Below, piece after piece: positions 1 to 64,000 of a stretch of 64,000 nt of DNA. How positions within the stretch are numbered: position 1 is the first letter of the stretch; each line of letters opens with the position of its first letter. The translations under genes were made by a program, and so were the position numbers. The DNA comes from Streptomyces sp. NBC_01723 (GTDB taxonomy: Bacteria; Actinomycetota; Actinomycetes; Streptomycetales; Streptomycetaceae): assembly GCF_036246005.1 (NCBI RefSeq), contig NZ_CP109171.1:8420001-8484000 (forward strand), read 5' to 3'. The notes under the pieces are model-generated. The model ran no database searches, was not told the origin of the DNA, and saw nothing but the letters and a program-made list of their open reading frames with translations.

Positions 1-349
1 GGCCGCGCGGGTCCGCGCAGAGCCGGGTGAGTTCGGCGACGAGTCTGCTCCGGGGTGTCGAGCGCACCCGGTCCACGCCCTGCGCCAGGTCCAGGTCGCC
101 GCGACCGGGCGTCAGGAAGTCCGGGAAGTACCCGGTGGGCGGGCACAGCCGCATCAACGCCCGTACGTCGCCGGCGAGTCCACCACGGTGCAGGGCGCCG
201 CGCACCTCGCGCCGCCAGGGGTCGTAGGCCAGGGGCTCCTGGCTGGTCTGCAGCAGGTGGAGGCTCAGCACCGTCTCCCACAACGGGTCGGCGCCCCGGG
301 CCACGCGCATCCGGGTCAACGCGCCCTCGTCGAAGTCCACGTGAAGCAC
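1..349 (-). CDS. ArsR-like winged-helix regulator (N-terminal part, runs off window)
   Basis: A GTG start at 349 follows a GGGGAGG ribosome site at 354-360, and the frame stays open for 116 codons to the window edge. The visible part (starts VLHVDFDEGALTR, then LWETVLSLHLLQ) resembles the N-terminal half of the long Streptomyces ArsR-like regulators, which carry their winged-helix domain at the C-terminus. The gene at 44745 in this window has the same design. The HTH part lies outside the window, so the DNA-binding role is inferred from family layout only. Confidence 0.7.
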   Translation of the reverse strand, partial: MLHVDFDEGALTRMRVARGADPLWETVLSLHLLQTSQEPLAYDPWRREVRGALHRGGLAGDVRALMRLCPPTGYFPDFLTPGRGDLDLAQGVDRVRSTPRSRLVAELTRLCADPRG

Positions 350-380
350 CGTGCCTCCCCCTGCCGACCGCGGTCACGGC

Positions 381-893
381 TCAGCAGCCGCCACAGTTGT
401 AGTAGGTGACGTCCCAGTGGTTGCCCTCGTCGGCGTAGACGTTGCCCGAACCGGACCGCCACTGCGGAGCGCCGTCGCCGCGCAGGCCGATGTAGGTGAA
501 GGTGTTCTTGATGTAGTTGCCGACACAGGTGTACTTGCCGAAGTCGAGCTTGTAGCCGTTCCAGTGCGAGTAGGTGCCTGAGGCGTGCCCGGTCTCGGTA
601 CCGCCGGTGATGTTCAGCGCGCACCCGCTGGCCCGCTTGAGGGTCTGCGCGCCCTGCGCGGTGGCGAGGTTGAGCTGGTCGAACGACGTACAGGTGCCGT
701 TGTTCCGGTTGGAGCAGTTGCCGGAGGACGACCAGGTGATGCCGACGTCGCGGAACATCGACGTGGCGGTGGCGTGACTGATCTTCGTGGCCGCGAAGGC
801 GTCGCCGGCGCCGGCGACGACGACCGCGCCCGGTGCGGCGACCAGGGCGAGCGCCGTGACGACCGCCCGGATGCGCGTGGTTGGAGACCTCAT
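381..893 (-). CDS. Secreted M15-like zinc peptidase, minimal domain
   Basis: 170 residues with a Sec signal peptide (MRSPTTRIR, hydrophobic stretch, cleavage near AGDAFA at about residue 34), preceded by GGAGG seven bases before ATG. The mature part has an HxxxxxxD block (HWNGYKLD) and, near the C-terminus, ExxHxD (EGNHWD). These match the positions of zinc and catalytic residues in M15 D-Ala-D-Ala carboxypeptidases, although family members usually have ExxHxH. Four cysteines before the final CGGC suggest disulfides in an exported protein. Likely a cell-wall or secreted peptidase. Loss of the usual last histidine leaves activity uncertain. It is monocistronic between the partial regulator and pxpC. 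Confidence 0.7.
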   Translation of the reverse strand: MRSPTTRIRAVVTALALVAAPGAVVVAGAGDAFAATKISHATATSMFRDVGITWSSSGNCSNRNNGTCTSFDQLNLATAQGAQTLKRASGCALNITGGTETGHASGTYSHWNGYKLDFGKYTCVGNYIKNTFTYIGLRGDGAPQWRSGSGNVYADEGNHWDVTYYNCGGC

Positions 894-1010
894 GATGGAA
901 CCTCCATGCAGAACGTCATGCTTCCTGTGGGGTGGTTGAGCATGCGGTGCAGCACGATGGTGCCCGAGGTCTACGCGCGTACGCCATAGGGCGTCAGTGG
1001 TGGGCAGCCG

Positions 1011-1868
1011 TCAGCCGGGCGTGAAACGCACCGGGGTTCCGGTCGCGGCCTGCGCCGCCGCCGCGAGGGCCGGTTCCGCGACGACCGCGACGACCGGGTA
1101 ACCCCCGGTTGTCGGATGGTCGTGCAGGAAGATCACGGGGCGCCCGTCCGGCGGGGCCTGAACGGCGCCCAGAACCATGCCCTCGCTGGGCAGTTCGCCC
1201 GTCGCGGCGCGTTCCAGCGGCGGGCCCTCCGTGCGCAGGCCGATGCGGTTGCTGTGCGGCGAGACGCGGTAGGCGGCCGACATGAGGGTGCGCAGGGCGG
1301 CCGGGGAGAACCAGTCGGCGCGGGGGCCCAGGCGTACCGGCAGGACCAGTTCGGCGGGCGGACCTGGCCAGGGGGCGGTCATGGGCGGCGGCACCGTTCG
1401 TGCGGGCGTGCCCACCGGGAGGACGTCGCCGTCCCGCAGAGGGAGAGGCCCCAGCCCGGACAGGAGGTCGGTCGAGCGGCTGCCGAGGACGGCATCGACG
1501 GCGATGCCCCCGGCGACGGCCACGTACGACCTGACCCCCGTGGCGGCCGCCCCCACGTCCAGGACCGCGCCCGCGGGCACCCGCACCGGGGCGCCCCAGG
1601 CGGCGGGCCGCCCGTCGACGGTCACGGGGCAGGGCGCGCCGCCGACGACCACGGTGACGCCGCGGTCGGCCCGCAGGGCGCACCCGGTCAGCGTGGTCTC
1701 CAGGACGGCGGTGTCCGGATCGTTGCCCAGCAGTCGGTTGGCGAGGCGCATCGCCGGCGCGTCCAGCGCTCCGGAACGCGGCACGCCCAGGTGGGCGTGG
1801 CCGGGCCGGCCCGCGTCCTGCACGGTGGTGAGCGCCCCGGCGCGCACGGTCGTGAACGTGGCCGTCAT
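1011..1868 (-). CDS. pxpC: 5-oxoprolinase subunit C (KipA/AHS2 family)
   Basis: 285 residues covering the whole AHS2 (biotin-dependent carboxyltransferase-like) domain, starting with the typical VRAGALTTVQDAGRPG and GVPRSGALD motifs and ending near HDHPTTGGYPVVAVV. With PxpA and PxpB it forms the prokaryotic ATP-dependent 5-oxoprolinase, which opens 5-oxoproline to glutamate in the cytoplasm. The start ATG overlaps the pxpB stop by ATGA (1865-1868), so the two are translationally coupled. It is the last gene of the minus-strand pxpA-pxpB-pxpC operon. Length is normal for the family. Confidence 0.93.
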   Translation of the reverse strand: MTATFTTVRAGALTTVQDAGRPGHAHLGVPRSGALDAPAMRLANRLLGNDPDTAVLETTLTGCALRADRGVTVVVGGAPCPVTVDGRPAAWGAPVRVPAGAVLDVGAAATGVRSYVAVAGGIAVDAVLGSRSTDLLSGLGPLPLRDGDVLPVGTPARTVPPPMTAPWPGPPAELVLPVRLGPRADWFSPAALRTLMSAAYRVSPHSNRIGLRTEGPPLERAATGELPSEGMVLGAVQAPPDGRPVIFLHDHPTTGGYPVVAVVAEPALAAAAQAATGTPVRFTPG

Positions 1869-2527
1869 GCGGCTGCCTCCCTCGAGGCGCCGTCCGCTGT
1901 GACAAATCGCACCCGGGTCCCCGGCGTGAGGAGCGCCGCACGCCCACGCGCCGGATCCCACAGCGGCCGCGGGTCCGGCATGGTACCGATCAGCTGCCAG
2001 CCGCCCGGCGTGGAGCGCGGGTACACCGCGCTGTAGGGGCCGGCCAACGCGACCGCGCCGGCCGGCACGCGGGTCCTCGGTGTGGCCCTGCGGGGGACGT
2101 GGAGGCGAGGTGGCAGGCCGGTGAGATAGCCGAAGCCGGGCGCGAACCCGCAGAACGCGACCCGGTAGGTCCGGGAACCGTGCAGGGCGGAGACCTCGTC
2201 GGGAGCGACTCCCCACAGAGCCGCCACGTCGGCCAGGTCCGGACCGTCGTAGCGCACGGGAACCTCCACCACGTCCCCGTCGTCGTCGGGGACCGGCGGT
2301 ACCTCCCACCCGGCGACCTCGCGGCCCAGCGCCTCCGGGTCCGGCACCCCGTCGAGCAGCACGGTCCGTGCCCCCGGGACCACCTCCGTCACCGGCGGCA
2401 GGGTCCCGGCGGCGCGCCGGGACAGCACTTCGGCGTGGAAGGCCGCGGTGTGTTCGGCGTCGGGCAGTTCGACGAGGAGCGCGTGGCGGCCGGCGGGGCG
2501 GGCCGAGCGGGACCGGGCGTCCGTCAC
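1865..2527 (-). CDS. pxpB: 5-oxoprolinase subunit B (KipI/AHS1 family)
   Basis: 220 residues of the AHS1 domain, with ALLVELPD near the start and the family hallmark GFAPGFGYLTGLP and PRRATPRTRVPAGAVA in the second half. Partner of PxpC and PxpA in 5-oxoprolinase. The GTG start at 2527 overlaps the pxpA stop (GTGA). An upstream ATG in the same frame would overlap deeply into pxpA and is not used. The older name, kinase inhibitor KipI, comes from the Bacillus homologue; in this gene context the 5-oxoprolinase role fits better. Confidence 0.92.
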   Translation of the reverse strand: MTDARSRSARPAGRHALLVELPDAEHTAAFHAEVLSRRAAGTLPPVTEVVPGARTVLLDGVPDPEALGREVAGWEVPPVPDDDGDVVEVPVRYDGPDLADVAALWGVAPDEVSALHGSRTYRVAFCGFAPGFGYLTGLPPRLHVPRRATPRTRVPAGAVALAGPYSAVYPRSTPGGWQLIGTMPDPRPLWDPARGRAALLTPGTRVRFVTADGASREAAA

Positions 2528-3276
2528 GCGAACGCCCCGATGCCGGTCCCGGCCGCCTCCAGTGCCTCGCGCACCCGGGCCGCGATCCGGGCCGCGCCCG
2601 GGGTGTCGCCGTGCACGCACAGCGAACGGGCGGCGACCGCGACGGTCGTGCCGTCCACCGCCTCGACCTCGCCCCGCACCGCGAACCCCAGCGCACGGCC
2701 GACCACCGCGTCCGCGTCGGTCACCACGGAATCCGCCTCACCGCGGGGGACGAGGGTGCCCCGCGCGGTGTAGGCGCGGTCCGCGAAGGCCTCCGGGACA
2801 CCGGTGAGCCCCGCCTCCCCGGCGGCGTCGAGCAGTCGCGAGCCCGGCAGGCCCAGCACGGGCAGCGCGCCGCCCGCCAGCCGGACCCCCGCCACGACGG
2901 CGCGGGCCTGCTCGGCGTCGTGGACGGTGCGGTTGTAGAGCGCGCCGTGCGGTTTCACGTAGGCCACCTCGGACCCGGCGGCCTCGGCGAACACCCTGAG
3001 GGCGCCGATCTGGTAGGCGACCTCGGCCGCCAGCTCGCCCGCCGGTACGTCCATGGCGCGCCGTCCGAAGCCCGCCAGGTCGCGGTAGGACACCTGCGCC
3101 CCGATCCGGACCCCGCGCTCGGCGGCGAGGGCGCAGACGCGCCGCATCACGGAGGGATCGCCCGCGTGGAAGCCGCAGGCGACGTTGGCGCTGGTGACGA
3201 CGGAGAGCAGGGCGTCGTCGTCGGTGAGGGTCCAGCGGCCGAAGCCCTCGCCGAGGTCTGCGTTGAGGTCGATCAC
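2524..3276 (-). CDS. pxpA: 5-oxoprolinase subunit A (LamB/YcsF family)
   Basis: 250 residues, the usual LamB/YcsF length, opening with IDLNADLGEGFGRW and containing SANVACGFHAGDP and KPHGALYN, the conserved blocks of this TIM-barrel-like family. It is the first gene of the pxpABC operon, which converts 5-oxoproline to glutamate. The start is GTG at 3276, chosen because the conserved N-terminus begins right there; no strong ribosome site precedes it. Two copies of a palindromic operator lie 16 and 86 bases upstream, in the region shared with the divergent DUF969 operon. Confidence 0.92.
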   Translation of the reverse strand: MIDLNADLGEGFGRWTLTDDDALLSVVTSANVACGFHAGDPSVMRRVCALAAERGVRIGAQVSYRDLAGFGRRAMDVPAGELAAEVAYQIGALRVFAEAAGSEVAYVKPHGALYNRTVHDAEQARAVVAGVRLAGGALPVLGLPGSRLLDAAGEAGLTGVPEAFADRAYTARGTLVPRGEADSVVTDADAVVGRALGFAVRGEVEAVDGTTVAVAARSLCVHGDTPGAARIAARVREALEAAGTGIGAFA

Positions 3277-3291
3277 ATGCCGAAAGTAGAC

Positions 3292-3306
3292 GATCGTTGA
3301 ACGATC
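3292..3306. promoter_or_regulatory. Palindromic operator, copy 1 (GATCGTTGAACGATC)
   Basis: A perfect 15-bp inverted repeat, GATCGTT-G-AACGATC. An identical copy lies at 3362-3376. It sits between the divergent pxpABC and DUF969-DUF979-pcp-DUF2891 operons, close to the pxpA start. The symmetry and size suit a GntR-type or similar dimeric regulator. No regulator gene is present in the locus. Confidence 0.75.
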
Positions 3307-3361
3307 CGACAAGGCGCGATGGTGGCCGTCCAAGCGGACGAGGGAAATCCACCTCTTGTTA

Positions 3362-3376
3362 GATCGTTGAACGATC
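3362..3376. promoter_or_regulatory. Palindromic operator, copy 2 (GATCGTTGAACGATC)
   Basis: Exact second copy of the 15-bp palindrome at 3292-3306, 70 bp away centre to centre and 120 bp upstream of the DUF969 start. Flanks are weakly symmetric too (TTAGATC...GATCGCTAG). Two identical sites between divergent operons suggest joint repression. Confidence 0.75.
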
Positions 3377-3496
3377 GCTAGTGTCCGTGCATCTGCCACG
3401 TATCTGGAGCTATGGTCCGGGGACCGCTGAAGCCACGGCTCCGAAAGCTCCGGATCCGTGCTGCCCCGCCCCCTCATGCCTGAAGAAGGCCACCGA

Positions 3497-4216
3497 ATGA
3501 TCGTTCTCCTCGGTGTGGTCGTGGTGATCCTCGGATTCGTCACGCGCCGCAACCCCGTCCTCGTGGTGGGCGTCGCCGGTATCGTCACCGGACTGCTCGG
3601 CAGGATGGACCCTCTGGAGGTCCTCGCGGCCTTCGGCCGGTCCTTCGCCGACAGCCGCTCGGTCACCGTCTACGCCATCGTGCTTCCGGTGATCGGCCTG
3701 CTGGAGCGCTACGGCCTGCGCGAACAGGCCCGAAATCTCATCGGGCGCCTGGGCCGGCTCAGCGCCGGCCGGTTCCTCACCGTCTACCTGCTGGTCCGGC
3801 AGGTCACCGCGGCGTTCGGGCTCAACAGCATCGGCGGCCCGGCCCAGACCGTGCGGCCCCTGGTCGCGCCCATGGCCGAGGCGGCCGCCGAACGCTCCAC
3901 GGGGGCCAAGCTGCCCGAGCGCTGGCGCGAGAAGGTGCGCTCCTACTCGGCGTCGGCCGACACCGTGGGTGTGTTCTTCGGCGAGGACTGCTTCATCGCG
4001 ATCGGCTCGATCCTCCTGATCACCGGCTTCGTGAACTCGACGTACCACCAGGACATCGAACCGACCCAGCTGGCCCTGTGGGCGATCCCGCTGGCCGTCT
4101 GCGCCTTCGTCATCCACGGTGCCCGGCTGCTGCTCATGGACCGGCAGTTGGAGCGCGAGATGGCGGTCGCCGCCGCCGAACACGACCTGCCGCTTCCCGA
4201 GGGGGCCGACAAGTGA
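3497..4216 (+). CDS. DUF969 membrane protein, putative 5-oxoproline transporter subunit
   Basis: 239 residues with at least five hydrophobic segments (the first is MIVLLGVVVVILGFV). The ATG at 3497 is preceded by GAAGAAGG at good spacing, so it is preferred over in-frame codons from 3458. DUF969 and DUF979 proteins nearly always occur as a pair. Here they are followed by pcp and DUF2891 and face pxpABC, so a role as a two-part permease for 5-oxoproline or pyroglutamyl peptides is a fair inference. No transport activity can be read from the sequence itself. Its stop overlaps the next start (GTGA). Confidence 0.88.
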   Translation: MIVLLGVVVVILGFVTRRNPVLVVGVAGIVTGLLGRMDPLEVLAAFGRSFADSRSVTVYAIVLPVIGLLERYGLREQARNLIGRLGRLSAGRFLTVYLLVRQVTAAFGLNSIGGPAQTVRPLVAPMAEAAAERSTGAKLPERWREKVRSYSASADTVGVFFGEDCFIAIGSILLITGFVNSTYHQDIEPTQLALWAIPLAVCAFVIHGARLLLMDRQLEREMAVAAAEHDLPLPEGADK

Positions 4217-5187
4217 TCAAGGTCGAGTGGCTCTACTGGCTGATAGGTCTCGTCTTCGTCGTCATGGCCGTGCAGATGGCCGCCGACCGCAGCAACCCCA
4301 AGCGGTGGACGTCCGCCGCGTTCTGGGGACTGCTCGGTCTCACCTTTCCCTACGGCACCGGCGTCGCCAACGCCACCGCGAAGAACGGCGACTGGACCCT
4401 GCCCGCCGAACCGCTCGGCGTCGCGGTCCTCGCCCTGATCGTGCTCGCCGGCTTCAACTTCCTCGGCAAGGGCGTCCCGGTCACCACCACCGGTGAGCAG
4501 CGCGAGGCCTCCGCCGCCCGGCTCGGCAACAAGATCTTCGTCCCGGCGCTGACCATCCCGCTCGTCGCCATCGTCTGCGCCTCGGTGCTGGACGAGTCCG
4601 GCCTGTTCGAGACCGGCAAGGCCACCCTCCTGGGACTCGGCCTCGGCTGCGTCGTCGCGCTCGTCGTCGGCATGCTGGTCACCGGCGAGAAGAAGCTGTC
4701 CGTCCCGGTCCACTCCGGCCGCTCCATGCTGGAGGCGATGGGCTCCGCCCTGCTGCTGCCCCAGCTGCTGGCCGTGCTGGGCTCGATCTTCGCCGTCGCC
4801 GGCGTCGGCGATCAGGTCGGCGACATCATGAACAAGGTCCTCCCGGACGACTCCAAGTACCTCGCCGTCATCGCGTACTGCGTGGGCATGTTCCTGTTCA
4901 CCGTCATCATGGGCAACGCGTTCGCCGCGTTCCCCGTCATGACGGCGGCGATCGGCTGGCCCGTACTGATCCAGCAGATGCACGGCAACGAGCCGGCCGT
5001 CCTCGCCATCGGCATGCTGGCCGGGTTCGCCGGCACCCTGTGCACCCCGATGGCCGCGAACTTCAACATCGTCCCGGCCACACTGCTCGAACTGAAGGAC
5101 CAGTACGGCCCGATCAAGGCACAGCTGCCGACGGGCATCGCCCTGCTCGGCTGCTGCACCGTCATCATGGCGCTCTTCGCCTTCTGA
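4213..5187 (+). CDS. DUF979 membrane protein, second putative transporter subunit
   Basis: 324 residues and about eight to nine hydrophobic segments, starting at GTG 4213, which overlaps the DUF969 stop (GTGA). The N-terminus VEWLYWLIGLVFVVMAVQM fits the family start, and the conserved GNAFAAFPVMTAAIGWP block lies in the last third. Pairs with DUF969 to form the likely membrane carrier of this 5-oxoproline locus. The substrate is inferred from the flanking pcp and pxp genes. Confidence 0.88.
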   Translation: MIKVEWLYWLIGLVFVVMAVQMAADRSNPKRWTSAAFWGLLGLTFPYGTGVANATAKNGDWTLPAEPLGVAVLALIVLAGFNFLGKGVPVTTTGEQREASAARLGNKIFVPALTIPLVAIVCASVLDESGLFETGKATLLGLGLGCVVALVVGMLVTGEKKLSVPVHSGRSMLEAMGSALLLPQLLAVLGSIFAVAGVGDQVGDIMNKVLPDDSKYLAVIAYCVGMFLFTVIMGNAFAAFPVMTAAIGWPVLIQQMHGNEPAVLAIGMLAGFAGTLCTPMAANFNIVPATLLELKDQYGPIKAQLPTGIALLGCCTVIMALFAF

Positions 5188-5222
5188 CCCCGGCCACCCG
5201 ACCCGCACGGCAAGGAACGCCC

Positions 5223-5873
5223 ATGACCCGCGTCCTCATTACCGGCTTCGCCCCCTTCGGCGGCGAACGCGTGAACCCGTCCTGGCAGGCGGCGACCCTG
5301 GTGGCCGCCGAACCGCCCGCCGGGCTCACCGTCACCGCCGCCGAACTGCCCTGCGTCTTCGGCGAGTCCCTCGACGCCCTGCGCGACGCCGTCCGGGCGG
5401 CCCGCCCCGACCTGGTCCTCTGCCTGGGCCAGGCGGGCGGCCGCCCCGGCGTCACCGTCGAACGCGTCGGCATCAACGTCGACGACGCACGCATCCCCGA
5501 CAACGCCGGCGGACAGCCCATCGACGAACCGGTGGTCCCGGACGGCCCCGCCGCCTACTTCTCCACCCTTCCCGTCAAGGCGTGCGTCGCCGCGATGCGC
5601 GAGGCGGGCGTCCCGGCCGCCGTCTCCAACACGGCCGGCACCTTCGTCTGCAATCACGTGGCCTACGGCCTCGGCCACCTCATAGCCACCGAGTTCCCGC
5701 ACGTGAGGGGCGGGTTCGCGCACGTGCCCTGGGCGCCGGAACAGGTCGCCGACGGCACCGCCCCGTCGCTGCCGCCCGCCACCGTCGCCCACGGTCTGCG
5801 CGCCCTGCTGGCCACCGCGGCCCGCACCCCGGCCGAGCACGACCTGAAAGTCACCGAAGGAGCCACCCACTGA
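5223..5873 (+). CDS. pcp: Pyroglutamyl-peptidase I
   Basis: 216 residues of peptidase family C15. The catalytic triad is visible: Glu80 in VTVERVGIN, Cys143 in GTFVCNH, His167 in GGFAHVPW. It releases N-terminal 5-oxoproline from peptides in the cytoplasm. ATG at 5223 has an AAGGA site about nine bases upstream. Placed between the putative transporter and DUF2891, it would supply 5-oxoproline from imported pyroglutamyl peptides to PxpABC. Its stop overlaps the start of the next gene (TGATG), so translation is coupled. Confidence 0.95.
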   Translation: MTRVLITGFAPFGGERVNPSWQAATLVAAEPPAGLTVTAAELPCVFGESLDALRDAVRAARPDLVLCLGQAGGRPGVTVERVGINVDDARIPDNAGGQPIDEPVVPDGPAAYFSTLPVKACVAAMREAGVPAAVSNTAGTFVCNHVAYGLGHLIATEFPHVRGGFAHVPWAPEQVADGTAPSLPPATVAHGLRALLATAARTPAEHDLKVTEGATH

Positions 5874-6886
5874 TGCCGCTCGGCGCCCACGCGGCCCCGT
5901 TCGCCAGGATCGCCCTGGCCAACATCACCCGCGCATACCCCAACTTCCCGGCCCACCTGATCACTTCCGCGCGGGAGAACCCCGCGCCCACCTCCCTGCA
6001 CCCCGCCTTCTACGGCGCCTACGACTGGCACTCCTCGGTGCACATGCACTGGCTGCTCGTCCGGCTGCTCCGCCGCCACGGCGGCACCCCCGAACTGCCG
6101 GACACCGCACCGGCCCTCGACGCGCTGGACCGCCACCTCACCCCCGACAACCTGGCCGCCGAGGCCACCTACCTCCGCGACCACCCCGCCTTCGAGCGGC
6201 CCTACGGCTGGGCGTGGCTGCTCGCCCTGGCCGCCGAGTGCCGCGCCCACGGCGGACCGGCGGGCACCCGCTGGACCGGGGTACTGGCCCCCGCCGTCAC
6301 CGCGGTCGACGAGCTGCTGGCCGGCTGGCTGCCCAAGGCCACCTATCCCGTACGCCACGGCAACCACCCCAACAGCGCGTTCGCGCTGAGCCTCGCGCTC
6401 GACTCGGGGGAACTGTCCGCCGGGACCGACCGGGCCGTCCGGGATCGTCTGCTCACCTGGTTCGCCGACGACCACGACGCGCCCGCGCACTGGGAGCCGT
6501 CCGGACAGGACTTCCTCTCCCCGGCGCTGACCGAGGCCGACGCGATGCGCAGGGTGCTGCCGCAAGACCGGTTCGCGGCATGGCTGGACCGCTTCCTGCC
6601 CGCGCTCGCCTCCGGTGCGCCCTGCCCGCTGCTGGAGGTGCCGGTGGTCTCCGACCACGCCGACCCGCAGATCGGCCACCTGCTCGGCCTGACGCTCAGC
6701 CGTGCGGCGGCGCTGCGCGCCCTCGCGGACGCCCTGTCCGACGGCCCCGTCCGCGCCCGCCTGGACGCGGCGGCGCAGGCACACCTCGCGGCGGGCATGC
6801 CGGCGGTGGAGCGCGGCGACTTCACCACCGACCACTGGCTGGCCACGTTCGCCGCCCTGGCCCTCGACCCGGTCGCCCGGCCCTGA
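5873..6886 (+). CDS. DUF2891 family protein
   Basis: 337 residues with no signal peptide or membrane segment, rich in conserved His/Trp blocks such as YDWHSSVHMHW near residue 50 and VRHGNHPNSAFALSL near the middle, and SGQDFLSPAL and VSDHADPQIGHL later. The fold looks alpha-helical, like an (alpha/alpha)6 barrel, which is my reading and not proven. The start overlaps the pcp stop, so it is the last gene of the DUF969-DUF979-pcp operon. Its function is unknown. Coupling to pcp suggests that it acts on 5-oxoproline-containing compounds or their release. Confidence 0.88.
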   Translation: MPLGAHAAPFARIALANITRAYPNFPAHLITSARENPAPTSLHPAFYGAYDWHSSVHMHWLLVRLLRRHGGTPELPDTAPALDALDRHLTPDNLAAEATYLRDHPAFERPYGWAWLLALAAECRAHGGPAGTRWTGVLAPAVTAVDELLAGWLPKATYPVRHGNHPNSAFALSLALDSGELSAGTDRAVRDRLLTWFADDHDAPAHWEPSGQDFLSPALTEADAMRRVLPQDRFAAWLDRFLPALASGAPCPLLEVPVVSDHADPQIGHLLGLTLSRAAALRALADALSDGPVRARLDAAAQAHLAAGMPAVERGDFTTDHWLATFAALALDPVARP

Positions 6887-6893
6887 CGCCGGG

Positions 6894-7679
6894 TCACCCG
6901 CTCCGGCGGCGGACCGGCATCATCGTCTCGACCGCCGCCTCCTGCCCGAGGTGGTCCAGGACCAGCCCGTTGACCAGGGCCGGCTTCTCCAGCGGCACCA
7001 GGTGGGAGGCACCGGGCAGCACGGCAAGCCGCGCGTCGGGAAGCGCGCGGTACAGGGCGGTCGTGTGCTCCAGCGTCATCAGGTCGTCGTCGCCGGTCAC
7101 GACCAGGGTGGGCGCGGTGATCCGGCCCAGCTCGCGCTCGGTGAGGGTCGGCTGGGTGCGCCACATGTCGATCATCTTCACCGCCACCACCGGCCAGTGG
7201 TCCGCACCGTCCGGCGACACGGGCTCGTACATCTCGCGGAAGAACGCCATGTCCGGACTGTCGGGCGTCATCGCGTCGAGCATGCCCGGCTCGACGAAGC
7301 ACTCTCCGCCGGGCCGGAAGTTGGCCCCGATCAGCACGACCCGGCGCACCAGGTCCGGCCGGGCGAGGGCGACGAGCAGCGCGACGACGGCCCCGTCGCT
7401 CCAGCCGACCAGGTGCGCGGGCGCGGCCACCACCGTTTCCAGGAACGCCACCGTGTCGTCGGCCATGTCCTGGTACGTCAGCGGCCCGTCGACGTCGGGG
7501 GTGTGCCCGTGGGCGCGCCGCTCGGGCAGCAGGACACGGTACGCGGCGGCGAGATCGGCGCGCTGCGCTCCCCAGGTGTCATTGGTGCAGAAGCCGCCGT
7601 GCAGCAGGACCAGCGGATCGCCGGTCCCCTCGCTCTCGTACCAGGTCCTGACGCCAGGAAGGTCCGCGTAGTCACCCAT
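6894..7679 (-). CDS. Alpha/beta hydrolase
   Basis: 261 residues with the oxyanion block LLHGGFCTND, nucleophile elbow GWSDGA (Ser), acid residue in VVTGDDDLM and catalytic His in GASHLVPLEKP. A cytoplasmic esterase-like enzyme of unknown substrate. An in-frame ATG at 7745 exists, but GGAGAGGG lies just before ATG 7679 and the conserved part starts there. Converges on DUF2891 with only seven bases between stops, and stands alone. Confidence 0.85.
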   Translation of the reverse strand: MGDYADLPGVRTWYESEGTGDPLVLLHGGFCTNDTWGAQRADLAAAYRVLLPERRAHGHTPDVDGPLTYQDMADDTVAFLETVVAAPAHLVGWSDGAVVALLVALARPDLVRRVVLIGANFRPGGECFVEPGMLDAMTPDSPDMAFFREMYEPVSPDGADHWPVVAVKMIDMWRTQPTLTERELGRITAPTLVVTGDDDLMTLEHTTALYRALPDARLAVLPGASHLVPLEKPALVNGLVLDHLGQEAAVETMMPVRRRSG

Positions 7680-7779
7680 CGTCCAGGCCCTCTCCGGCAG
7701 GCTGCCAGTTCCGGCCAGTGTCCGCCGGGACATGGGCGGCTGCAACGCGGGGGCGGTGCGGCGCCCTCGTGGGCCGCGC

Positions 7780-7950
7780 TCAGTCCTCCGGCCGCAGCAG
7801 GCCCCGACGGTAGGCGGGCACCAGGTGCTGCGGGACCCGGTGGGTCACCCCGTCCACCGTCACGGGCACCAGGGCGGGCGTGCTCGCCTTCCACTGGGCG
7901 CGGCGGTGGCGGGTGTTGCTGCGGGACATCTTGCGCTTGGGAACGGCCAT
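7780..7950 (-). CDS. rpmF: Ribosomal protein L32, zinc-free (C-minus) form
   Basis: 56 residues: [20 protein letters not shown] at the start and RRGLLRPED at the end. The CxxC pairs of zinc-binding L32 are absent; where they would lie it reads LVPVTVDGV and QHLVPAYR. Many bacteria keep such C-minus paralogues under Zur control so that ribosomes can be built when zinc is short. A Zur-like palindrome lies 83 bp upstream at 8033-8047, which supports this. It stands alone, downstream of malX-malY on the same strand with a 94-bp gap. Confidence 0.93.
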
Positions 7951-8032
7951 GGAACGGGTCCTCTCGGGAGACGGCCGACGGAGCTCCGCGCGCCCGGCGC
8001 GCGACGGAGCAGGGCCGGTCCCCGACGCTACA

Positions 8033-8047
8033 TGAAAATCATGTTCA
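8033..8047 (-). promoter_or_regulatory. Zur-like box upstream of rpmF
   Basis: TGAAAATCATGTTCA is a 15-bp near-palindrome, with ACA before it. It agrees closely with the published Streptomyces Zur consensus, whose core is TGAAAATCATTTTCA, differing at one core base. It overlaps the stop codon of the upstream malY gene (8045-8047) and precedes the zinc-free L32 gene. Confidence 0.75.
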
Positions 8048-9217
8048 TTGGGAATCGGATGCGACCCGCCGCACCGCCCGCACCAGCGCTTCGACGCCCG
8101 CCTCCGCCTTGGACCGGGGGCACCCGACGTTGAGCCGTACCAGACCCGGGGAGCCGTAGGCGGCCCCCGGCATGACGGCCACCTTCTCCACCTCCACCAA
8201 CTCGCGCTGGAGCGCGTCGTCGTCGATCCCTAGGGGGCGCAGGTCGATCCAGGCCAGGTACCCGGCCTGCGGGGGCTCCCAGCCCAGCGCCGGGAACGCC
8301 GCGCGCAGCCGGTCCGCGACCATCGCGAGATTGCCCCCGAGGTACCCGCGCAGGGCGTCCAGCCAGGGTGCCCCGCTCCGGTACGCGGCGATGTGCCCGA
8401 CCAGCGACAGCACCGCGGGGGAGGAGAGCCCGTCGGCGTCCTTGAGCTGCCGCAGATACGCCTCGCGGGAGGGCGCGTCGCCGATGATCCCGTAACTCCC
8501 GCTCAGCGCAGGGATGTTGAACGACTTGGATGCCGAACTGAGCACGGCCCAGCGGCCCTCGCCGCCGTGCCGGGCCCACGGGCGGTGCACGTGCGGGGCG
8601 TACGCCAGGTCGGAGTGGATCTCGTCGCTGACGACCGCGACGCCGTACCGCGCGCACAGCCGGGCCACCCGGTCCAGCTCCGCCTCGGACCACACCCGGC
8701 CCGTGGGATTGTGCGGCGAGCACAGCAGCAGCACGGCCGTGTCGGGGAGGGCCAGGAGCCGTTCGAACTCCTCCCAGTCGTCCAGGGGGCACTCCCGCAG
8801 CCGGCGCCCGTTGGCCGCCACCGTCTTCGGAAAGGCGTCATACATCGGGGTGTGCGCGACCACGCCGTCACCGGGCCGCGACCACAGGCGCAGCAGCTGC
8901 GAGACCTGATAGACGACGGAAGGGGCGTACACGATGGCATCCGGGTCCACCTCCGTGCCGTGCCGCGTGGCGTACCAGTGCGTGATCGCGGAGAGGAAGT
9001 CGCTCTGGCGCCAGCGCGAGTAACCGAGCACTCCGTGGTCCAGGCGGTCGCGGAGCGCGGCGAGGATCTCCGGGGCCGTCTCGAAGTCCATGTCGGAGAT
9101 CGTGAAGGGCAGCAGGTCCGGCACGCCGAACCGGTCCTGGACGTAGTCCCACTGCGTGCACCAGGTGCCGCGCCGGTCCACCGGCGTGTCGAAGTCGTAG
9201 GGCGGTGACGAGGCCAT
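8045..9217 (-). CDS. malY: MalY/PatB-type pyridoxal-phosphate C-S beta-lyase
   Basis: 390 residues of the fold-type I aminotransferase family, MalY/PatB branch. Visible motifs: [11 protein letters not shown] near the start, [10 protein letters not shown] at about 167, SDEIHSDL (PLP-binding Asp198), and SASKSFN with the PLP Lys231. Such enzymes cleave cystathionine. The E. coli MalY also damps MalT activity, which has no counterpart here. It starts two bases after the malX stop, so the two genes form an operon. Third-position G/C matches the neighbours. Confidence 0.9.
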
Positions 9218-9219
9218 GG

Positions 9220-10857
9220 TCAGCCCACCGGGATCATCGTGGCGATGGCGTCCTTCACCGACTGCACCTGCGGGCCGATGATGACCTGCACGCTGTGTGC
9301 GTCGAGCTTGACGACCCCCACGGCACCCAGCTTCTTCAGCCGTGCGTCGTCGACCCGTTCGGCGTCCTCGACCGTCATGCGCAGGCGGGTGATGCAGTTG
9401 TCCAGGGATCGGATGTTGTCGGCGCCGCCGATCGCGTCGAGGATGGCGACGGCGTCGTACTTCCCCGCCACCAGCTCACGCGGGGGCGCGGCCTTCTCGG
9501 CGGAGCCGGCGGGCGCCGCGCCGTCGTCCTCGTCCCGCTGCTCCGCGTCCTTCTCGGCGCCCTCGTCCGGGTCGTCCTCGCGGCCGGGAGTCTTGAGGTC
9601 GAAGCGCCTGATGGCCCAGCGGAAGAGGAAGTAGTACACCGCGAACCACACCGCCGCGATGACCGGAATCAGGTACCACTTGGTCGTCGAGCCCTGGAGC
9701 ACGCCGAAGACCAGCCAGTCGATGACGTTGCCGTCGGTGTTGCCGATGTAGACGCCGAGCACGGCCGCCGTGAGGAATCCGAGACCGACGAGGACCGCGT
9801 GGACGGCGTACAGCCACGGGGCGACGAAGAGGAACAGGAACTCCAGCGGCTCGGTGATGCCGCCCACGACGCAGGCGACGACGCCGGACACGAGCAGGGC
9901 CTTGATCTCCGGGCGCATCCGCCGCTTCGCGCAGTGGTACATCGCCAGCGCGGCGCCCGGCAGACCGCCCAGGTAGGCCGCCATCTTGCCCTGGGAGAGG
10001 AAGTGCGTCGCGTCCGTGACGGCGGAGCCCGGCGCGGCCGAGCAGTCCAACTGGGCGTAGAACATGTTCAGGGCGCCGGAGACGTGGTCGCCGCAGACGG
10101 CACCGGAGCCGCCGACGTCGGTGAAGCGGAACATGGCCACCAGGATGTGGTGCAGCCCGATCGGCCGCAGCAGGACCTCTCCCATGCCGAGAAAGAAGGG
10201 CCCGAAGACCCCCGTGTGCCCGATGCCCCGGCCTACGGCGGTGATCCAGCCGTTGAACGTCGGCCAGACCAGCGGGATGAGGAGACCGAGCACGCTCAGG
10301 GCCAGGGCGGAGACGATCGGGACGAAGCGCAGCCCGCCGAAGAAGGCGAGCGCGTCGGGCATCCGCTGGGTACGGAAGCGCCGGTGGAGCAGGCTGACAA
10401 CGATGCCAACGGCCACGGCGCCGAGCAGTCCCGTGTCGATGGACTGCACGCCCAGCACGTCGGCTATGCCGTAGTGCTCGATCGCCTTCTCGTCCTCGAA
10501 GTCGACGCCCTTCGCGGTGAGATAGAAGTTCACCGCGAGGTTCATGGCGGCGAAGCCGACGAAACCCGAGAAGGCCGCCACCCCCTTGTCCTCACGCGCG
10601 AGACCGAGCGGAATCGCCATCGCGAAGAGCACCGGGAGGAACGTGAAGGCGACCAGACCGGTGTTGGCCATCCAGGTGAAGACGAGGTGCCAGCCCTCGC
10701 CCCTCAGAAAGGCAACGTTGTCAGTGACCGCCTCGCTGGACAGGGAGGAGCCGATGCCGAGCATGATGCCGCAGAACGCGAGCAGGGCCACCGGGAGCAT
10801 GAACGTCTTGCCGAGCCCCTGGAGGAATTCCCAGAGTGCGGCCTTGGTCTTCTGCAT
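9220..10857 (-). CDS. malX: PTS glucose/maltose-type EIICB permease (MalX-like)
   Basis: 545 residues. EIIC occupies about 1-400 (LWEFLQGLGKTFMLPVALLA, then GGITEPLEFLFLFVAPWLY with the sugar-binding GITEP motif). A charged linker rich in Asp/Glu follows (about 415-450), then EIIB with phosphorylated Cys488 in SLDNCITRLRM. Long stretches look nearly the same as enterobacterial MalX by memory, and the malX-malY gene order is also the enterobacterial one. It imports and phosphorylates a sugar using the general PTS proteins encoded elsewhere. No malI-like repressor is adjacent. No good ribosome site precedes the ATG. Confidence 0.9.
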   Translation of the reverse strand: MQKTKAALWEFLQGLGKTFMLPVALLAFCGIMLGIGSSLSSEAVTDNVAFLRGEGWHLVFTWMANTGLVAFTFLPVLFAMAIPLGLAREDKGVAAFSGFVGFAAMNLAVNFYLTAKGVDFEDEKAIEHYGIADVLGVQSIDTGLLGAVAVGIVVSLLHRRFRTQRMPDALAFFGGLRFVPIVSALALSVLGLLIPLVWPTFNGWITAVGRGIGHTGVFGPFFLGMGEVLLRPIGLHHILVAMFRFTDVGGSGAVCGDHVSGALNMFYAQLDCSAAPGSAVTDATHFLSQGKMAAYLGGLPGAALAMYHCAKRRMRPEIKALLVSGVVACVVGGITEPLEFLFLFVAPWLYAVHAVLVGLGFLTAAVLGVYIGNTDGNVIDWLVFGVLQGSTTKWYLIPVIAAVWFAVYYFLFRWAIRRFDLKTPGREDDPDEGAEKDAEQRDEDDGAAPAGSAEKAAPPRELVAGKYDAVAILDAIGGADNIRSLDNCITRLRMTVEDAERVDDARLKKLGAVGVVKLDAHSVQVIIGPQVQSVKDAIATMIPVG

Positions 10858-11357
10858 GTGTACGGAACTTTCGAGCCTGAGGGGGGACGGACCCGTCCGT
10901 CCGCCGCACGGATCACATCACAGCAGGTTGGGGGCTGTCCACGGGTCGGCGACCCGCGGGCCGGGTCAGCTCGATGTCTCCACGCGCACCCCGGCGAGCC
11001 GGCCGCACCAGCCGTCCTCGGGGGAGGCTGTCGGAGCAGCGGAGGTACGGCCCGTCGTCGGCGCCGCCGGCCCTGTCGAGCGGCTCGGCGACGTTCAGGC
11101 TCCACTGCCCGCACGGGAGTGCGGCGTCCGGTGGGGGTTCCCGTGAGGTGGGAGGGGATGGTTGTGGAGGAGGCGGAAATGGCGGGTGTCGAGGGGTGGT
11201 TGGGCTCGGCGGAGGCGATGGCGTCTCGTCACGTCCGGTGTCCGCGCGCCCACCGGACGTTTACACGCCGGTGTGCGGGACATCGGAGGTGTGGCCGCGC
11301 GTGCGGGCGCGGTCGTGGCCCGCAGCCGGTCGTCCGCCGGTGAGTGAAGGTGTGCGT
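10858..11357. other. 500-bp non-coding stretch upstream of malX
   Basis: No open frame here has a ribosome site and Streptomyces-like codon use in a recognisable family. The malX promoter should lie near its left end, but no convincing -35/-10 pair or palindrome was seen. A malI-type repressor gene, expected by analogy with enterobacteria, is not present. Small G/C-rich repeats only. Confidence 0.5.
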
Positions 11358-11546
11358 ATGCGTGAACGGTTGAGTGAGCAGCGAGTGGCGTCGGCGCCGC
11401 AGTGGGAGAACCTTTTCCTGGCCCCGGCCTACCGGGGCGAGGCGGCGGAGAGGGCCGAGGAGGACTGGCAGGAGGGGACGGCCGCCGTGTCGGTGGGCCG
11501 ACGGCGTAGGCAGGGAGGGCGCCGCGTCTCCCGTCCGGCTGCCTGA
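11358..11546 (+). CDS. Small hypothetical protein
   Basis: 62 residues (starts MRERLSEQRVASAPQWENLF, ends GRRVSRPAA). ATG at 11358 has AAGG seven bases before it, and most codons end in G or C, which favours real coding. Acidic in the middle (GEAAERAEEDWQEG) and basic at the C-terminus (VGRRRRQGGRR). No family recognised. It faces the STAS gene convergently with a 91-bp gap. It could also be a chance frame. Confidence 0.4.
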   Translation: MRERLSEQRVASAPQWENLFLAPAYRGEAAERAEEDWQEGTAAVSVGRRRRQGGRRVSRPAA

Positions 11547-11637
11547 CCCGGCGTCCCGGACGGTACCGGGAGGGTGGGGCGGGCGGACGGCGGCGACGGC
11601 GTGGCGAGCGTCAAGGAGCGGCGGGGTGCGGCCGGGT

Positions 11638-11976
11638 TCAGGCCGCGTCCGCCGGCGGGAGCCCGGCGAGAAGCGGGCTCCACGGGCCCGCCGGGTACAT
11701 CCGTGCGGCCAGTCGCAGCAGGTGCAGCGGCTGGGGCTGCGGGCCGGTCAGGGTGAGGCTGCCGCCACTCCGGCGGACGGTACGGTGCTGGTCCTCCAAC
11801 AGGTGCAGCCCCGTGGAGTCCATGAAGACGACCTCGCGCAGGTCCCAGGTCACCGAGGTGACCGAGGCCGGCAGCGAGTCCGCCGCGGTGTACAGTCCGG
11901 GGCGGGTGTCCTGGTCGATCGCTCCGCGCGGAGATATCACGGCACGGTCGCCGTCAATTGTGATGGGGATGCTCAT
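11638..11976 (-). CDS. STAS-domain anti-sigma factor antagonist
   Basis: 112 residues, one STAS domain. The phosphorylation loop reads FMDSTGLHLL, with the Ser that anti-sigma kinases phosphorylate in BldG/SpoIIAA-like proteins. Unphosphorylated antagonist binds an anti-sigma factor and frees the sigma factor. It is divergent from an ATPase of the anti-sigma type (12288) and 2.8 kb from a SigB-type sigma factor (14742), so a local partner-switching set is likely. Start ATG at 11976. Confidence 0.9.
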   Translation of the reverse strand: MSIPITIDGDRAVISPRGAIDQDTRPGLYTAADSLPASVTSVTWDLREVVFMDSTGLHLLEDQHRTVRRSGGSLTLTGPQPQPLHLLRLAARMYPAGPWSPLLAGLPPADAA

Positions 11977-12287
11977 GCTCGCCCCCCTTCATGGGGGTCG
12001 TGTGAGTCCACCACCTGCGACAGCCCGGCCGGATGGTCGCGGCCGTGCGGTGGCAGATCCGGTTTCCCGTGGTGAGGGCAACGCCCGGATCCGATGGCCC
12101 CCTCAGGTCCAGAGGGAAGGTCGGACTCTTGTCCCACCATCCTCTCACGAGCCGTCAAGTGCCCACCTTCAGGCGTATGTCGAGCGTGATACGCCGGGGG
12201 CCGGCATTGAACTGGTGGGGTGGGGGCAGGAGGTAGGGACAAATCGGGCCGGGATGGCTTTCCCGGTGGTCTACCGGGAGGTTTGTG
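11977..12287. other. 311-bp divergent promoter region, STAS / ATPase
   Basis: Region between divergently transcribed stress-signalling genes. No coding frame was found. On the minus strand, TTGACG near 12156 could be a -35 element toward the STAS gene, but a matching -10 is not clear. No GGGTAC-type SigB element was found. Confidence 0.4.
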
Positions 12288-12731
12288 ATGGATTCGCACG
12301 GCGGGGATCTGACGCGGACACCCCCCGAGGGGGTGGCGCCGCTCGTTCCGCGGGCTCCGGGAGGTTCGCCGCCGACGACGGCGGGTGAGGCGCGGGACAC
12401 CGTCCGGCGACTGCTCGACGACCATTACGGGGTTCGGGGCGAGCCGTCCGGCACCGAGGTGGCGGACGCGCTGCTGGTGACCAGCGAGTTGGTGACCAAC
12501 GCCAACCGGCACGGCGGCGGTCTCACGGCGTTCAGCGCACATGTCGTGCATGGTGAGCTGATGCTCCAGATCACCGACCGCAGCCCGCTCTCGCCCCATG
12601 TGCTGGAGGCGGAGCACAGCACGCCGGGCGGCTTCGGCTGGGCGCTGGCGAGCCGTCTGTGCCGCACCCTCTACGTCCGGCCGCTGCCGCACGGCGGCGG
12701 CAAGACGATAGTGGCCTGCCTGCCGCTGTGA
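12288..12731 (+). CDS. Anti-sigma-type HATPase (ATP-binding protein)
   Basis: 147 residues with an HATPase_c fold: N box SELVTNANRHGGG (about residue 65), G1 box ITDRSPL and G2 box GGFGWALASRL, ending in a beta strand IVACLPL. Typical of Streptomyces RsbW/SpoIIAB-like serine kinases that phosphorylate STAS antagonists or bind sigma factors. GGGAGG ends six bases before ATG 12288; the overlapping GTG at 12285 is too close. Divergent from the STAS antagonist and followed by a STAS remnant in the same frame. Confidence 0.85.
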   Translation: MDSHGGDLTRTPPEGVAPLVPRAPGGSPPTTAGEARDTVRRLLDDHYGVRGEPSGTEVADALLVTSELVTNANRHGGGLTAFSAHVVHGELMLQITDRSPLSPHVLEAEHSTPGGFGWALASRLCRTLYVRPLPHGGGKTIVACLPL

Positions 12732-12941
12732 CGTTCCGCAGTCGACCTCTCCGGGCTCGTCTTCGGCGACTCCGCCGTCCTCAACGCTCTTCTCCGCGCC
12801 CACCGCCGGCTGCCCGCTCTGATCATCGCGGGGCCGCTCAGGCCGACGGTGCGGCGTCTGTTCACACTCTCGGGGCTCGACGGCGTCTTCACGACGGCCC
12901 CCGACACCGGGACCGTCGTGAAGCGGCTCACCGCACCCTGA
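12732..12941 (+). pseudogene. STAS-domain protein remnant, 5' end lost
   Basis: Directly after the ATPase stop, in the same frame, 69 codons read VDLSGLVFGDSAVLNALLRAHR and then LPALIIAGPLRPTVRRLF, ending VVKRLTAP and TGA. This is the second half of a STAS domain, including the DSAVLN phospho-loop. There is no start codon and no first half, so it is a truncated gene. Either the 5' end was deleted against the ATPase 3' end, or an ATPase-STAS fusion was split by the TGA. Confidence 0.7.
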
Positions 12942-12953
12942 GGGCCGGCGGCA

Positions 12954-14417
12954 CTACGGCCGGGCGGCGCAGGCGAGATCGCGCTCGGGGCGTTCCCCGG
13001 TGGTCAGGAAGGCCGTCGCCGCGTCGTTGGCGCACGTGTTGCGGCCGTAAGGATAGACGCCGTGGCCGCCCTGGTCGGCGGTCACCATCGTGGCCCGCTC
13101 GCCGAACGCCCGCCGGAGTTTCCGGGCGCCGGCCAGCGGGGTGCCCGGGTCGCGCTCGTTCTGCAGCATCAGCACGTTCGAGGGCCCCCGGCCGGTGATG
13201 CGCACCGGCGGTTCGGTCCGCTCCCTCGGCCAGAAGGCGCAGGGGTTGATGCTCGCCGTGGAGCCGCCGAGCATCGGGTACTTGAGCCGGTCGACGGCGA
13301 CGTTGCGCTGATACTGGCGGACCGCACCCGGCCAGCGCGAGTCACCGCAGACCACGGCGAAGCGCGAGGCCAGCAGGTTCTCCAGGGTCGCGGGCGGTTC
13401 GGGGACCGGTAGTTCGGCACCCGTGTCGACCGCCTGCCAGAACTCGGCGAGCTTCGGCATGGAGCCGTCCGCGTAGAGCTGTTCGAAGGTGTGCCCGCGG
13501 AAGGCGATCCCGTTGACGCCCTGCACGGGCTCGGTGTCCAGCCGCTCCACCAGTTCGTAGAACTTGGCCTTGATCTGCCCCGGCGTGGAGCCCAGACCGT
13601 ACTCGGGGTGGGCGGCGGCGAACGCGGCGAAGTCGGGGAAACGGTCCTCCATTCCCCGGGCGAGCAGCCGCATGGCCGTGATGTCGTACCCGCCGGGCCC
13701 CATGTTGCTGTCGAGGACGATGCGGTCGCCGCGCCGCGGGAAGAGCGTCGCGTAGACCGCGCCGAGGTAACTGCCGTACGAGGCGCCGAGGTAGGAGACC
13801 TTCTTCTCGCCCAGGGCCGCGCGCAGGCGGTCCATGTCCCGCGCGGTGTTGGCGGTGGTGGTGTGCGGCAGCATCCACGCCGTCCGCGAGCTCGCGCACT
13901 GTTCGGCGATCTTCCGCGCGTACGGGACCTCGCGGGTCACGTCGGCCGCGGTGCGCGCGTACGGAGGGAAGTTGCCGCGCCACTGCTGTTCCTGCGTCAG
14001 GTCACAGGTCACGGGTGCGCTGCGGCCGACCCCGCGCGGGTCGAAGCCGATGATGTCGTAGGAGTCGAGGACGCTGCGCGGTAGGCCCGAGGCGGCGAGG
14101 ACGGCCGGATACGTCAGTCCCGACCCGCCGGGACCGCCCGGGTTGGTGATCAGGACGCCACGCCGCCGGGACGGCTTCTCGCTCGCCAGCCGGGAGACGG
14201 CGATCTCGATCCGCCGGCCGTCCGGATCGCGGTAGTCCAGCGGGACTTCGAGGGTCGAGCACCGCAGGCGCGGCACGTCGGCGCCCTCGGGGCACGGGCC
14301 CCACTCCAAGGTGCTCGGTGGTGGTGTCCCGGTGTCGGCCGCCGACGAGGCGGCCGCCGGCAGCGCGGTGGCCGCCAAGGCTGCGGCGGTGAGGGCCAGG
14401 GACATACTTCGGCGCAT
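12954..14417 (-). CDS. Secreted tripeptidyl aminopeptidase (alpha/beta hydrolase, S33 type)
   Basis: 487 residues with a Sec signal peptide (MRRSMSLALTAAALAATALP, cleavage about residue 27). Catalytic Ser213 lies in GASYGSY, Asp in QNERDPGTP, His in QGGHGVYPYG, with the C-terminal TAP-like domain typical of SlpD/SlpE/Tap enzymes. It removes tripeptides from the N-termini of extracellular proteins. AGGAGG lies before ATG 14417; longer in-frame starts would bury the signal peptide. Divergent from the sigma factor gene across a 324-bp region rich in TCGGACC repeats. Confidence 0.9.
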   Translation of the reverse strand: MRRSMSLALTAAALAATALPAAASSAADTGTPPPSTLEWGPCPEGADVPRLRCSTLEVPLDYRDPDGRRIEIAVSRLASEKPSRRRGVLITNPGGPGGSGLTYPAVLAASGLPRSVLDSYDIIGFDPRGVGRSAPVTCDLTQEQQWRGNFPPYARTAADVTREVPYARKIAEQCASSRTAWMLPHTTTANTARDMDRLRAALGEKKVSYLGASYGSYLGAVYATLFPRRGDRIVLDSNMGPGGYDITAMRLLARGMEDRFPDFAAFAAAHPEYGLGSTPGQIKAKFYELVERLDTEPVQGVNGIAFRGHTFEQLYADGSMPKLAEFWQAVDTGAELPVPEPPATLENLLASRFAVVCGDSRWPGAVRQYQRNVAVDRLKYPMLGGSTASINPCAFWPRERTEPPVRITGRGPSNVLMLQNERDPGTPLAGARKLRRAFGERATMVTADQGGHGVYPYGRNTCANDAATAFLTTGERPERDLACAARP

Positions 14418-14538
14418 GAGGTGTCCTCCTGTGGGGGGCCGGACCGGCACGTGACGAGTCTGCGCACCGGCTCCGGCCGGCACATCGGCCGTGCGGACGT
14501 CCTCAGCCCCGACCGTGGGCCAGGCAGGGATCAGACCT

Positions 14539-14628
14539 GGGTCCGAGGCGGGTTGGTCCCCGGTCGGACCCACCGGTCGTACGAGGGCCTGCCGGCAGGC
14601 CTCTCACCTGGTCGGACCGTCGTCCGAC
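14539..14628. repeat. TCGGACC inverted-repeat cluster
   Basis: GGGTCCGA (14539-14546) pairs with TCGGACCC (14564-14571), and GTCGGAC (14611-14617) pairs with GTCCGAC (14622-14628) across four bases. Between them lies the perfect palindrome GGCCTGCCGGCAGGCC (14586-14601). Repeated symmetric half-sites in a divergent promoter region suggest binding of a dimeric regulator at two sites. Confidence 0.6.
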
Positions 14629-14659
14629 GTGAGCCTCGACTCACGGACGAAGTCGGCAG

Positions 14660-14684
14660 GCATGGGGTGGGAAGGGCGGGGTAC
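14660..14684 (+). promoter_or_regulatory. Possible SigB-type promoter of the sigma gene
   Basis: GCAT at 14660-14663, 15 bases, then GGGTAC at 14679-14684 fits the loose Streptomyces SigB consensus GNNT-N14-16-GGGTAC/T. It lies 58 bp upstream of the sigma factor start and would give self-activation. The -35 part is weak, so this is tentative. Confidence 0.4.
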
Positions 14685-14741
14685 GCCCTGCAAGGTCAAT
14701 TTCACGGTCCGGCGACCGCCGGAGCGATGCGGAGGGTAAGA

Positions 14742-15584
14742 ATGATGGCGACGACCGTGCAGGCGGCAGGGTGCCGCGCCGCGATGCCGGAAGTGGCGGA
14801 TCCGTCCAAAGTGGCGCCCAAGGACGCCCGGGAGCTGTCGAGACTGTTCTTCGACCAGCTGGCCGTGCTGGAGGAGGGCACGCCCGAATACCAGTACGCG
14901 CGCAACACCCTCATAGAGATGAACATGTCGCTGGTCCGGTTCGCGGCCGGCCGGTTCCGCAGCCGCGGCCCGGAGGAGATGGAGGACATCGTCCAGGTCG
15001 GCATGATCGGTCTGATCAAGGCGATCGACCGGTTCGAGATATCGCGCGAGGTGGAGTTCACCTCATTCGCCGTGCCGTACATCGTCGGCGAGATGAAGCG
15101 CTTCTTCCGGGACACCTCGTGGGCCGTGCACGTCCCGAGGCGCCTTCAGGAGGCCCGTGTCCAGCTGGCCCGCGCCACCGAGGAGCTGCGCAGCCGGCTC
15201 GGGCGCACTCCCACGACCAGGGAGCTGTCCGAGCTGATGAGCCTGCCGGAGGAGGAGGTCCGCGAGGCGCGGCTGGCCTCCAACGGCTACAACTCCTCGT
15301 CCCTGGACGCGGCCATCAGTGGCAGTGAGGACGGCGAGGGGGCCCTGGCCGACTTCATCGGCACCGACGACGCCGCGCTGGCGCTCGTGGACGACTTCCA
15401 CGCGCTCGCCCCGATGATCGCCGAGCTGGACGAGCGGGACCGGCAGATCATCCACTGGCGCTTCGTCGAGGAGCTGACCCAGAAGGAGATCGGCGAGCGG
15501 CTCGGCGTCTCGCAGATGCACGTCTCCCGGCTGATCTCGCGCCTCCTGGGACGCCTGCGGGAGGGCATGCTGGCCACCAACTGA
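14742..15584 (+). CDS. RNA polymerase sigma factor, SigB/SigF/SigG group
   Basis: 280 residues, group 3 sigma-70. Region 2 spans about 60-130 (IEMNMSLVRFAAGRF, EDIVQVGMIGLIKAIDRF, FTSFAVPYIVGEMKRFFRD); region 3 follows (LRSRLGRTPTTRELSELM). Region 4 carries the helix-turn-helix LTQKEIGERLGVSQMHVSRL. Such factors direct stress or sporulation genes and are held by anti-sigma ATPases. GGAGGG lies five bases before ATG 14742; the next codon is also ATG. An upstream in-frame extension to 14421 is not conserved-looking. Likely controlled by the nearby STAS/ATPase proteins. Confidence 0.93.
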   Translation: MMATTVQAAGCRAAMPEVADPSKVAPKDARELSRLFFDQLAVLEEGTPEYQYARNTLIEMNMSLVRFAAGRFRSRGPEEMEDIVQVGMIGLIKAIDRFEISREVEFTSFAVPYIVGEMKRFFRDTSWAVHVPRRLQEARVQLARATEELRSRLGRTPTTRELSELMSLPEEEVREARLASNGYNSSSLDAAISGSEDGEGALADFIGTDDAALALVDDFHALAPMIAELDERDRQIIHWRFVEELTQKEIGERLGVSQMHVSRLISRLLGRLREGMLATN

Positions 15585-15655
15585 GCCCTGTCGTCACGGT
15601 CTTGACCGAAGGGCGGCGTGTCAGCGGGTCTCCTGTGCGACGGGACCCGGTGTGC

Positions 15656-15704
15656 CCCGCCCCATGCCCGCCCTCTCGCCCGCCCTGGGACGGCCCGGGG
15701 CGGG
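15656..15704. terminator. Possible terminator between convergent sigma and MmyB-type genes
   Basis: CCCGCCCC (15656-15663) pairs with GGGGCGGG (15697-15704) around a 33-base loop that can itself fold. A smaller stem CGGGTC/GACCCG lies at 15625-15649. No T-run, as usual in Streptomyces. Confidence 0.35.
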
Positions 15705-15745
15705 CGTTCGCGTGTTCGCGGACCGGGGGCTGCGCCCAGCGGCCC

Positions 15746-16627
15746 TCACCGCCCGGTCCGGCTCCTCGGCCCCGTACCGCCGTCCCGTACCGCCTCCCTA
15801 CGGCCGGGGGCGAGGTCCTGCACACCGATCACGCGCAGCAGTGCCAGCCGCTCGTACGCCGGTGTGCCTGGACGCGCGGAGTGGACGATCAGCTGCTGGC
15901 TGTGGCCGTCGCTGAGCAGTACCTCGCAGTCGAGATCGAGGACGCCGACGACCGGATGAACGAAGGTCTTCGGCGACGGGCGGCGCACCACCACGTCGTG
16001 CTCCAGCCAGAGCGCCTCGAACTCCGCCGACCGGGAGCGGAGTTCGGCCACGAGGGCGGCCGGGCCCGGGTCGTCGGGGCGGGCCGCGGTGACGGCTCGC
16101 AGGCACGCCACGTGTGCCCGGGTGTGCTGGGCGTGGTTCTCCGGTGGCGCGATGTCCCGCGAGCCGGGGACCGTGAACCAGCGCCGGATGAGGTTCGTGC
16201 CGGTGTGCTCACCGGTGAGGGCGACGGACATCGCGTTCTGCGCCAGCATCACGCCCCAGTCGCTCACGACCGCGGCCGGCAGGTCGTGCAGGCGGTCCAG
16301 GATCAGCAGCAGGCCCGGGCGGACGTGATCCGAGGAACCACCGGGCCGGGGCGGTTCCTCGCCCGCGAGGTGGAACAGGTGGTCCCGCTCGGCGTCCGTG
16401 AGGCGCAGCGCGCGGGCGAGAGCGGTCAGCATCTGCCGGGAGGGGTGCGACCCGCGCCGCTGTTCCAGACGCGCGTAGTAGTCCGTGGACATCCCTGCCA
16501 GGAGCGCGACCTCCTCGCGGCGCAGCCCGGGAGTACGGCGTCGTGGGCCGGCGCTGAGACCCACGTCCCCCGGGTTGAGACGGGTGCGGGCGCGCCGCAG
16601 GAAGTCGGCCAGACCGGTGCGATCCAT
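15746..16627 (-). CDS. XRE-family regulator with MmyB-like ligand domain (pair 1)
   Basis: 293 residues. An N-terminal helix-turn-helix (LRREEVALLAGMSTDYYARLEQRRG at about 35-59, given here in two parts: RREEVALLAG and STDYYARLEQRRG) is followed by the MmyB-like ligand-binding domain (about 100-270). It faces an SDR gene across 129 bp that contain a perfect inverted repeat (16661-16681). A second regulator/SDR pair of the same type lies at 39110-40824, so the arrangement is a repeated module. Likely represses itself and the SDR until a ligand binds. ATG at 16627 is placed just before the conserved DRTGLADFLR start. Confidence 0.9.
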   Translation of the reverse strand: MDRTGLADFLRRARTRLNPGDVGLSAGPRRRTPGLRREEVALLAGMSTDYYARLEQRRGSHPSRQMLTALARALRLTDAERDHLFHLAGEEPPRPGGSSDHVRPGLLLILDRLHDLPAAVVSDWGVMLAQNAMSVALTGEHTGTNLIRRWFTVPGSRDIAPPENHAQHTRAHVACLRAVTAARPDDPGPAALVAELRSRSAEFEALWLEHDVVVRRPSPKTFVHPVVGVLDLDCEVLLSDGHSQQLIVHSARPGTPAYERLALLRVIGVQDLAPGRREAVRDGGTGPRSRTGR

Positions 16628-16660
16628 GGCTCCAGCATCCCTCCCGACCGGGCCGGGTAA

Positions 16661-16681
16661 CCAGGGAGAGCCGCTCCCTGG
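16661..16681. promoter_or_regulatory. Operator of MmyB/SDR pair 1 (CCAGGGAG-N5-CTCCCTGG)
   Basis: Perfect inverted repeat with 8-bp arms and spacer AGCCG, between the divergent regulator and SDR genes. The corresponding region of pair 2 (39992-40012) has CCAGGGAT-CGCCG-ATCCCCCG, sharing spacing, left arm and a GCCG spacer core. Confidence 0.75.
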
Positions 16682-16756
16682 ATGACCGCGTCTCTCCCGC
16701 CGCGGCCGTGGCGGCGCCACGCTTCGGACATGGATACGACATATGAGGAGGCGGCC

Positions 16757-17611
16757 ATGCTGACCCTGGTGACGGGAGCGACGGGGCAGGTGGGACGGCG
16801 GTTCGTGCCGAGGCTGCTGCAGAGCGCGGCCCCCGGAGAGCGGCTGCGGGTGCTGGTACGGGACGCGGCGCACGGCGAGCGTCTCGCCGCGCTCGGGGCC
16901 GAGGTGCTGGTGGGCGACCTGCGCGACACGGGGGTGCTGGGCAGGGCCACGGCGGGCGTGGACGCGGTGGTCAACGTCGCCGCCGCGTTCCGCGGTGTCC
17001 CGGACGAGGAGGCGCGGGCGGTCAACCACGACGCCGCCGTGGAGCTGGGCCGGGCGGCGGCCGCCTCGGGGGTGGGGCGGTTCGTCCAGGTCAGCACCGG
17101 ACTGGTCTACGGCGCCGGGAGGGGCAGGCCGCTGGTCGAGAGCGACGAGACCGTGCCGGGCACGCATCTGTGGGGCGCCTATCCCGAGTCCAAGTGGGAG
17201 GCGGAGCGCGCGCTCGCCCGGCTGGACGGCCTGAGGGACCTGCGCATCGCCCGGCTGCCCTTCGTCTACGGCGAGGGCGACCCGCATCTCACCGACGTGA
17301 TGGCGTGGGCTCCGCGGTGGCCCGCGATGCAGCGCCTGCACATGGGTCACCACGTGGACGTGGCGCAGGGCCTCCGAAGGCTGCTGTACGCGCCGGGCGC
17401 GCGGGGCGTCTACAACATCGCGGACGACGCCCCGGTCACCACGGTCGACCTGTTCCTGCTGAACGGTCTTCCCGTGCCGGGGGAGGTCCATGACCGCGAG
17501 ACCACGGATCCCTGGCACGGCGTGCTGTCCACCGACCGCATCCGGCGCGAGCTCGGCTACCGGCCCCTGGTCCCCTCGGTGTGGACGGCGAGGGAGGCCG
17601 GACTGCTGTGA
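16757..17611 (+). CDS. NAD(P)-dependent epimerase/atypical SDR (pair 1)
   Basis: 284 residues, extended-type Rossmann protein with TGATGQVG near residue 7 and an active-site-like YPESK (Tyr/Lys) at about 140. Shares the fold of NAD-dependent sugar epimerases. GAGGAGG precedes ATG 16757; the upstream in-frame start at 16682 would overlap the operator. Divergent from the MmyB-type regulator, which probably controls it. The substrate is unknown; such SDRs may make or remove the regulator ligand. Confidence 0.87.
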   Translation: MLTLVTGATGQVGRRFVPRLLQSAAPGERLRVLVRDAAHGERLAALGAEVLVGDLRDTGVLGRATAGVDAVVNVAAAFRGVPDEEARAVNHDAAVELGRAAAASGVGRFVQVSTGLVYGAGRGRPLVESDETVPGTHLWGAYPESKWEAERALARLDGLRDLRIARLPFVYGEGDPHLTDVMAWAPRWPAMQRLHMGHHVDVAQGLRRLLYAPGARGVYNIADDAPVTTVDLFLLNGLPVPGEVHDRETTDPWHGVLSTDRIRRELGYRPLVPSVWTAREAGLL

Positions 17612-17653
17612 GCCGGTGCCCGGTGCCTGCCGTGGTCTCGCCCGCTCAGGGCG

Positions 17654-17745
17654 TCACGGCGACGGGACCGGCGGACGCAGCGCGTCCATGACGAGGTCGA
17701 GGAGCCGGCCGGTGCGCGACGGGTCGTCCTCGGCGGCCGTCAGCC
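17654..17745 (-). pseudogene. TetR-family regulator remnant (C-terminal end only)
   Basis: On the minus strand the last about 30 codons read GLTAAEDDPSRTGRLLDLVM and then DALRPPVPSP with TGA at 17654. This looks like the tail of a TetR-type regulator. Upstream the frame runs into the oppositely oriented aldo-keto reductase remnant. The HTH half is gone. The family call rests on a short piece and is tentative. Confidence 0.45.
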
Positions 17746-17965
17746 CGCGGTGCACGCCGCGGCCCGGTCCCTCGGTCGCGCGCCGGCCCAGGTGGGTCTC
17801 GCCTGGCTGCTCCACCATGCACCCAACGTGCTGCTCATCCCGGGCACCGCCGATGCCGCCCACTTGGTCGCGAACATCGAGGTGGGCGAAGTCGCCCTCG
17901 ACAGCGCGGCTCTCGCCTCCCTGGATGCCGTCCGGAGCCGTTACGCGGACGTGCCGCTCGGCTGA
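17746..17965 (+). pseudogene. Aldo/keto reductase remnant (C-terminal end only)
   Basis: The frame from about 17747 reads VHAAARSLGRAPAQVGLAWL, then LIPGTADAAHL and IEVGEVALDSAALASLDAV, the standard C-terminal block of aldo/keto reductases (AQVALAWLL ... IPGTS ... HLEEN). It ends with TGA at 17963-17965. The first about 250 residues, with the catalytic Tyr, are missing. With the TetR remnant on the other strand it forms the scar of a divergent pair. Confidence 0.75.
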
Positions 17966-18014
17966 GCGTTCCGGGCCGGCACGCTCCGCCGGTGCTCTTG
18001 GACGTGACCCCGCG

Positions 18015-18302
18015 TCAGGCCGTGCGGAACCGGAAGGCCCCGGTCGCGCCGCCCAGGCTCAGCCACATGTGCCCCTCCTCGGGCACCATGCGCAGGGCGA
18101 CGCGTGAGCAGGCGGGGCAGCGGGCGGTGAGGCCCGGTTCCGGGCCGTAGACGTGCAGTTCGGCCAGCGGGCCCGAGCGGCCGCAGTCGGGGCAGCGCCA
18201 CCAGGCGGTGGTGGCTTCCGCGCGCAGGATCTCCGAGAGGGGGCCGGCGAGGCGGTTGCCGTCTTGATGGGTCCCGGACGGACGGCCGGTGTCCTGTGCC
18301 AT
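18015..18302 (-). CDS. DUF6510 family small zinc-ribbon-like protein
   Basis: 95 residues with two CxxC motifs, CPDCGRSG and CPACSRV, about 24 residues apart, suggesting a zinc ribbon. It ends MWLSLGGATGAFRFRTA. Third gene of a minus-strand operon after the sulfite-oxidase-like and ferredoxin-reductase genes, with 26 bp between it and the reductase. This three-gene order recurs in Streptomyces by my recollection. Role unknown; possibly an accessory to the redox pair. Confidence 0.82.
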   Translation of the reverse strand: MAQDTGRPSGTHQDGNRLAGPLSEILRAEATTAWWRCPDCGRSGPLAELHVYGPEPGLTARCPACSRVALRMVPEEGHMWLSLGGATGAFRFRTA

Positions 18303-18328
18303 GAGCGTCTCCCGTGGGTGCGTGCGGT

Positions 18329-19030
18329 TCACCCGAACCGCTCGGTGCGGATGTCGGCGGCGGGCCGCCCCAGACCGACGAGCAGGTCGGCGACGGACTC
18401 CACGAAGCCGGTGGGGCCGCAGACGTACACGGTCCCGGGCCCGGTCGGCGTCGTGCCGAGGTCGGCCGCCGAGACACGTCCCGGCGGTCTCACCTCGCCG
18501 CGAGGCGCGCGCCGGGTGTAGAGGACGCGCACGTCGAGCCGGTCGTCCCGGGCGGCGAGTTCCTCGCGGTACCAGACCTCGTCGGGACCGCGCACCGAGT
18601 ACAGCAGGCTGAACGCACTGTCCGAGCGCACCGCGCGGTGGGCGCGGAGCATCGCCGTGACCGGCACGACCCCCGACCCGCCCGCGACCAGCAGCACCGG
18701 ACCGCTCTGCCCGGTCCGCCACACGAACCACTGGCCGAGCGGCCCGCGCAGCTCCACCCGCGCGCCCGTCGGCAGCACGTCGGCCAGGTAGGGCGACACC
18801 TCGCCGTCCCGGACGGCCTGGACGCCCAGCTCGACCCGCTCCCCGTCGGCGGGGGCGGCCAGGGAGTAGCTGCGCACGGCCTGGTAGCCGTCGTCCGCGG
18901 TCAGCCGCACGTCGACGTGCTGCCCGGGCAGGTGGCCCGGCCAGCCGGGTACGTCGAGGACGAGGGTGCGGCCGGTCGCGGTCTGCGCGCGGCGCTCCAC
19001 GAGCCGGGCACCGAACCAGTGGCCCGCCAC
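18329..19030 (-). CDS. Ferredoxin reductase-type FAD/NAD(P)-binding oxidoreductase
   Basis: 233 residues. FAD-binding domain first, with RSYSLAAP (the RxYS FAD motif) at about 53, then LLVAGGSGVVPVTAMLR as NAD(P) site and the terminal YVCGPTGFVESV. There is no iron-sulfur domain. GTG start at 19030, three bases past the upstream gene's stop. Encoded with a molybdopterin sulfite-oxidase-like protein, so it is the likely electron partner. Cytoplasmic; no signal peptide. Confidence 0.87.
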   Translation of the reverse strand: MAGHWFGARLVERRAQTATGRTLVLDVPGWPGHLPGQHVDVRLTADDGYQAVRSYSLAAPADGERVELGVQAVRDGEVSPYLADVLPTGARVELRGPLGQWFVWRTGQSGPVLLVAGGSGVVPVTAMLRAHRAVRSDSAFSLLYSVRGPDEVWYREELAARDDRLDVRVLYTRRAPRGEVRPPGRVSAADLGTTPTGPGTVYVCGPTGFVESVADLLVGLGRPAADIRTERFG

Positions 19031-19032
19031 GC

Positions 19033-19632
19033 TCAGTCGCCCCAGTTGCGCTGCTCGCGCCAGGGGTCGCCGTAGTTGTGGTAGCCGACCGACTCCCAGA
19101 AGCCCGGCTCGTCCTCGACCGTGAGGCGCAGGCCGCTCACCCACTTCGCCGACTTCCAGAAGTACAGGTGTGGCACGAGCAGGCGGGCGGGTCCGCCGTG
19201 TTCGGGGGAGAGCGGGTAGCCGTCGTAGGTGTGCGCCACCCACGCCCGGCCGTCGAGGACGTCCTCCAACGGGAGGTTGGTGGTGTAGCCGCCGTACGCC
19301 TCGGCCACCACGTGGTCGGCCGCGGTCTCGACGTCGTCGAGGAAGGCCGTAAGGGGCACGCCCCGCCAGTGGGTGTCGAACTTCGACCACCGGGTCACGC
19401 AGTGGATGTCGTGCACCGTCTCCTGCTGCGGCAGCGCCATCATCTCGTCCCACGTCCAGCTGTGCGTGGCACCCGTCTCCGTGGTGAGGGTGAAGGTCCA
19501 CGTCTCGGTCGGGACGCGGGGCGTCGGGCCGGCCGAGAGCACCGGGAAGGACTCGGTGGGGTACTGACCGGGCGGCAGCCGGTCGGCGAGGGCGCGGGGG
19601 CGTCCGTGGAAGCCGGGTGAGAAGGAGGTCAC
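19033..19632 (-). CDS. Sulfite oxidase-like molybdopterin oxidoreductase
   Basis: 199 residues, about the length of a single sulfite-oxidase Moco domain. The Moco-binding Cys is in DIHCVTRWSKFD, followed by GVPLTAFL and later GGPARLLVPHLYFWKSAKWV, typical of the YedY/MsrP-like group. No Tat signal is seen, so it is probably cytoplasmic, unlike MsrP. GTG start at 19632 has GGGAGG upstream. First gene of the operon with a reductase and DUF6510. Substrate unknown, perhaps an oxidised thioether or N/S-oxide. Confidence 0.87.
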   Translation of the reverse strand: MTSFSPGFHGRPRALADRLPPGQYPTESFPVLSAGPTPRVPTETWTFTLTTETGATHSWTWDEMMALPQQETVHDIHCVTRWSKFDTHWRGVPLTAFLDDVETAADHVVAEAYGGYTTNLPLEDVLDGRAWVAHTYDGYPLSPEHGGPARLLVPHLYFWKSAKWVSGLRLTVEDEPGFWESVGYHNYGDPWREQRNWGD

Positions 19633-19883
19633 AGCGGCGTCCTCCCTTCGGAGGTTCCGGATGGCACGCCCTCCCCAGTGTGGTCGCCTCCCGGGACACC
19701 GGCCACTCGTGCACGATGCCAAGGTCGTGTCCGCAAAGTCCTTCCCCCCAGCCTCCGGCCGGGAGGTGCCTCAGCCCCGCGGCGCCCGGCACGCACTCTC
19801 GCCGTACCGGGCGAAGCTCCGAGTGCGCCCGGTACGAGGGGCTGCGTCCGGCACGCCCGTCACAACGTCCCGGGACGGCACAC

Positions 19884-20720
19884 CTAGGCGCGCGCGGCGT
19901 CCGTCCGCACGAAGTCGAGGACGAGGGAGACCACTCGCTCCGGGAACTGGTGGTGCGGGTAGTGCCCGGCGCCCTCGATCATCTCCAGGCGCCCGAGTCC
20001 CGGGGGGAGGGCGTCGACGACGGCCGTGCCCTCGGCGCGCGGGTCGGCCCAGTCGGGGTCCAGCGTGCCCATCACCACCAGGACGGGGCAGCGCACGTTG
20101 GCCAGCTGCGCGCCGGCGTCGCCCGGGGTGCTGCGGCCCATGCCCTGGAGGGCTTTCATGCGGCCGGGCTCGCGCAGCATCGCGTCGATCCGGCCCGTCC
20201 GCTCCGCCCAGTCGGCCGGCTTCGGGCCCGGATAGGCGACGTCGAGGTACGAGCGCCACAGCGGCCGGCTGCCGAATACGCCGGCGCCGAGCAGCCGCAG
20301 CATGCCCCGCCGCACACGCCGTACGCGCAGATCGCCGAGGCGGACCGACTGGGCTCGCGTGAACGGCGCCAGCTCCACCACCGAGGTGATCAGCGAGGGC
20401 TCGCGGGCCGCCGCGACCGTGGCGGCGCCGCCGGAGATCGAGTGGCCGACGAGCACGGCCGGGCCGCCCAGATGACGCACCACGGCGAGCAGGTCGCCGG
20501 CGATGTCGGTGCGGCTCCAGGCCGGCCAGTCGACGCTGGATTCGCCGCAGCCGCGCAGATCGACCGTGGAGACCCGGAAACCGGCCTCCACCAGGGGCGG
20601 GACCACGGCACGGTAAGCGGCGCGGCTGTCGCCCATGCCGTGCGCGAGGACGATCAGCGGCCCAGAGCCCGACACCTCGTATGCGATCGTGCCGCCGTCG
20701 ACGGCCAGGTACTCGGTCAT
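19884..20720 (-). CDS. Alpha/beta hydrolase
   Basis: 278 residues: LAHGMGDSRAAYR (oxyanion block), DLRGCGESS, nucleophile GHSISGG, acid in MGTLDPDWAD, His in GAGHYPHHQFPE. A cytoplasmic esterase/peroxidase-like hydrolase of unknown substrate. Two operator-like inverted repeats sit 28-62 bp upstream of its ATG (20748-20782), pointing to control by a dimeric repressor that is not encoded next to it. The region 19633-19883 downstream holds no gene. Confidence 0.85.
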   Translation of the reverse strand: MTEYLAVDGGTIAYEVSGSGPLIVLAHGMGDSRAAYRAVVPPLVEAGFRVSTVDLRGCGESSVDWPAWSRTDIAGDLLAVVRHLGGPAVLVGHSISGGAATVAAAREPSLITSVVELAPFTRAQSVRLGDLRVRRVRRGMLRLLGAGVFGSRPLWRSYLDVAYPGPKPADWAERTGRIDAMLREPGRMKALQGMGRSTPGDAGAQLANVRCPVLVVMGTLDPDWADPRAEGTAVVDALPPGLGRLEMIEGAGHYPHHQFPERVVSLVLDFVRTDAARA

Positions 20721-20747
20721 GACACTCCCCGTGGTGAACCAGCAGCG

Positions 20748-20782
20748 GCTAACGTTGTTAGCTCCAAGCTATTGCTGTTAGC
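20748..20782 (-). promoter_or_regulatory. Two tandem operators, GCTAAC-type
   Basis: GCTAACGTTGTTAGC (20748-20762) is a perfect inverted repeat with 6-bp arms. GCTATTGCTGTTAGC (20768-20782) is a degenerate second copy, 20 bp away centre to centre. They lie just upstream of the hydrolase gene and resemble TetR-family operators. No intact TetR gene is adjacent; only a TetR remnant lies 3 kb away. Confidence 0.65.
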
Positions 20783-20807
20783 CCCCACTGTCAACGGACG
20801 ACCCCGC

Positions 20808-22514
20808 TCAGGCGGACGCCGGGGACGGGGGCAGCACGTGGACGGCTGCCTTGTCGGTGCTCAGGCACAGTGAGCAGACGAACGCGGCATGGGCCTGGCA
20901 GGCCGTCATGTCGGGTCGCTCGTAGCGCTCCCCGCAGACGTGGCACTCCAGGGTGACCGCGCTGGGGTTGCCCTCCGGGTCCAGCGGCGGCTCCGCGATG
21001 CCGTCGTCGGTGCGCCGCAGGTAGTACCGGCCCCTGGTGGCGACGGCCGTGACGGGCGTGAGCACGAAGGCGATCACCGCCGCGGCGACGGGGGAGTAGG
21101 GCTGCATGGCGTCGCCCAGGGCGTGGAAGTACATCGCGATGGACAGTCCGGAGGCGGCGACGAAGGACACCACTCCGACCGGGTTCACGGCGTACAGCAT
21201 GCCGCGCCGGAACTCGGGTGCGTGCGGGGACAGCTTGAGCAGGTACTTGTTGACGCCGATGTCGGTGGCCACCGTGACCACCCAGGCGATCGCGCAGTTC
21301 GAGTAGAACCCGAGGAGGCTGTTGAGGAAGCTGAACATGTCGGCCTCCATCAACGCGAGGGCGAAGCCCAGGTTGACCAGGACGAAGACGAGACGCCCGG
21401 GGTAGTTCCCGGTCACCCGGGTGAAGGAGTTCGTCCAGGCCAGCGAACCGGAGTAGGCGTTGGTGACGTTGATCTTGATCTGGCTGATCACGACGAGCGC
21501 CACCGCCAGCGGAACCACCGTCCAGGACGGCAGCATCGCGTCCAGCGCGCTCCTGAACTGCTGGATGGGCTCGGTCGCGGTGGCCGGCCCGACCTCGGCC
21601 AGGACGTACACGGCGAGGAAGACGCCGATGGCCTGCTTGAGCGCGCCCAGCACCACCCAGCCGGGCCCGGCCATGACGACCGCCGTCCACCAACCGCGCT
21701 TGTTCGCCTCGGTCCTGGGCGGCATGAAGCGCAGGTAGTCGATCTGCTCGCCGATCTGGGCGATGAGCGACAGGCAGACGCCCGCGCCCAGCAGTACCGA
21801 AGCGGTGTTGACCCCGCCGTCGCCGTCCGTCCCCGCGTGGGCGAGGAAGCGGTCGACCGAACCGGGGTCGGTGGCGACCAGGTAGACCAGCGGCGCGACC
21901 ATCAGCAGCAGCCAGACGGGGGTCGTCCACACCTGGAGCCTGCTCAGCGCCTTCATGCCGTAGATCACCAGCGGGATCACCATGACGGTGGAGACCAGAT
22001 AGCCCAGCCACAGGGGCATCCCCAGGCCGTACTCCAGGCCCTGGGCCATGATCGACCCTTCCAGGGCGAAGAAGATGAAGGTGAAGCTGGCGAAGATGAC
22101 ACTGGTGAGGACCGACCCGTAGTAGCCGAAACCGGAGCCGCGGGTGATCAGATCGAGGTCGATGTTGTAGCGGGCGCCGTAGTAGGCGAGCGGGAAGCCG
22201 GTGACGAAGATGACCACGGCGGCCACCGTGATCGCCAGTAGGGCGTTCCCGGTGCCATGGGTGAGACCGATGCCCGCGCCGATGGAGAAGTCCGCCATGT
22301 AGGCGATCCCGCCCAGTGCGGTGGTGGCCACGACCATCGGGCTCCAGCGCCGGTAACTGCGCGGCGCGAAGCGCAGGGTGTAGTCCTCCAGGGTCTCCCG
22401 TACGGCCTGGTCGGTGCCCGGTCCGGTCTTCCGGCCGGGCTCCGCTCCGGTGGTCTCCGCCGTGTGCGGCGCCGCGCTCGTCACCCGCGCGTCCTGCGCC
22501 CTCGTCGTGTCCAT
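20808..22514 (-). CDS. NCS1-type purine/cytosine permease-like protein with C-terminal Cys-rich domain
   Basis: 568 residues with about twelve membrane segments (for example YYGSVLTSVIFASFTFIFFA and LVFVLVNLGFALALM). The layout and motifs such as ISQIKINVTNAYSGSLAW match nucleobase:cation symporter-1 permeases. After the last segment, about residues 520-568 add a cytosolic tail with the pattern C-x2-C-x11-C-x7-C-x2-C (ECHVCGERY ... CSLCLS), probably a zinc site. That tail is not standard for the family. ATG 22514 is preferred over the frame opening at 22667, which overlaps the upstream gene. No clear ribosome site. Confidence 0.85.
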   Translation of the reverse strand: MDTTRAQDARVTSAAPHTAETTGAEPGRKTGPGTDQAVRETLEDYTLRFAPRSYRRWSPMVVATTALGGIAYMADFSIGAGIGLTHGTGNALLAITVAAVVIFVTGFPLAYYGARYNIDLDLITRGSGFGYYGSVLTSVIFASFTFIFFALEGSIMAQGLEYGLGMPLWLGYLVSTVMVIPLVIYGMKALSRLQVWTTPVWLLLMVAPLVYLVATDPGSVDRFLAHAGTDGDGGVNTASVLLGAGVCLSLIAQIGEQIDYLRFMPPRTEANKRGWWTAVVMAGPGWVVLGALKQAIGVFLAVYVLAEVGPATATEPIQQFRSALDAMLPSWTVVPLAVALVVISQIKINVTNAYSGSLAWTNSFTRVTGNYPGRLVFVLVNLGFALALMEADMFSFLNSLLGFYSNCAIAWVVTVATDIGVNKYLLKLSPHAPEFRRGMLYAVNPVGVVSFVAASGLSIAMYFHALGDAMQPYSPVAAAVIAFVLTPVTAVATRGRYYLRRTDDGIAEPPLDPEGNPSAVTLECHVCGERYERPDMTACQAHAAFVCSLCLSTDKAAVHVLPPSPASA

Positions 22515-22539
22515 GGCGGACGACCGTAGGTGTGGCGCG

Positions 22540-22830
22540 TTACCCGTCGCTCTCCGCGGCATGACGGCCACGTTTCGCGCCCGCGGGGCGGGGCGCCGGT
22601 GGCAGGGCCGGGGCCAGGGGCCGTGCCGCGCGCTCCACCGCCACTTCCAGCTCCCGGCGCGGTACACCCGTCTCTTCGGAGAGGGCGGTGATGCCCCGGA
22701 CCAGTGCGGCGGTGGCGTCGGACCAGACGGCCAGTGCGATCGTGGCGTTGTCTCCGGAGTTGTTGCGGTAGCGATTCTCTGCCGCCTCTACGGCCAGCTG
22801 GAGTTCGACGAGGCGTCTAGGGATGTCCAT
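22540..22830 (-). CDS. Small hypothetical protein
   Basis: 96 residues, N-terminal part helical (MDIPRRLVELQLAVEAAENR), C-terminal part rich in Ala, Pro and Arg (PLAPALPPAPRPAGAKRGRH). It sits 25 bp upstream of the permease on the same strand and may be cotranscribed. No family, signal peptide or membrane segment was recognised. Codon use is Streptomyces-like, but the ribosome site is weak. Confidence 0.5.
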   Translation of the reverse strand: MDIPRRLVELQLAVEAAENRYRNNSGDNATIALAVWSDATAALVRGITALSEETGVPRRELEVAVERAARPLAPALPPAPRPAGAKRGRHAAESDG

Positions 22831-22935
22831 GGTCGCAGAGCCTAGGAGGACGAGTCGCGGCGCTCAGTGTCTCGTCGAGCGCCCTTGCGCAGCGGTGAGG
22901 GCAAGGATTTCTGCCCTCACGATCATGTGCACCGC

Positions 22936-23979
22936 TCAGGCGCGGACCGCGTGACACCCGCCCAGCGTGGACTCCCTGGCCTCCAGCCAGTGCGGCGCCA
23001 CATGAACCTCGAACGGCAGCGGTGCCCGCGACCGTATGCGCGCCGCCAGGCACTTGACGGCCAGTGCGGCGATGGCCGCCTTGTCGGGGACCACGGAGGT
23101 GAGGGAGGGGGTGCTGTACCGCGCCTCCTCGGAGCCGTCGATGCCGGCCACCGCCACGTCGCCGGGGATGTCCAGGCCGGCCTCGTGCAACGCGCGTTGC
23201 GCGCCGATCGCCAGCAGGTCGCTGAAACAGAAGACCGCGTCGGGCCGATCGGCGGCGGGCAGGGGGACGAGGGAGCGCATCGCCAGCAGGCCGTTGCGGC
23301 GGTCGAACTCCTCCACGCGGGGCGCCAGCCGCGGGTCGAAGGGCAGTCCGGCGGCGTGCAGGGCCTGCTGGTACCCCTCAAGGCGCTGCCGGCTGGTCGC
23401 CGAGCCCTGGTGGTCCACGCCGATCGCGGCGATCCGGCGCCGCCCCAGCCCGACCAGGTGGGCCGTGATGTCCCGGGCCGCGGCGACGTTGTCGATGAGG
23501 ACGTGGTCGGCGACGACCCGGTCCCGTCCATAGGTGCGCTCACCGAGCAGGACCAGCGGGAACTCGTCCGTGACGGCGGCGAGTTCGGCGGGGGTGACCC
23601 GCAGCGGGGAGAGGATCACACCGTCGAGCAGCGACGCGCCCACCCCGTTGGCCAGACGCAGTTCCTCCGCGGTGTCCCCCAGCGACTCCTCCGTCAGGAC
23701 GGTCAGGCCCAGCAGGGTGGCCTCCCTGCGCACGTGGTGGGCGAGTTCGGCGAAGTACGGAGTGGCCAGCTCGGGGACGACCAGGGCGATCAGACCGCTG
23801 CGGCCCGTACGGAGCCTGCGGGCCGAGGGATTGGGCCGGTAGCCGAGTTCCTCCACCGCCCGCAGCACCCGCGAACGGGTCGCGTCCGAGACCCGCGGGA
23901 CGCCGCGTACAACGTTGGACACCGTCTTGATCGAAACCCCTGCGCGCTCCGCCACGTCCTTGAGTGTCGCCGCGGCCAC
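22936..23979 (-). CDS. LacI-family transcriptional regulator
   Basis: 347 residues. N-terminal HTH TLKDVAERAGVSIKTVSNVV with hinge RPNPSARRLRTGRSGLIALV, then the periplasmic-binding-type effector domain (IDNVAAARDITAHL, AVFCFSDLLAIGAQRA, GIDGSEEARYSTPSLTSV). Divergent from a six-gene sugar utilisation operon, which it most likely represses until a sugar binds. Inverted repeats in the shared promoter region (24104-24111, 24120-24135) are the probable sites. Confidence 0.92.
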   Translation of the reverse strand: MAAATLKDVAERAGVSIKTVSNVVRGVPRVSDATRSRVLRAVEELGYRPNPSARRLRTGRSGLIALVVPELATPYFAELAHHVRREATLLGLTVLTEESLGDTAEELRLANGVGASLLDGVILSPLRVTPAELAAVTDEFPLVLLGERTYGRDRVVADHVLIDNVAAARDITAHLVGLGRRRIAAIGVDHQGSATSRQRLEGYQQALHAAGLPFDPRLAPRVEEFDRRNGLLAMRSLVPLPAADRPDAVFCFSDLLAIGAQRALHEAGLDIPGDVAVAGIDGSEEARYSTPSLTSVVPDKAAIAALAVKCLAARIRSRAPLPFEVHVAPHWLEARESTLGGCHAVRA

Positions 23980-24077
23980 TGTCCGTCCCCCTCACCCAGT
24001 TTTTCGCAGATTATGCCCCCGTGGACCCCACTTGTCAGGACGCGGAAAACGACGTCGAGTCTTTTCCGGACAGAGGG

Positions 24078-24111
24078 TTGACCTTGCGGACGCACGGCGG
24101 TTACAACGTTG
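24078..24111 (+). promoter_or_regulatory. Promoter with LacI-type operator CAACGTTG
   Basis: TTGACC (24078-24083) and TACAAC (24102-24107), 18 bases apart, form a plausible promoter toward the Gfo/Idh gene. The 8-bp palindrome CAACGTTG (24104-24111), with a central CG as usual for LacI sites, overlaps the -10, as expected for repression. Confidence 0.6.
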
Positions 24112-24119
24112 GAACACGA

Positions 24120-24135
24120 TAGCAAGCGGTTGCTA
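24120..24135 (+). promoter_or_regulatory. Second inverted repeat TAGCAA-N4-TTGCTA
   Basis: Perfect 6-bp arms around GCGG, just after the probable transcription start region and 104 bp before the ATG. Could be a second operator or an mRNA hairpin. Confidence 0.5.
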
Positions 24136-24238
24136 CGAGCGGGTTGCCGCCCGGTGATCCGTATCCGGGGCCGCCCCACCTCAGCACATCACCACTGTGC
24201 CCGCAGTGCTCGCCCGTCCGGCTCACGAGAGGGTCCGC

Positions 24239-25387
24239 ATGTCTTCGCACGTTTCGCCCGCACCACTGCGTACGGCGGTGGTCGGTACGGGATCCATCGC
24301 GCGGTCCAGCCATCTGCCCGCCCTGCAGAAACTGGCCGCCGACGGCGAGGTGGAGATCGTGGCCGCGGTGGACGTGAACGGCGATGCGGCGCGCGCGTTC
24401 GCCGACGAGTACGGGATCGCGCACGCGTCCACGGACCTCGACGCGATGCTGTCCGAGGTGCGTCCCGACCTCGTCGTGCTGTGCACCCCGCCCGCCGTGC
24501 ACCGGGACCAGTCGGTGGCCGCGCTCCGGGCCGGTGCCTGGGTGTGGTGCGAGAAGCCGCCCTGCCCCTCGCTGGCCGACTACGACGCCGTCGAGGCGGC
24601 CGAGTCGGGAGACGACGCGGCGCCGTACGCCTCCATCGTGTTCCAGCACCGCTTCGGTTCGGGCGCACGGCACGTCCGCGCCCTGCTGCGCGGCGGTGCG
24701 CTGGGCCGGCCGCTGGTGGCCCACTGCCAGACCACCTGGTACCGCGACAAGGCCTACTACGCGGTGCCGTGGCGGGGCCGTTGGGCCACCGAGGGCGGCG
24801 GCCCGGCCATGGGCCACGGCATCCACCAGACCGACCTGCTCCTCGACCTGATGGGCCCGTGGACCGAACTGCGCGGCATGGCGGCCCGGCTCGTGCACGA
24901 CGTGGAGACCGAGGACGTCTCCACCGCCCTGGTCCGCTTCGCCGACGGAGCCGTCGCGACCCTCGTCAACAGCGTGCTGAGCCCCGACGAGGTCAGCCGG
25001 ATACGCATCGACTGCGAACTGGCCACGGTCGAGGTGACCCACCTGTACGGCTACCGCAACGCCGACTGGCGCATCATCCCCGCGCCCGGCGTCCCCGAGG
25101 AGACCGCGGCGGCCTGGCGCGACTTCGGCGCCGACGAACCCAGTTCGCACCTGGCCCAGCTGCGCGTCCTGGTCGACGACATCAGGAACGGCCGGCGCCA
25201 CGCGACCAGCGGCGCGGGCGGCCGTCGCACGCTGGAGCTGATCACCGCCCTGTACAAGTCGGCGTTCACCGACACGACCGTGCGCGCGGGCGACATCGGC
25301 CCCGGCGACCCGTACTACACCGAACTGCACGGCGGCGCCCCGGGCTGGGCGCCGGCCGGTACCCGCGAGGAGGAGGACCAGGCATGA
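24239..25387 (+). CDS. Gfo/Idh/MocA family oxidoreductase
   Basis: 382 residues. N-terminal NAD(P) fold with TAVVGTGSIARSSHLPAL, then CEKPPCPSLADYD (the EKP motif with catalytic Lys at about 103) and GGGPAMGHGIHQTDLLLDLM, the usual active-site helix with His. Oxidises a sugar, polyol or derivative. ATG 24239 has GAGAGGG upstream; the in-frame start at 24197 lacks a site. First gene of the LacI-controlled operon; its end overlaps the DUF6807 start (ATGA). Confidence 0.9.
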   Translation: MSSHVSPAPLRTAVVGTGSIARSSHLPALQKLAADGEVEIVAAVDVNGDAARAFADEYGIAHASTDLDAMLSEVRPDLVVLCTPPAVHRDQSVAALRAGAWVWCEKPPCPSLADYDAVEAAESGDDAAPYASIVFQHRFGSGARHVRALLRGGALGRPLVAHCQTTWYRDKAYYAVPWRGRWATEGGGPAMGHGIHQTDLLLDLMGPWTELRGMAARLVHDVETEDVSTALVRFADGAVATLVNSVLSPDEVSRIRIDCELATVEVTHLYGYRNADWRIIPAPGVPEETAAAWRDFGADEPSSHLAQLRVLVDDIRNGRRHATSGAGGRRTLELITALYKSAFTDTTVRAGDIGPGDPYYTELHGGAPGWAPAGTREEEDQA

Positions 25388-26325
25388 CGCTCTCACTGAC
25401 CCACGTCCACGGCGACCGGATCACCGTGGCCCACGGGGCGGCCGGCACCGAGCTGTTCTCGTACGTGTACCGGCCGGAGGCCGGCTGGGAGGCGCCGAAG
25501 CCGTACCTGCACCCGGTCCGCACCCTCTCCGGGGGTCTCGTCACCGACTACCGTCCCAACGACCACCGTTGGCACAAGGGACTCCAGCTGACCGCCTCCC
25601 ACCTGTCGGGCCAGAACCTGTGGGGCGGCAACACCTACGTGCACGGCGACGGGTACCTCGCCCTGCCCGAGAAGGTCGGCTCGATGGCCCACGTGTCCTT
25701 CGAGGAGGTCAGCGCCTCGGGCGACCGCGCCGTCATCGCCGAGCGGCTGACCTGGCACCCGCACGACGGTGAACTGTGGGCCGAGGAGGAGCGCCGCGTC
25801 GAGGTGCGCGACGTCGACACCGAGACCGGCAGCTGGACGCTCACCTGGACGTCTGCGGTGACCAACCGGCGCGACGAGGACCTGCGGTTCGGCAGCCCCA
25901 CCACCCACGGCCGTCCGGCCGCCGGATACACCGGCCTCTTCTGGCGCGGCCCCCGCGCCTTCCGCGACGGCCGGGTCTTCACCGCCGAGTCCGCCGAGTC
26001 CGCCGGCTCCTCCGACGGCGACCTGATGGGCACCCAGGCCCCGTGGCTCGCCTACGTCGGCGAGCACGACGGACGCGACGGCCACGCCACGGTCGTCTTC
26101 GAACACGCGCCCTCCAACGACCACTTGGGAGAGAAGGGCACGCACCCGGCGCACTGGTTCGTGCGCAGCGACCCGTTCGCCGCGGTCGCCCCGTCCTGGG
26201 CGTTCCACGAGGAGCTGGTCCTCCCGCCCGGCGAGACGCTCGCGCGCGCCTACCGCGTGGTCGTCGCCGACGGCGCCTGGGACCGCGCACAGGTCGCCGC
26301 ACACCTGGAGGGACTCACGTGGTGA
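25384..26325 (+). CDS. DUF6807 (PmoA-like) family protein
   Basis: 313 residues. Conserved blocks TDYRPNDHRWHKGLQ, HGRPAAGYTGLFWRGPR and WAFHEELVLPPGE are typical of the DUF6807 family, often named PmoA in databases although not a methane oxygenase. Probably a beta-sandwich protein that handles a sugar or sugar lactone. ATGA overlap with the oxidoreductase and GTGA overlap with the cupin gene bind the three together. Exact reaction unknown. Confidence 0.85.
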   Translation: MTLSLTHVHGDRITVAHGAAGTELFSYVYRPEAGWEAPKPYLHPVRTLSGGLVTDYRPNDHRWHKGLQLTASHLSGQNLWGGNTYVHGDGYLALPEKVGSMAHVSFEEVSASGDRAVIAERLTWHPHDGELWAEEERRVEVRDVDTETGSWTLTWTSAVTNRRDEDLRFGSPTTHGRPAAGYTGLFWRGPRAFRDGRVFTAESAESAGSSDGDLMGTQAPWLAYVGEHDGRDGHATVVFEHAPSNDHLGEKGTHPAHWFVRSDPFAAVAPSWAFHEELVLPPGETLARAYRVVVADGAWDRAQVAAHLEGLTW

Positions 26326-27047
26326 GCACGGCGTACGACGGCTTTCCCGGCGCGGTGGGCGTCTCCCGCCTGACCGTGTACGACTGGCCGACCGTCGAGG
26401 GACTGCCCGGCGGAGGCACCCCGCACCTGCACCTCACGTGCAGCGAGGGGTACGTGGTCACGGCGGGCCGGGGGGCCGTGCAGACCCTCACCACCTCGGG
26501 TTTCCGGGAGACGCCGCTGGAGCCCGGCACGGTCGCCTGGTTCACGCCCGGCACGATCCACCGCCTGGTCAACGACGGCGGTCTCGAGATCACCGTCGTG
26601 ATGCAGAACAGCGGACTGCCCGAGGCGGGTGACGCGGTGCTCACCCTGCCCCAGGACCTGCTCACCGACGCCGACGCGTACACCGAAGCCGTCCGTATCC
26701 CCGCCGACGCCCCCGAGGCCGAGCAGGCGCGGATCGCTCGCGCCCGCCGTGATCTGGCGACGCGGCGCTTCCTGGAGTTGCGCGAGGCGACCGAGAAGGG
26801 CGACCCGGAGCCCCTGGCCGCGTTCCAGCGGGCGGCGGCCGACCTGGTGCGGCCCCGCCTGGACGACTGGGAACAGCGCTGGCTCGACGGCGCGCACGCC
26901 GCCGCCGAGGCCACCCGGGCCCAACTCGACGCACTGCGCGGCAACGACGACGGGCACCTGGCCGAGGCCCGGGTGTCCGCCACCGGCCCCAGGGCGAGCG
27001 GCCGCTTCGGCATGTGCGGCCGGCTGGCCGTCTATCCCGGCATCTGA
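26322..27047 (+). CDS. Cupin-domain protein
   Basis: 241 residues. The N-terminal half is a cupin: GGTPHLHLTCSEGYVV (His pair and Glu of metal motif 1) and GTVAWFTPGTIHRLV (motif 2 His). The C-terminal half (about 140-240) is helical, with many Ala/Arg, and ends MCGRLAVYPGI. It starts at GTG 26322, overlapping the DUF6807 stop; another GTG is one codon upstream. Possibly a sugar isomerase or a sensor-type cupin of the operon. Substrate unknown. Confidence 0.8.
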   Translation: MSTAYDGFPGAVGVSRLTVYDWPTVEGLPGGGTPHLHLTCSEGYVVTAGRGAVQTLTTSGFRETPLEPGTVAWFTPGTIHRLVNDGGLEITVVMQNSGLPEAGDAVLTLPQDLLTDADAYTEAVRIPADAPEAEQARIARARRDLATRRFLELREATEKGDPEPLAAFQRAAADLVRPRLDDWEQRWLDGAHAAAEATRAQLDALRGNDDGHLAEARVSATGPRASGRFGMCGRLAVYPGI

Positions 27048-27164
27048 CCGGGCACCCACCCCGGCATCCCACCGGCCGCCTCCTGCGGCGTCCCGGCGGG
27101 CCCGGTCCACGCCGCCCGCCGCCCGCCCTCGTCCACCCGTCCTCGCAACCCTGGGAAGGCACCC

Positions 27165-28502
27165 ATGCCCGAGCCCCGAAGCGGCCGGCGCCGGCCCCTG
27201 AGCCGCCGGGCCGTCCTGGCCGCGGCAGCCGTCGGTCTCAGCACCGCACTGACGGCGTCGCTCAGCGCGTGCTCCTCCTCCGGTGACGTGTCGTCCGGCG
27301 GCGTCACCCTCACGTTCTCCTGGTGGGGCAACGACGACCGCGCCGCACGCACCAGGAAGGCGGTGGAGCTGTTCGAGAAGGAACACCCCGGCGTCGAGGT
27401 CCGCACCTCCAACGCGGACTTCGGCTCGTACATGCAGAAGCTGGCCACCCAGGCGGCGGGCGGCGGCATCCCGGACGTGGCCCAGCTCGACTACCGGCAG
27501 ATCTCCCAGTACGCGGGCGGTGGCACGCTCCTGCCGCTGGGCGATTCCGTCGAGAACGGCACGATCCGCACCTCCGAGATGGACGAGGAGTTCGTCCGCA
27601 CGGGCACCTTCGAGGGCAAGCAGTACGCCCTGCCGATGGGCCGCGGCATCACCGGCTACGCCTACGACTCCACCGTCTACCAGAAGGCCGGCATCCCCAC
27701 CCCGCAGCCCGGCTGGACCTGGGAGGAGTGGGCGCAGGCCAACCGGAGGATCGCCGCCCTGGGACTGAAGTCCCCCGACGGACGCGACATGGTGGGCGCC
27801 AACGACAACGGTGTCAACGAGGACATCTTCGAGGACTGGCTGCGCAGCCGCGGCGGAAAGCTCTACAAGAGCCAGACGGAACTCGGCTTCACCGAGGACG
27901 ACCTCACCGAGTTCTGGACCTTCTGCGACAAGCTGCGCGAGGAAGGTGTCGTCGCCGAGGCCAAGGACACCTCGCAGGCCAGCACCACCGAGCTGTCGCC
28001 CATGGGCCGAGGGCTCGCCGCCGCCGACTTCACCTGGGACGCGCCCTTCCCCGGGTACCCCGCACTCCTCGGCGACCAGGTCCACTTCGCACCCGTCCCC
28101 ACCGCCGACGGACGCCAGGGCGCGTACTTCAAGCCCTCCATGCTCCTCGGGGTCGGGTCCAACAGCGAACACCCCGAGGAAGCAGCCGAGTTGGTCGACT
28201 TCCTGCTCAACGACGAGCGGGCCGGCGACATCCTCGGCTTCACCCGCTCCACACCCCCCAACCGGACGATCGCCGCCCGCGTCGCCAAGACCCTCGAAGG
28301 CGCGGAGAAGGAGATCTACGAGTACGCGCAGAAGATGGAGTCGTACGGTCTGGACGCCCCGCCCCCCGCACCGCCGCGGGGCGACGTCGCCATCCAGACC
28401 GCGTTCAAGCGCGCCTACCACCGCGTGATGTACGAACTGACCTCGCCGCGCGAGGCGGCGCGGGAATTCATCGACGAGGCCGAACGGGAGCTGCGGTCAT
28501 GA
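27165..28502 (+). CDS. Sugar ABC transporter substrate-binding lipoprotein
   Basis: 445 residues, family 1 extracellular solute-binding protein. The export signal has RRPLSRRAVLAAAAVG and lipobox LSAC with Cys36; two arginine pairs suggest Tat export, common for Streptomyces lipoproteins. The mature start VTLTFSWWGNDDRAARTRKA is typical of sugar binders. Delivers its substrate to the two permeases that follow, whose first start overlaps its stop (ATGA). The ATPase is not encoded here; in Streptomyces a shared MsiK usually serves such systems. Confidence 0.92.
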   Translation: MPEPRSGRRRPLSRRAVLAAAAVGLSTALTASLSACSSSGDVSSGGVTLTFSWWGNDDRAARTRKAVELFEKEHPGVEVRTSNADFGSYMQKLATQAAGGGIPDVAQLDYRQISQYAGGGTLLPLGDSVENGTIRTSEMDEEFVRTGTFEGKQYALPMGRGITGYAYDSTVYQKAGIPTPQPGWTWEEWAQANRRIAALGLKSPDGRDMVGANDNGVNEDIFEDWLRSRGGKLYKSQTELGFTEDDLTEFWTFCDKLREEGVVAEAKDTSQASTTELSPMGRGLAAADFTWDAPFPGYPALLGDQVHFAPVPTADGRQGAYFKPSMLLGVGSNSEHPEEAAELVDFLLNDERAGDILGFTRSTPPNRTIAARVAKTLEGAEKEIYEYAQKMESYGLDAPPPAPPRGDVAIQTAFKRAYHRVMYELTSPREAAREFIDEAERELRS

Positions 28503-29470
28503 GCACAGTGTCGACCAGGGCGCCCGCACGCGCCGACCGCCCGGCCCAGTCGCGGCCGCCGGCCAAACGCCGCCGCCCCCGCCGCCGCGAACAGCAGTGG
28601 CCCGCCTATGTGTTCCTGACCCCGTGGATGCTCGGCGCGGCGGTGCTGACGCTGGTGCCGATGGCCGTGTCGCTCTACCTGTCGTTCACGGACTACAACC
28701 TGTTCGACCCGCCGCAGTGGGTGGGCCTGCGCAACTACCAGGAGATGCTCACCGAGGACCCCCGGTTCTGGCGGTCGGTCGGCACCACGCTGCTGTACGT
28801 CGTGGTCGCCGTCCCGCTCAAGCTGCTCCTCGCACTCGGGGCGGCGATGCTCCTGAAGAACCTCGGCCGGGGCCGCGCCTTCTACCGCTCCGCCTTCTAC
28901 GCGCCCTCCCTGCTCGGGGCGAGCATGACGATCGCCCTGGTGTGGCGCGCGCTGTTCAACGACGGCGGCTCGGTCGTCGACATCCTCGGCTCCGTCGGCA
29001 TCGACACCGGCGGCTGGGTCGGCAACCCCGACCTCGCGATCTACGTCATCGTCCTGCTGACCGTGTGGCAGTTCGGCGCCCCCATGGTGATCTTCCTCGC
29101 CGGCCTCCAGCAGATCTCGCCCGAGCTGTACGAGGCGGCGGCGCTGGACGGCGCGGGCCGCTGGCGGCAGTTCGTCTCCGTCACCGTGCCGATGCTGTCC
29201 CCGGTGGTCTTCTTCAACCTGGTCCTGGAGATGATCCAGTCCTTCCAGGTGTTCACTCCGGCCTTCGCGGTCAGCGGTGGTGAGGGCGGCCCCGCCGACT
29301 CGACCATGTTCTACACGCTCTACCTCTACGAACGCGGCTTCACCGCCTCCCACATGGGCTACGCCGCGGCCATGGCCTGGCTGCTGCTCATCGCCATCGG
29401 CATCATCACCCTGATCCTGTTCAGGACGTCCAGGTCCTGGGTCTTCTACGCGGACGAGGAGGGACGATGA
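28499..29470 (+). CDS. Sugar ABC transporter permease 1 (MalF type)
   Basis: 323 residues, basic N-terminus (AKRRRPRRREQQW) then six membrane segments. The EAA loop is visible as YEAAALDGAGRWRQFVSVTVP, which docks to the ATPase (here quoted as EAAALDGAG and QFVSVTVP). Starts inside the binding-protein stop and overlaps the next permease (ATGA). Part of a carbohydrate-uptake CUT1 importer. Confidence 0.93.
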   Translation: MSTVSTRAPARADRPAQSRPPAKRRRPRRREQQWPAYVFLTPWMLGAAVLTLVPMAVSLYLSFTDYNLFDPPQWVGLRNYQEMLTEDPRFWRSVGTTLLYVVVAVPLKLLLALGAAMLLKNLGRGRAFYRSAFYAPSLLGASMTIALVWRALFNDGGSVVDILGSVGIDTGGWVGNPDLAIYVIVLLTVWQFGAPMVIFLAGLQQISPELYEAAALDGAGRWRQFVSVTVPMLSPVVFFNLVLEMIQSFQVFTPAFAVSGGEGGPADSTMFYTLYLYERGFTASHMGYAAAMAWLLLIAIGIITLILFRTSRSWVFYADEEGR

Positions 29471-30303
29471 ACCTCACCACCAGGCGATGGATCCCGCACA
29501 CGATCGCCGTCGTGGGCCTGCTCGTCCTGCTGTACCCCCTGGCCTGGCTGCTCGCCACGTCGCTCAAGCCGGCGGACGAGGTGGTGACCAGCCTCGACCT
29601 GTGGCCCAGCCACCTGGAGTGGTCGAACTACACGACCGCCCTCGACGGCGTGTCCGGGGTCCCCGTGACCCGGCTGCTCCGGAACACCGTGCTGATCGCC
29701 GGCGGCGCGGTGGTCGGCAACGTGCTCTCCTGCTCGCTGGCCGCCTACGCGTTCGCCCGGCTGCGCTTCAGGATGAGCAAGGTGATGTTCGCCTTCATGG
29801 TGGCGACGCTGATGCTTCCGCACCACGTCGTGCTCATCCCGCAGTACATCATCTTCAACCGGCTCGGCATGGTGGACACCTACTGGCCGCTGATCCTGCC
29901 GAAGTTCCTGGCCACGGAGGCGTTCTTCGTCTTCCTCATCGTCCAGTTCATGCGCGGACTGCCGCGCGAGCTGGAGGAGTCCGCCCGCATCGACGGCTGC
30001 GGCGCCTTCCGCACCTACTGGTCGGTGACGCTGCCGCTGAGCCGGCCGGCGCTGATCACCACGGCGATCTTCACCTTCATCTGGACGTGGAACGACTTCT
30101 TCACACAGATGATCTACCTGTTCGCCCCGGAGAAGTTCACCATCACCCTGGCCCTGCGCAGCTTCGTCGACCAGTCCAGCACCTCGGCGTACGGGCCCAT
30201 GTTCGCGATGTCGGTGATCTCCGTGCTGCCGATCGTGCTGTTCTTCTTCGTCTTCCAGCGCTACCTCGTGCAGGGCATGGCCACCTCCGGACTGAAGGGC
30301 TGA
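29467..30303 (+). CDS. Sugar ABC transporter permease 2 (MalG type)
   Basis: 278 residues with six membrane segments, first at about 12-30 (TIAVVGLLVLLYPLAWLLA). EAA loop LEESARIDGCGAFRTYWSV lies at about 170-190. Second permease of the CUT1 importer, coupled to the first by ATGA overlap. The operon continues with a DUF624 membrane protein five bases downstream. Confidence 0.93.
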   Translation: MNLTTRRWIPHTIAVVGLLVLLYPLAWLLATSLKPADEVVTSLDLWPSHLEWSNYTTALDGVSGVPVTRLLRNTVLIAGGAVVGNVLSCSLAAYAFARLRFRMSKVMFAFMVATLMLPHHVVLIPQYIIFNRLGMVDTYWPLILPKFLATEAFFVFLIVQFMRGLPRELEESARIDGCGAFRTYWSVTLPLSRPALITTAIFTFIWTWNDFFTQMIYLFAPEKFTITLALRSFVDQSSTSAYGPMFAMSVISVLPIVLFFFVFQRYLVQGMATSGLKG

Positions 30304-30307
30304 CACC

Positions 30308-30922
30308 ATGACCCAGGCACCGATCCTGCCGCCCGGCGACCGCCGCGAACCCGGGGAGGTCTTCTCGGCCGGGTTCACCCTCTTCGCGGACGTGCTGCTG
30401 GTGGGGGTGCTCACCAGCGTCGCCTGCCTTCCCGTCGTCACCGCGCCGGCCGCCTTCGCCGCCGCGTCCGCGACCCTGCGCCGGGCCGCGGAGGACGGCG
30501 CGTCCGTAGGGGCGGGCGGCTACCTGGGGCACCTGCGCGCCCACCTGACAGCGCGCTCGCTCGCCGGCGGCCTGGCCGTACCGCTGCTGGTCGTCGCCCT
30601 GCTGGTCGACTCGGCGCTGATCCGCGGCAGCCTGCCCGGGGCGGGCCTCATGGCCCCGGCGCTGGTTCTGCTCACCCTCGGCCTGGCGGTGGTCGCCCTG
30701 CGCACCACCGCACTGCCGGCCCCGCACCGGTTCTCGCCTCGCGAGGGCTTCCTGCGCTCCGTCGCGGGCCCTCGCGGCACCCTGCTGCTGGCCGCGGCGG
30801 TGGTGCTGGCCGCGCTGCTCGCCTGGTCGATACCCGTACTGATTCCGCTGCTCCCCGGCCCGCTCGCCTTCGCGGCCACCGTCGTGGACATGCGCGGCAC
30901 GGGGGAGGGGCGGGCGGACTGA
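30308..30922 (+). CDS. DUF624 (YesL-like) membrane protein
   Basis: 204 residues with five to six hydrophobic segments (LFADVLLVGVLTSVACLPV, LVVALLVDSALI, APALVLLTLGLAVVAL, LLLAAAVVLAALLAW). DUF624 proteins accompany sugar ABC operons in many Gram-positives (YesL in Bacillus). Last gene of this operon, function not established. Convergent with the DUF427 gene. Confidence 0.82.
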   Translation: MTQAPILPPGDRREPGEVFSAGFTLFADVLLVGVLTSVACLPVVTAPAAFAAASATLRRAAEDGASVGAGGYLGHLRAHLTARSLAGGLAVPLLVVALLVDSALIRGSLPGAGLMAPALVLLTLGLAVVALRTTALPAPHRFSPREGFLRSVAGPRGTLLLAAAVVLAALLAWSIPVLIPLLPGPLAFAATVVDMRGTGEGRAD

Positions 30923-30930
30923 CCCGGACG

Positions 30931-31683
30931 TCAGCCCGGCCTCCCGTCCACGCGGAGGTCGACCTGTTCGCCGTAGAACGCGACCAGACCGGCGATCCGT
31001 TGGACCTGCGGGGTCGGGAAGTCGTACGCCCAGAGCAGGTCCGGGTGGGCCCCGGGATCGGAGCGCAGGGACCAGTAGCCGCTCGTCGTCCCCTTGTACG
31101 GGCAGCGGGTGACCGTGTCCGAGGGCAGGAGCCGCGTCCAGTCGACGTACGCGCGGTCGAGGTAGTAGCGCGTGGGCAGCCCCGTCTCGAACAGGGTCAC
31201 GCAGTGCGGTGCGTCCGCCAGCACCTCGCCGTTCAGCTCCACGCGGACGCTGCTGGACGAGCGCAGCGCGTCCACCCGCGAGTACGGGCTCCGCGGATGC
31301 ACGAAGACCGGCTCGTCCTCCTCGAACCAGTTGTCCAGCGCCTCCCATTCGAAGCGGACGGTGCCGCGCACCCGCTCCGGCGCCTCGTAGTCCCAGACCC
31401 AGACCGCCGCCTCGCGGACCTCGGACCCGAAGCGCAGCGAGTGGCGCCGGGCGGGCCAGGCACCCAGGGTCCGGGTCTCGCCGTCGGCGGTCAGCACCAC
31501 CCCCTCGGCCAGGTCGTCGAGCGGGATGCCGAACTGCGGATACGGGGGCCACTCCCAGACGTACAGCGCACGCCGCGTGTCGAAGACGGCACGGCCGCCT
31601 ACCAGCCCACGGACACGGCGCGGCACGGGCTCCACGTGCCCGACGGGCACGATCGCACTCGGGTACCGCACGGACTCGGTCAC
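30931..31683 (-). CDS. DUF427 domain protein (two repeats)
   Basis: 250 residues holding two DUF427 units: RGLVGGRAVFDTRRALYVWE in the first and VRVELNGEVLADAPHCVTL ... CPYKGTTSGYWS in the second. The second carries the conserved CPYKG motif. GTG 31683 follows GAGGA at six-base spacing; a TTG one codon upstream is less likely. Function unknown, though common in actinomycetes. Monocistronic. Confidence 0.85.
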   Translation of the reverse strand: MTESVRYPSAIVPVGHVEPVPRRVRGLVGGRAVFDTRRALYVWEWPPYPQFGIPLDDLAEGVVLTADGETRTLGAWPARRHSLRFGSEVREAAVWVWDYEAPERVRGTVRFEWEALDNWFEEDEPVFVHPRSPYSRVDALRSSSSVRVELNGEVLADAPHCVTLFETGLPTRYYLDRAYVDWTRLLPSDTVTRCPYKGTTSGYWSLRSDPGAHPDLLWAYDFPTPQVQRIAGLVAFYGEQVDLRVDGRPG

Positions 31684-31832
31684 CAACGGTCCTCACCTCG
31701 GTTCGTTCGATTCGGTTCGGGCGTGCAGGGCCCGCCGGGCCCTCGCGCCGTCACCCTTCCGATGGTGTGATCTCATCCGGGTCGGGCGCCACTCGGCGGA
31801 CCGGCGGCACGAGGCGAGAGGAGCCCGGATCG

Positions 31833-32843
31833 ATGGGCGAAGCGACGCGGACCGGCGTGGTCCTTTCCGGATACGGCCCGGTCGGCCGGGCGTACGTCGA
31901 CCACCTGGCCGGGCACGGGGACGGACTCGCCCGCCTGCACGGCGTACGCCCGGTGGTCCGCGCCGTTCGCGCGAGCTCGGGCCAGTGCCTGCTGGGAGAC
32001 GACGGGCAGCCGGTGCCACCGCGCCCGTCCTGGGACCCGCCGGAGCCACTGGACGAGACGCTCGACCGGACCGGCGCCGCCGTGTTCGCGCAGGCGCTGC
32101 CCTCCTCGCCCGAGCTGCGCGCGCTCGCCGCGCGCGAGGCGGTCACCGCGCTGCGCCGGGGCGTCCACGTCGTGACGGCCACCAAGAGCCATCTGCTCAC
32201 CCACTGGGGAGACCTCGGTGCGGCGGCCCGCGCCGGGCGGGGCATGATCAGGATCTCCGGCGCGACCGGGGCTGCGCTGCCCGCGGGCGACCTGTCGCGC
32301 ACCGCCCTGCGCGGCATGGGCTGCCGGACCATCCGGGCCTGCCCCAACGGCACCGTGACCTTCGTCCTCGACCGCCTCGCCGAGGGCGACTCGCTGGACG
32401 ACGCGGTGGGCGAGGCGCGTCGGCGCGGGATCGCCGAGGCGGACCCGTCGGCCGACCTGTCCGGCGCGGACTCCGCCACCAAGGTGCGGCTGCTCGCCGC
32501 ACTGGCCTGGGGCTGGGACCCGGCGTCGGTGCGCGTGCGCGCACAGCCCGTCGACGAGGGCACCGCCGGCGCGGCCCTGAGCGCGTCCTCCCGCTCGCGT
32601 CGCCTGCGGGCGGTCGCCGTCGCCTCCCTGGACCGGCCCCTCCTCGTGGACGTACGCCTGGAGGAGACGGAACCCGGGGATCCGCTGCACGCGCTCACCG
32701 GGCCGGAGAAGGCCGTGGTCTTCGGCTGCCCGGACGCGGGCGACGTGACCGTGAGCGGTGGACGGTCGAGTCCGACGGGGGCGGCCCTGGCGATGGTGAA
32801 GGACACCATCGAGGTCACGGCGGACCGGACGGGGTTCCACTGA
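31833..32843 (+). CDS. Homoserine dehydrogenase-like protein, catalytic part only
   Basis: 336 residues. Rossmann start GVVLSGYGPVGRAYVDHL, then HVVTATKSHLLTHW, ISGATGAALPA, LRGMGCRTIRACPNGTVTFVL, and EADPSADLSGADSATKV, the conserved homoserine dehydrogenase blocks including the Asp and Lys active-site region. The C-terminal ACT domain of the main Streptomyces enzyme (about 430 residues) is absent, so it should be insensitive to threonine. No threonine genes are nearby. It may act on a homoserine-like substrate. Its last 29 bp overlap the convergent gene. Confidence 0.8.
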   Translation: MGEATRTGVVLSGYGPVGRAYVDHLAGHGDGLARLHGVRPVVRAVRASSGQCLLGDDGQPVPPRPSWDPPEPLDETLDRTGAAVFAQALPSSPELRALAAREAVTALRRGVHVVTATKSHLLTHWGDLGAAARAGRGMIRISGATGAALPAGDLSRTALRGMGCRTIRACPNGTVTFVLDRLAEGDSLDDAVGEARRRGIAEADPSADLSGADSATKVRLLAALAWGWDPASVRVRAQPVDEGTAGAALSASSRSRRLRAVAVASLDRPLLVDVRLEETEPGDPLHALTGPEKAVVFGCPDAGDVTVSGGRSSPTGAALAMVKDTIEVTADRTGFH

Positions 32844-33837
32844 CGTCGCCGGACACGGCGATCACGGTCTTGCCGCGGGCGTGGCCCCGCTCCACGTGGC
32901 GGACGCCGTCCGCCGTGTCGGCCAGCGCGTACGTCCGGCCGACCACGGGGACGACCTGCCCGGCCTCGATGAGGGCGGTGACGGCGAGCAGGTCCGCGCG
33001 CGCCGGTCCGGCCGGGGTCGCCGGGAGGATCGGACCCAGCCGCTGCCGGGTGAAGGCGTTGGCCGCCGTCACCCTCAGCATGGAGCCGATCGCGCCGAAG
33101 ACCCGGCCGGGCGAGCCGCCCCCGTTGGCCACCAGGACTCCGGTGGGGGTGAGCGCCCGGCGCAGTCGGCCGGGCGGGTGGTTGCCCACGTTGTCCAGGA
33201 TCACGTCGTAGCGAACTCCTCCGTCGGTGAAGTCCTGTCGGGCGTGGTCGACGACGTGCGCGGCGCCCAGGGAACGCACCAGGTCGGCGTTGCCGGCGCC
33301 GCAGACTCCGGTGACCTCGGCGCCCAGCACCGCGGCGATCTGCACGGCGAAGGTGCCCACGCCGCCGCCCGCGCCGTTGACCAGCACCCGCTGCCCGGAC
33401 CGGACCCGGCCCACGGTCCGGACGCCGCGCAGGGCGGTGACCGCGGCCATCGGTACGGCGGCGGCCTGCTCGAAGGTGAGGCCGGTCGGCTTGGGCACCA
33501 GCAGCCCGGCGGGGCCGCACCCGTACTCGGCGAAGGAACCGGGACAGAAGCCCAGCACCTCGCTGCCGGGGCCGAGCCCCTCCACACCCGCGCCAACACC
33601 CTCCACCACCCCGGCGACGTCGATGCCGGCGACCCGGCTCTTCGGACGCCTGAACCCCATGCCACCCGTCAGCCGTGCCGCGTACGGGTCCCCGCGCATC
33701 ATGTGCCAGTCGTACGGGTTCACCGAGGCGGCGCGCACTCGTACCAGCACCTGACCGTCCGCCGGCCGGGGCCGGTCGATCTCCTCGACCCGCAGCACCT
33801 CGGGCGGGCCGAAGCGCTCCTGGACCACCGCCTTCAT
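32815..33837 (-). CDS. Zinc-independent alcohol dehydrogenase/quinone reductase-like enzyme
   Basis: 340 residues of the MDR superfamily. VLVRVRAASVNPYDWHMMRGD near the start (quoted in part: RVRAASVNPYDWH) and NADPH-binding VLVNGAGGGVGTFAVQIAA, with VTGVCGAGNADLVRSLGA. No zinc ligands are seen, so a quinone or enone reductase is likely. It lies 27 bp after the HxlR gene on the same strand and is probably its target. The 3' end overlaps the homoserine dehydrogenase gene by 29 bp on the other strand. Confidence 0.88.
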   Translation of the reverse strand: MKAVVQERFGPPEVLRVEEIDRPRPADGQVLVRVRAASVNPYDWHMMRGDPYAARLTGGMGFRRPKSRVAGIDVAGVVEGVGAGVEGLGPGSEVLGFCPGSFAEYGCGPAGLLVPKPTGLTFEQAAAVPMAAVTALRGVRTVGRVRSGQRVLVNGAGGGVGTFAVQIAAVLGAEVTGVCGAGNADLVRSLGAAHVVDHARQDFTDGGVRYDVILDNVGNHPPGRLRRALTPTGVLVANGGGSPGRVFGAIGSMLRVTAANAFTRQRLGPILPATPAGPARADLLAVTALIEAGQVVPVVGRTYALADTADGVRHVERGHARGKTVIAVSGDVSGTPSGPP

Positions 33838-33864
33838 CGGCCTGCCCTTCCCCCCTGGCGCCCG

Positions 33865-34248
33865 TCAGCCGCCGAAGCGACCGCGTGCGTCCTCGATGTG
33901 GCCGAGGTACCGCTGGGTCCAGCCGCACATGGCGTCGACCGTGGCGCGCAGCGCCCGCCCCGGCTCGGTGAGGGTGTACTCGACCCGTGGCGGGACGGTG
34001 GGGTGCACCGTCCGCTCGACCAGGCCGTTGCGCTCCAGCATGCGGAGGTTCTGCGTGAGCATCTTGTGGCTGACGCCCTCGACCTCGTTCCGCAACTCGC
34101 TGAAGCGCAGGGTGCGTTCACCGAGCGCCTCGATGATGAGGAGCGCCCACTTGTTGGCGACGTCGGAGAAGATCTCCCGGGCGAGGGAGTCCGCGCGCCT
34201 GAGGTCGGCGTCCTCGGGCAGTCCCTTGAGTAGCTGTCTGGAACTCAT
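33865..34248 (-). CDS. HxlR-family transcriptional regulator
   Basis: 127 residues with a winged-helix HxlR domain: DVANKWALLIIEALGERTLRF, SELRNEVEGVSHKMLTQNL and ERNGLVERTVHPTVPPRVEY (the family wing). It lacks the usual N-terminal redox Cys; the only Cys is at about 107 (MCGWTQRY). ATG 34248. Cotranscribed with the downstream oxidoreductase; it likely senses a reactive aldehyde or quinone. Confidence 0.9.
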   Translation of the reverse strand: MSSRQLLKGLPEDADLRRADSLAREIFSDVANKWALLIIEALGERTLRFSELRNEVEGVSHKMLTQNLRMLERNGLVERTVHPTVPPRVEYTLTEPGRALRATVDAMCGWTQRYLGHIEDARGRFGG

Positions 34249-34326
34249 TCGCCCATACTCTCCTACGGTTTCCGAGTAACCACAAGAGATCGCCCCGGCG
34301 GACCGTCCGCCCGACCCCGCCGTCCG

Positions 34327-35202
34327 CTACGTCACCGGCGCCAGACGGTAGGCGTCCCCGTGCGTGCGGACGCGGCCCGCGGTGGGCGGTGCGAAGTGGG
34401 TGCCGAGCAGCAGCGTGTCCGTGTCGGCGAGGTCGCCCAGCAGCCGGCGGCGGGTGGCCTCGGCCTGCTTCGGGTCGATGTCCACGCAGGCCCCGATCCC
34501 GGGGCGGGCGAGCTGGACGGGGTGGTGGAGGCAGTCGCCGCTGATGAGCGCCTTCCGCCCCCGCGCGGTCAGCTCTACGGCGACGTGGCCGGGGGTGTGG
34601 CCCGGGGTGGGGACCAGGCGCAGGCCCGGTGTGATCCCGACGCCCTCGCCCGGCACGTCGATGAGGTCGAGCAGGCCCGCCTCCTCGACGGGGATCACGG
34701 AGTCGCGGAACATCTGCCGGCGGGCCTCCTCCATGTCGTACGTGGCCCAGAACTCCCGCTCGGTGCGTGAGGTGACGTAGCGGGCGTTGGGGAAGGTGGG
34801 GATCCACGCGCCGTTCACCTCGCGCGTGTTCCAGCCGACGTGGTCGGCGTGCAGGTGGGTGAGGATCACCAGGTCGACGGAGTCCGGGGGGAATCCGGCG
34901 GCGGCGAGGCGTTCGACGAAGTCCGTGCGCAGGTCGTGCCAGGCGGGGTTGGCCCGCTCCTTGCCGTTGCCGATGCCGGTGTCGACGAGGACCCGCAGCC
35001 CGTCCACGACGAAGGCGAAGCTGTGACTGTCCAGGCGCAGGGTGCCGTCCGGGTCGGCGAAGTCGGGTCGCAGCCAGGGGTGTTGTGAGACGACCTCCGT
35101 GGTCGCGCCGGGCAGCAGCCAGGGGCCGGTCGCGGGCGGCAGGGGGATCTCGTCGACGCGGTGGACGGTGACGTCGCCCACGGTCCAGGAGGGAGTCGGC
35201 AT
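34327..35202 (-). CDS. MBL-fold metallo-hydrolase
   Basis: 291 residues with the metal motif HLHADH at residues 116-121, a further His in PTPGHTPGHVAVEL, Asp in ISGDCLHHP and the last His in LGTHFAPP, a full two-metal set. Cytoplasmic lactonase-, esterase- or thioesterase-like enzyme. A 19-bp operator (35260-35278) lies 58 bp upstream, and a near copy serves the divergent amidase operon, so the two units share control by the TetR protein at 37028. Confidence 0.88.
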   Translation of the reverse strand: MPTPSWTVGDVTVHRVDEIPLPPATGPWLLPGATTEVVSQHPWLRPDFADPDGTLRLDSHSFAFVVDGLRVLVDTGIGNGKERANPAWHDLRTDFVERLAAAGFPPDSVDLVILTHLHADHVGWNTREVNGAWIPTFPNARYVTSRTEREFWATYDMEEARRQMFRDSVIPVEEAGLLDLIDVPGEGVGITPGLRLVPTPGHTPGHVAVELTARGRKALISGDCLHHPVQLARPGIGACVDIDPKQAEATRRRLLGDLADTDTLLLGTHFAPPTAGRVRTHGDAYRLAPVT

Positions 35203-35259
35203 GGTCGATCGCGGTCCTTCGTTCGGTGTCCGGACGGTGTGAGGGCGCCCGGCAGGCTA

Positions 35260-35278
35260 AAAGCAATCCGTTTGCTTT
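35260..35278. promoter_or_regulatory. TetR-type operator, site 1 (AAAGCAA-N5-TTGCTTT)
   Basis: A 19-bp inverted repeat, AAAGCAATCCGTTTGCTTT, symmetric at eight of nine pairs. It is on the MBL-gene side of the divergent region; site 2 follows 46 bp away. Confidence 0.75.
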
Positions 35279-35305
35279 AAAGAACCGTAGGTCCTATGGT
35301 CGACT

Positions 35306-35324
35306 AAAGCAAACAGTTGGCTTT
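35306..35324. promoter_or_regulatory. TetR-type operator, site 2
   Basis: AAAGCAAACAGTTGGCTTT, symmetric at eight of nine pairs, same 19-bp frame as site 1. It lies 62 bp upstream of the AtzG-like gene. Confidence 0.75.
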
Positions 35325-35386
35325 TGGCGCAGCGGCACACGCGTTGCGCTTGTCGCTCGTCCTCCACCCGATCAGGAGAAACGCCC

Positions 35387-35596
35387 GTGTCCGCCGATGA
35401 ACTCACGCCGTCCGAGGCGTACCACTGGGCTGCCCGCGCAGGGCTCCCGCTTCCGGCCGACCGCCTCGACGCGGTCGCGGCCACAGCCGGCCACATCCAC
35501 TCCGTGGTCGCGGCCCTCCGGGAGATCGACTTCGGGGACACCCCGCCCGCACCCGCCTACCGCGCGGGGGAGGAGAAGCCCGATGCGGCCGTATGA
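35387..35596 (+). CDS. AtzG-like (DUF4089-type) small amidase partner
   Basis: 69 residues from GTG 35387, with AGGAGA nine bases upstream. Helical with a Pro-rich end (GLPLPADRLDAVAATAGHIH, then FGDTPPAPAYRAG), a pattern like AtzG/DUF4089 subunits that bind AtzE-type amidases, themselves analogous to GatC with GatA. It overlaps the amidase start by 14 bp, so both are made together. The family call is from pattern and context and is not certain. Confidence 0.7.
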   Translation: MSADELTPSEAYHWAARAGLPLPADRLDAVAATAGHIHSVVAALREIDFGDTPPAPAYRAGEEKPDAAV

Positions 35597-36974
35597 ACTG
35601 ACCCTGACCGCCGCCGCCGACGCGATCCGGTCGCGACGGCTGTCCCCGGTCGAGCTGGTGGACTCCGTCCTCGACCGGATCGACGAGGTGGAGCCGCACC
35701 TGAACGCGTATGCCACCGTCGTGGGCGAGCAGGCCCGCCGCGCCGCCCACCGGGCGGCGGAGGACATGGCGGCCGGACGCCACCGGGGACCGCTGCACGG
35801 GATCCCGCTGGGGCTGAAGGACCTGATCGACGTCGCCGGTAGCGCGACCTCCGCCGGCTCCCGGGTCCGCGCGGACCACAGCGCGCCGAGCGACAGCACC
35901 GTGGCCGCGCGTCTGTCGGCCGCGGGCGCCGTCCTGGTCGGCAAGACCCACACCCACGAGTTCGCCTACGGCCTGACCACCCCGCAGACCAGCAACGCCT
36001 GGGCCCCCGACCGGATCGCCGGCGGCTCCAGCGGCGGTTCCGCCGTCGCCGTCGCGGCCGGTGCCGCCACCTTCGCCCTGGGGACCGACACCGGCGGATC
36101 CATCCGGGTGCCCGTCGCGCTCAACGGCGTCGTCGGGCTCAAGCCGACCTACGGCCTCGTCCCCCGCACCGGCGTCACCTCACTGTCCTGGTCCCTGGAC
36201 CACGTCGGCCCCGTCACCCGGACGGTGGCGGACGCGGCCCTGGTCCTGCCGGCGCTGGTCGGACACGACCCCGGCGACCCCGCCTCGGTGCCCGCACCAC
36301 GATCGGACCACCGGCCGGGCGAGGGCGCGGACCTGACCGGGCTGCGCGTCGGCGTACCGGGCAACTACTACTTCGACCACGTCGACCCCGAGGTGGAGGC
36401 GGCCGTACGGCACGCGATCGCCCGGCTCCAGGACCTCGGCGCGCTCCTCGTCGACGTGGACATCCCGATGGCACGCCACGTCCAGGCCACCCACTGGGGG
36501 CTGTTGGTGCCGGAGGCCACCGCCTACCACGAACGGACCCTGCGCACGGTCCCCGAGCTGTACCAGGCGGACGTCCGCGTCCTCCTCGAGGCCGGAGAAC
36601 TCATGCCCGCCGGTGACTACTTGCGCGCCCAACGCGCCCGCACGCTCATGCGGCAGGCCTGGGCCCGTCTGCTGGACGAGGTCGACGTCGTCGCCGCCCC
36701 CACGGTCCCGGCCACCGCCGTGACCGCCGGCAGCGAGACCATCACCTGGCCCGACGGCACCGTCGAGAGTGTCTCCGACGCCTACGTGCGGCTGTCCTCC
36801 CCGGCCAACATCACCGGGCTCCCGTCCCTGTCCGTTCCGGTCGGCCACGACTCCGCGGGCCTGCCGGTGGGCATGCAGTTGATGGCCCGGCCCTTCGGCG
36901 AGAGCGTGCTGCTGCGGGCGGGTCGCGCGTACGAGGCGACCATGCCCGCCCGCAAGCCGGCTCCGGTGGCATGA
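35583..36974 (+). CDS. Amidase (amidase signature family, AtzE/GatA-like)
   Basis: 463 residues. The Ser-cisSer-Lys triad is visible: Lys79 in GIPLGLKDLID, cis-Ser in IAGGSSGGSAV (about 149-150) and nucleophile Ser173 in TDTGGSIRVP. Cytoplasmic hydrolysis of a carboxamide or ureido bond. ATG 35583 overlaps the AtzG-like gene. With the small partner and the MBL hydrolase it could act as a stepwise degrader of an N-containing compound. Regulated by the TetR gene that follows. Confidence 0.9.
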   Translation: MRPYELTLTAAADAIRSRRLSPVELVDSVLDRIDEVEPHLNAYATVVGEQARRAAHRAAEDMAAGRHRGPLHGIPLGLKDLIDVAGSATSAGSRVRADHSAPSDSTVAARLSAAGAVLVGKTHTHEFAYGLTTPQTSNAWAPDRIAGGSSGGSAVAVAAGAATFALGTDTGGSIRVPVALNGVVGLKPTYGLVPRTGVTSLSWSLDHVGPVTRTVADAALVLPALVGHDPGDPASVPAPRSDHRPGEGADLTGLRVGVPGNYYFDHVDPEVEAAVRHAIARLQDLGALLVDVDIPMARHVQATHWGLLVPEATAYHERTLRTVPELYQADVRVLLEAGELMPAGDYLRAQRARTLMRQAWARLLDEVDVVAAPTVPATAVTAGSETITWPDGTVESVSDAYVRLSSPANITGLPSLSVPVGHDSAGLPVGMQLMARPFGESVLLRAGRAYEATMPARKPAPVA

Positions 36975-36997
36975 GCGACGTGGATATGGGCCCCGTA

Positions 36998-37016
36998 GAC
37001 GCAACGCGTTTGCTTT
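36998..37016 (+). promoter_or_regulatory. TetR-type operator, site 3 (degenerate)
   Basis: The 19-bp window ends in TTTGCTTT, the same right half as site 1, with left half GACGCAA. It lies 11 bp before the TetR start codon, consistent with autoregulation. Confidence 0.6.
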
Positions 37017-37027
37017 AGGCTGGAGCC

Positions 37028-37576
37028 ATGAGTCGCCCGATGGTGCGCCCCGGCGGGCGCAGCGCCCGAGTCCAGGCCTCGGTCCACGCCGCCGTACGCG
37101 AACTCGCGTCGGAAGTGGGCCGGGACGCCCTGACCGTCCCGATGATCGCCCAGCGCGCCGGTGTGACGCCGTCGACGGTCTACCGGCGCTGGGGCGACCT
37201 CCAGGAGCTGCTCTCCGACGTCGCGGTCGAGCGGCTGCGCCCCGAGACGGCACCCGCGGACATCGGCGACCTGAGCGCCGACCTGACCGCGTGGGCCGAG
37301 CAGTTCCTGGACGAGATGGCCTCCCCCTCCGGCCGCGCCTACGTACGCGACGCCCTGCTCGGCGATCCGGACGGCAGCAACGCCGGACAGTGCTCCGCCT
37401 ACGCCGCCGAGCAGATCGACGTCATCCTCACCCGCGCCACCGCGCGCGGCGAGCGGACACCCGACACCGAGACGGTCGTCGACCACGTCGTGGCCCCCCT
37501 GATGTACCGCATCCTCTTCCGCCCCGACGGCCTCGACGCCGCCCACGCCCGCCGTCTCGTGGCGACGGTGCTGTAG
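37028..37576 (+). CDS. TetR-family transcriptional regulator
   Basis: 182 residues, HTH at about 35-60 (TVPMIAQRAGVTPSTVYRRW). The C-terminal ligand domain has AEQIDVILTRATARGE and VVAPLMYRILFRP. Placed 53 bp after the amidase gene. Its own upstream region and the MBL/AtzG divergent region carry copies of the same 19-bp inverted repeat, so it most likely represses all three units. ATG 37028 has GGAG just upstream. A strong hairpin follows its stop. Confidence 0.92.
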   Translation: MSRPMVRPGGRSARVQASVHAAVRELASEVGRDALTVPMIAQRAGVTPSTVYRRWGDLQELLSDVAVERLRPETAPADIGDLSADLTAWAEQFLDEMASPSGRAYVRDALLGDPDGSNAGQCSAYAAEQIDVILTRATARGERTPDTETVVDHVVAPLMYRILFRPDGLDAAHARRLVATVL

Positions 37577-37591
37577 CCACCACGGGACCCC

Positions 37592-37608
37592 GGTGGCCAG
37601 GGGCCACC
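37592..37608 (+). terminator. Terminator hairpin after TetR gene
   Basis: GGTGGCC-AGG-GGCCACC, a perfect 7-bp stem with a 3-base loop, 15 bp past the TetR stop. No T-run, as common in Streptomyces. Confidence 0.6.
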
Positions 37609-37747
37609 ACCGTCCAGTCGGGCGGTGCGCCCATGAACCTGGTGAACGGCATCCGCGATGAGTTCCGGCCGCGGCGCGAGTCTGAACCCGGTGAGCGTCG
37701 CAGCCCGCGCGCGACGCCGCCCGGCACGAGACACCACGGAGGATGCC

Positions 37748-38593
37748 ATGACGCACACGCCGAGTGACCCGACCACCGCGCCGTCCGGCCGTCCGCCCGT
37801 GGCGGACCAGACCACCTGGCAGGCCGCGCGTGACGAGCTGCTGGTCCTCGAGAAGGCACACACCCGTGCCGGTGACGCCCTCGCGGCGGCCCGTCGCCGG
37901 CTGCCGATGGTCGAGTTCGACGGGACGGTCGAGGTCGTCGGACCCGACGGGACGGTCCCCTTCCTGGACCTCTTCCAGGGCCGCGACGAGCTCGTGGTCT
38001 ACAAACACATGTGGTACGACGGCGCACCGCACCAGGGGCAGTGCGAGGGCTGCACCACCACGGTCTGGCACCTGAAGGACCCCGTCTACCTCAACGCCCG
38101 CGGCGTCTCGTTCGCCGTCGTGACCACGGGCCGCTGGGAGGAGGTCGCCGCCTACGTCGAGTTCATGGGCTACACCCAGCCCTGGTACTCGGTCCGCGGT
38201 GTGGAGGGACCGGCCGGCGGCGAAATGGGCTACCTCACCTCCTACCTGCGCGAGGGCGACCGCGTCTTCCTCACCTACTCCACGACGGGCCGCGGCACCG
38301 AGCGGGTCAACGGCTCCCTCGCCCTGCTCGACATCACGCCGTACGGTCGCGGCGAGGCGTGGGAGGACAAGCCCGAGGGCTGGCCCGAGGGCGGCGAGCC
38401 GTGCTGTTCGTGGCGCTCGGACGCGGGCGGCAACGCCACCTGGCCCGACCAGCCGCCCCGTTCCCCAGTGGACGCGCCCCGGCGCGACCCCCGAGGAAAC
38501 CCTCGGCCGACTCGGCCCCTACGGCTGATTCGAGGCCGCGGTCACGGCGTCAGTGCTCCAGACCCCGGGTCGAGGCGGTGGCGGCAAAGGTAG
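37748..38593 (+). CDS. DUF899 family protein, C-terminal frameshift
   Basis: Starts at ATG 37748 after GGAGG. The DUF899 thioredoxin-like core is intact: LDLFQGRDELVVYKHMWYDG, CEGCTTTVWHL (CxxC), RGVSFAVVTTGRWEEV, YSTTGRGTERVNGSLALL, and GEPCCSWRSDAGGNATWP. After TWP (38441-38449) the expected tail RPVPQWTRPGATPEETLG appears in the next frame (+1), ending TGA at 38526-38528. The actual frame instead runs to 38593 with an unrelated Arg/Pro-rich tail. One extra base near 38445-38460 would explain this, either a mutation or a sequencing error. The domain itself is complete. Confidence 0.82.
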   Translation: MTHTPSDPTTAPSGRPPVADQTTWQAARDELLVLEKAHTRAGDALAAARRRLPMVEFDGTVEVVGPDGTVPFLDLFQGRDELVVYKHMWYDGAPHQGQCEGCTTTVWHLKDPVYLNARGVSFAVVTTGRWEEVAAYVEFMGYTQPWYSVRGVEGPAGGEMGYLTSYLREGDRVFLTYSTTGRGTERVNGSLALLDITPYGRGEAWEDKPEGWPEGGEPCCSWRSDAGGNATWPDQPPRSPVDAPRRDPRGNPRPTRPLRLIRGRGHGVSAPDPGSRRWRQR

Positions 38594-38602
38594 GTTCAGG
38601 CC

Positions 38603-39091
38603 ATGGCTGATGACTGGCGGACGGATCGGATCGGGGCCGCGCTGAGGGGTGAGAACCCGACCGTGATGCGACGACTGGCGGCGGGGTTCGCGGTGATCGG
38701 GGACGTCCAGTTCCTGCCGGGCTACTCGGTACTCCTCGTCGACGAGCCGGATGTGCAGCGGCTTTCCGACCTGCCGAGGGCGAAACGGCTGGCGTTCCTG
38801 TCCGACATGGACCGGCTCGGCGAAGCGGTGGAACGTGCCTGCCGACACCTGGACCCCGCCTTCCGCCGCGTCAACCTGGAGATCCTCGGCAACACGGACC
38901 CCTTCCTGCACGCGCACGTATGGCCGCGCTACGACTGGGAGCCGGCCGACCTGATCGGGGCCCCCGTCTGGCTGCATCCCCGGGACCGGTGGAGCGGCGA
39001 CCGGTTCCGGCTGGGTCCGCGACATGACGTACTGCGCGCCTCGATCGTCCGCGAACTGGACGAGCTGGCAGGGGCCGGCGGGGGCGAGTGA
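38603..39091 (+). CDS. HIT-family nucleotide hydrolase
   Basis: 162 residues with a histidine-triad block FLHAHVWPRY (HxHxxP variant) at about 101-110 and the upstream strand LPGYSVLLVDEPDV. Members cleave dinucleoside polyphosphates or nucleoside phosphoramidates. ATG 38603 has AAAGGTAGG upstream. Convergent with the second MmyB-type regulator, 18 bp between stops. Alone in its unit. Confidence 0.87.
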   Translation: MADDWRTDRIGAALRGENPTVMRRLAAGFAVIGDVQFLPGYSVLLVDEPDVQRLSDLPRAKRLAFLSDMDRLGEAVERACRHLDPAFRRVNLEILGNTDPFLHAHVWPRYDWEPADLIGAPVWLHPRDRWSGDRFRLGPRHDVLRASIVRELDELAGAGGGE

Positions 39092-39109
39092 GTGGGCGTG
39101 GGCCCGTGG

Positions 39110-39958
39110 TCAGCGGTCCGCCTCCGTGAAGGTGTCGAGGCCCAGTACGGCCAGCAGGCGCAGTTTCTCGTAGCCCTCCGTGCGTGGGGGAGCGGTGAGG
39201 ACCAGGAGCGTCTGCTGCTGGTCCTCGGTGAACAGTGCCTGGCAGTCCACCTCGATCGGGCCCAGCTCCGGGTGGATGAGCGTCTTGTGGTCCTCGAAGC
39301 GCCGCGCGACCTCGTGCCGGGCCCACAGCTCGGCGAACTCCTCGCTCGCCTTCTCCAGCGTCCGTACGAGTTCGCCGGCCCGCGACCGCGCACCCCGCAG
39401 GCCGTAGGCGGCGCGCAGGTTCGCCACCTGGGCGCGGCTCTGCCGGTCCCGGTCGGCCTCGGGATAGAGGGAACGCTCCGCCGGGTCGGTGAACCAGCGG
39501 TAGATCGCGCTGCGCGCCGCTCCGGTGTGCCGGGACGCGTCCCCGAACAGGGCCGCGGCCATCCGGTTCTGCACCAGCGTCTCGCCCAGGTCGGTCAGGA
39601 CGAGCGCCGGGGTGTCGTCGAGCCGGTCGAGGACCCTGAGGAGTGCCGGGGCGACATGGGTGGTGGCCGACAGTGACGTCGGCGCGTTGTGCCCGGCCAC
39701 CCGGTACAGGTAGTCGCGCTCGGTGCCGGTGAGCCGCAGCGCACGGGCCAGCGAGGCCAGCATGTGCTCACTGGGCTGCGGGCCGCGCCGCTGCTCCAGC
39801 CGGGTGTAGTAGTCGGTCGACATCACGGCCAGGGAGGCGACCTCCTCACGCCGCAGCCCCTTCGCCCGCCGGCGGGGGCCTGTGGGAAGTCCGGTGTCCT
39901 CCGGTCGGAGCGCCTCACGGCGGCTGCGCAGGAAGTCGGCCAGTGCTGCACGGTCCAT
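39110..39958 (-). CDS. XRE-family regulator with MmyB-like ligand domain (pair 2)
   Basis: 282 residues, same design as the regulator at 15746: MDRAALADFLRSRREALRP, HTH with RREEVASLAVMSTDYYTRLEQ, then the MmyB-like domain. It faces an SDR across 101 bp holding an operator-like repeat (39992-40012) related to that of pair 1. Probably represses itself and the SDR. The closeness of the two modules may reflect duplication or independent arrival of a common module. Confidence 0.9.
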   Translation of the reverse strand: MDRAALADFLRSRREALRPEDTGLPTGPRRRAKGLRREEVASLAVMSTDYYTRLEQRRGPQPSEHMLASLARALRLTGTERDYLYRVAGHNAPTSLSATTHVAPALLRVLDRLDDTPALVLTDLGETLVQNRMAAALFGDASRHTGAARSAIYRWFTDPAERSLYPEADRDRQSRAQVANLRAAYGLRGARSRAGELVRTLEKASEEFAELWARHEVARRFEDHKTLIHPELGPIEVDCQALFTEDQQQTLLVLTAPPRTEGYEKLRLLAVLGLDTFTEADR

Positions 39959-39991
39959 GCGGTCGATTGTCGTCCGGCGCCGAAGAGTGAG

Positions 39992-40012
39992 CCAGGGATC
40001 GCCGATCCCCCG
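39992..40012. promoter_or_regulatory. Operator of MmyB/SDR pair 2 (CCAGGGAT-N5-ATCCCCCG)
   Basis: Imperfect inverted repeat with the same arm length, spacing and GCCG spacer core as 16661-16681. It lies in the same place relative to the divergent regulator and SDR genes. Confidence 0.65.
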
Positions 40013-40059
40013 ACAAGCGGTCTCTGCACCCGGGCCCGCGCACCGGCCACGATCGAGGC

Positions 40060-40824
40060 ATGGACATCTCCGGAAACACCATCTTCATCCCGGGCTCCAC
40101 CAGCGGTATCGGCCTCGCCCTCGCCCTCGAGCTGCAGGCGCGCGGGAACAAGGTCATCGTCGGCGGGCGGCGTGGCGAACTGCTCGCACGGATCGCGGCC
40201 GACCACCCCGGCATCGACACCGTGCGGATCGACACCACGGACGCCGCGAGCATCGCGACCGCCGCCAAGCAGGTGCTCGCGGACCATCCGGACCTCAACG
40301 TACTCGTCACGATGGCCGGCGTGATGCACGCCGAGGACTGGCGCGATCCCGCCACCTTCCTCGCCACCGCGGAGGCCACGGTGGCGACCAACGTGCTCGG
40401 CCCGATCCGGCTCATCGCCGCCTTCGTCGAACACCTGCGGACCCGCCCGGACGCCACGATCATGACCGTCTCCTCGGGCCTGGCCTTCACACCGCTCAAG
40501 GTCACGCCCAGCTACAACGCGTCGAAGGCCGCGATCCACATGCTCAGCGAGTCCGTCCGGCTCCAGCTGGCCGACACCTCGGTGAAGGTCGTCGAACTCG
40601 TACCGCCGTCCGTGCGCACCGCGCTGCTGCCCGGCCAGGAGGACAACGAGCACGCCATGCCGCTCGACGAGTTCGTCGCGGAGGTCGTCGGCCTGATCGA
40701 GGCCGAGCCCGACGCCCGGGAGATCCAGGTCGAGCGCGTGAAGTTCCTGCGCTACGGGGAGGCCCGCGGCGACTACGACCAGGTCGTGGCCGCACTCAAC
40801 GCGACCGACCCGCACGGAAAGTAG
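40060..40824 (+). CDS. Classical short-chain dehydrogenase (DltE-like, pair 2)
   Basis: 254 residues, NAD(P)-binding PGSTSGIGLALALEL at the start, VTMAGV for the NAG motif, Ser in MTVSSGLAF and catalytic YNASK. Annotated relatives are DltE-like oxidoreductases. Unlike the extended-type SDR of pair 1 it is a classical SDR, so the two modules share regulators but not the same enzyme type. Substrate unknown. Confidence 0.9.
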   Translation: MDISGNTIFIPGSTSGIGLALALELQARGNKVIVGGRRGELLARIAADHPGIDTVRIDTTDAASIATAAKQVLADHPDLNVLVTMAGVMHAEDWRDPATFLATAEATVATNVLGPIRLIAAFVEHLRTRPDATIMTVSSGLAFTPLKVTPSYNASKAAIHMLSESVRLQLADTSVKVVELVPPSVRTALLPGQEDNEHAMPLDEFVAEVVGLIEAEPDAREIQVERVKFLRYGEARGDYDQVVAALNATDPHGK

Positions 40825-40963
40825 GTGCCACTCCGCGATCTTCTTCGCGAATGGCCTTAAACAGTCGTCAACGGCGTACAACCACCGAACGGGCGCAAAG
40901 GTCTCAACGGGTGGCTTCAGTAACACCATGGGGAGGCCAGTCCGATTCACGGATCGAGGTGCC

Positions 40964-41440
40964 ATGAAGCGTTCCATGCAAGCGGTGGGTACGTCGTTGA
41001 TCGCCGTCGGGGCCATCGGAGCGGGGCTGTTGGTGTCCGCCCCCGCCGCCGGCGCGGCCACCAACGGCGCGACCGCCGCGTACAACGGGGTCTGCGGCTC
41101 CGGCTACAAGGTGGTGAACTCCATGCCGATCGGGAAGACCGGCACGGTCTACCTCACCTACAACTCGTCAACGGGCAGGAACTGCACGGTGACCATCCGC
41201 AACAGCACCGGCGCACCGAAGTACATGGTGGCCTACGTGCGCAACGTCGACAGCAGCGAGGACATGTACGACGCGGGCGAGTACCGCTCGTACGCGGGGC
41301 CGGTGTACGCCTTCGCGCGGGGTGCCTGCGTGGAGTGGGGCGGCGTCATCGACAACCTGCAGGCCTGGAACTACGGCTCCAACTGCGGCGCGCTCGCTGC
41401 CAAGACCCCGCAGAAGGACTGGTTCGCCGGCGACCGGTGA
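40964..41440 (+). CDS. Secreted spore-associated protein-like
   Basis: 158 residues. Signal peptide with KRSMQAVGTSLIAVGAIGAG, cleavage near APAAGAA (about residue 32). The mature part has AYNGVCGSGYKVVNS, GTVYLTYNSSTGRNCTVTIR and ACVEWGGVI, which match the spore-associated protein A family of Streptomyces, with four cysteines likely paired. ATG 40964 follows GAGGTG; the in-frame start at 40928 is rejected since the signal peptide begins here. A strong terminator follows. Confidence 0.82.
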   Translation: MKRSMQAVGTSLIAVGAIGAGLLVSAPAAGAATNGATAAYNGVCGSGYKVVNSMPIGKTGTVYLTYNSSTGRNCTVTIRNSTGAPKYMVAYVRNVDSSEDMYDAGEYRSYAGPVYAFARGACVEWGGVIDNLQAWNYGSNCGALAAKTPQKDWFAGDR

Positions 41441-41448
41441 CGGCCAGG

Positions 41449-41479
41449 AGGGGGCTCCGCCGGTGGGCGGAGCCCTCTC
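41449..41479 (+). terminator. Strong terminator after spore-associated protein gene
   Basis: GGCTCCGCC (41453-41461) pairs with GGCGGAGCC (41466-41474) around GGTG; flanking AGGG/CTCT extend the stem. Eight bases past the stop codon. Confidence 0.75.
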
Positions 41480-41507
41480 ATCGCGTGCCGCCGAGTACGG
41501 TGTCGAG

Positions 41508-42599
41508 ATGAACGGCACCGACGCACCCGTCCTCCTGCACACCACCGGCCGGGCCGCGCACATCACCCTCAACCGGCCCCGGGCCCTGAACTCCCTCACC
41601 CACGAGATGGTGCTCCGCGTCGACGAGGCGCTGACCGCCTGGGAGCGGGACCCGGCCGTCGAGACCGTCGTCGTCACCGGCGCCGGCGAGCGCGGCCTGT
41701 GCGCGGGCGGCGACATCCGGACCATTCACGACGACGCCCGCGACGGCGACGGCACCGCCTCGGCCGCCTTCTGGCGTGACGAGTACCGGCTCAACGCCCG
41801 CATCGCCCGCTACTCGAAGCCGTACGTCGCCGTGATGGACGGCATCGTCATGGGCGGTGGCGTCGGCATCTCCGCGCACGGCGGTGTCCGGATCGTCACC
41901 GAACGCTCCCGGATCGCCATGCCCGAGACCGGCATCGGCTTCGTCCCCGACGTCGGCGGCACCCACCTGCTCGCCCGCGCCCCCGGCGAACTCGGCACCC
42001 ACCTCGCCCTGACCGGCACGCAGATCGGCGCCGCCGACGCGCTGCTCTGCGGACTCGCCGACCACTACGTGCCCTCCGCCGTGCTGGGCGAGCTCGTCGA
42101 CGAGCTGGCCGAGCTGCCCGCCGCCGAGGCCCTGGCCCGGTACGCGCAGGCGCCCCCACCGGGTGTCCTGGCCGCGCACCGGACCTGGATCGACGCCTGC
42201 TACGCGACGGACGGCGTCGAGGAGGCCGTGCGGCGGCTGTACGACCACGGCGATCCGGCCGCCAAGGAGGCCGCCGAGACCCTGCTCACCAGGTCGCCGA
42301 CCTCCCTCAAGGTCACCCTGGCCGCCGTACGCCGCGCTCGCGGGCTCGGCTCCCTGGAACGGGTCCTGGACCAGGAGTACCGCGTCTCCTGCGCGGCACT
42401 GACCGCACCCGACCTGGTCGAGGGCATCCGCGCCCAGATCATCGACAAGGACCGCAACCCCCGCTGGACGCCGGCCACCCTCGCCGACGTCACCGACGCG
42501 GACGTCGAGCGCTTCTTCACCCCCCTCGGCCAGCGCGAACTCGGGCTCGCCACCCCGACCGGCGCCGCGCCGGAATCCGGCGGTCGGACCCGGTCGTAG
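41508..42599 (+). CDS. Enoyl-CoA hydratase family, 3-hydroxyisobutyryl-CoA hydrolase-like
   Basis: 363 residues, crotonase fold. HITLNRPRALNSLTHEMV, CAGGDIRTIHDDARDGD, MDGIVMGGGVGISAHG and MPETGIGFVPDVGGTHLLAR are the family blocks; the long form with ALTGTQIGAADALLCGLADH fits 3-hydroxyisobutyryl-CoA hydrolase of valine breakdown. The family usually ends near GQRELGL; here a further 16 residues run antisense to a dehydrogenase remnant. ATG 41508 was chosen from the conserved start; no strong ribosome site is seen. Confidence 0.88.
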   Translation: MNGTDAPVLLHTTGRAAHITLNRPRALNSLTHEMVLRVDEALTAWERDPAVETVVVTGAGERGLCAGGDIRTIHDDARDGDGTASAAFWRDEYRLNARIARYSKPYVAVMDGIVMGGGVGISAHGGVRIVTERSRIAMPETGIGFVPDVGGTHLLARAPGELGTHLALTGTQIGAADALLCGLADHYVPSAVLGELVDELAELPAAEALARYAQAPPPGVLAAHRTWIDACYATDGVEEAVRRLYDHGDPAAKEAAETLLTRSPTSLKVTLAAVRRARGLGSLERVLDQEYRVSCAALTAPDLVEGIRAQIIDKDRNPRWTPATLADVTDADVERFFTPLGQRELGLATPTGAAPESGGRTRS

Positions 42600-42758
42600 G
42601 TGTGGAATCCCCGGCCGGTCTTCCGGCCGAGGAGTCCCGCCTCCACCATGCGCTGGAGCAGCGGCGGCGGGGCGTACACCTGCTCGCGGAACCCGTCGTA
42701 CAGCGACTCAGCGATCGCGCCGACGGTGTCCAGACCGATGAGATCGGGCCGGCCGCAG
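42600..42758 (-). pseudogene. 3-hydroxyacyl-CoA dehydrogenase remnant (C-terminal end)
   Basis: On the minus strand the frame reads RPDLIGLDTVGAIAESLYDG, then APPPLLQRMVEAGLLGRKTG and GFHTYD, the C-terminal domain end of 3-hydroxybutyryl-CoA dehydrogenases. The NAD-binding half is absent and no stop occurs before the frame runs antisense into the hydratase gene. The upstream end meets an oppositely oriented regulator remnant. Confidence 0.75.
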
Positions 42759-42783
42759 CGGCCCGTGGAACGAATCCGGCAGG

Positions 42784-43018
42784 TTGTACGCCATCGGCCT
42801 CGGCTGCGAGACCCGCCACGCCCACCGGCTTGTCTGCTCGGGCGGCCTCGAGCTCGGCAACGCCACCGCCGCGACCCCGCATCGGCATGGGCTGTCGCGT
42901 CTGTGCGCGCCTCGACTGCTCCCAGCGGGGCGCGCCACAGCTCGGCCGAGGGCTGCTCATCGACCAGAACAGCAGCACCTTCGTGCGCTGTCCGGTCACG
43001 AACCACGGTTCCCGCTGA
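42784..43018 (+). pseudogene. ScfR-like XRE regulator remnant (C-terminal end, frameshifted)
   Basis: From 42784 the frame reads YAIGLGCETRHAHRLVCSGG, typical of the C-terminal domain of ScfR short-chain-fatty-acyl regulators. Near 42876-42880 the frame shifts by one base, and the homology continues as IGMGCRVCARLDCSQR and LIDQNSSTFV with the family's clustered cysteines, ending TGA at 43018. The HTH part is missing. With the dehydrogenase remnant it looks like a divergent pair that lost both 5' ends. Confidence 0.7.
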
Positions 43019-43183
43019 GCGCGGCGCGCCGCCAAGCACCGGCGCCACCGTGCCTTTTCGGCCGCACACTCCCGGCGCACTGGCTTGATCGCGACTCGGT
43101 GCCCCGCTGTCCCGTCGGCCAGACTGATGGCCCCACGACGCACGCGCACCGTCGCGGCGGCGGCGGCGCCCGGGAGGTCCCTG

Positions 43184-44173
43184 ATGCTGTCCAACGCGAG
43201 GCCCGAGGAGGACGGGCCGGCCGCCGCGCGGACCGGACGCGACCGCCGTCCCGCCGACCGCCCCGCCCTCCGGGGCGATCTGAGGTCCGCGGTGCCCGAC
43301 GCCGGCGCCGCGGTGGTGGTCACCGCGGCCGTGTTCGCCTTCCTCTACGCACGCATGGGGTCGGGGGACTCGGCCACCGTCGCGGTCATGCCGTTCATGG
43401 ACGACCCGGGCACCTACTGGATGTACCTGCTCAGCCAGGCTTTCGGCTGGTCCGGCCTGCTGTGGGCGTGGGGCACGGTGATGCTCGGACTGCTGCTGTC
43501 CGGACCGCGCCCCACCGGACTGCCCGTCTCCCGGCAGGTGCTGGAACGCTGGCATCGGACGACCAGCCTGACCACCATGGCCCTGATGTTCGCGCACGCG
43601 CTGATGTTCGCGGCCGAACTCGTGCGCTACGAAACGAAGGTGGGGTGGGCCGAGCGGCTCTGGGTCGCCTTCGCGGACAGCTTCGTGCCCGGCTGGTACG
43701 ACTCCGGCACCGGCCGGATCGCCATCCCCATCGGCCAGGCCGCCCTTTACCTGGCCGTCCCGCTGGGCCTGTTGTTCTACGTCCGGCACCGCATCGGCGC
43801 GAACACCTGGCGGCGACTGCACCGGTTCGTCGTCGTCGTGTACGTGCTGAGCGTCTGGCACACCCTGCTGTACGGGACCAACGTCTGGTACGGAGAGTGG
43901 CCGCGCACCGGGCTGTGGCTGTTGCAACTCCCCGTCGCAGCCTTGCTGCTGCTGCGTCTGATGCGACCCGCCCGGCGCGCCGAGCGACTGGGCGCGCCCG
44001 GGACGCGCGAGGGCGCGTCCCGGGCGGGATGGACGACGCGAGCCGCCGGACGCCTCGTCGCCGCCGCCGTCGTCGTGGGTCTCCTGGTCGTGGTGGTGTC
44101 CGGCCGCGACGGCGGACGGGACCGTCCGGCCGAACCACCGGCGACCGGCCCGCACGCCCCGGCGTCGGAGTGA
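43184..44173 (+). CDS. Ferric-reductase-like transmembrane protein
   Basis: 329 residues with about seven hydrophobic segments. Paired His lie in RWHRTTSLTTMALMFAHALM and RRLHRFVVVVYVLSVWHTLL, spaced as the haem ligands of ferric reductase/NOX-type membrane domains. There is no FAD/NAD domain, so electrons must come from another protein. GGGAGG is six bases before ATG 43184; in-frame ATGs at 43085 and 43127 lack such a site. A basic C-terminal tail follows. Confidence 0.82.
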   Translation: MLSNARPEEDGPAAARTGRDRRPADRPALRGDLRSAVPDAGAAVVVTAAVFAFLYARMGSGDSATVAVMPFMDDPGTYWMYLLSQAFGWSGLLWAWGTVMLGLLLSGPRPTGLPVSRQVLERWHRTTSLTTMALMFAHALMFAAELVRYETKVGWAERLWVAFADSFVPGWYDSGTGRIAIPIGQAALYLAVPLGLLFYVRHRIGANTWRRLHRFVVVVYVLSVWHTLLYGTNVWYGEWPRTGLWLLQLPVAALLLLRLMRPARRAERLGAPGTREGASRAGWTTRAAGRLVAAAVVVGLLVVVVSGRDGGRDRPAEPPATGPHAPASE

Positions 44174-44191
44174 CCGCGACGACCGCCGGAA

Positions 44192-44599
44192 TCACCCCTG
44201 CGCCGCCGTCGGATCCATCCACATCACCTCCCAGGTGTGCCCGTCGAGGTCGTCGAAGGCGCGGCCGTACATGAAGCCGTGGTCCTGGGGCTCACCGGTG
44301 ACCGAGCCCCCCGCGGCCACCGCCTTCTCGACCAGCGCGTCGACCTCTTCCCGACTGGCGGCGCTCAGGGCGAGCAGCACCTCGCTGGACGAGGTCGAGT
44401 CCACGATGCGCTTCTTCGTGAACTCGGCGTACTTGCGGTGGGTGTGCAGCATGACGTTGATGGTGTCGCTGAGGGGAATCGCGGCCGTCGTGTCGTCGCT
44501 GAAGCTGTCGTCGGCGGCGAAGCCCAGTTCGGCGAAGAACTTCCTGGCCGCGTCGAGGTCGTTGGTGGCCAGGTTCACGAAGATCATCTGCTGGTGCAC
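44192..44599 (-). CDS. VOC-superfamily (glyoxalase-like) protein
   Basis: 135 residues. MIFVNLATNDLDAARKFFAE and FDDLDGHTWEVMWMD frame a VOC domain with the C-terminal Glu. Function unknown, and members are often named lactoylglutathione lyase or extradiol dioxygenase. GTG 44599 has AAAGG nine bases upstream; the family start MIFVNL lies four codons later but has no ribosome site. Convergent with the membrane protein. Confidence 0.85.
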   Translation of the reverse strand: MHQQMIFVNLATNDLDAARKFFAELGFAADDSFSDDTTAAIPLSDTINVMLHTHRKYAEFTKKRIVDSTSSSEVLLALSAASREEVDALVEKAVAAGGSVTGEPQDHGFMYGRAFDDLDGHTWEVMWMDPTAAQG

Positions 44600-44744
44600 A
44601 GGGTCATGCCTTTCCAAGGGCTGTGATGGTGGTCCCCGGAGCCTAGGAACCGAACGCCTGCCTGACGCGTTGATTCGATCAGGTTCGAAAGCCGGTCTGC
44701 GACGAACCGTTCACCGGGGTTGAGACACACAGGGGAGCGGACCC

Positions 44745-45767
44745 GTGATTCGCGTGCACATGCCCGCCGAGCGGCTGGCCGGTCTGCGCTGGGCCGTGTC
44801 ACCCGTGGGGGAGTTGGCGGCCGCGCTGGTAGCGGTGTCCGAGGTCCGGAGACCTCCGCCCGCCCTCCGTCGGGTCGGGGCCCTGCTGTCCTCCGGCCGG
44901 CTGCCGACGCTCGCCGCCGTGGCCCGCGGATACACCGCCTACCTCCCGGAACTGCTCACTCCGGCGCCCCGCACCTTCCTGCCGTCCGTCGAGGACCAGT
45001 TGCACGCCGTCGCCACCACCCCGACGCGCACGGTGGGGACCCAGTTCACCGCCTTCCTGGCCGGGGGACAGGCGCGGGGCAGGCGCTGCCCCTGGCTGCG
45101 CGAAGGCCAGCTCGAACGGGCCGAGGAGCGGGTCCGGCCCAGGATCGAGGTCGGCGAGAGCGAACTGCGGGAGCGTCTCGCCCGCGAGTTGCACTGGCTG
45201 TGGTCGAAGACCATGGCACCGCGCTGGTCCGAGACCACCGCGAGCTTCGAGGGCTTCGTGGAACGGCATGGCGCCGTCGCGGCCCGGGAGGGACTCGGCG
45301 GTGCCCTCGCGGCCCTGCACTCCTCCCTGCGCTGGCAGGACGGCGCACTACAGGTCACCTCGGCCTACGAGGGCGAGGTCGGCGGCACGCACCCCCTCAC
45401 GCTCATCCCGAGCCTCTTCCTGGACCGGGTCGGTCTGCACGCCCCCCTGCGACGCGAGGAAGCCCAGCTCGCCGTCCCCATGGGCGCCGCACGCCACCCG
45501 GGCCCGCGCATCGCGCCCGTCCTCGGCGCCACTCGACTGGCGATTCTCCACAGCCTGACCGAACCGCGCACCACCACGGCGCTGGCCGCCCTGCACCACC
45601 TCGCCCCCGCGACGGTCTCCTTCCACCTGACCCGCCTCCTCGCCGCCGACCTGGTGCACCGCACCCGCTCCGGCCGGCACGTCCACTACCAGCACACACC
45701 CCGGGCCCGCGCCTTCCTCCGCCCGTCCCCGGAGACCGGCCCGTCCGCCGGGTCGCCGCCACCGTGA
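44745..45767 (+). CDS. ArsR-like winged-helix regulator (long form)
   Basis: 340 residues. The N-terminal about 240 residues are a domain of unknown role (AVSPVGELAAALVAVSE near the start), followed by an ArsR winged helix at about 255-325 (GATRLAILHSLTEPRTTTAL, HHLAPATVSFHLTRLLAADL, RSGRHVHYQHTPRARAF). GTG 44745 has GGGGAG upstream. Same architecture class as the partial gene at 1-349. Target unknown; the upstream VOC gene is divergent. Confidence 0.88.
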   Translation: MIRVHMPAERLAGLRWAVSPVGELAAALVAVSEVRRPPPALRRVGALLSSGRLPTLAAVARGYTAYLPELLTPAPRTFLPSVEDQLHAVATTPTRTVGTQFTAFLAGGQARGRRCPWLREGQLERAEERVRPRIEVGESELRERLARELHWLWSKTMAPRWSETTASFEGFVERHGAVAAREGLGGALAALHSSLRWQDGALQVTSAYEGEVGGTHPLTLIPSLFLDRVGLHAPLRREEAQLAVPMGAARHPGPRIAPVLGATRLAILHSLTEPRTTTALAALHHLAPATVSFHLTRLLAADLVHRTRSGRHVHYQHTPRARAFLRPSPETGPSAGSPPP

Positions 45768-45777
45768 CTGGAGGGCG

Positions 45778-46971
45778 TCACCCGGCGCCGCCGGCTTCCC
45801 GCGTCAGCAGGTCGGCGACCCGGGCGATCATCTGGCTCTCCGTACCGTCGCGGACCGTCGTCGGGTGGTGGGCGAGGACGAAGCGGCGGCGCAGGTCGCG
45901 GGTGGAGAACGCGGCGTTCTTGTAGCCGTACGTCTCGCCGGTCTTGCCCCACAGGACGACGCCGTTGACGGCGGCCTGTTGGAGTCCGGTGCTGTAGCGG
46001 GCCGGGCTGCCGTCGAGCATGCGCACCTCGTCCGGGGGCAGGGTGAACATCAGCCGGAGCAGTCGTGGCGGCAGCAGTTCGCCCGAGAACAGTGCGGTGA
46101 GCAGCCGGTCCACGTCCTCCACCGTGGAGATCATGTCGCCCTCGCCCCGGGCCGACGACTGGTCGTACTCGGTGATGTCCCGCAGCCTGCCGTCCGCCGT
46201 CCTGAGGTATCCGTGCACATGCCGGCCACGGATGCGCGGGTCGTCTCCCGGCACGGAGGTGCGGGTCAGGCCCAGAGGGCGCAGGACGCGGGCCGCCACC
46301 GCCTCCCCGTACGGGCACCCGGTCAGCGTGTCGATGATCAGGGCGGCCAGCACGTAGTTGATGCCGCGGTACTCCTGCCGGGTACCCGGCGCGAACTTCA
46401 GCGGGCCGTGCGTCGCCGTCGCCACCCACTCGCGCGGTGTCCAGTGGTCGAAGCGGTGCCGGAACACCTCCTCGGCCGTCTCCGGCTCCGGGATGCCGAC
46501 GTGGTCGGGCAGCCCGCTGGTGTGGTTCAGCAGGTGCGCCACGGTGATCGCGCCGTACTGGTCCGGCAGCAGGCCCGGCAGGATCCGCCGCACCGGCGTG
46601 TCCAGCGTCAACCGGCGCTCCGCCACCAGCTGGAGGACGACCGTGGCGACGAAGACCTTGGTCACGCTGCCGATCCGGAGCCTGTCACCCGCCCGCACCG
46701 GACGCCGGCTCCCGAGGTCGGCGAGGCCCGAGGTGCCGCGCCAGTGGCCGGCCGTCCCGCCGATCCGGAGCTGCGCCGCGGTCGACGGAGGGGCCGCGCG
46801 GTCATCGATGACCGCCTGAAGCGCGGCGGGGTCCAAGGGCGGCAGCGGCTGTGGCGACATCGGCGCGGCACCGGCGGGTTGCCCGTGCAGTGCCAGGCCG
46901 GTGGCCACTGCGGCGGTCCCGGCGACCGCCACGTGCCCGAATGCCCTTCGTGACATGTGCGTTGAGGTCAT
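45778..46971 (-). CDS. Secreted serine hydrolase, beta-lactamase/D-Ala-D-Ala carboxypeptidase (S12) type
   Basis: 397 residues. A twin-arginine signal ([19 protein letters not shown]) lies at the N-terminus. Catalytic SVTK is at 102-105, Tyr/Asn are in EYRGINYVL, and KTG in [10 protein letters not shown] forms the third motif. Exported esterase or carboxypeptidase acting at the cell wall. ATG 46971 gives a short n-region before the Tat motif; the longer frame to 47244 overlaps the divergent gene. Convergent with the ArsR-like gene. Confidence 0.9.
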
Positions 46972-47173
46972 GTCCCCACACTGCCGACCGGCCGGGCGCG
47001 GAACATCGGGGAGACCCCCGAGCGACCCCTGACGGCACCCCGGACGACCCCCGGCGGCGGCCGGTGTCCGTCTCGCTGTCACCCGACAGGTGAAGCTTTC
47101 CTTCTGGTCAATTCCGGGCCATGCCGGGGCGATCGGCGCCGCGTCACGGCGGTGATCGCGCAGAGTACTTCCC

Positions 47174-47920
47174 ATGACGACACCCGCAGAACAGCTCCGC
47201 GCCCTCGCCCGCACCCGTGCCTCGCTGGACGGCGAGGAGGTCACCTACTGGTGGACCGGTGACGTGTACGCCTGGGCCCCCGACGAGCCGTACGAGCGTC
47301 TCTTCGGTTTCGAGGGGGTCAACGTCGCCCGCCTAGTCCAGGACGCCGACGGAGGCCCGGACGCCTACCGTCTGCTCACCCGTGAGGCCGCCTTCTACCT
47401 CGACCCCGTCAGCCGCGAGATCCTGGAGACCTGGCGGGACCTGCCGGTCGTGCACGTCTGGAACGATCCGGCGAACCAGAAGTGGCGACCCTTCCCCGTC
47501 CCGACGACCGAACTCGGCGGACAGGTCTGCTTCAGCCTGGAGATCCCGCTCGCCTACCCCTCGCCGCTGCCCGTGGCCCAGTACCCGGTCCACTCGGCCG
47601 GCGACACGTACAGGGCTCTGGAGCTCTTCCAGTTCTTCGCCGACCGTGCCGACCTGGCGGGCCCCGCACCCAGTGTCCCGGCGACCATGTCGTGGTCCCG
47701 GATGTCCCCGTGGCTCCCGTGGATGGCCCGCGGACAGCGGCCCGGCGGCCTCACCTTCCACTGCCGGGGCCGCAAGCTCGGCGCCTACACCGAGGTTCCC
47801 GAGCGCACCCGCGCGTACATCGCGGACCGCCATCCGGAGTTCGCACACGCCCCGGAGAAGTGGAGCGAGCCGAACGAGACGAGCTGGACCTACTTCCGCA
47901 AGCTCAACCCGCCGCAGTAG
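47174..47920 (+). CDS. DUF1838 family protein
   Basis: 248 residues: [50 protein letters not shown] and WNDPANQKW match DUF1838, a family often found near oxidoreductases in proteobacteria and actinomycetes. The likely fold is a beta barrel; it ends RKLNPPQ. Function unknown. ATG 47174. Followed by a coding-like fragment without a start. Confidence 0.85.
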
Positions 47921-47921
47921 C

Positions 47922-48150
47922 CGCCGACGTCCCGCGACTCCTGCGCGTCGTGGCCGAACAGGCCCCGAGGGCACCCGAACTCCTCGCGAAGGTGGAGACC
48001 TACGAGGCCGCCACCCGACGCGTGGTGACCACGGTCGAGGTGGTGGTCCACAAGAGCGTGGCCTCGCCCGGCCCTGTCGGCCCGCACCGCTTCGAGGACG
48101 AGCCGATGGCCGTGCTCCACCGCTACCTCGTGGGGCGGCCCGGCACTCGA
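47922..48150 (+). pseudogene. Possible coding remnant of unknown family
   Basis: One base after the DUF1838 stop, a frame reads ADVPRLLRVVAEQAPRAPEL, then LAKVETYEAATRRVVTTVEV and HRFEDEPMAVLHRYLV with Streptomyces-like codons, but there is no start with a ribosome site and no nearby stop; the frame runs antisense into the next gene. Codon pattern suggests a decayed gene. I do not recognise the family. Confidence 0.35.
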
Positions 48151-48180
48151 GCGCCGCGCCGCCCACGGCAGGGGGGAGGC

Positions 48181-49179
48181 TCAGTAGATGTTGGCCTCCA
48201 CCTGAGGGCCCTCCTCGCGTCCCGCGTCGATCTGCGCGCGGAGCGAGATCTCGTCGTAGACGCGGACCTCCTTCACGATGCGGCCGTCCTGGATCAGGAA
48301 CTGCGACACCCCGAGCACCGTCACCGGCCGTCCGGTGAGGGGGCCGAAGGCGGGGGTGCCGCGGTAGGTGCCGTGCATGGTCCACAGGACGGCGACGCGC
48401 AGGCCCGCGTAGCGCGGGGAGTGGTTGGTCTGGATGTCCCGGACGGCGAACCGCGCGTCGGGGAAGGGGCCGACCATGGCGAGGAGGTCGCTCTGGTAGC
48501 GCTCGGGGCGGATGACGGTACGGTCGCCGACCGTGTGCAGGAACAGGTCGCGGACCATGAAGTCGTTGACCCGGTGCAACTGGCGCCGCGTCCACACCTC
48601 GTCGATGAACTGCAGCACCATCTCGCACTCAGGGCGGTACTCGTCCTGGCGGGCGCCGCTGACGCCTTCGAGCAGCACGTCCGTCGGCGGTTCGTCGAGC
48701 ATGGAGCCGCTGTAGCCCTGGAAGGTGAGCCGGCGCGCCGCCTCGGCGGGATCGACGCCGCGCTGGAGGCAGTCGGCCAGCTCGTCGCGTACCACCCACT
48801 CCTCCACCATCCGGCCCCTGCGGTAAAGGCAGTTGGCCACCGTGCGCTTGCGGATGCGGATGCTGCGGCCGTCCACCAGGTGCTCGTCGGCGGAGAAGAC
48901 CAGGTGGGAGCTGAGGAAGGCGTCGTCGCCGCGTGCCTCCCAGACCACGTCCTCCGCCTGGCCGATGTGGCCCGGCGTGCTGCCCATGCGGATGGTGGTG
49001 CCCTCGATGACGCCGTCACGGCCGACGACGGTGCCGAGGCTGGTGTGCACGATCGAGTCGGGCTCGTAGTTGTCGACGATGTGGGCGATGTCCCGGTCGA
49101 CCCAGATGCGATCGGTCACCTCGCGGATGAAGTCGTCCGGGTCCTTGTAGGGGAGGTATGCGACGGGGTCGAGAGGCAT
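48181..49179 (-). CDS. Two-domain NTF2/SnoaL-like protein
   Basis: 332 residues with two NTF2-like (SnoaL) units: about 15-145 (NYEPDSIVHTSLGTVVGRDG, RRGRMVEEWVVRDE) and about 185-325 (FPDARFAVRDIQTNHSPRYA, IQDGRIVKEVRVYDE). Such folds act as cyclases, isomerases or dehydratases, or simply bind. It is downstream of the MFS gene on the same strand with an 84-bp gap that holds a 15-bp tandem repeat. Probably an enzyme of the LacI-controlled catabolic locus. Confidence 0.82.
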   Translation of the reverse strand: MPLDPVAYLPYKDPDDFIREVTDRIWVDRDIAHIVDNYEPDSIVHTSLGTVVGRDGVIEGTTIRMGSTPGHIGQAEDVVWEARGDDAFLSSHLVFSADEHLVDGRSIRIRKRTVANCLYRRGRMVEEWVVRDELADCLQRGVDPAEAARRLTFQGYSGSMLDEPPTDVLLEGVSGARQDEYRPECEMVLQFIDEVWTRRQLHRVNDFMVRDLFLHTVGDRTVIRPERYQSDLLAMVGPFPDARFAVRDIQTNHSPRYAGLRVAVLWTMHGTYRGTPAFGPLTGRPVTVLGVSQFLIQDGRIVKEVRVYDEISLRAQIDAGREEGPQVEANIY

Positions 49180-49225
49180 GGTGCTATCCGTTCCTGTGAA
49201 TCGATGACATCTGTGCGGGTGGGCG

Positions 49226-49255
49226 TGAATGCGGATGTACTGAATGCGTATGTAC
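49226..49255 (-). repeat. Tandem 15-bp repeat, TGAATGCG[G/T]ATGTAC
   Basis: Two adjacent 15-bp units differing at one base, between the MFS and NTF2-like genes. The second contains ATGCGTAT, close to the locus operator core ATACGTAT, so it may be a degenerate operator. Confidence 0.6.
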
Positions 49256-49263
49256 CGACTCGC

Positions 49264-50616
49264 TCACTGGCGGGCGGCGAACTTGTCCGCGCCCAGGTGG
49301 CTCCGGTACGTCTCCGTCATGAAGGCGCTCACGACGACCAGCGCCAGGAGGGCGCCCGCCGCCAGGTAGGCCCAGACGGCGTAGATGGTGTCGAAGGTGC
49401 TGACCAGCAGCGTCGCGACGAAGGGCGTGATGCCCATGAAGATGGAGAACGAGCTGTTGTACGCGATGGCGCTCGCGCTGAACCTGGTGCGCGTGGAGAA
49501 CAGCTCGGCCGCGCAGACGGTGACGATGCCGGTGAGGAAGAACTCCGGCACGATGTAGATGAGTTGACTGGCCACCGCGGCCCCGAAGGTGCCCTCCTCG
49601 CCCACCCGGAAGGCGAGCGGGACCAGCACGATGCAGGCGATGGCACCCGTCACCAGCATCGGCTTGCGCCCGATCCGGTCGGACAGCATGCCGGCCAGCG
49701 GCAGGAGGGGGATGAGGACCGCGATGGAGATGGCGTTCGAGGCCAGGCCCATCCAGCGCGGCAGACCGAGCGTGTCGGTGAGGTACTGCGGATAGAACGT
49801 GACCCAGCTGTAGGACAGGATCGCGAGCATGATCGAGATCCCGCAGAAGACCAGGATCGGCCGCCACTGCGAGCGCAGCGCCTCACGGACCGGCGACTTG
49901 ACGACGTCCGCGCCCTCCGCCGTCGCGCGCACGAACTCCGGGGTCTCCTCGATGTGGCGACGCAGCCACACCCCGACCAGGCTGAGCGGGATCGCCAGCA
50001 GGAACGGCAGTCGCCACCCGTACGAGTCCAGGGCCTCGCCCTGGAACACCCAGCTGGTCAGGGCCGCCGTACCGGCGCCGGCGAGGGTGCCGACGAAGCA
50101 ACTATTGGAGGCGTACGACGTGTAGTAGGCGCGGCGGTTCGGCTCCGCCCACTCCACGATGAAGGCGACGGCCCCCACGTACTCGCCGCCCGAGACCGCG
50201 CCCTGGACGACCCGGAGCAGCAGGAGCAGGAGCGGCGCACCGATGCCGATCTGCTGGTACGTGGGCAGCATGCCGATCAGGGCGGTGGTCACGCCCATGG
50301 CGACGATGGTCCACAACAGGGTCTTCTTGCGGCCGACCCGGTCGCCCCAGCGGCCCACGAGGGTGCCGCCGATCGGGCGGAACAGGCAGGCGATGGCGAT
50401 GATCGCGTACGTGCCCAGCACCGCCACGGTCCGGTCGCTCTCGGGGAAGAACGCCGGGGCCATGATGGGGGCCATGTAGCCGTACAGGCCGTAGTCGAAC
50501 TGTTCGACGAAATTGCCGATGCTGCCGGCGCCGATGGCTCGGCGTATCGCGTGACGCTTGTCCGTGTCGGACTGGGGAGAGCCGACTGCTGGGGAGGCCG
50601 GTGCTGCGGCGGACAT
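49264..50616 (-). CDS. MFS transporter, metabolite:H+ symporter (ProP/ShiA-like) type
   Basis: 450 residues with twelve membrane segments. The loop 2-3 motif reads GRWGDRVGRKKTLL, and segment 5 region RVVQGAVSGGEYVGAVAF is typical of the metabolite:H+ symporter family that carries organic or aromatic acids and betaines. Divides the locus from the aldolase gene. An ATACGTAT operator lies 61 bp upstream (50677-50686). Likely takes up the compound degraded by the neighbouring enzymes. Confidence 0.9.
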   Translation of the reverse strand: MSAAAPASPAVGSPQSDTDKRHAIRRAIGAGSIGNFVEQFDYGLYGYMAPIMAPAFFPESDRTVAVLGTYAIIAIACLFRPIGGTLVGRWGDRVGRKKTLLWTIVAMGVTTALIGMLPTYQQIGIGAPLLLLLLRVVQGAVSGGEYVGAVAFIVEWAEPNRRAYYTSYASNSCFVGTLAGAGTAALTSWVFQGEALDSYGWRLPFLLAIPLSLVGVWLRRHIEETPEFVRATAEGADVVKSPVREALRSQWRPILVFCGISIMLAILSYSWVTFYPQYLTDTLGLPRWMGLASNAISIAVLIPLLPLAGMLSDRIGRKPMLVTGAIACIVLVPLAFRVGEEGTFGAAVASQLIYIVPEFFLTGIVTVCAAELFSTRTRFSASAIAYNSSFSIFMGITPFVATLLVSTFDTIYAVWAYLAAGALLALVVVSAFMTETYRSHLGADKFAARQ

Positions 50617-50676
50617 GGCTTCTCCGATCGCGCAGGGGGAGGGGGAGAGAGGGGATGAGGATGCAGGTTAGGTGTG

Positions 50677-50686
50677 CATACGTATG
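50677..50686 (-). promoter_or_regulatory. LacI-type operator upstream of MFS gene (CATACGTATG)
   Basis: Perfect 10-bp palindrome, shared core ATACGTAT with 55576-55583 and 55718-55725. Sits 61 bp before the MFS start. Confidence 0.75.
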
Positions 50687-50739
50687 AACTGCTGGTGAAC
50701 ACTAAGGATCCGTGCGGGGGGCGTCAAGGGTTCGCCCCG

Positions 50740-51525
50740 TCAGGCCGGGTCCCCGGTCGCGTCCGTCGTCCCGGGCGCGGTCAGGGAGCGCAGGGTGTCC
50801 ATGAGTACGTGGGCCATGTTGTAGACGACGAGCTGTGCGCCCCGCCGCTCGGCGGCCCGGGCGGCGTCGAGGTCCGGCACGATCGCCATGACGGCCCGCC
50901 CGTTGGCGCGCGTCGCGTCGTGCGCCCGCGAGATCAGGGCGTCGACCACGCCGGGGTCCGGAAAGCCGCAGTCGGCGGCGAGGTCGGCGGGGCCCACCAG
51001 GACCGCGTCCACCCCCTCGGTGGCGGCGATGGCGTCGGCGGCGTCGCAGGCGCGCCGCGTCTCGACCATCGCCACGACCAGGGTCTCGCGGGACGCGGCC
51101 ACATGCTCGGCCGCGCCGACGGTACCGAACCGGCCCGCTCTGCTGTACGTGGCGAAACCGCGCTCTCCCCACGGCGGGTAGTGGCTGGCGGCCACCGCAC
51201 GCCGGGCGTCCTCGCGGGTGTCGACGTGGGGGTGGATCAGCCCGGCGGCGCCCAGGTCGAGGCAGCGCAGCGCGAGGGCCGGCTCGGCCGAACCGACGCG
51301 GACCAGGACGTCCAGTCCGTGTGCCGCCGCGGCCGTGAGGTGATGCTGGAGCAGGGTCAGGTCGGCCGGCCCGTGCTCGCAGTCGATCACGACGTAGTCG
51401 AGTCCGGCGACCCCCGCCATCTCCACCAGTGTCTCCGACGGGAGCCGCAGCAGGGCGCCCCGCAACCGCTCGCCGTCCGCAAGGCGCTGCTTGAGGCCGC
51501 GGCGGGGTGTGCCGCGCGCCGTCAC
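50740..51525 (-). CDS. HpcH/HpaI-type class II pyruvate aldolase
   Basis: 261 residues. DYVVIDCEHGPADLTLL (with metal/active-site Glu), LVRVGSAEPALALRCLDLGA, GLIHPHVDT, VVAMVETRRACDAAD, VDAVLVGPADLAADCG are the family blocks. Cleaves a 2-keto-3-deoxy or 4-hydroxy-2-oxo acid to pyruvate and an aldehyde. GTG start overlaps the SDR stop (GTGA). Last gene of the cupin-hydrolase-HisD-SDR-aldolase operon, so probably the final cleavage step. Confidence 0.88.
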   Translation of the reverse strand: MTARGTPRRGLKQRLADGERLRGALLRLPSETLVEMAGVAGLDYVVIDCEHGPADLTLLQHHLTAAAAHGLDVLVRVGSAEPALALRCLDLGAAGLIHPHVDTREDARRAVAASHYPPWGERGFATYSRAGRFGTVGAAEHVAASRETLVVAMVETRRACDAADAIAATEGVDAVLVGPADLAADCGFPDPGVVDALISRAHDATRANGRAVMAIVPDLDAARAAERRGAQLVVYNMAHVLMDTLRSLTAPGTTDATGDPA

Positions 51526-52316
51526 CGGGCCACCATCCCGGCCGAGAGGTCGATGTCGGCCCCGCAGAGACCGCCCATGCGCAGCATCGCGGTGACGGCC
51601 TCGCCGACCTCGTCCTCGGTCACCATCCGCCCCAGGGCGGAGCGGGCCACGAACGCCTGCTCGGCCTGGGCGGGGGAGCTGCCCGTGCGTTCTGCCTCCA
51701 GCCTGAAGTTGCGCTCCATCCGGGGGCCGGAAACAGGCCCGGGGGACAGGGAGTTCACCATGATGCCGTGCGGTCCCGCCTCGGCGGCGAGCGTGGTGGT
51801 GAGCCCGATGACGGCCATCTTCGAGGCGCAGTAGGGAGTGCGCCGCGCCAGCGGGCGTTTGCCGGAGACCGAGGCGATGTTCACGATGTCGCCGGCGCCC
51901 CGCGCGGTCATGGCGGGCAGGAAGGCCCGGCACATCAGGAACACCCCGCGCACGTTCACGTGGAAGACCTCGTCCCACTCCCGCGGGTCGATTTCGGTGA
52001 GCGGTGCCACCGGTCCCGCCGTCCCGGCGTTGTTGACCAGGATCGAGATTTCCTCGTCGGCCAGGTCGTGGGCGAGTTGCGCGACCGCTTCGGGGCTGGA
52101 GACGTCGCAGACGCGGTGCGAGACGCCCGGGCCGAGACGGTCGGCGGTCTCCTCGAGCCTGGTCCCGTCGCGGCCCGTGATCACCACACGGGCCCCGTCG
52201 GCGACCAACCGCCGTGCGATGCTCCGGCCGAGGCCGCTGCCTCCCCCGGTGACCAGAGCGGTACGCCCGGCCAACGGCGCGCTGTGTCCGGCCGGCGCTG
52301 CGGTACGGGGGCTCAC
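51522..52316 (-). CDS. Classical short-chain dehydrogenase
   Basis: 264 residues: TALVTGGGSGLGRSIARRL, ILVNNAGTAGP, Ser in IVNIASVSGKR, catalytic YCASK. NAD(P)-dependent oxidation or reduction of a hydroxy/keto group. GTG 52316 overlaps the HisD-like stop (GTGA) and its own stop overlaps the aldolase start, so it is tightly coupled within the operon. Confidence 0.9.
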   Translation of the reverse strand: MSPRTAAPAGHSAPLAGRTALVTGGGSGLGRSIARRLVADGARVVITGRDGTRLEETADRLGPGVSHRVCDVSSPEAVAQLAHDLADEEISILVNNAGTAGPVAPLTEIDPREWDEVFHVNVRGVFLMCRAFLPAMTARGAGDIVNIASVSGKRPLARRTPYCASKMAVIGLTTTLAAEAGPHGIMVNSLSPGPVSGPRMERNFRLEAERTGSSPAQAEQAFVARSALGRMVTEDEVGEAVTAMLRMGGLCGADIDLSAGMVAR

Positions 52317-53623
52317 GCGGCGCCCTCCTCGTTCCAGGGCAGGCTGCCCCGGCCGTACTTGGCGGCACGCACGTCGCCGGAGCGGGCGTGCCCCTCGAAC
52401 AGCTCGACGCGCGCGGCCCGGCCGCACACCTCGCCGAGCAGCGCGGAGGACGCGGTGTCGGTGACCTCCTGGTAGGTCACCGTCTTGAGGTACTTGCCGA
52501 CCCACAGGCCGCCCGTGTAGCGGGCGGCGCCGCGGGTGGGCAGGACGTGATTGGTGCCGATGACCTTGTCGCCGTAGGAGACACAGGTCCCCTCCCCGAG
52601 GAAGAGGGCGCCGTAGTCCCGCATCCTGTCCAGGGCCTGGCGCGGGTTCTCGGTCAGCACCTCCACGTGCTCGCTCGCGTACGAGTCGGCGATCCGGAAG
52701 GCGTCGTCGAGGCTGTCGGCGACCACGATCTCGCCGTGGTCGCGCCAGGCCGGTCCGGCGAAGTCCCGGGTGGGCAGGCCGGGCAGCAGGCGCTCGATGT
52801 GCCGCTCGGCCTCGCGGCCCAGTTCCTCGGACGTGGTGACCAGCACGGCGGGGGAGTCCGGCCCGTGCTCCGCCTGCGACAGCAGGTCGACGGCCACCAC
52901 GAACGGGTCCGCGTGCTCGTCGGCGATCACCAGGATCTCGGTGGGTCCGGCGAACAGGTCGATGCCGACCTCGCCGAACAACTGCCGCTTGGCCTCCGCC
53001 ACGTACGCGTTGCCGGGCCCGGCGAGCATCGGCACGCGCTCGATGGTCTCGGTGCCCACGGCCAGTGCCGCGACGGCCTGGACGCCGCCCAGCAGATGAA
53101 TCTCGTCGGCGCCCGCCAGGTGCATGGCCGCGACCGTCGCGGCCGGGATCTCACCCCGGATCGGCGGGGTGCAGGCGGCGACCCGGGGGACGCCCGCCAC
53201 CTTGGCGGTCACGATCGTCATGTGCGCCGACGCGGTCAGCGGGTAGCGCCCGCCGGGTACGTACGCGCCGGCGCCGGACACGGGGACGTGCCGGTGGCCG
53301 AGGCGGACGCCGGGCAGCGTCTCGATCTCGACGTCGGCCAGCGCGTCACGCTGGGCCTGTGCGAACGTGCGGACCTGGTCCTGCACGAAGCGGATGTCGT
53401 CCAGGACGGTGTCGGGCACCTGGGAGACGATCCGGCGGATCTCGTCGGGGGAGAGGCGGAACGACTCGGGGCTCCAGTCGTCGAACTTCTCGGAGTACCG
53501 GCGTACCGCGTCGTCGCCGTGCTCGCGGATGTCGTCGAGGATGACGCGGACGCGCTCGGCGACGTCCGCCCGGGCCGCGGTCACTCGGGCGGCGGGCACG
53601 GGGGACTTGAGGTGTCGGGGCAT
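52313..53623 (-). CDS. Histidinol dehydrogenase-family enzyme, sulfopropanediol dehydrogenase-like
   Basis: 436 residues with the HisD fold: GAYVPGGRYPLTASAHMT, AGPGNAYVAEAKRQLFGEVG, LFAGPTEILVIADEHADP, SQAEHGPDSPAVLVTT and TNHVLPTRGAARYTGGL (zinc and catalytic Glu/His regions). It is not with histidine biosynthesis genes and resembles HpsN-type enzymes, which oxidise a terminal alcohol to an acid in two NAD-linked steps. A second paralogue lies at 58344. Coupled to the SDR (GTGA). Substrate unknown. Confidence 0.88.
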   Translation of the reverse strand: MPRHLKSPVPAARVTAARADVAERVRVILDDIREHGDDAVRRYSEKFDDWSPESFRLSPDEIRRIVSQVPDTVLDDIRFVQDQVRTFAQAQRDALADVEIETLPGVRLGHRHVPVSGAGAYVPGGRYPLTASAHMTIVTAKVAGVPRVAACTPPIRGEIPAATVAAMHLAGADEIHLLGGVQAVAALAVGTETIERVPMLAGPGNAYVAEAKRQLFGEVGIDLFAGPTEILVIADEHADPFVVAVDLLSQAEHGPDSPAVLVTTSEELGREAERHIERLLPGLPTRDFAGPAWRDHGEIVVADSLDDAFRIADSYASEHVEVLTENPRQALDRMRDYGALFLGEGTCVSYGDKVIGTNHVLPTRGAARYTGGLWVGKYLKTVTYQEVTDTASSALLGEVCGRAARVELFEGHARSGDVRAAKYGRGSLPWNEEGAA

Positions 53624-53667
53624 GGCGGCTCACTTCCAGTGGGTGAAGGGGTGGGGTGGCAGGTCGT

Positions 53668-54420
53668 TCAGGAGGGGGTGGGCACAGGGCCGTCCGGCGT
53701 CGTGCCGACGGCCGTGACCAGGTCGCGCAGTGCGGACGACACCGCGTCGGGCCGTTGCCACGGCACGAGGTGTCCCGCGTCCGGCAGCAGCGTCAGACCG
53801 GCTCCGGGTACGGTCCGCGCGATCGCCCGGTGGAAGGCGGGCGGGCACAGTGCGTCCCGTTCTCCGGCCAGTACCGTGGTGGGGCAGCGGACGGTCCGCA
53901 GTACGCCGGTCGCGTCCGTGCGGGTGGCCTGCGCGGCGAGTTGGGCGCGGGCGGCGGTGGCACCCACCGCGTGCGCCATGACCCGGTAGCGCCGCGTGGC
54001 CCCGGGGGTGGGGCTGCGGTCGGGGAACATGTCCGGCAGCGTCCGTTCGACGACGTCCGTGAACCGGCCGGCCCGGATCCGTTCGTCCATCTCCCGCCAG
54101 GCCGTGTACTGCCCGGGGCGCGGCGCACCCGGGTTGGTCGCCATCACGCACAGCCCCGCGACCCGCTCGGGCGCCCGGCGCAGGACCTCGAAGCCGACGA
54201 TGGCCCCGAGGCTGAGCCCGACGAGGACGAACGGGCCCGTGACCGTGGAGAGCACGTCCTGGGCGAGCGCCCCGATGCCGTCCCGCCGCAGCGGGACGTG
54301 ATGGACGGCGTGGCCTTCCGGAAAGTCGACGTCGTCCCAGAGCCTGGTGTCGCAGAGCATGCCGGGCACGACGACCAGGGGCGGCGGACCGGCCGGGTCC
54401 TCGCTCGGCACGCCGGTCAC
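53668..54420 (-). CDS. Alpha/beta hydrolase, lactonase-like
   Basis: 250 residues: VVVPGMLCDTRLWDD, nucleophile GLSLGAIVGFE, acid in LAGERDALCPP, His in PDAGHLVPWQRPDAV. Similar to enol-lactonase-type esterases. GTG 54420 overlaps the cupin stop (GTGA). Between cupin and HisD-like genes, it may open a lactone or ester made by the pathway. Confidence 0.85.
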   Translation of the reverse strand: MTGVPSEDPAGPPPLVVVPGMLCDTRLWDDVDFPEGHAVHHVPLRRDGIGALAQDVLSTVTGPFVLVGLSLGAIVGFEVLRRAPERVAGLCVMATNPGAPRPGQYTAWREMDERIRAGRFTDVVERTLPDMFPDRSPTPGATRRYRVMAHAVGATAARAQLAAQATRTDATGVLRTVRCPTTVLAGERDALCPPAFHRAIARTVPGAGLTLLPDAGHLVPWQRPDAVSSALRDLVTAVGTTPDGPVPTPS

Positions 54421-55556
54421 CAGGGACGTGCGGAGCGGGGCAGCAGCGCGTAGGGGGCGACGTAGCCGTTGTGGTCGATGCCCAGGCCCGCGTCCGCCGC
54501 GCTCTTGACGACCTCGTCGTCCCACTCCAGGCGGACCCGCCCGTCACCGGAGTTGACCACGAGGAGGTCGCCCCGCTCGTCACCCGCGTTGCGTACGGAG
54601 CGCCAGGCGTCCTGCGGGACGGAGAGCATGTCGCGCGGACCGAGGCGGACCGTGACGGGGTCGGTGCGGTTGAGGGTGACCTCCCACAGGCCGTCCTTCA
54701 CGATCAGGGTCTGGGTCTCGTGCTGGCGGTGCGTCGAGACGCCCTGCCCGGGATCGGCGCGGAGCCAGGCGGCGTTGTGGCCGTGCGGGTTGAAGACGCG
54801 GGGCTCCTGGTGCGGGTCCTCGGTCATGCCGTAGCCGATGACGCAGCTCAGCCGGGCTCCGCCACCGGGCAGGGTGCTGTCGAGGAAGGGCCGCTCGGAG
54901 AAGACCAGGTCGTCGGCGGCGGCGATGCGGCGCCTCATCTCGTCGGGGGTGTAGCGGCGGAGCCGGTCGATGTGTTCCCGGGCCATGGGGCTGACCAGCT
55001 CGGACTCCGCGGGGAGGGGGTCCCCGGCGACGGTGTCGACGAGTTCGTTGTCGGCGGTGAGGTACAGGCCGTGCTCACTCGCCTCGCGCAGGACCGAGGG
55101 GCCCCAGATGATGCCGCCGGTGTCGTCCATGCCCAGCACGGTGAACAGCCAGCCGTCGTCGGGGCCGGTGTTGGTGAACCCGCGGAAGATCCAGGTCGGG
55201 ACGGACGCGATGTCGCCGGCCCGGAGCGTGAGTTCGCCCTCGGTGCCGTCGACGCCCCAGCGCAGCAGGTACTCGCCCTCGGTGCAGACGAAGACCTCGG
55301 CCGTGTAGTGGAGGTGCAGGTTGTTGGTGATGCCGTGCGGCATGGCGGCGGCGCCGATGTTGTAGCCGTGCGGCAGCCTGAGGTTGACGTGCTGACCGGC
55401 GGCCTGTGAGACGCCCGGCCCGATCATCGCGTAGTTCTCCTTGCGGTCGGAACCGGGCGTGCGGCAGTCGATGAACGCCTGGTCGCAGGAGACGAAGTCG
55501 CTGCGGCGCACCGTACGGCGGGCCAGCTCGTGAGGGGTGACGACTACGTCGGGCAT
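54417..55556 (-). CDS. Double-cupin protein
   Basis: 379 residues with two cupin halves. First: GITNNLHLHYTAEVFVCTEG (His pair and Glu), then AGDIASVPTWIFRGF. Second: VSTHRQHETQTLIVKDGLW and GPRDMLSVPQDAWRSV. Layout like gentisate/hydroxyquinol-type or isomerase bicupins, though the exact reaction cannot be told. ATG 55556 has GGAG upstream; the in-frame extension to 55619 would cross the operator at 55576-55583. First gene of the LacI-controlled operon. Confidence 0.83.
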   Translation of the reverse strand: MPDVVVTPHELARRTVRRSDFVSCDQAFIDCRTPGSDRKENYAMIGPGVSQAAGQHVNLRLPHGYNIGAAAMPHGITNNLHLHYTAEVFVCTEGEYLLRWGVDGTEGELTLRAGDIASVPTWIFRGFTNTGPDDGWLFTVLGMDDTGGIIWGPSVLREASEHGLYLTADNELVDTVAGDPLPAESELVSPMAREHIDRLRRYTPDEMRRRIAAADDLVFSERPFLDSTLPGGGARLSCVIGYGMTEDPHQEPRVFNPHGHNAAWLRADPGQGVSTHRQHETQTLIVKDGLWEVTLNRTDPVTVRLGPRDMLSVPQDAWRSVRNAGDERGDLLVVNSGDGRVRLEWDDEVVKSAADAGLGIDHNGYVAPYALLPRSARPW

Positions 55557-55575
55557 GACAGCTCCTTGCGTGTGT

Positions 55576-55583
55576 ATACGTAT
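55576..55583 (-). promoter_or_regulatory. LacI-type operator upstream of cupin operon (ATACGTAT)
   Basis: Palindrome core in TGTATACGTATGCA, 20 bp before the cupin start. Same core as at 50677 and 55718. It is 142 bp from the lacI-proximal site, so looping is possible. Confidence 0.75.
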
Positions 55584-55717
55584 GCATTCCATGACAGGCG
55601 CCGGTGGCCGTGATGTCAAGGGGGTGGGTCAAGGTCTTTGTGTGCGGATATCGACGACCGGCCGCAGTGGGTGCGGCGGAGTGCGGCGCAGGGGCGACTG
55701 GTTGGGGGTGGATTGAC

Positions 55718-55725
55718 ATACGTAT
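55718..55725 (+). promoter_or_regulatory. LacI-type operator at the lacI promoter (ATACGTAT)
   Basis: The sequence TTGACATACGTATATT holds a consensus-like -35 TTGACA (55714-55719) and a -10-like TATATT (55723-55728), either of which the operator overlaps. 54 bp before the regulator start; implies autoregulation. Confidence 0.72.
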
Positions 55726-55778
55726 ATTGGGTGGGCGTGCGCCATCGGGTGGCGCCGGTGGCGACGAGGAGAGAGCCG

Positions 55779-56777
55779 ATGGGGATCACCAGTCACGACG
55801 TGGCCAGACTGGCCGGTGTCTCGCAGCCCACGGTCTCCCGGGCCCTGCGCGACGATCCCCGTGTCTCCGAGGCCACGCGCGAGAAGGTGCGGCGCGCCGC
55901 CCAGGCGCTGAACTACGTGCCGAGCGAGGCCGGACGCACCCTCTCCACGCGTGCCACCCGACGGGTCGGTGTTATCGTCACCGACCTGACGAACCCGTTC
56001 TACCCGCACGTCATCGCCCCGCTCCACGACGAACTGAGCAGCCTCGGCTACCGCATGATGCTGATCACGGAGCGGTCCGACGAGGCGGTCGCGGAGGAGA
56101 AGCTGCTGGACCAGTCGATGGACGGCGTCGTCCTCGCGACGGCCACCACCGACTCCCGCCTGCCCGCTCAGCTGGACCGTCGTGGCATGCCCTACGTCTT
56201 CCTCAACCGGGACACCGGCCGGGCCGGCGACTTCGCCTCCGTCGTCGACAACGAGGGCGGCGGGCGGCTCGTCGCCCGGGAACTCGTGTCCCTCGGGCAC
56301 CGGCACATCGCGGGTGTCTTCGGCGCGGCGAACACCACCACGGGGCGCGAGCGCGAGCTGGGGTTCCGGCTGGCCCTCGCCGAGGCGGGCGTCGGACTGC
56401 CGGAGGACCGGGTGGTACGCGGGGCCTTCGAGTACGACACCGGGTACCGGGCGCTGCCCGCCCTGCTCGACGCGGACCGGGCGCCCACCGCCGTCTTCTG
56501 CGGCAACGACGTCGTGGCCATCGGGGTGCTGAACGCGGCCCTCGCCGCCGGCGTCAGGGTCCCCGACGACCTCACCGTCATCGGCTTCGACGACCTCCCG
56601 ATGGCCGCGTGGGAGGCATTCCGGCTCACCACCGTCCGGCACGACCTGCGGGAGCTGTCCCGCCAGGCCGCCCGGCTGCTGGTCCGGCGGATCGCCAAGG
56701 AGGTCGACCCGGCCGGCGAACGGCTGGTCCTGCCGACCGAGTTCGTGCCCCGCGCCACGCACGCCCGCGCCCGATGA
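55779..56777 (+). CDS. LacI-family transcriptional regulator
   Basis: 332 residues: HTH ITSHDVARLAGVSQPTVSRA, hinge NYVPSEAGRTLSTRATRRVG, effector domain with DLTNPFYPHVIAPLHDEL and VFCGNDVVAIGVLNAAL. GAGGAGAGAG precedes ATG 55779. Divergent from the cupin-to-aldolase operon. ATACGTAT palindromes precede it, the cupin gene and the MFS gene, so it is the likely local repressor of all three. Confidence 0.92.
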   Translation: MGITSHDVARLAGVSQPTVSRALRDDPRVSEATREKVRRAAQALNYVPSEAGRTLSTRATRRVGVIVTDLTNPFYPHVIAPLHDELSSLGYRMMLITERSDEAVAEEKLLDQSMDGVVLATATTDSRLPAQLDRRGMPYVFLNRDTGRAGDFASVVDNEGGGRLVARELVSLGHRHIAGVFGAANTTTGRERELGFRLALAEAGVGLPEDRVVRGAFEYDTGYRALPALLDADRAPTAVFCGNDVVAIGVLNAALAAGVRVPDDLTVIGFDDLPMAAWEAFRLTTVRHDLRELSRQAARLLVRRIAKEVDPAGERLVLPTEFVPRATHARAR

Positions 56778-56781
56778 TCCG

Positions 56782-58230
56782 TCAGCGTCCGCCGACCGCG
56801 TGCCGTGCCGCCCGCTCCGACTCCCGGACCGCCGACGCCGGGGCGTCCCCCTCGCCGCCCCTCGGGCGCCGCTGCCGCAGCACCCCCACGCCCACCAGGA
56901 CCGCGGTCAGACCCAGCGAGAGCCACAGCTCCAGCCGGTGTCCCGGCAGCACGGCCATGACCACCAGCACCCCGGCGATGAAGGCGACCGTGGCGAGGGT
57001 CAGGTAGGGGAACCCCCACATCCGCACCTCGGCCGGCTGCCCTCCCTTGCGCCGGTTCGCGTACTGAGTGAGGGCGATGACCATATACATGATCAGGGCG
57101 ATCGCTCCGCTGGAGGCGATGAGGTACGAGAAGACGTCCGGCAGCAGGTAGTTGGCGACGACCGCGGCCACCCCGATGACCGTGGAGGCCGCGACCGCGT
57201 TGCGGGGGACTCCCTGCCGTGAGGTGCGGGCGAAGAGCGCGGGGGCGTCGCCGCGCCCGGCCAGCGAGAACATCATGCGGGACGCGGTGTACACGGCCGA
57301 GTTGAGGCAGCTGCCCACGGCGACGATGAGGACGACGTCCATGATCCGCGCGGCACCCGGGATGTTCATCCGGTCGAGAACGGCCTGGTAGGAGCCGGCC
57401 GCCAGATCGTCGGCGTTCCACGGGACCAGACACACCACGATGAGGATCGAGCCGATGTAGAAGAGGCCGAGCCGCCAGACCACCGCGCGCACGGCCTTCC
57501 TGATGTTCTTGCGCGGTTCCTCGGACTCGGCGGCGGCGATGGTGACGATCTCGCTGCCCTGGAAGCTGAACATCGCGGTGAGCAGACCGGCGAGGACGGC
57601 CGTGCCGCCCTGCGGTGCGAAGCCACCGTGACTCCACAGGTTCGACACCCCGTGGGTGTCCGACCCCGGCAGCAGACCGAGGACGGCGAGCGCACCGAGA
57701 ACCAGGAACGCGACGATCGCGACGACCTTCAACAGGGCGAACCAGTACTCGAACTCCCCGTAGTTGCGCACCGCGAGAAGATTGCTGCCCGCCAGCAGCC
57801 CGATCACCACCAGCGCCGGGATCCAGCTGGGCACCGAGGTGAGACCCGCGACCACCTCACCGGCGGCGATGGCCTCGATGGGGATGACGAGAATGTAGAA
57901 CCACCAGTAGAGCCACCCGATCGAGAAGCCCGCCCAGCGGCCCAGCGCACGGTCGGCGTAGGTGGAGAAGGAACCGGTGTCGGGCTGGGCCACGGCCATC
58001 TCGCCCAGCATCTGCATGACCAGCACCACCAGCCCCGCGGCCAGCAGGAAGGAGACCAGGGCGGCCGGCCCGGCGGCGGTCACGGAGGCGGACGAGCCGA
58101 CGAACAGTCCGGCGCCGATCACCCCGCCGATGGAGATCATGGTGATCTGGCGGCCCTTGAGGCCCTGGGTGAGAGCGGTGCCGCTCCCTGTTCCGGCGGG
58201 CGCCGGTGGCGCGGACGGGTGGTGTGGCAT
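56782..58230 (-). CDS. Amino-acid permease (APC superfamily, GabP/AroP type)
   Basis: 482 residues with twelve membrane segments. The N-terminal helix 1 motif TMISIGGVIGAGLFVGSSA and MLGEMAVAQPDTGSFSTYAD identify the amino acid transporter family; SFQGSEIVTIAAAESEEPRK follows. ATG 58230 has GAGG seven bases upstream. It follows the second HisD-like gene by 113 bp on the same strand and probably imports the amino acid-like substrate. Its stop is four bases from the convergent lacI stop. Confidence 0.9.
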   Translation of the reverse strand: MPHHPSAPPAPAGTGSGTALTQGLKGRQITMISIGGVIGAGLFVGSSASVTAAGPAALVSFLLAAGLVVLVMQMLGEMAVAQPDTGSFSTYADRALGRWAGFSIGWLYWWFYILVIPIEAIAAGEVVAGLTSVPSWIPALVVIGLLAGSNLLAVRNYGEFEYWFALLKVVAIVAFLVLGALAVLGLLPGSDTHGVSNLWSHGGFAPQGGTAVLAGLLTAMFSFQGSEIVTIAAAESEEPRKNIRKAVRAVVWRLGLFYIGSILIVVCLVPWNADDLAAGSYQAVLDRMNIPGAARIMDVVLIVAVGSCLNSAVYTASRMMFSLAGRGDAPALFARTSRQGVPRNAVAASTVIGVAAVVANYLLPDVFSYLIASSGAIALIMYMVIALTQYANRRKGGQPAEVRMWGFPYLTLATVAFIAGVLVVMAVLPGHRLELWLSLGLTAVLVGVGVLRQRRPRGGEGDAPASAVRESERAARHAVGGR

Positions 58231-58343
58231 GGCAGAACCTCGGGTGGGGACGGGGCGCGTGGCCGGGCGTGGCGGGGAGGGGGGCTTCGGCACCGGAGCG
58301 GCGGTCGCGTGCCGCCGCATGCCGTGCGGCGGCACGCGAGGGG

Positions 58344-59705
58344 TCACAGCTGGTCGCGCAGTGCGGCCGGAACGTCGTCGAACGCGCCGGACTTCCGCCC
58401 GATCCGGTCGATGCGGAGCGTCGCCGTCGCACCGTGGGCCGCCAGCCCCTCGAAGGCCGAGACGCGCTCGACGGCCGGGGCCAGCGACGCGGTCCCCTCC
58501 TTCGAGGCACGCTGGTACGTCAGCGGCTTGAGGAACCGGGACACGGAGAGCCCCGCGTTGTAGCGGGCCGTCTTGCCGGTCGGCAGTACGTGGTTGGTGC
58601 CGGCGATGCCCTTGTCGGAGTAGGCGACCGTCGACCACGATCCGATGAACAGCGAGCCGTAGTTGGCGAGGTTCTCCAGGTAGTAGTCGTCGTCCTCGGT
58701 CTGGATCTCCAAGTGCTCGGGGGCGATCACGTCGGCCACCGCGACGGCGGCGGCCGGGTCGTCCACCACGACGACGGAGCCGAAGTCGCGCCACGCCGGG
58801 CCGGCGATGTCCCGGGTGGTCAGCGTCCCCAGCTGGCGCTCGACCTCCGCGATCACGGCGCGCCCCAACTCGGCGGAGGTGGTGACCAGGGCGGCCGGTG
58901 AGTTGGGCCCGTGCTCGGCCTGCCCCAGCAGGTCCGCCGCGACCCACACCGGGTCGGCGCTGGCGTCCGCGATGACGGCGACCTCGGAGGGCCCGGCCAG
59001 CAGGTCGATGCCGACCCGGCCGAACAGCTGCCGCTTCGCCTCGGTGACGTAGGCGTTCCCCGCGCCGACCAGCATGTCGACCGGAGCCTCACCGAGCAGT
59101 CCGAAGGCCATCGCGCCGAGCGCCTGGACGCCACCGAGCGCGAACACCCGGTCGGCGCGCGACAGGTAGGCGCCGTACAGCACGGCGGGGTGCGCGCCGT
59201 GCTCGCCGGACGGGGGAGTGCAGGCGAGGACCGTGGGGACGCCGGCCGTCTTGGCCACGTTCACCGTCATGAAGGCGCTGGCGAGGAGGGGGAACCGGCC
59301 GGCGGGCAGGTAGGCGCCGACGCGGGAGACGGGAACGTAGCGCTGACCGCCGACGACACCGGGAGCCACCTCGATCTCGAAGTCCGTCAGGTGCTCGCGC
59401 TGCGCGGCGGCGAAACGGTGGGTGCGCTCGTAGCCCATCTCCAGCGCGGTACGGACGTCCGGGGGAAGCGCGTCCCCCGACTTCTTCAGCTCGGCGGCCT
59501 CGATCTCCAGGTCGCCGGACCAGCCGTCCAGTTCCTGGGCGTAGCCGCGTACCGCGTCCATGCCCTTGCGCTCGATCTCGCTCAGCATCTGTGAGACGCG
59601 CTCGACCACCGAGGGGTCGCGCTGGGCGGGCGGACCGTCCACGGACGGCTTCTTGAGCCACTGGAACGGGGGGAGGGACTGTGCTTCGTCGTGCGTGATC
59701 TGCAT
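58344..59705 (-). CDS. Histidinol dehydrogenase-family enzyme, second paralogue
   Basis: 453 residues. GAYLPAGRFPLLASAFMTVN, GAGNAYVTEAKRQLFGRVG, LLAGPSEVAVIADASADP, GQAEHGPNSPAALVTT and GTNHVLPTGKTARYNAGLSV are HisD blocks. Away from histidine biosynthesis genes. Differs from the 52313 paralogue by a longer N-terminus (DEAQSLPPFQWLKKPS). No ribosome site precedes ATG 59705, so it may be leaderless. LysR gene upstream and CACAGG inverted repeats just before it indicate inducible control. Confidence 0.88.
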   Translation of the reverse strand: MQITHDEAQSLPPFQWLKKPSVDGPPAQRDPSVVERVSQMLSEIERKGMDAVRGYAQELDGWSGDLEIEAAELKKSGDALPPDVRTALEMGYERTHRFAAAQREHLTDFEIEVAPGVVGGQRYVPVSRVGAYLPAGRFPLLASAFMTVNVAKTAGVPTVLACTPPSGEHGAHPAVLYGAYLSRADRVFALGGVQALGAMAFGLLGEAPVDMLVGAGNAYVTEAKRQLFGRVGIDLLAGPSEVAVIADASADPVWVAADLLGQAEHGPNSPAALVTTSAELGRAVIAEVERQLGTLTTRDIAGPAWRDFGSVVVVDDPAAAVAVADVIAPEHLEIQTEDDDYYLENLANYGSLFIGSWSTVAYSDKGIAGTNHVLPTGKTARYNAGLSVSRFLKPLTYQRASKEGTASLAPAVERVSAFEGLAAHGATATLRIDRIGRKSGAFDDVPAALRDQL

Positions 59706-59732
59706 GGCTGGGACGCTAGACGGCAACCTGCC

Positions 59733-59757
59733 ACAGGACCAGAGGGGCGATTCCTGT
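59733..59757 (-). promoter_or_regulatory. Inverted repeat ACAGGA-N13-TCCTGT
   Basis: Perfect 6-bp arms (59733-59738, 59752-59757) between the LysR and HisD-like genes, 28 bp before the latter. Half-sites match those of 59764-59780. Confidence 0.55.
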
Positions 59758-59763
59758 CCGAAG

Positions 59764-59780
59764 CACAGGGTTTCCCTGTG
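59764..59780 (-). promoter_or_regulatory. Inverted repeat CACAGGG-TTT-CCCTGTG
   Basis: Perfect 7-bp arms, 59 bp before the HisD-like start. Related to CCACAGG-N5-CCTGTGG at 60835-60853 upstream of lysR and the nitrilase gene. Probable LysR binding site. Confidence 0.7.
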
Positions 59781-59808
59781 GCTTGTCCGGTCGCTCAGCG
59801 GCCGGTAC

Positions 59809-60720
59809 TCAGAGGCCGAGATCGTCCCGGATCTCGCGCAAGGTGTCCTCGGCGATCCTGACCAGCTCCCGGGTGGCCCGCGACAGCGGATGCCCCCGCC
59901 GCTTGACCAGCGCGATCGTGTCGTAGAGGGGGTCGGCGAACGGGACGGTGCGCAGCCCCGCGGGAAACGTCGCCCCGGCGACCACGGCCCGGCTGGCGAT
60001 CGTGTCGCCCACACCGGCGGCCACCAGACCCAGCGCGGCCTCGACGTGCTCCAGCTCGATCAGGGGATCGACCCTCACCCCGGCCAGCTGGGCCCGCTCC
60101 GCGAGCTGGCGCCGGGTGGGGTCCTGCCAGCCATAGTGGGCGTCGTAGAGGACGAGCGGGGTGCGGGAGAACGCCTCGATCGTCATGGGCGTCCGGGTGC
60201 GCTCCTCGCTCGCGCTGACGAAGAACACCTCGTCCCGCAGCAGCGGCGTCACCACCAGCCCCTCGTCCTCGATCGGCAGCACCACGAGCCCGGCCTCGAT
60301 CCGTCCCGCCGCCACGGCCGCCGCGGTCTCGGCGGAGTTCTGCCCCACCAGCCTGACCCGGACGGACGGATAACGGGCGTGGAACAGCTGTACGAGGTTG
60401 GACAGCAGGTAGTAGTCGGCATTGCGCAGCACACCGAAGGTGGCGGTCCCGCCGCCCAGCGAACCCAGGGAGCGCACCGCCCGGGTCCCGCTCTCGGCGG
60501 CCTCCACCGCCTGCTGGGCGTACGGCAGCAGTTCCTGGCCCGCCGAGGTCAGTGCCAGGGTGCGGCTGCCCCGCGCGAACAGCTCGGCGTCCAGCTCGGT
60601 CTCCAGGCGGCGCACCAGTTCGGAGGCGGAGGCCTGGGCGATGTCCATGGCCCGCGCCGCTGCGGTGAACGAGCCGAGCCGCTCCGCCTCGACGAAGGCC
60701 CTCAGCTGGTTGAGGGTCAT
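59809..60720 (-). CDS. LysR-family transcriptional regulator
   Basis: 303 residues. N-terminal winged HTH TLNQLRAFVEAERLGSFTAA and AMDIAQASASELVRRLETEL, then the substrate-binding domain (GTATFGVLRNADYYLLSNL). Divergent from the nitrilase gene and upstream of the second HisD-like gene, with related inverted repeats in both regions. Likely activates both in response to a pathway compound. Start ATG 60720; the frame opening at 61053 overlaps the nitrilase. Confidence 0.92.
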   Translation of the reverse strand: MTLNQLRAFVEAERLGSFTAAARAMDIAQASASELVRRLETELDAELFARGSRTLALTSAGQELLPYAQQAVEAAESGTRAVRSLGSLGGGTATFGVLRNADYYLLSNLVQLFHARYPSVRVRLVGQNSAETAAAVAAGRIEAGLVVLPIEDEGLVVTPLLRDEVFFVSASEERTRTPMTIEAFSRTPLVLYDAHYGWQDPTRRQLAERAQLAGVRVDPLIELEHVEAALGLVAAGVGDTIASRAVVAGATFPAGLRTVPFADPLYDTIALVKRRGHPLSRATRELVRIAEDTLREIRDDLGL

Positions 60721-60834
60721 ACGCGGTCCGTGTCCTGTCGAGTCGGGGGCGCGCGACGCCATCACGCCGACGCGGGGGGTCCTCGTTCTACCACGGCCGC
60801 CCGGCGGCGCGGGACGCCGCGGCCGCCGCGCGGC

Positions 60835-60853
60835 CCACAGGTTCTTCCTGTGG
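60835..60853. promoter_or_regulatory. Inverted repeat CCACAGG-TTCTT-CCTGTGG
   Basis: Perfect 7-bp arms in the divergent lysR/nitrilase region, 115 bp from the LysR start and 103 bp from the nitrilase start. Same half-site as the repeats before the HisD-like gene. Confidence 0.7.
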
Positions 60854-60955
60854 ATCCCGCTGGACGAAGGGATCTTGTCCCGTGGATGGCCCGGTGATTG
60901 GCTCGACCAACGCCCCCGTCCCCGCACGCCACCGACCGCGGAAGGCTGCCCAGTG

Positions 60956-61858
60956 ATGACGACTCCCTTGCCGATCGGCCTCGTCCAGACGGCCGCGCGG
61001 CACCACGCCGCCGATGCCACCGACGCGTTCGCCGAGGACGTGCGCCGCGTCATGGCGGCGCACCCCGGCGTCCGGCTGCTCGCCTACCCGGAACTGCATC
61101 TGTGCGGGCACGAGCCCGGCGAGGACCCCGAGCGGGTCATGACCGCGGGGGCCCAGCCCCTGGACGGCCCGCGGGGCGCCCGGCTGGCCGCCCTCGCCCG
61201 TGAACTGGACATCTGGCTCGTGCCCGGCAGCGTCTACGAGCAGGGTGCCGACGGCCGGATATACAACACCGCCCCCGTCTACTCGCCCGCGGGCGAGCGG
61301 GTCGCGGCGTACCGCAAGATCTTCCCGTGGCGCCCTCACGAGACCACGGCGGCCGGCTCCGACTTCGTCGTCTTCGACCTGGCCGGGCACGGACGGGTGG
61401 GCCTGACGATCTGCTACGACGCCTGGTTCCCCGAGGTCACCCGCCACCTCGCCTGGCAGGGCGCCGACCTCGTACTGAACCTGGTCCGCACCCCCACCGT
61501 CGACCGTGCCCAGGAAGTCGTGCTCGCGCAGGCCAACGCGATCGTCAACCAGGTCTTCATGGCCAGCCTCAACGCGGCCGCGCCGGACGGCCTCGGGCGC
61601 AGCGTCGTGGTGGACCCCGAGGGGCGGATGCGTGCCGAGGCCGGGCCCGGGGCGGAGGAGGTCCTGACCGACGTACTCGACCTGGCCGAGGCCCGGCGGG
61701 TGCGAGCGCGGGGCACCGCGGGGCTCACCCGGGTGTGGGACCCCTTCGAGGACGGCGGGCCGCCGCTGGAGCTGCCCCTGTACGCGGGCCGTATCGAGCC
61801 CGAGCGCTGGCGTCGCGGCGCCGGTGTGGGCGAAGGCGCCCGGCGTGTTATTGAATGA
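60956..61858 (+). CDS. Carbon-nitrogen hydrolase (nitrilase superfamily)
   Basis: 300 residues with the Glu-Lys-Cys triad: Glu46 in YPELHL, Lys121 in YRKIFPW and Cys153 in TICYDAWFPE. Hydrolyses an amide, carbamoyl or nitrile group in the cytoplasm. GGAAGG lies upstream; ATG 60956 is directly preceded by a possible GTG start (60953). Divergent from LysR. Together with the HisD-like dehydrogenase and permease it may handle an alcohol/amide amino-acid derivative. Confidence 0.9.
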   Translation: MTTPLPIGLVQTAARHHAADATDAFAEDVRRVMAAHPGVRLLAYPELHLCGHEPGEDPERVMTAGAQPLDGPRGARLAALARELDIWLVPGSVYEQGADGRIYNTAPVYSPAGERVAAYRKIFPWRPHETTAAGSDFVVFDLAGHGRVGLTICYDAWFPEVTRHLAWQGADLVLNLVRTPTVDRAQEVVLAQANAIVNQVFMASLNAAAPDGLGRSVVVDPEGRMRAEAGPGAEEVLTDVLDLAEARRVRARGTAGLTRVWDPFEDGGPPLELPLYAGRIEPERWRRGAGVGEGARRVIE

Positions 61859-61949
61859 GGTGTGCGGTCGGAGATCTCGGGGCCCGCCGCACGGGTGCGA
61901 GTACGGCCCGGCGCCGTGCCGGGGCCGGCGAGCGAGCTGAGAGAGCCGT

Positions 61950-64000
61950 ATGGACACACCCTCTCCTTCGTCCTCTTCGTCCTCGTCGCCGTTCGACCTG
62001 GTCAGCAGCGCCTTGGGCAAGTACATCCCGCGCGGCGGAGCGGCGCCGGCCGACGCCTCCGGAGCGCCGGGTGAGACCACCGCCCGCGTACGCGTCCACC
62101 CCGACCCGGCGGCCGGCCTCCAGGAGCAGATCCTCGGCGCGGTCAACCTGGACCGGGAGCTGCGCATCACGCGCAGCAACCTGGACGCCCCCGTTTTCGC
62201 CGGTCTGGACGTCGTGACCGGAAGCCCCTTCGTCGACCTGCTGCCACCCTGGGACGTACCGACCGTCACCCGGCGGCTGCGGCAGGTCCTGGAGACCGGC
62301 GAGGCACATGTCGCCCGGGTCCAGCGGCTGCGGCGCGCGGACGGCTCGGAGCTGGTCGTCTCGATGAGCATCCTGTCCGCCGCGGCGCCGCAGGAGGGCC
62401 TGACCGTCTCCCTGATCGCCATGGCCAGGAGACTGCACCTGTACGCCGCCGAGACCGCGATCGGCACCTCGCTGGACATCGGCGAGACCGCGCAGTCGCT
62501 GGCGGAGTCGCTGCTGGCCTGGGGAGACGTGGCCGCCATCGACCTCGACTTCGCCGTGTGGACGGGCGAGGGGGTCACCGAGCACGGCCAGGGACGCATC
62601 CGGCTGCGGCGGGCGGCCCTGGTGCCGGACCGGGTCTGGCCCGAGGGGTACGTGACTGAAGGTGACGACCTACCCAAGGATGCGAGTCATCTGCTGTCGC
62701 AGGCGATCCGGCGTGACGACGCCGCCCAGGCCATCGTCATCCCGGACCGCGAGTCGATCGAGCGGGTCCTCGGCAGCCCGAAGCTGGTACGTGCCCTCGT
62801 CCCCAGCGACCGGTCGGCGGGTGTGGCCTGCATCCCGCTCGTCCTCGACGGGTCGCCGCCCGTCGTGCTCGGCGTGGCGGAGGTCTGGCGGCGGGCCGAC
62901 CGCCCCTTCAACGACGGCGAGCTGCTCGACCTCCAGGAACTGGTGGCCAGAACCTCGCACCACGTCGACCTGGCCCGGCAGCACCAGCGCGAGCACACCC
63001 AGGTGCTGGCCCTGCAGCGCCGACTGCTGCCGCGCACCGGCGGCGACACCGTCGAGACCGCCAGCGTCTACCAGCCCGCCACCCCCGACAGCGCGGGCGT
63101 CGGCGGTGACTGGGTCAACAGCTTCCCGCTCCCGGACGGCCGTACCGCCCTCGTCGTCGGCGACGTGGTCGGGCACGGCCTGGGAGCCGCGGCGACGATG
63201 GGCCAGCTGAGCATGGAGGCCCGCGCACTGCTCTCCGCGGGGCTGGCGCCCGACGAGGTGCTGGAACACCTGGACAAGACGGTGACGATGCTGGACGACG
63301 CGGAGTCGGGGCTGGCCGCCGGCTACAGCGCCCTCGGATCGACCTGCTGCATCGCCGTCTACGACCCGGTCAGCCACCGCGTGGCCCTGTCCAGCGCGGG
63401 CCACCTCCCCCCGGTCCTGGTACTTCCGGACGGACGCGCCGCGCCGCTCGCGGTCCGCCCGCATCCCGGCCTCGGCGCGGAATTCGCCCTGCGGGAGCCG
63501 TTCGGGGTGCACACGTTCGCCGCACCCCCGGGCTCCCTGCTCGCCCTCTACACCGACGGGCTGGTGGAGGATCCCGCCGTGCCGATCGACGAGGGCATCG
63601 GCAGGCTCGCGGACGCCGTGTCCACGGTGCACCCCTGGGACGTCCTGGAGGAGGCCGCGCGGTGGGTCGTCTCCGGGCTGTCGCCGCAGCGCGGGCGCGA
63701 CGACGTGACCCTGTTGCTGGCCCGCATGATCGGCTACCGCAAGGGGGACACCGCCACCTGGCGGCTGCCCGCCCGCGACGACGCGGCCGCCCGGGCCCGC
63801 ACGCTGGTCTCCGCGCTGCTGCGCGAGTGGCGTACCGGGGACGACACCCGGGACAGGGCGCTGCTCCTCGTCAGCGAGCTGGTCACCAACGCGGTCCGGT
63901 TCGCCCGCGGGCCCATCACGGTACGGCTGATCAGGGCCGGTCACGGACTGCTGTGCGAGGTCGGCGACACCGGCAACGGCCGTCCCCGCCTCGGCCGCGG
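61950..64000 (+). CDS. SpoIIE-type PP2C phosphatase with C-terminal HATPase (runs off window)
   Basis: 683 codons visible, no stop before the window end. ATG 61950 has GAGAGAG upstream. Ser-rich start, then a PAS-like region (about 55-160), a GAF-like region (about 165-345), the SpoIIE/PP2C domain (about 355-575: VGGDWVNSFPLPDGRTALVV, VGDVVGHGLGAAATMGQL, ALYTDGLVEDP, DDVTLLLARM) and an HATPase (about 590 on; LLLVSELVTNAVRFARGP). Dephosphorylates STAS antagonists and may itself act as an anti-sigma kinase, a common Streptomyces fusion. No membrane segment. Confidence 0.92.
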   Translation, partial: MDTPSPSSSSSSSPFDLVSSALGKYIPRGGAAPADASGAPGETTARVRVHPDPAAGLQEQILGAVNLDRELRITRSNLDAPVFAGLDVVTGSPFVDLLPPWDVPTVTRRLRQVLETGEAHVARVQRLRRADGSELVVSMSILSAAAPQEGLTVSLIAMARRLHLYAAETAIGTSLDIGETAQSLAESLLAWGDVAAIDLDFAVWTGEGVTEHGQGRIRLRRAALVPDRVWPEGYVTEGDDLPKDASHLLSQAIRRDDAAQAIVIPDRESIERVLGSPKLVRALVPSDRSAGVACIPLVLDGSPPVVLGVAEVWRRADRPFNDGELLDLQELVARTSHHVDLARQHQREHTQVLALQRRLLPRTGGDTVETASVYQPATPDSAGVGGDWVNSFPLPDGRTALVVGDVVGHGLGAAATMGQLSMEARALLSAGLAPDEVLEHLDKTVTMLDDAESGLAAGYSALGSTCCIAVYDPVSHRVALSSAGHLPPVLVLPDGRAAPLAVRPHPGLGAEFALREPFGVHTFAAPPGSLLALYTDGLVEDPAVPIDEGIGRLADAVSTVHPWDVLEEAARWVVSGLSPQRGRDDVTLLLARMIGYRKGDTATWRLPARDDAAARARTLVSALLREWRTGDDTRDRALLLVSELVTNAVRFARGPITVRLIRAGHGLLCEVGDTGNGRPRLGR

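Follow-up and report, generated by a model that had tools for sequence, protein, structure and literature searches.

We found that a soil Streptomyces carries a catabolic locus, apparently under LacI control, whose related gene set spans two phyla and is centred on a bicupin family for which we saw no functional name. The locus lies in a window of 64,000 nucleotides, the whole stretch of DNA analysed here, and looks like an operon through which a small sugar-acid-like compound would be imported and degraded. We put forward a plausible but still tentative model. A LacI-family repressor would keep the catabolic regulon off at TGCATACGTATGCA-type operators until the inducer arrives. An upper module of bicupin, alpha/beta hydrolase (ABH) and HpcH/HpaI aldolase (ALD) would cleave the substrate to a tetronate-type four-carbon polyhydroxy acid. 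In Streptomyces, a lower module of a HisD-like dehydrogenase (HisD) and a short-chain dehydrogenase (SDR) would oxidise this acid, replacing the OtnK/OtnC pair. If the model is right, a single upper pathway would lead into either of two lower branches that share no homology, HisD plus SDR or OtnK plus OtnC, and the HisD-like clade that automatic annotation labels histidinol dehydrogenase would gain a function.

An ORF and Pfam check found every gene named in the initial annotation, with its domains, at the place given there (Table 1); only the lactonase label lacks specific support. The five enzyme genes are coupled in one operon, as had been claimed, with three 4-bp overlaps: the gaps are -4 bp (cupin/ABH), 44 bp (ABH/HisD), -4 bp (HisD/SDR) and -4 bp (SDR/ALD). 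The MFS and double-SnoaL genes follow after gaps of 123 bp (ALD/MFS) and 84 bp (MFS/NTF2), and the lacI gene is divergent.

Table 1. Genes and putative operator sites of the locus, in window positions
Feature	Position	Strand	Basis
Bicupin (CUP), putative metal oxygenase or isomerase	54417..55556	-	Pfam Cupin_2, two stretches
Alpha/beta hydrolase (ABH), GTG start, 4 bp overlap with cupin gene	53668..54420	-	Pfam Abhydrolase_6
HisD/HpsN-like dehydrogenase (HISD)	52313..53623	-	Pfam PF00815, histidinol_dh
Short-chain dehydrogenase (SDR), GTG start, 4 bp overlap with HisD gene	51522..52316	-	Pfam PF00106
HpcH/HpaI-family aldolase (ALD), GTG start, 4 bp overlap with SDR gene	50740..51525	-	Pfam PF03328
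MFS transporter, metabolite:H+ symporter-like	49264..50616	-	TIGR00883 348 bits, below cut-off
Double SnoaL/NTF2-like protein	48181..49179	-	Pfam PF07366/PF12680
LacI-family regulator	55779..56777	+	Pfam PF00356 + PF13377
ATACGTAT, putative operator 5' of MFS	50678..50685	.	Window and genome word search
ATACGTAT, putative operator 5' of cupin operon	55576..55583	.	Window and genome word search
ATACGTAT 5' of lacI itself	55718..55725	.	Window and genome word search
Weak operator-like site, MFS/NTF2 gap, tentative	49241..49254	.	3 mismatches to TGCATACGTATGCA

The word ATACGTAT occurs at three sites in the window, where 0.01 was expected from shuffles. In the whole 8.85-Mb genome there are four sites, three of them at the locus (the reversed word occurs twice); the fourth is distant, at the 5' end of a repeat-protein ORF. 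Furthermore, the best two genomic matches to the extended palindrome TGCATACGTATGCA are the MFS and cupin sites, each differing from it at one position; the lacI site differs at more than three. The weak site of the MFS/NTF2 gap does not by itself exceed chance expectation: genome-wide, 38 places match with at most three mismatches, against 57 for the reversed control. The same gap holds an exact ATACGTAT in loci L012 and L064.

Conservation points the same way. Across 49 actinobacterial loci, including the window but leaving out two Acidimicrobiia loci that lack the word (L071 and L074), ATACGTAT was found 111 times: 107 times between genes and four times at a cupin start, as called by a home-made codon-usage caller. 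It stands 5' of 46 of the 47 intact cupin genes (320 bases searched; L064 and L076, whose cupin frame is broken or split, are not counted) and of 29 of the 34 MFS genes (250 bases searched). The LacI-family protein has an HTH and a sugar-binding-like domain, and the palindrome is conserved at the target promoters. These site counts and their conservation across loci support the earlier proposal of a catabolic-type regulon that probably shares one operator and includes the transporter. The operators are established by sequence and conservation, and we infer that LacI binds and represses there. If so, this nearly exclusive operator would be a marker of the catabolic regulon in many Actinobacteria. 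We rejected a neighbouring unit (HISD2, a second HisD gene, with APC, LysR and nitrilase genes) as a regulon member, since none of 42 HISD2 genes has ATACGTAT in the 320 upstream bases. In L032, L045 and L078, however, a LysR gene like that of the HISD2 unit borders the intergenic gap in which the cupin operator lies.

The initial annotation knew of no described pathway with this set. A literature search made mostly outside subscription journals likewise gave no publication on such a pathway; the set itself is widespread. Of 48 further actinobacterial loci, 35 retain the complete five-enzyme set with an intact HisD, and nine actinobacterial loci keep the cupin operon with HisD missing from it or present only as a remnant. 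Members of the same families are also found on plasmids of Klebsiella and Pantoea (HisD 51-56%, cupin 45-46%, SDR only 33-34%). In Rhodobacteraceae, Vibrionaceae and Ensifer, the cupin, aldolase and hydrolase genes adjoin those of 3-oxo-tetronate kinase and decarboxylase (14 loci, two of them both Thioclava). HisD is present in 0/14 of these loci, and ALD and ABH in 14/14. The profile scores in relatives' loci were 553.6 for OtnK (cut-off 350) and 284.3 for OtnC (cut-off 250); OtnI matches stayed below the cut-off of 325, at 264.7 and 291.8. Annotations name otnK in Ensifer, Salinivibrio, Vibrio and Thioclava; L060 scores above cut-off for both L-threonate and D-erythronate dehydrogenase, and L073 for the former. 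The known tetronate catabolism (LtnD/DenD-OtnI-OtnK-OtnC) lies in or beside the operons of 14 proteobacterial relatives that have related versions of the bicupin, aldolase and hydrolase, and there the related upper module would feed OtnK/OtnC(/OtnI). The window's genome differs: OtnK (NF043035) has no match anywhere in it, its best L-threonate dehydrogenase score is 189 (cut-off 350), and HisD and SDR stand in place of the kinase. From the gene sets of the relatives, we infer that the upper module yields a tetronate-type C4 acid.

A HisD-like gene is present in 54 of 87 loci and OtnK in 14, and no locus has both, as counted by bit-score thresholds with either HisD paralogue accepted and with many contigs ending near the locus. 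Within the 37 proteobacterial loci, the numbers are 6, 14 and 0 (Fisher P = 0.065), and three of the six HisD loci (L110, L122 and L124) have a more distant cupin. The mutual exclusion therefore tracks phylogeny in part. Since the OtnK loci keep cupin, ALD and ABH without HisD, HisD and SDR look like a separable lower branch, and the aldolase belongs with the cupin. In addition, HisD looks like a separable unit in two cases: in L117, from a genome without the cupin, LacI (41%), HisD (70%) and MFS (32%) genes lie together with two ATACGTAT words immediately 5' of HisD, and L113 has one word 5' of HisD.

These data bear on a linear route, in which cupin and lactonase would open the substrate, HisD would convert CH2OH to COOH, SDR would produce a 2-keto acid and a final aldolase step would release pyruvate. 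The order HisD, SDR, aldolase had been proposed from the start; in the window, the three genes sit next to each other, each overlapping the next by 4 bp, and the chemistry of their families fits. However, the order is doubtful, because aldolase and hydrolase stay with the cupin in all 14 HisD-less OtnK loci and because the operons of Prauserella L021 and L039 (cupin-ABH-aldolase) keep the aldolase without HisD and SDR. Moreover, L074 has HisD, SDR, cupin and ABH but no ALD. We regard the linear route as rather unlikely.

A polyhydroxylated acidic substrate, one of the two kinds first suggested, is likely to judge from the genes of the relatives, which include tetronate genes, transporters for sugars or polyhydroxy acids of two ABC types (sugar ABC included) and of the TRAP type, and MFS transporters. 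In our model, the MFS protein would import a small polyhydroxylated acid or lactone; it scores 348 bits against the TIGR00883 metabolite:H+ symporter profile, the best of 19 families listed but short of the cut-off of 443.45. Some relatives have M20 or amidase genes, for which a plain sugar acid does not account. These genes, together with a TRAP receptor in L052 near pantoate or erythronate binders, prompted the idea of a pantothenate/pantoate route, which was rejected: the tetronate genes do not fit it, and no literature support was found. A mycosporine/gadusol route, prompted by a MetE-like gene, was also dropped after a literature search gave only reviews and unrelated work.

The second kind, a sulfonated compound, fared badly. 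The closest solved relative of the window's HisD-like protein is the sulfopropanediol dehydrogenase HpsN (8v35), which is the point in favour of sulfopropanediol (DHPS) degradation. The two share the fold family. With residue roles taken from PMC11382572, the catalytic pair Glu318-His319, Asp352 and the zinc ligands of HpsN all align with conserved residues of the window protein. According to the same paper, His126 of HpsN, in the motif GRY(A/S)H, recognises the sulfonate; the window protein reads GRYPL, with Leu at this position. Among 81 HisD-like proteins, including the window's two, the motif is readable in 80 (the L064 fragment lacks it): 42 have PAGRFPL, 37 PGGRYPL and one PGGRYPM, so the sulfonate-binding His occurs in 0/80. 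Four plasmid HisD-like proteins have GGKYPL (twice), GGKFPM and GGRFPL. Thus, a sulfonated substrate is unlikely, and we rejected DHPS or another sulfonate, with DHPS degradation itself hardly credible. By analogy with HpsN and HisD, the protein would still perform a four-electron oxidation, using two NAD+ to turn a terminal CH2OH into COOH. The SDR would form a ketone, and the keto diacid would then be decarboxylated to central metabolism.

The putative lactonase is indeed an alpha/beta hydrolase, with S70, D189 and H217 among its conserved columns (61 sequences), but the more specific label is unsupported: ABH scores 82 bits against NCBIfam PcaD (cut-off 255.85) and 102 bits against PcaDC (cut-off 390). 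ALD belongs to the same family as the class II pyruvate aldolases HpaI, GarL and YfaU, and its conserved columns (66 sequences) include H51, R76, E155 and D181, which we take to be catalytic-type residues of the HpcH/HpaI family. However, it reaches only 125-155 bits against cut-offs of 369-441 and fits no named subfamily.

Oxalate decarboxylase and quercetinase bicupins have a 3-His-1-Glu metal site in domain 1. In structure searches (Foldseek, VIA-align) with the AF2 model of the window bicupin (pLDDT 93.5), this class gave the top rows, with seed-storage bicupins nearly tied. By sequence, the only solved relatives were three low-scoring designed proteins, judged to be chance matches. H81, H83, E87 and R125 are invariant among 32 aligned sequences. 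The identity to oxalate decarboxylase and quercetinase (YxaG) is only about 11-18%, and where these have the motif-2 His of domain 1, the window family has the invariant Arg (R125); the 3-His-1-Glu motif is thus incomplete, and a His from elsewhere may complete the site. At 1e-30, 4,209 protein clusters match the bicupin profile, and the best 120 of them hold no functional name.

In our boldest reading, which is weakly supported, the bicupin would be the first enzyme of a large unnamed family and might cleave an ascorbate-like reductone or its lactone oxygenolytically at C2-C3, and the hydrolase would then split an oxalyl ester or lactone to oxalate and a tetronate, to be finished by OtnK/OtnC or, in Streptomyces, by HisD and SDR. 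The tetronate would be L-threonate from ascorbate and D-erythronate from its epimer. To our knowledge, an aerobic vitamin C route of this type would be distinct from those known. The tetronate genes adjoining the cupin in relatives support it indirectly, as does an excess of an oxalate gene in cupin-bearing genomes. It gives the aldolase no step, and we consider it improbable. With regard to oxalate, the window's genome encodes a formyl-CoA:oxalate CoA-transferase (693 bits, cut-off 504) next to an oxalyl-CoA decarboxylase-like gene (250 against a cut-off of 739). The transferase is present in 8/9 cupin-bearing genomes of Streptomycetaceae versus 114/385 others, an excess confounded by genus; a control family leans the same way (9/9 versus 294/385, P = 0.13). 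Within the genus (250 genomes by hand count), the numbers are 8/9 versus 105/241 (P = 0.012, with kinship ignored by the statistics). Neither control is informative there, because the control family is nearly universal (245/250) and the second fully so (50/50). The association of oxalate genes with the cupin is suggestive.

Alternatively, the bicupin could cut the ring of an aromatic or heterocycle with a polyhydroxy side chain, ABH, as a C-C hydrolase, could free the side chain as a tetronate and ALD could split the rest. One of the tied structural relatives of the bicupin is quercetinase, and further Streptomycetaceae have HisD and SDR next to genes of aromatic type: the pairs in L111, L112 and L114-L116 (SDR 61-65%) neighbour FAA hydrolase, glyoxalase-family, FAD monooxygenase and amidohydrolase genes, assigned by Pfam in L112 and by BLAST to L112 in the others. 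However, the transporters, LacI regulators and tetronate genes indicate sugar-acid chemistry, and the annotated operons with a full-length cupin hold no monooxygenase, which leaves ring cleavage unlikely.

The double SnoaL/NTF2-like protein has a SnoaL-type fold (AF2 pLDDT 90) with two-domain structural matches to Lsd19 and MonBI/MonBII, and in the catabolic model it would be an auxiliary enzyme. SnoaL and quercetinase-like cupins are known from natural product pathways, and the locus could accordingly be a biosynthetic or tailoring cluster. This is very improbable, however: the gene set extends over two phyla, and relatives co-locate uptake systems with binding proteins.

The cupin regulon is real and conserved. 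All the genes, order, strands and operators listed by the initial annotation were found in the window. In the operon for the bicupin, alpha/beta hydrolase, HisD-like dehydrogenase, short-chain dehydrogenase (SDR) and HpcH/HpaI aldolase, neighboring genes overlap by 4 bases at three of the four junctions, and a 44-base gap separates those at the remaining one. The genome holds four copies of the putative 8-base LacI operator word ATACGTAT; three of these lie in the window, at this locus, against 0.01 expected for the window. Furthermore, we counted 111 copies in 49 actinobacterial loci (0.89 Mb; window included, two Acidimicrobiia loci excluded), where the control words TATGCATA and ATGCGCAT had 15 and 12 copies and three others had none. 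Among these copies, 107 lay wholly between called genes, and four touched the called cupin start (loci L023, L024, L029, and L038), which may have been called too early. A copy precedes 46 of the 47 intact cupin genes (all but that of L034) and 29 of 34 MFS genes, and the consensus of aligned sites extends to about TGCATACGTATGCA. By its conservation, this distribution marks a putative regulon. In addition, L012 and L064 have a copy between the MFS and NTF2 genes; the window has only a degenerate operator-like site there, insignificant by itself. A literature search found no published description of this regulon. It is ordinary in kind, being a catabolic operon, and the unusual points are an unnamed key enzyme and an exchangeable lower branch.

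Among 48 further actinobacterial loci, 35 had the cupin, hydrolase, SDR, aldolase, and a full operon-type HisD. In nine, this HisD was absent or a remnant, and a second paralogue was nearby in all nine (L009, L020, L021, L032, L039, L041, L045, L077, and L078); L021 and L039 have a cupin-hydrolase-aldolase operon lacking HisD and SDR. As for the others, L037 retains part of HisD but shows no second paralogue within its stretch, L064 is frame-broken, and the stretches of L005 and L044 end early. Meanwhile, Rhodobacteraceae and others carried 3-oxo-tetronate kinase (OtnK) and the decarboxylase OtnC, often with OtnI, alongside the cupin, aldolase, and hydrolase. L-threonate dehydrogenase also occurred in L060 and L073, and D-erythronate dehydrogenase in L060. 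In the 87 loci examined, 54 had a HisD-like gene, 14 had OtnK, and none had both; aldolase and hydrolase were kept in all 14 OtnK loci. No OtnK match was found in the window's genome. In the 37 proteobacterial loci, the corresponding numbers were 6, 14, and 0 (P = 0.065), so phylogeny could also cause this exclusion.

Judging from these gene sets, the cupin is accompanied by the aldolase and hydrolase, and HisD behaves as a separable unit, either alone or together with SDR. HisD seems to replace the tetronate kinase branch, and on gene content the shared product of the upper part would thus be a tetronate or oxo-tetronate. The initial annotation had placed the aldolase at the end of the route; the gene content of relatives shifts it away from there. 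In cupin-less genomes, HisD orthologs keep the upstream word: in L117, two copies precede HisD in a minimal set of LacI, HisD, and MFS, and in L113 a single copy precedes it.

The HisD-like protein has the same catalytic and zinc residues as HpsN. However, it has GRYPL where HpsN has GRY(A/S)H, and thus lacks the His described as the sulfonate-binding residue of HpsN (PMC11382572). The motif was readable in 80 of 81 HisD-like proteins, including the window's two (42 PAGRFPL, 37 PGGRYPL, and 1 PGGRYPM); one fragment yielded none. Four plasmid proteins had GGKYPL or GGKFPM (three) or GGRFPL (one). This His was absent from all 80 readable motifs and the four plasmid proteins. The bicupin model was confident (pLDDT 93.5), and its closest folds were oxalate decarboxylase, MncA, and quercetinase; plant vicilins and globulins matched almost as well. 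Since two His and one Glu are retained in domain 1 and an invariant Arg occupies the usual third-His position, our guess is a two-His-one-carboxylate metal site. Ser, Asp, and His of the hydrolase and the usual aldolase residues are conserved. The NTF2-like protein has two SnoaL domains and matched both two-domain epoxide hydrolases (Lsd19 and MonBI/MonBII) and single-domain SnoaL proteins.

Scanning representative genomes, we located bicupin relatives at 76 loci, including ones in Streptomyces, Amycolatopsis, Saccharopolyspora, Prauserella, Actinomadura, Gordonia, Acidimicrobiales, Rhodobacteraceae, Rhodospirillales, Granulosicoccus, and Spirabiliibacterium. Within Streptomycetaceae, 22 of 394 genomes had any match (for instance, a partial one of 48% in G023), and nine were judged real (G000, G283, G180, G176, G252, G364, G247, G385, and G332, with a split gene). 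In a set of 5.8 billion proteins, 4,209 clusters fit the profile at 1e-30; names in the best 120 were generic (cupin, quercetin dioxygenase-like, mannose-6-phosphate isomerase-like, or hypothetical).

Transport varies by host (MFS, two kinds of sugar ABC, or TRAP). Together with control by LacI and the tetronate genes, these transporters suggest that the substrate is a small polyhydroxy acid or lactone. The TRAP receptor of L052 was closest to 4P47, reported to be ligand-free, and 7BBR, reported with 2-keto-3-deoxygluconate; other relatives are reported with pantoate or erythronate, and the source cautions that most of the ligands co-purified (PMC11668362). Ascorbate is a candidate that yields L-threonate as a known product (PMC12540250), and the tested prediction was the frequency of formyl-CoA:oxalate CoA-transferase. 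It was above cut-off in 8/9 cupin genomes and 114/385 others, a contrast confounded by genus. Within the genus, the numbers were 8/9 and 105/241 (P = 0.012, with kinship ignored and two control families uninformative), and in the first 50-genome set 8/9 and 13/41. Because of the genus confounding, uninformative controls, and uncorrected relatedness, we consider ascorbate an unlikely substrate.

Some neighboring genes speak against the proposed pathway. M20 or amidase genes occur in L042, L122, and L124; in Actinomadura L042, copies of the word precede two M20-peptidase genes and one sugar-binding-protein gene. Four aldolase-less loci (L049, L071, L074, and L110) have a MetE-like protein, and the stretch of L050 has neither. 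In L111, L112, and L114-L116, HisD-SDR pairs have aromatic-type genes as neighbors. These cases show that parts of the gene set serve other or larger substrates. The genes at these Streptomycetaceae pairs, by a Pfam run on L112, are FAA hydrolase, glyoxalase-family, FAD monooxygenase, Amidohydro_2, cyclase, and FAD_binding_4. The MetE-like proteins are of the MetE-II type.

Plasmids of Klebsiella michiganensis and Pantoea dispersa have LacI, HisD, SDR, MFS, hydrolase, aldolase, and cupin. Identity to the window's proteins was 51-56% for HisD and 33-34% for SDR, the latter too low to establish orthology. The plasmid relatives L110, L119, L122, and L124, whose gene content suggests a larger related pathway, have SnoaL/NTF2-type genes annotated as "ester cyclase", and L119 and L122 have two HisD-like genes each.

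In most actinobacterial loci, a second HisD-like unit adjoins the cupin operon. ATACGTAT was upstream of none of the 42 second HisD paralogue genes, the window's included.

Coordinates of the second HisD-like unit in the window and of features in relative loci
Feature	Locus	Position
Second HisD-like unit	window	56782-61858
GABA-permease-like gene	window	56782-58230
Second HisD-like gene	window	58344-59705
LysR gene	window	about 59809-60720
Divergent nitrilase-family gene	window	about 60968-61858
HisD ortholog with upstream ATACGTAT, minimal set	L117	6573-10374
HisD ortholog with upstream ATACGTAT	L113	7252
M20 peptidase-family gene downstream of ATACGTAT, SnoaL-like gene behind	L042	2956-4422
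M20 peptidase-family gene downstream of ATACGTAT, SnoaL-like gene behind	L042	14973-16418
MetE-II-like protein	L049	7937-9064
MetE-II-like protein	L110	9982-11103
MetE-II-like protein	L071	
MetE-II-like protein	L074
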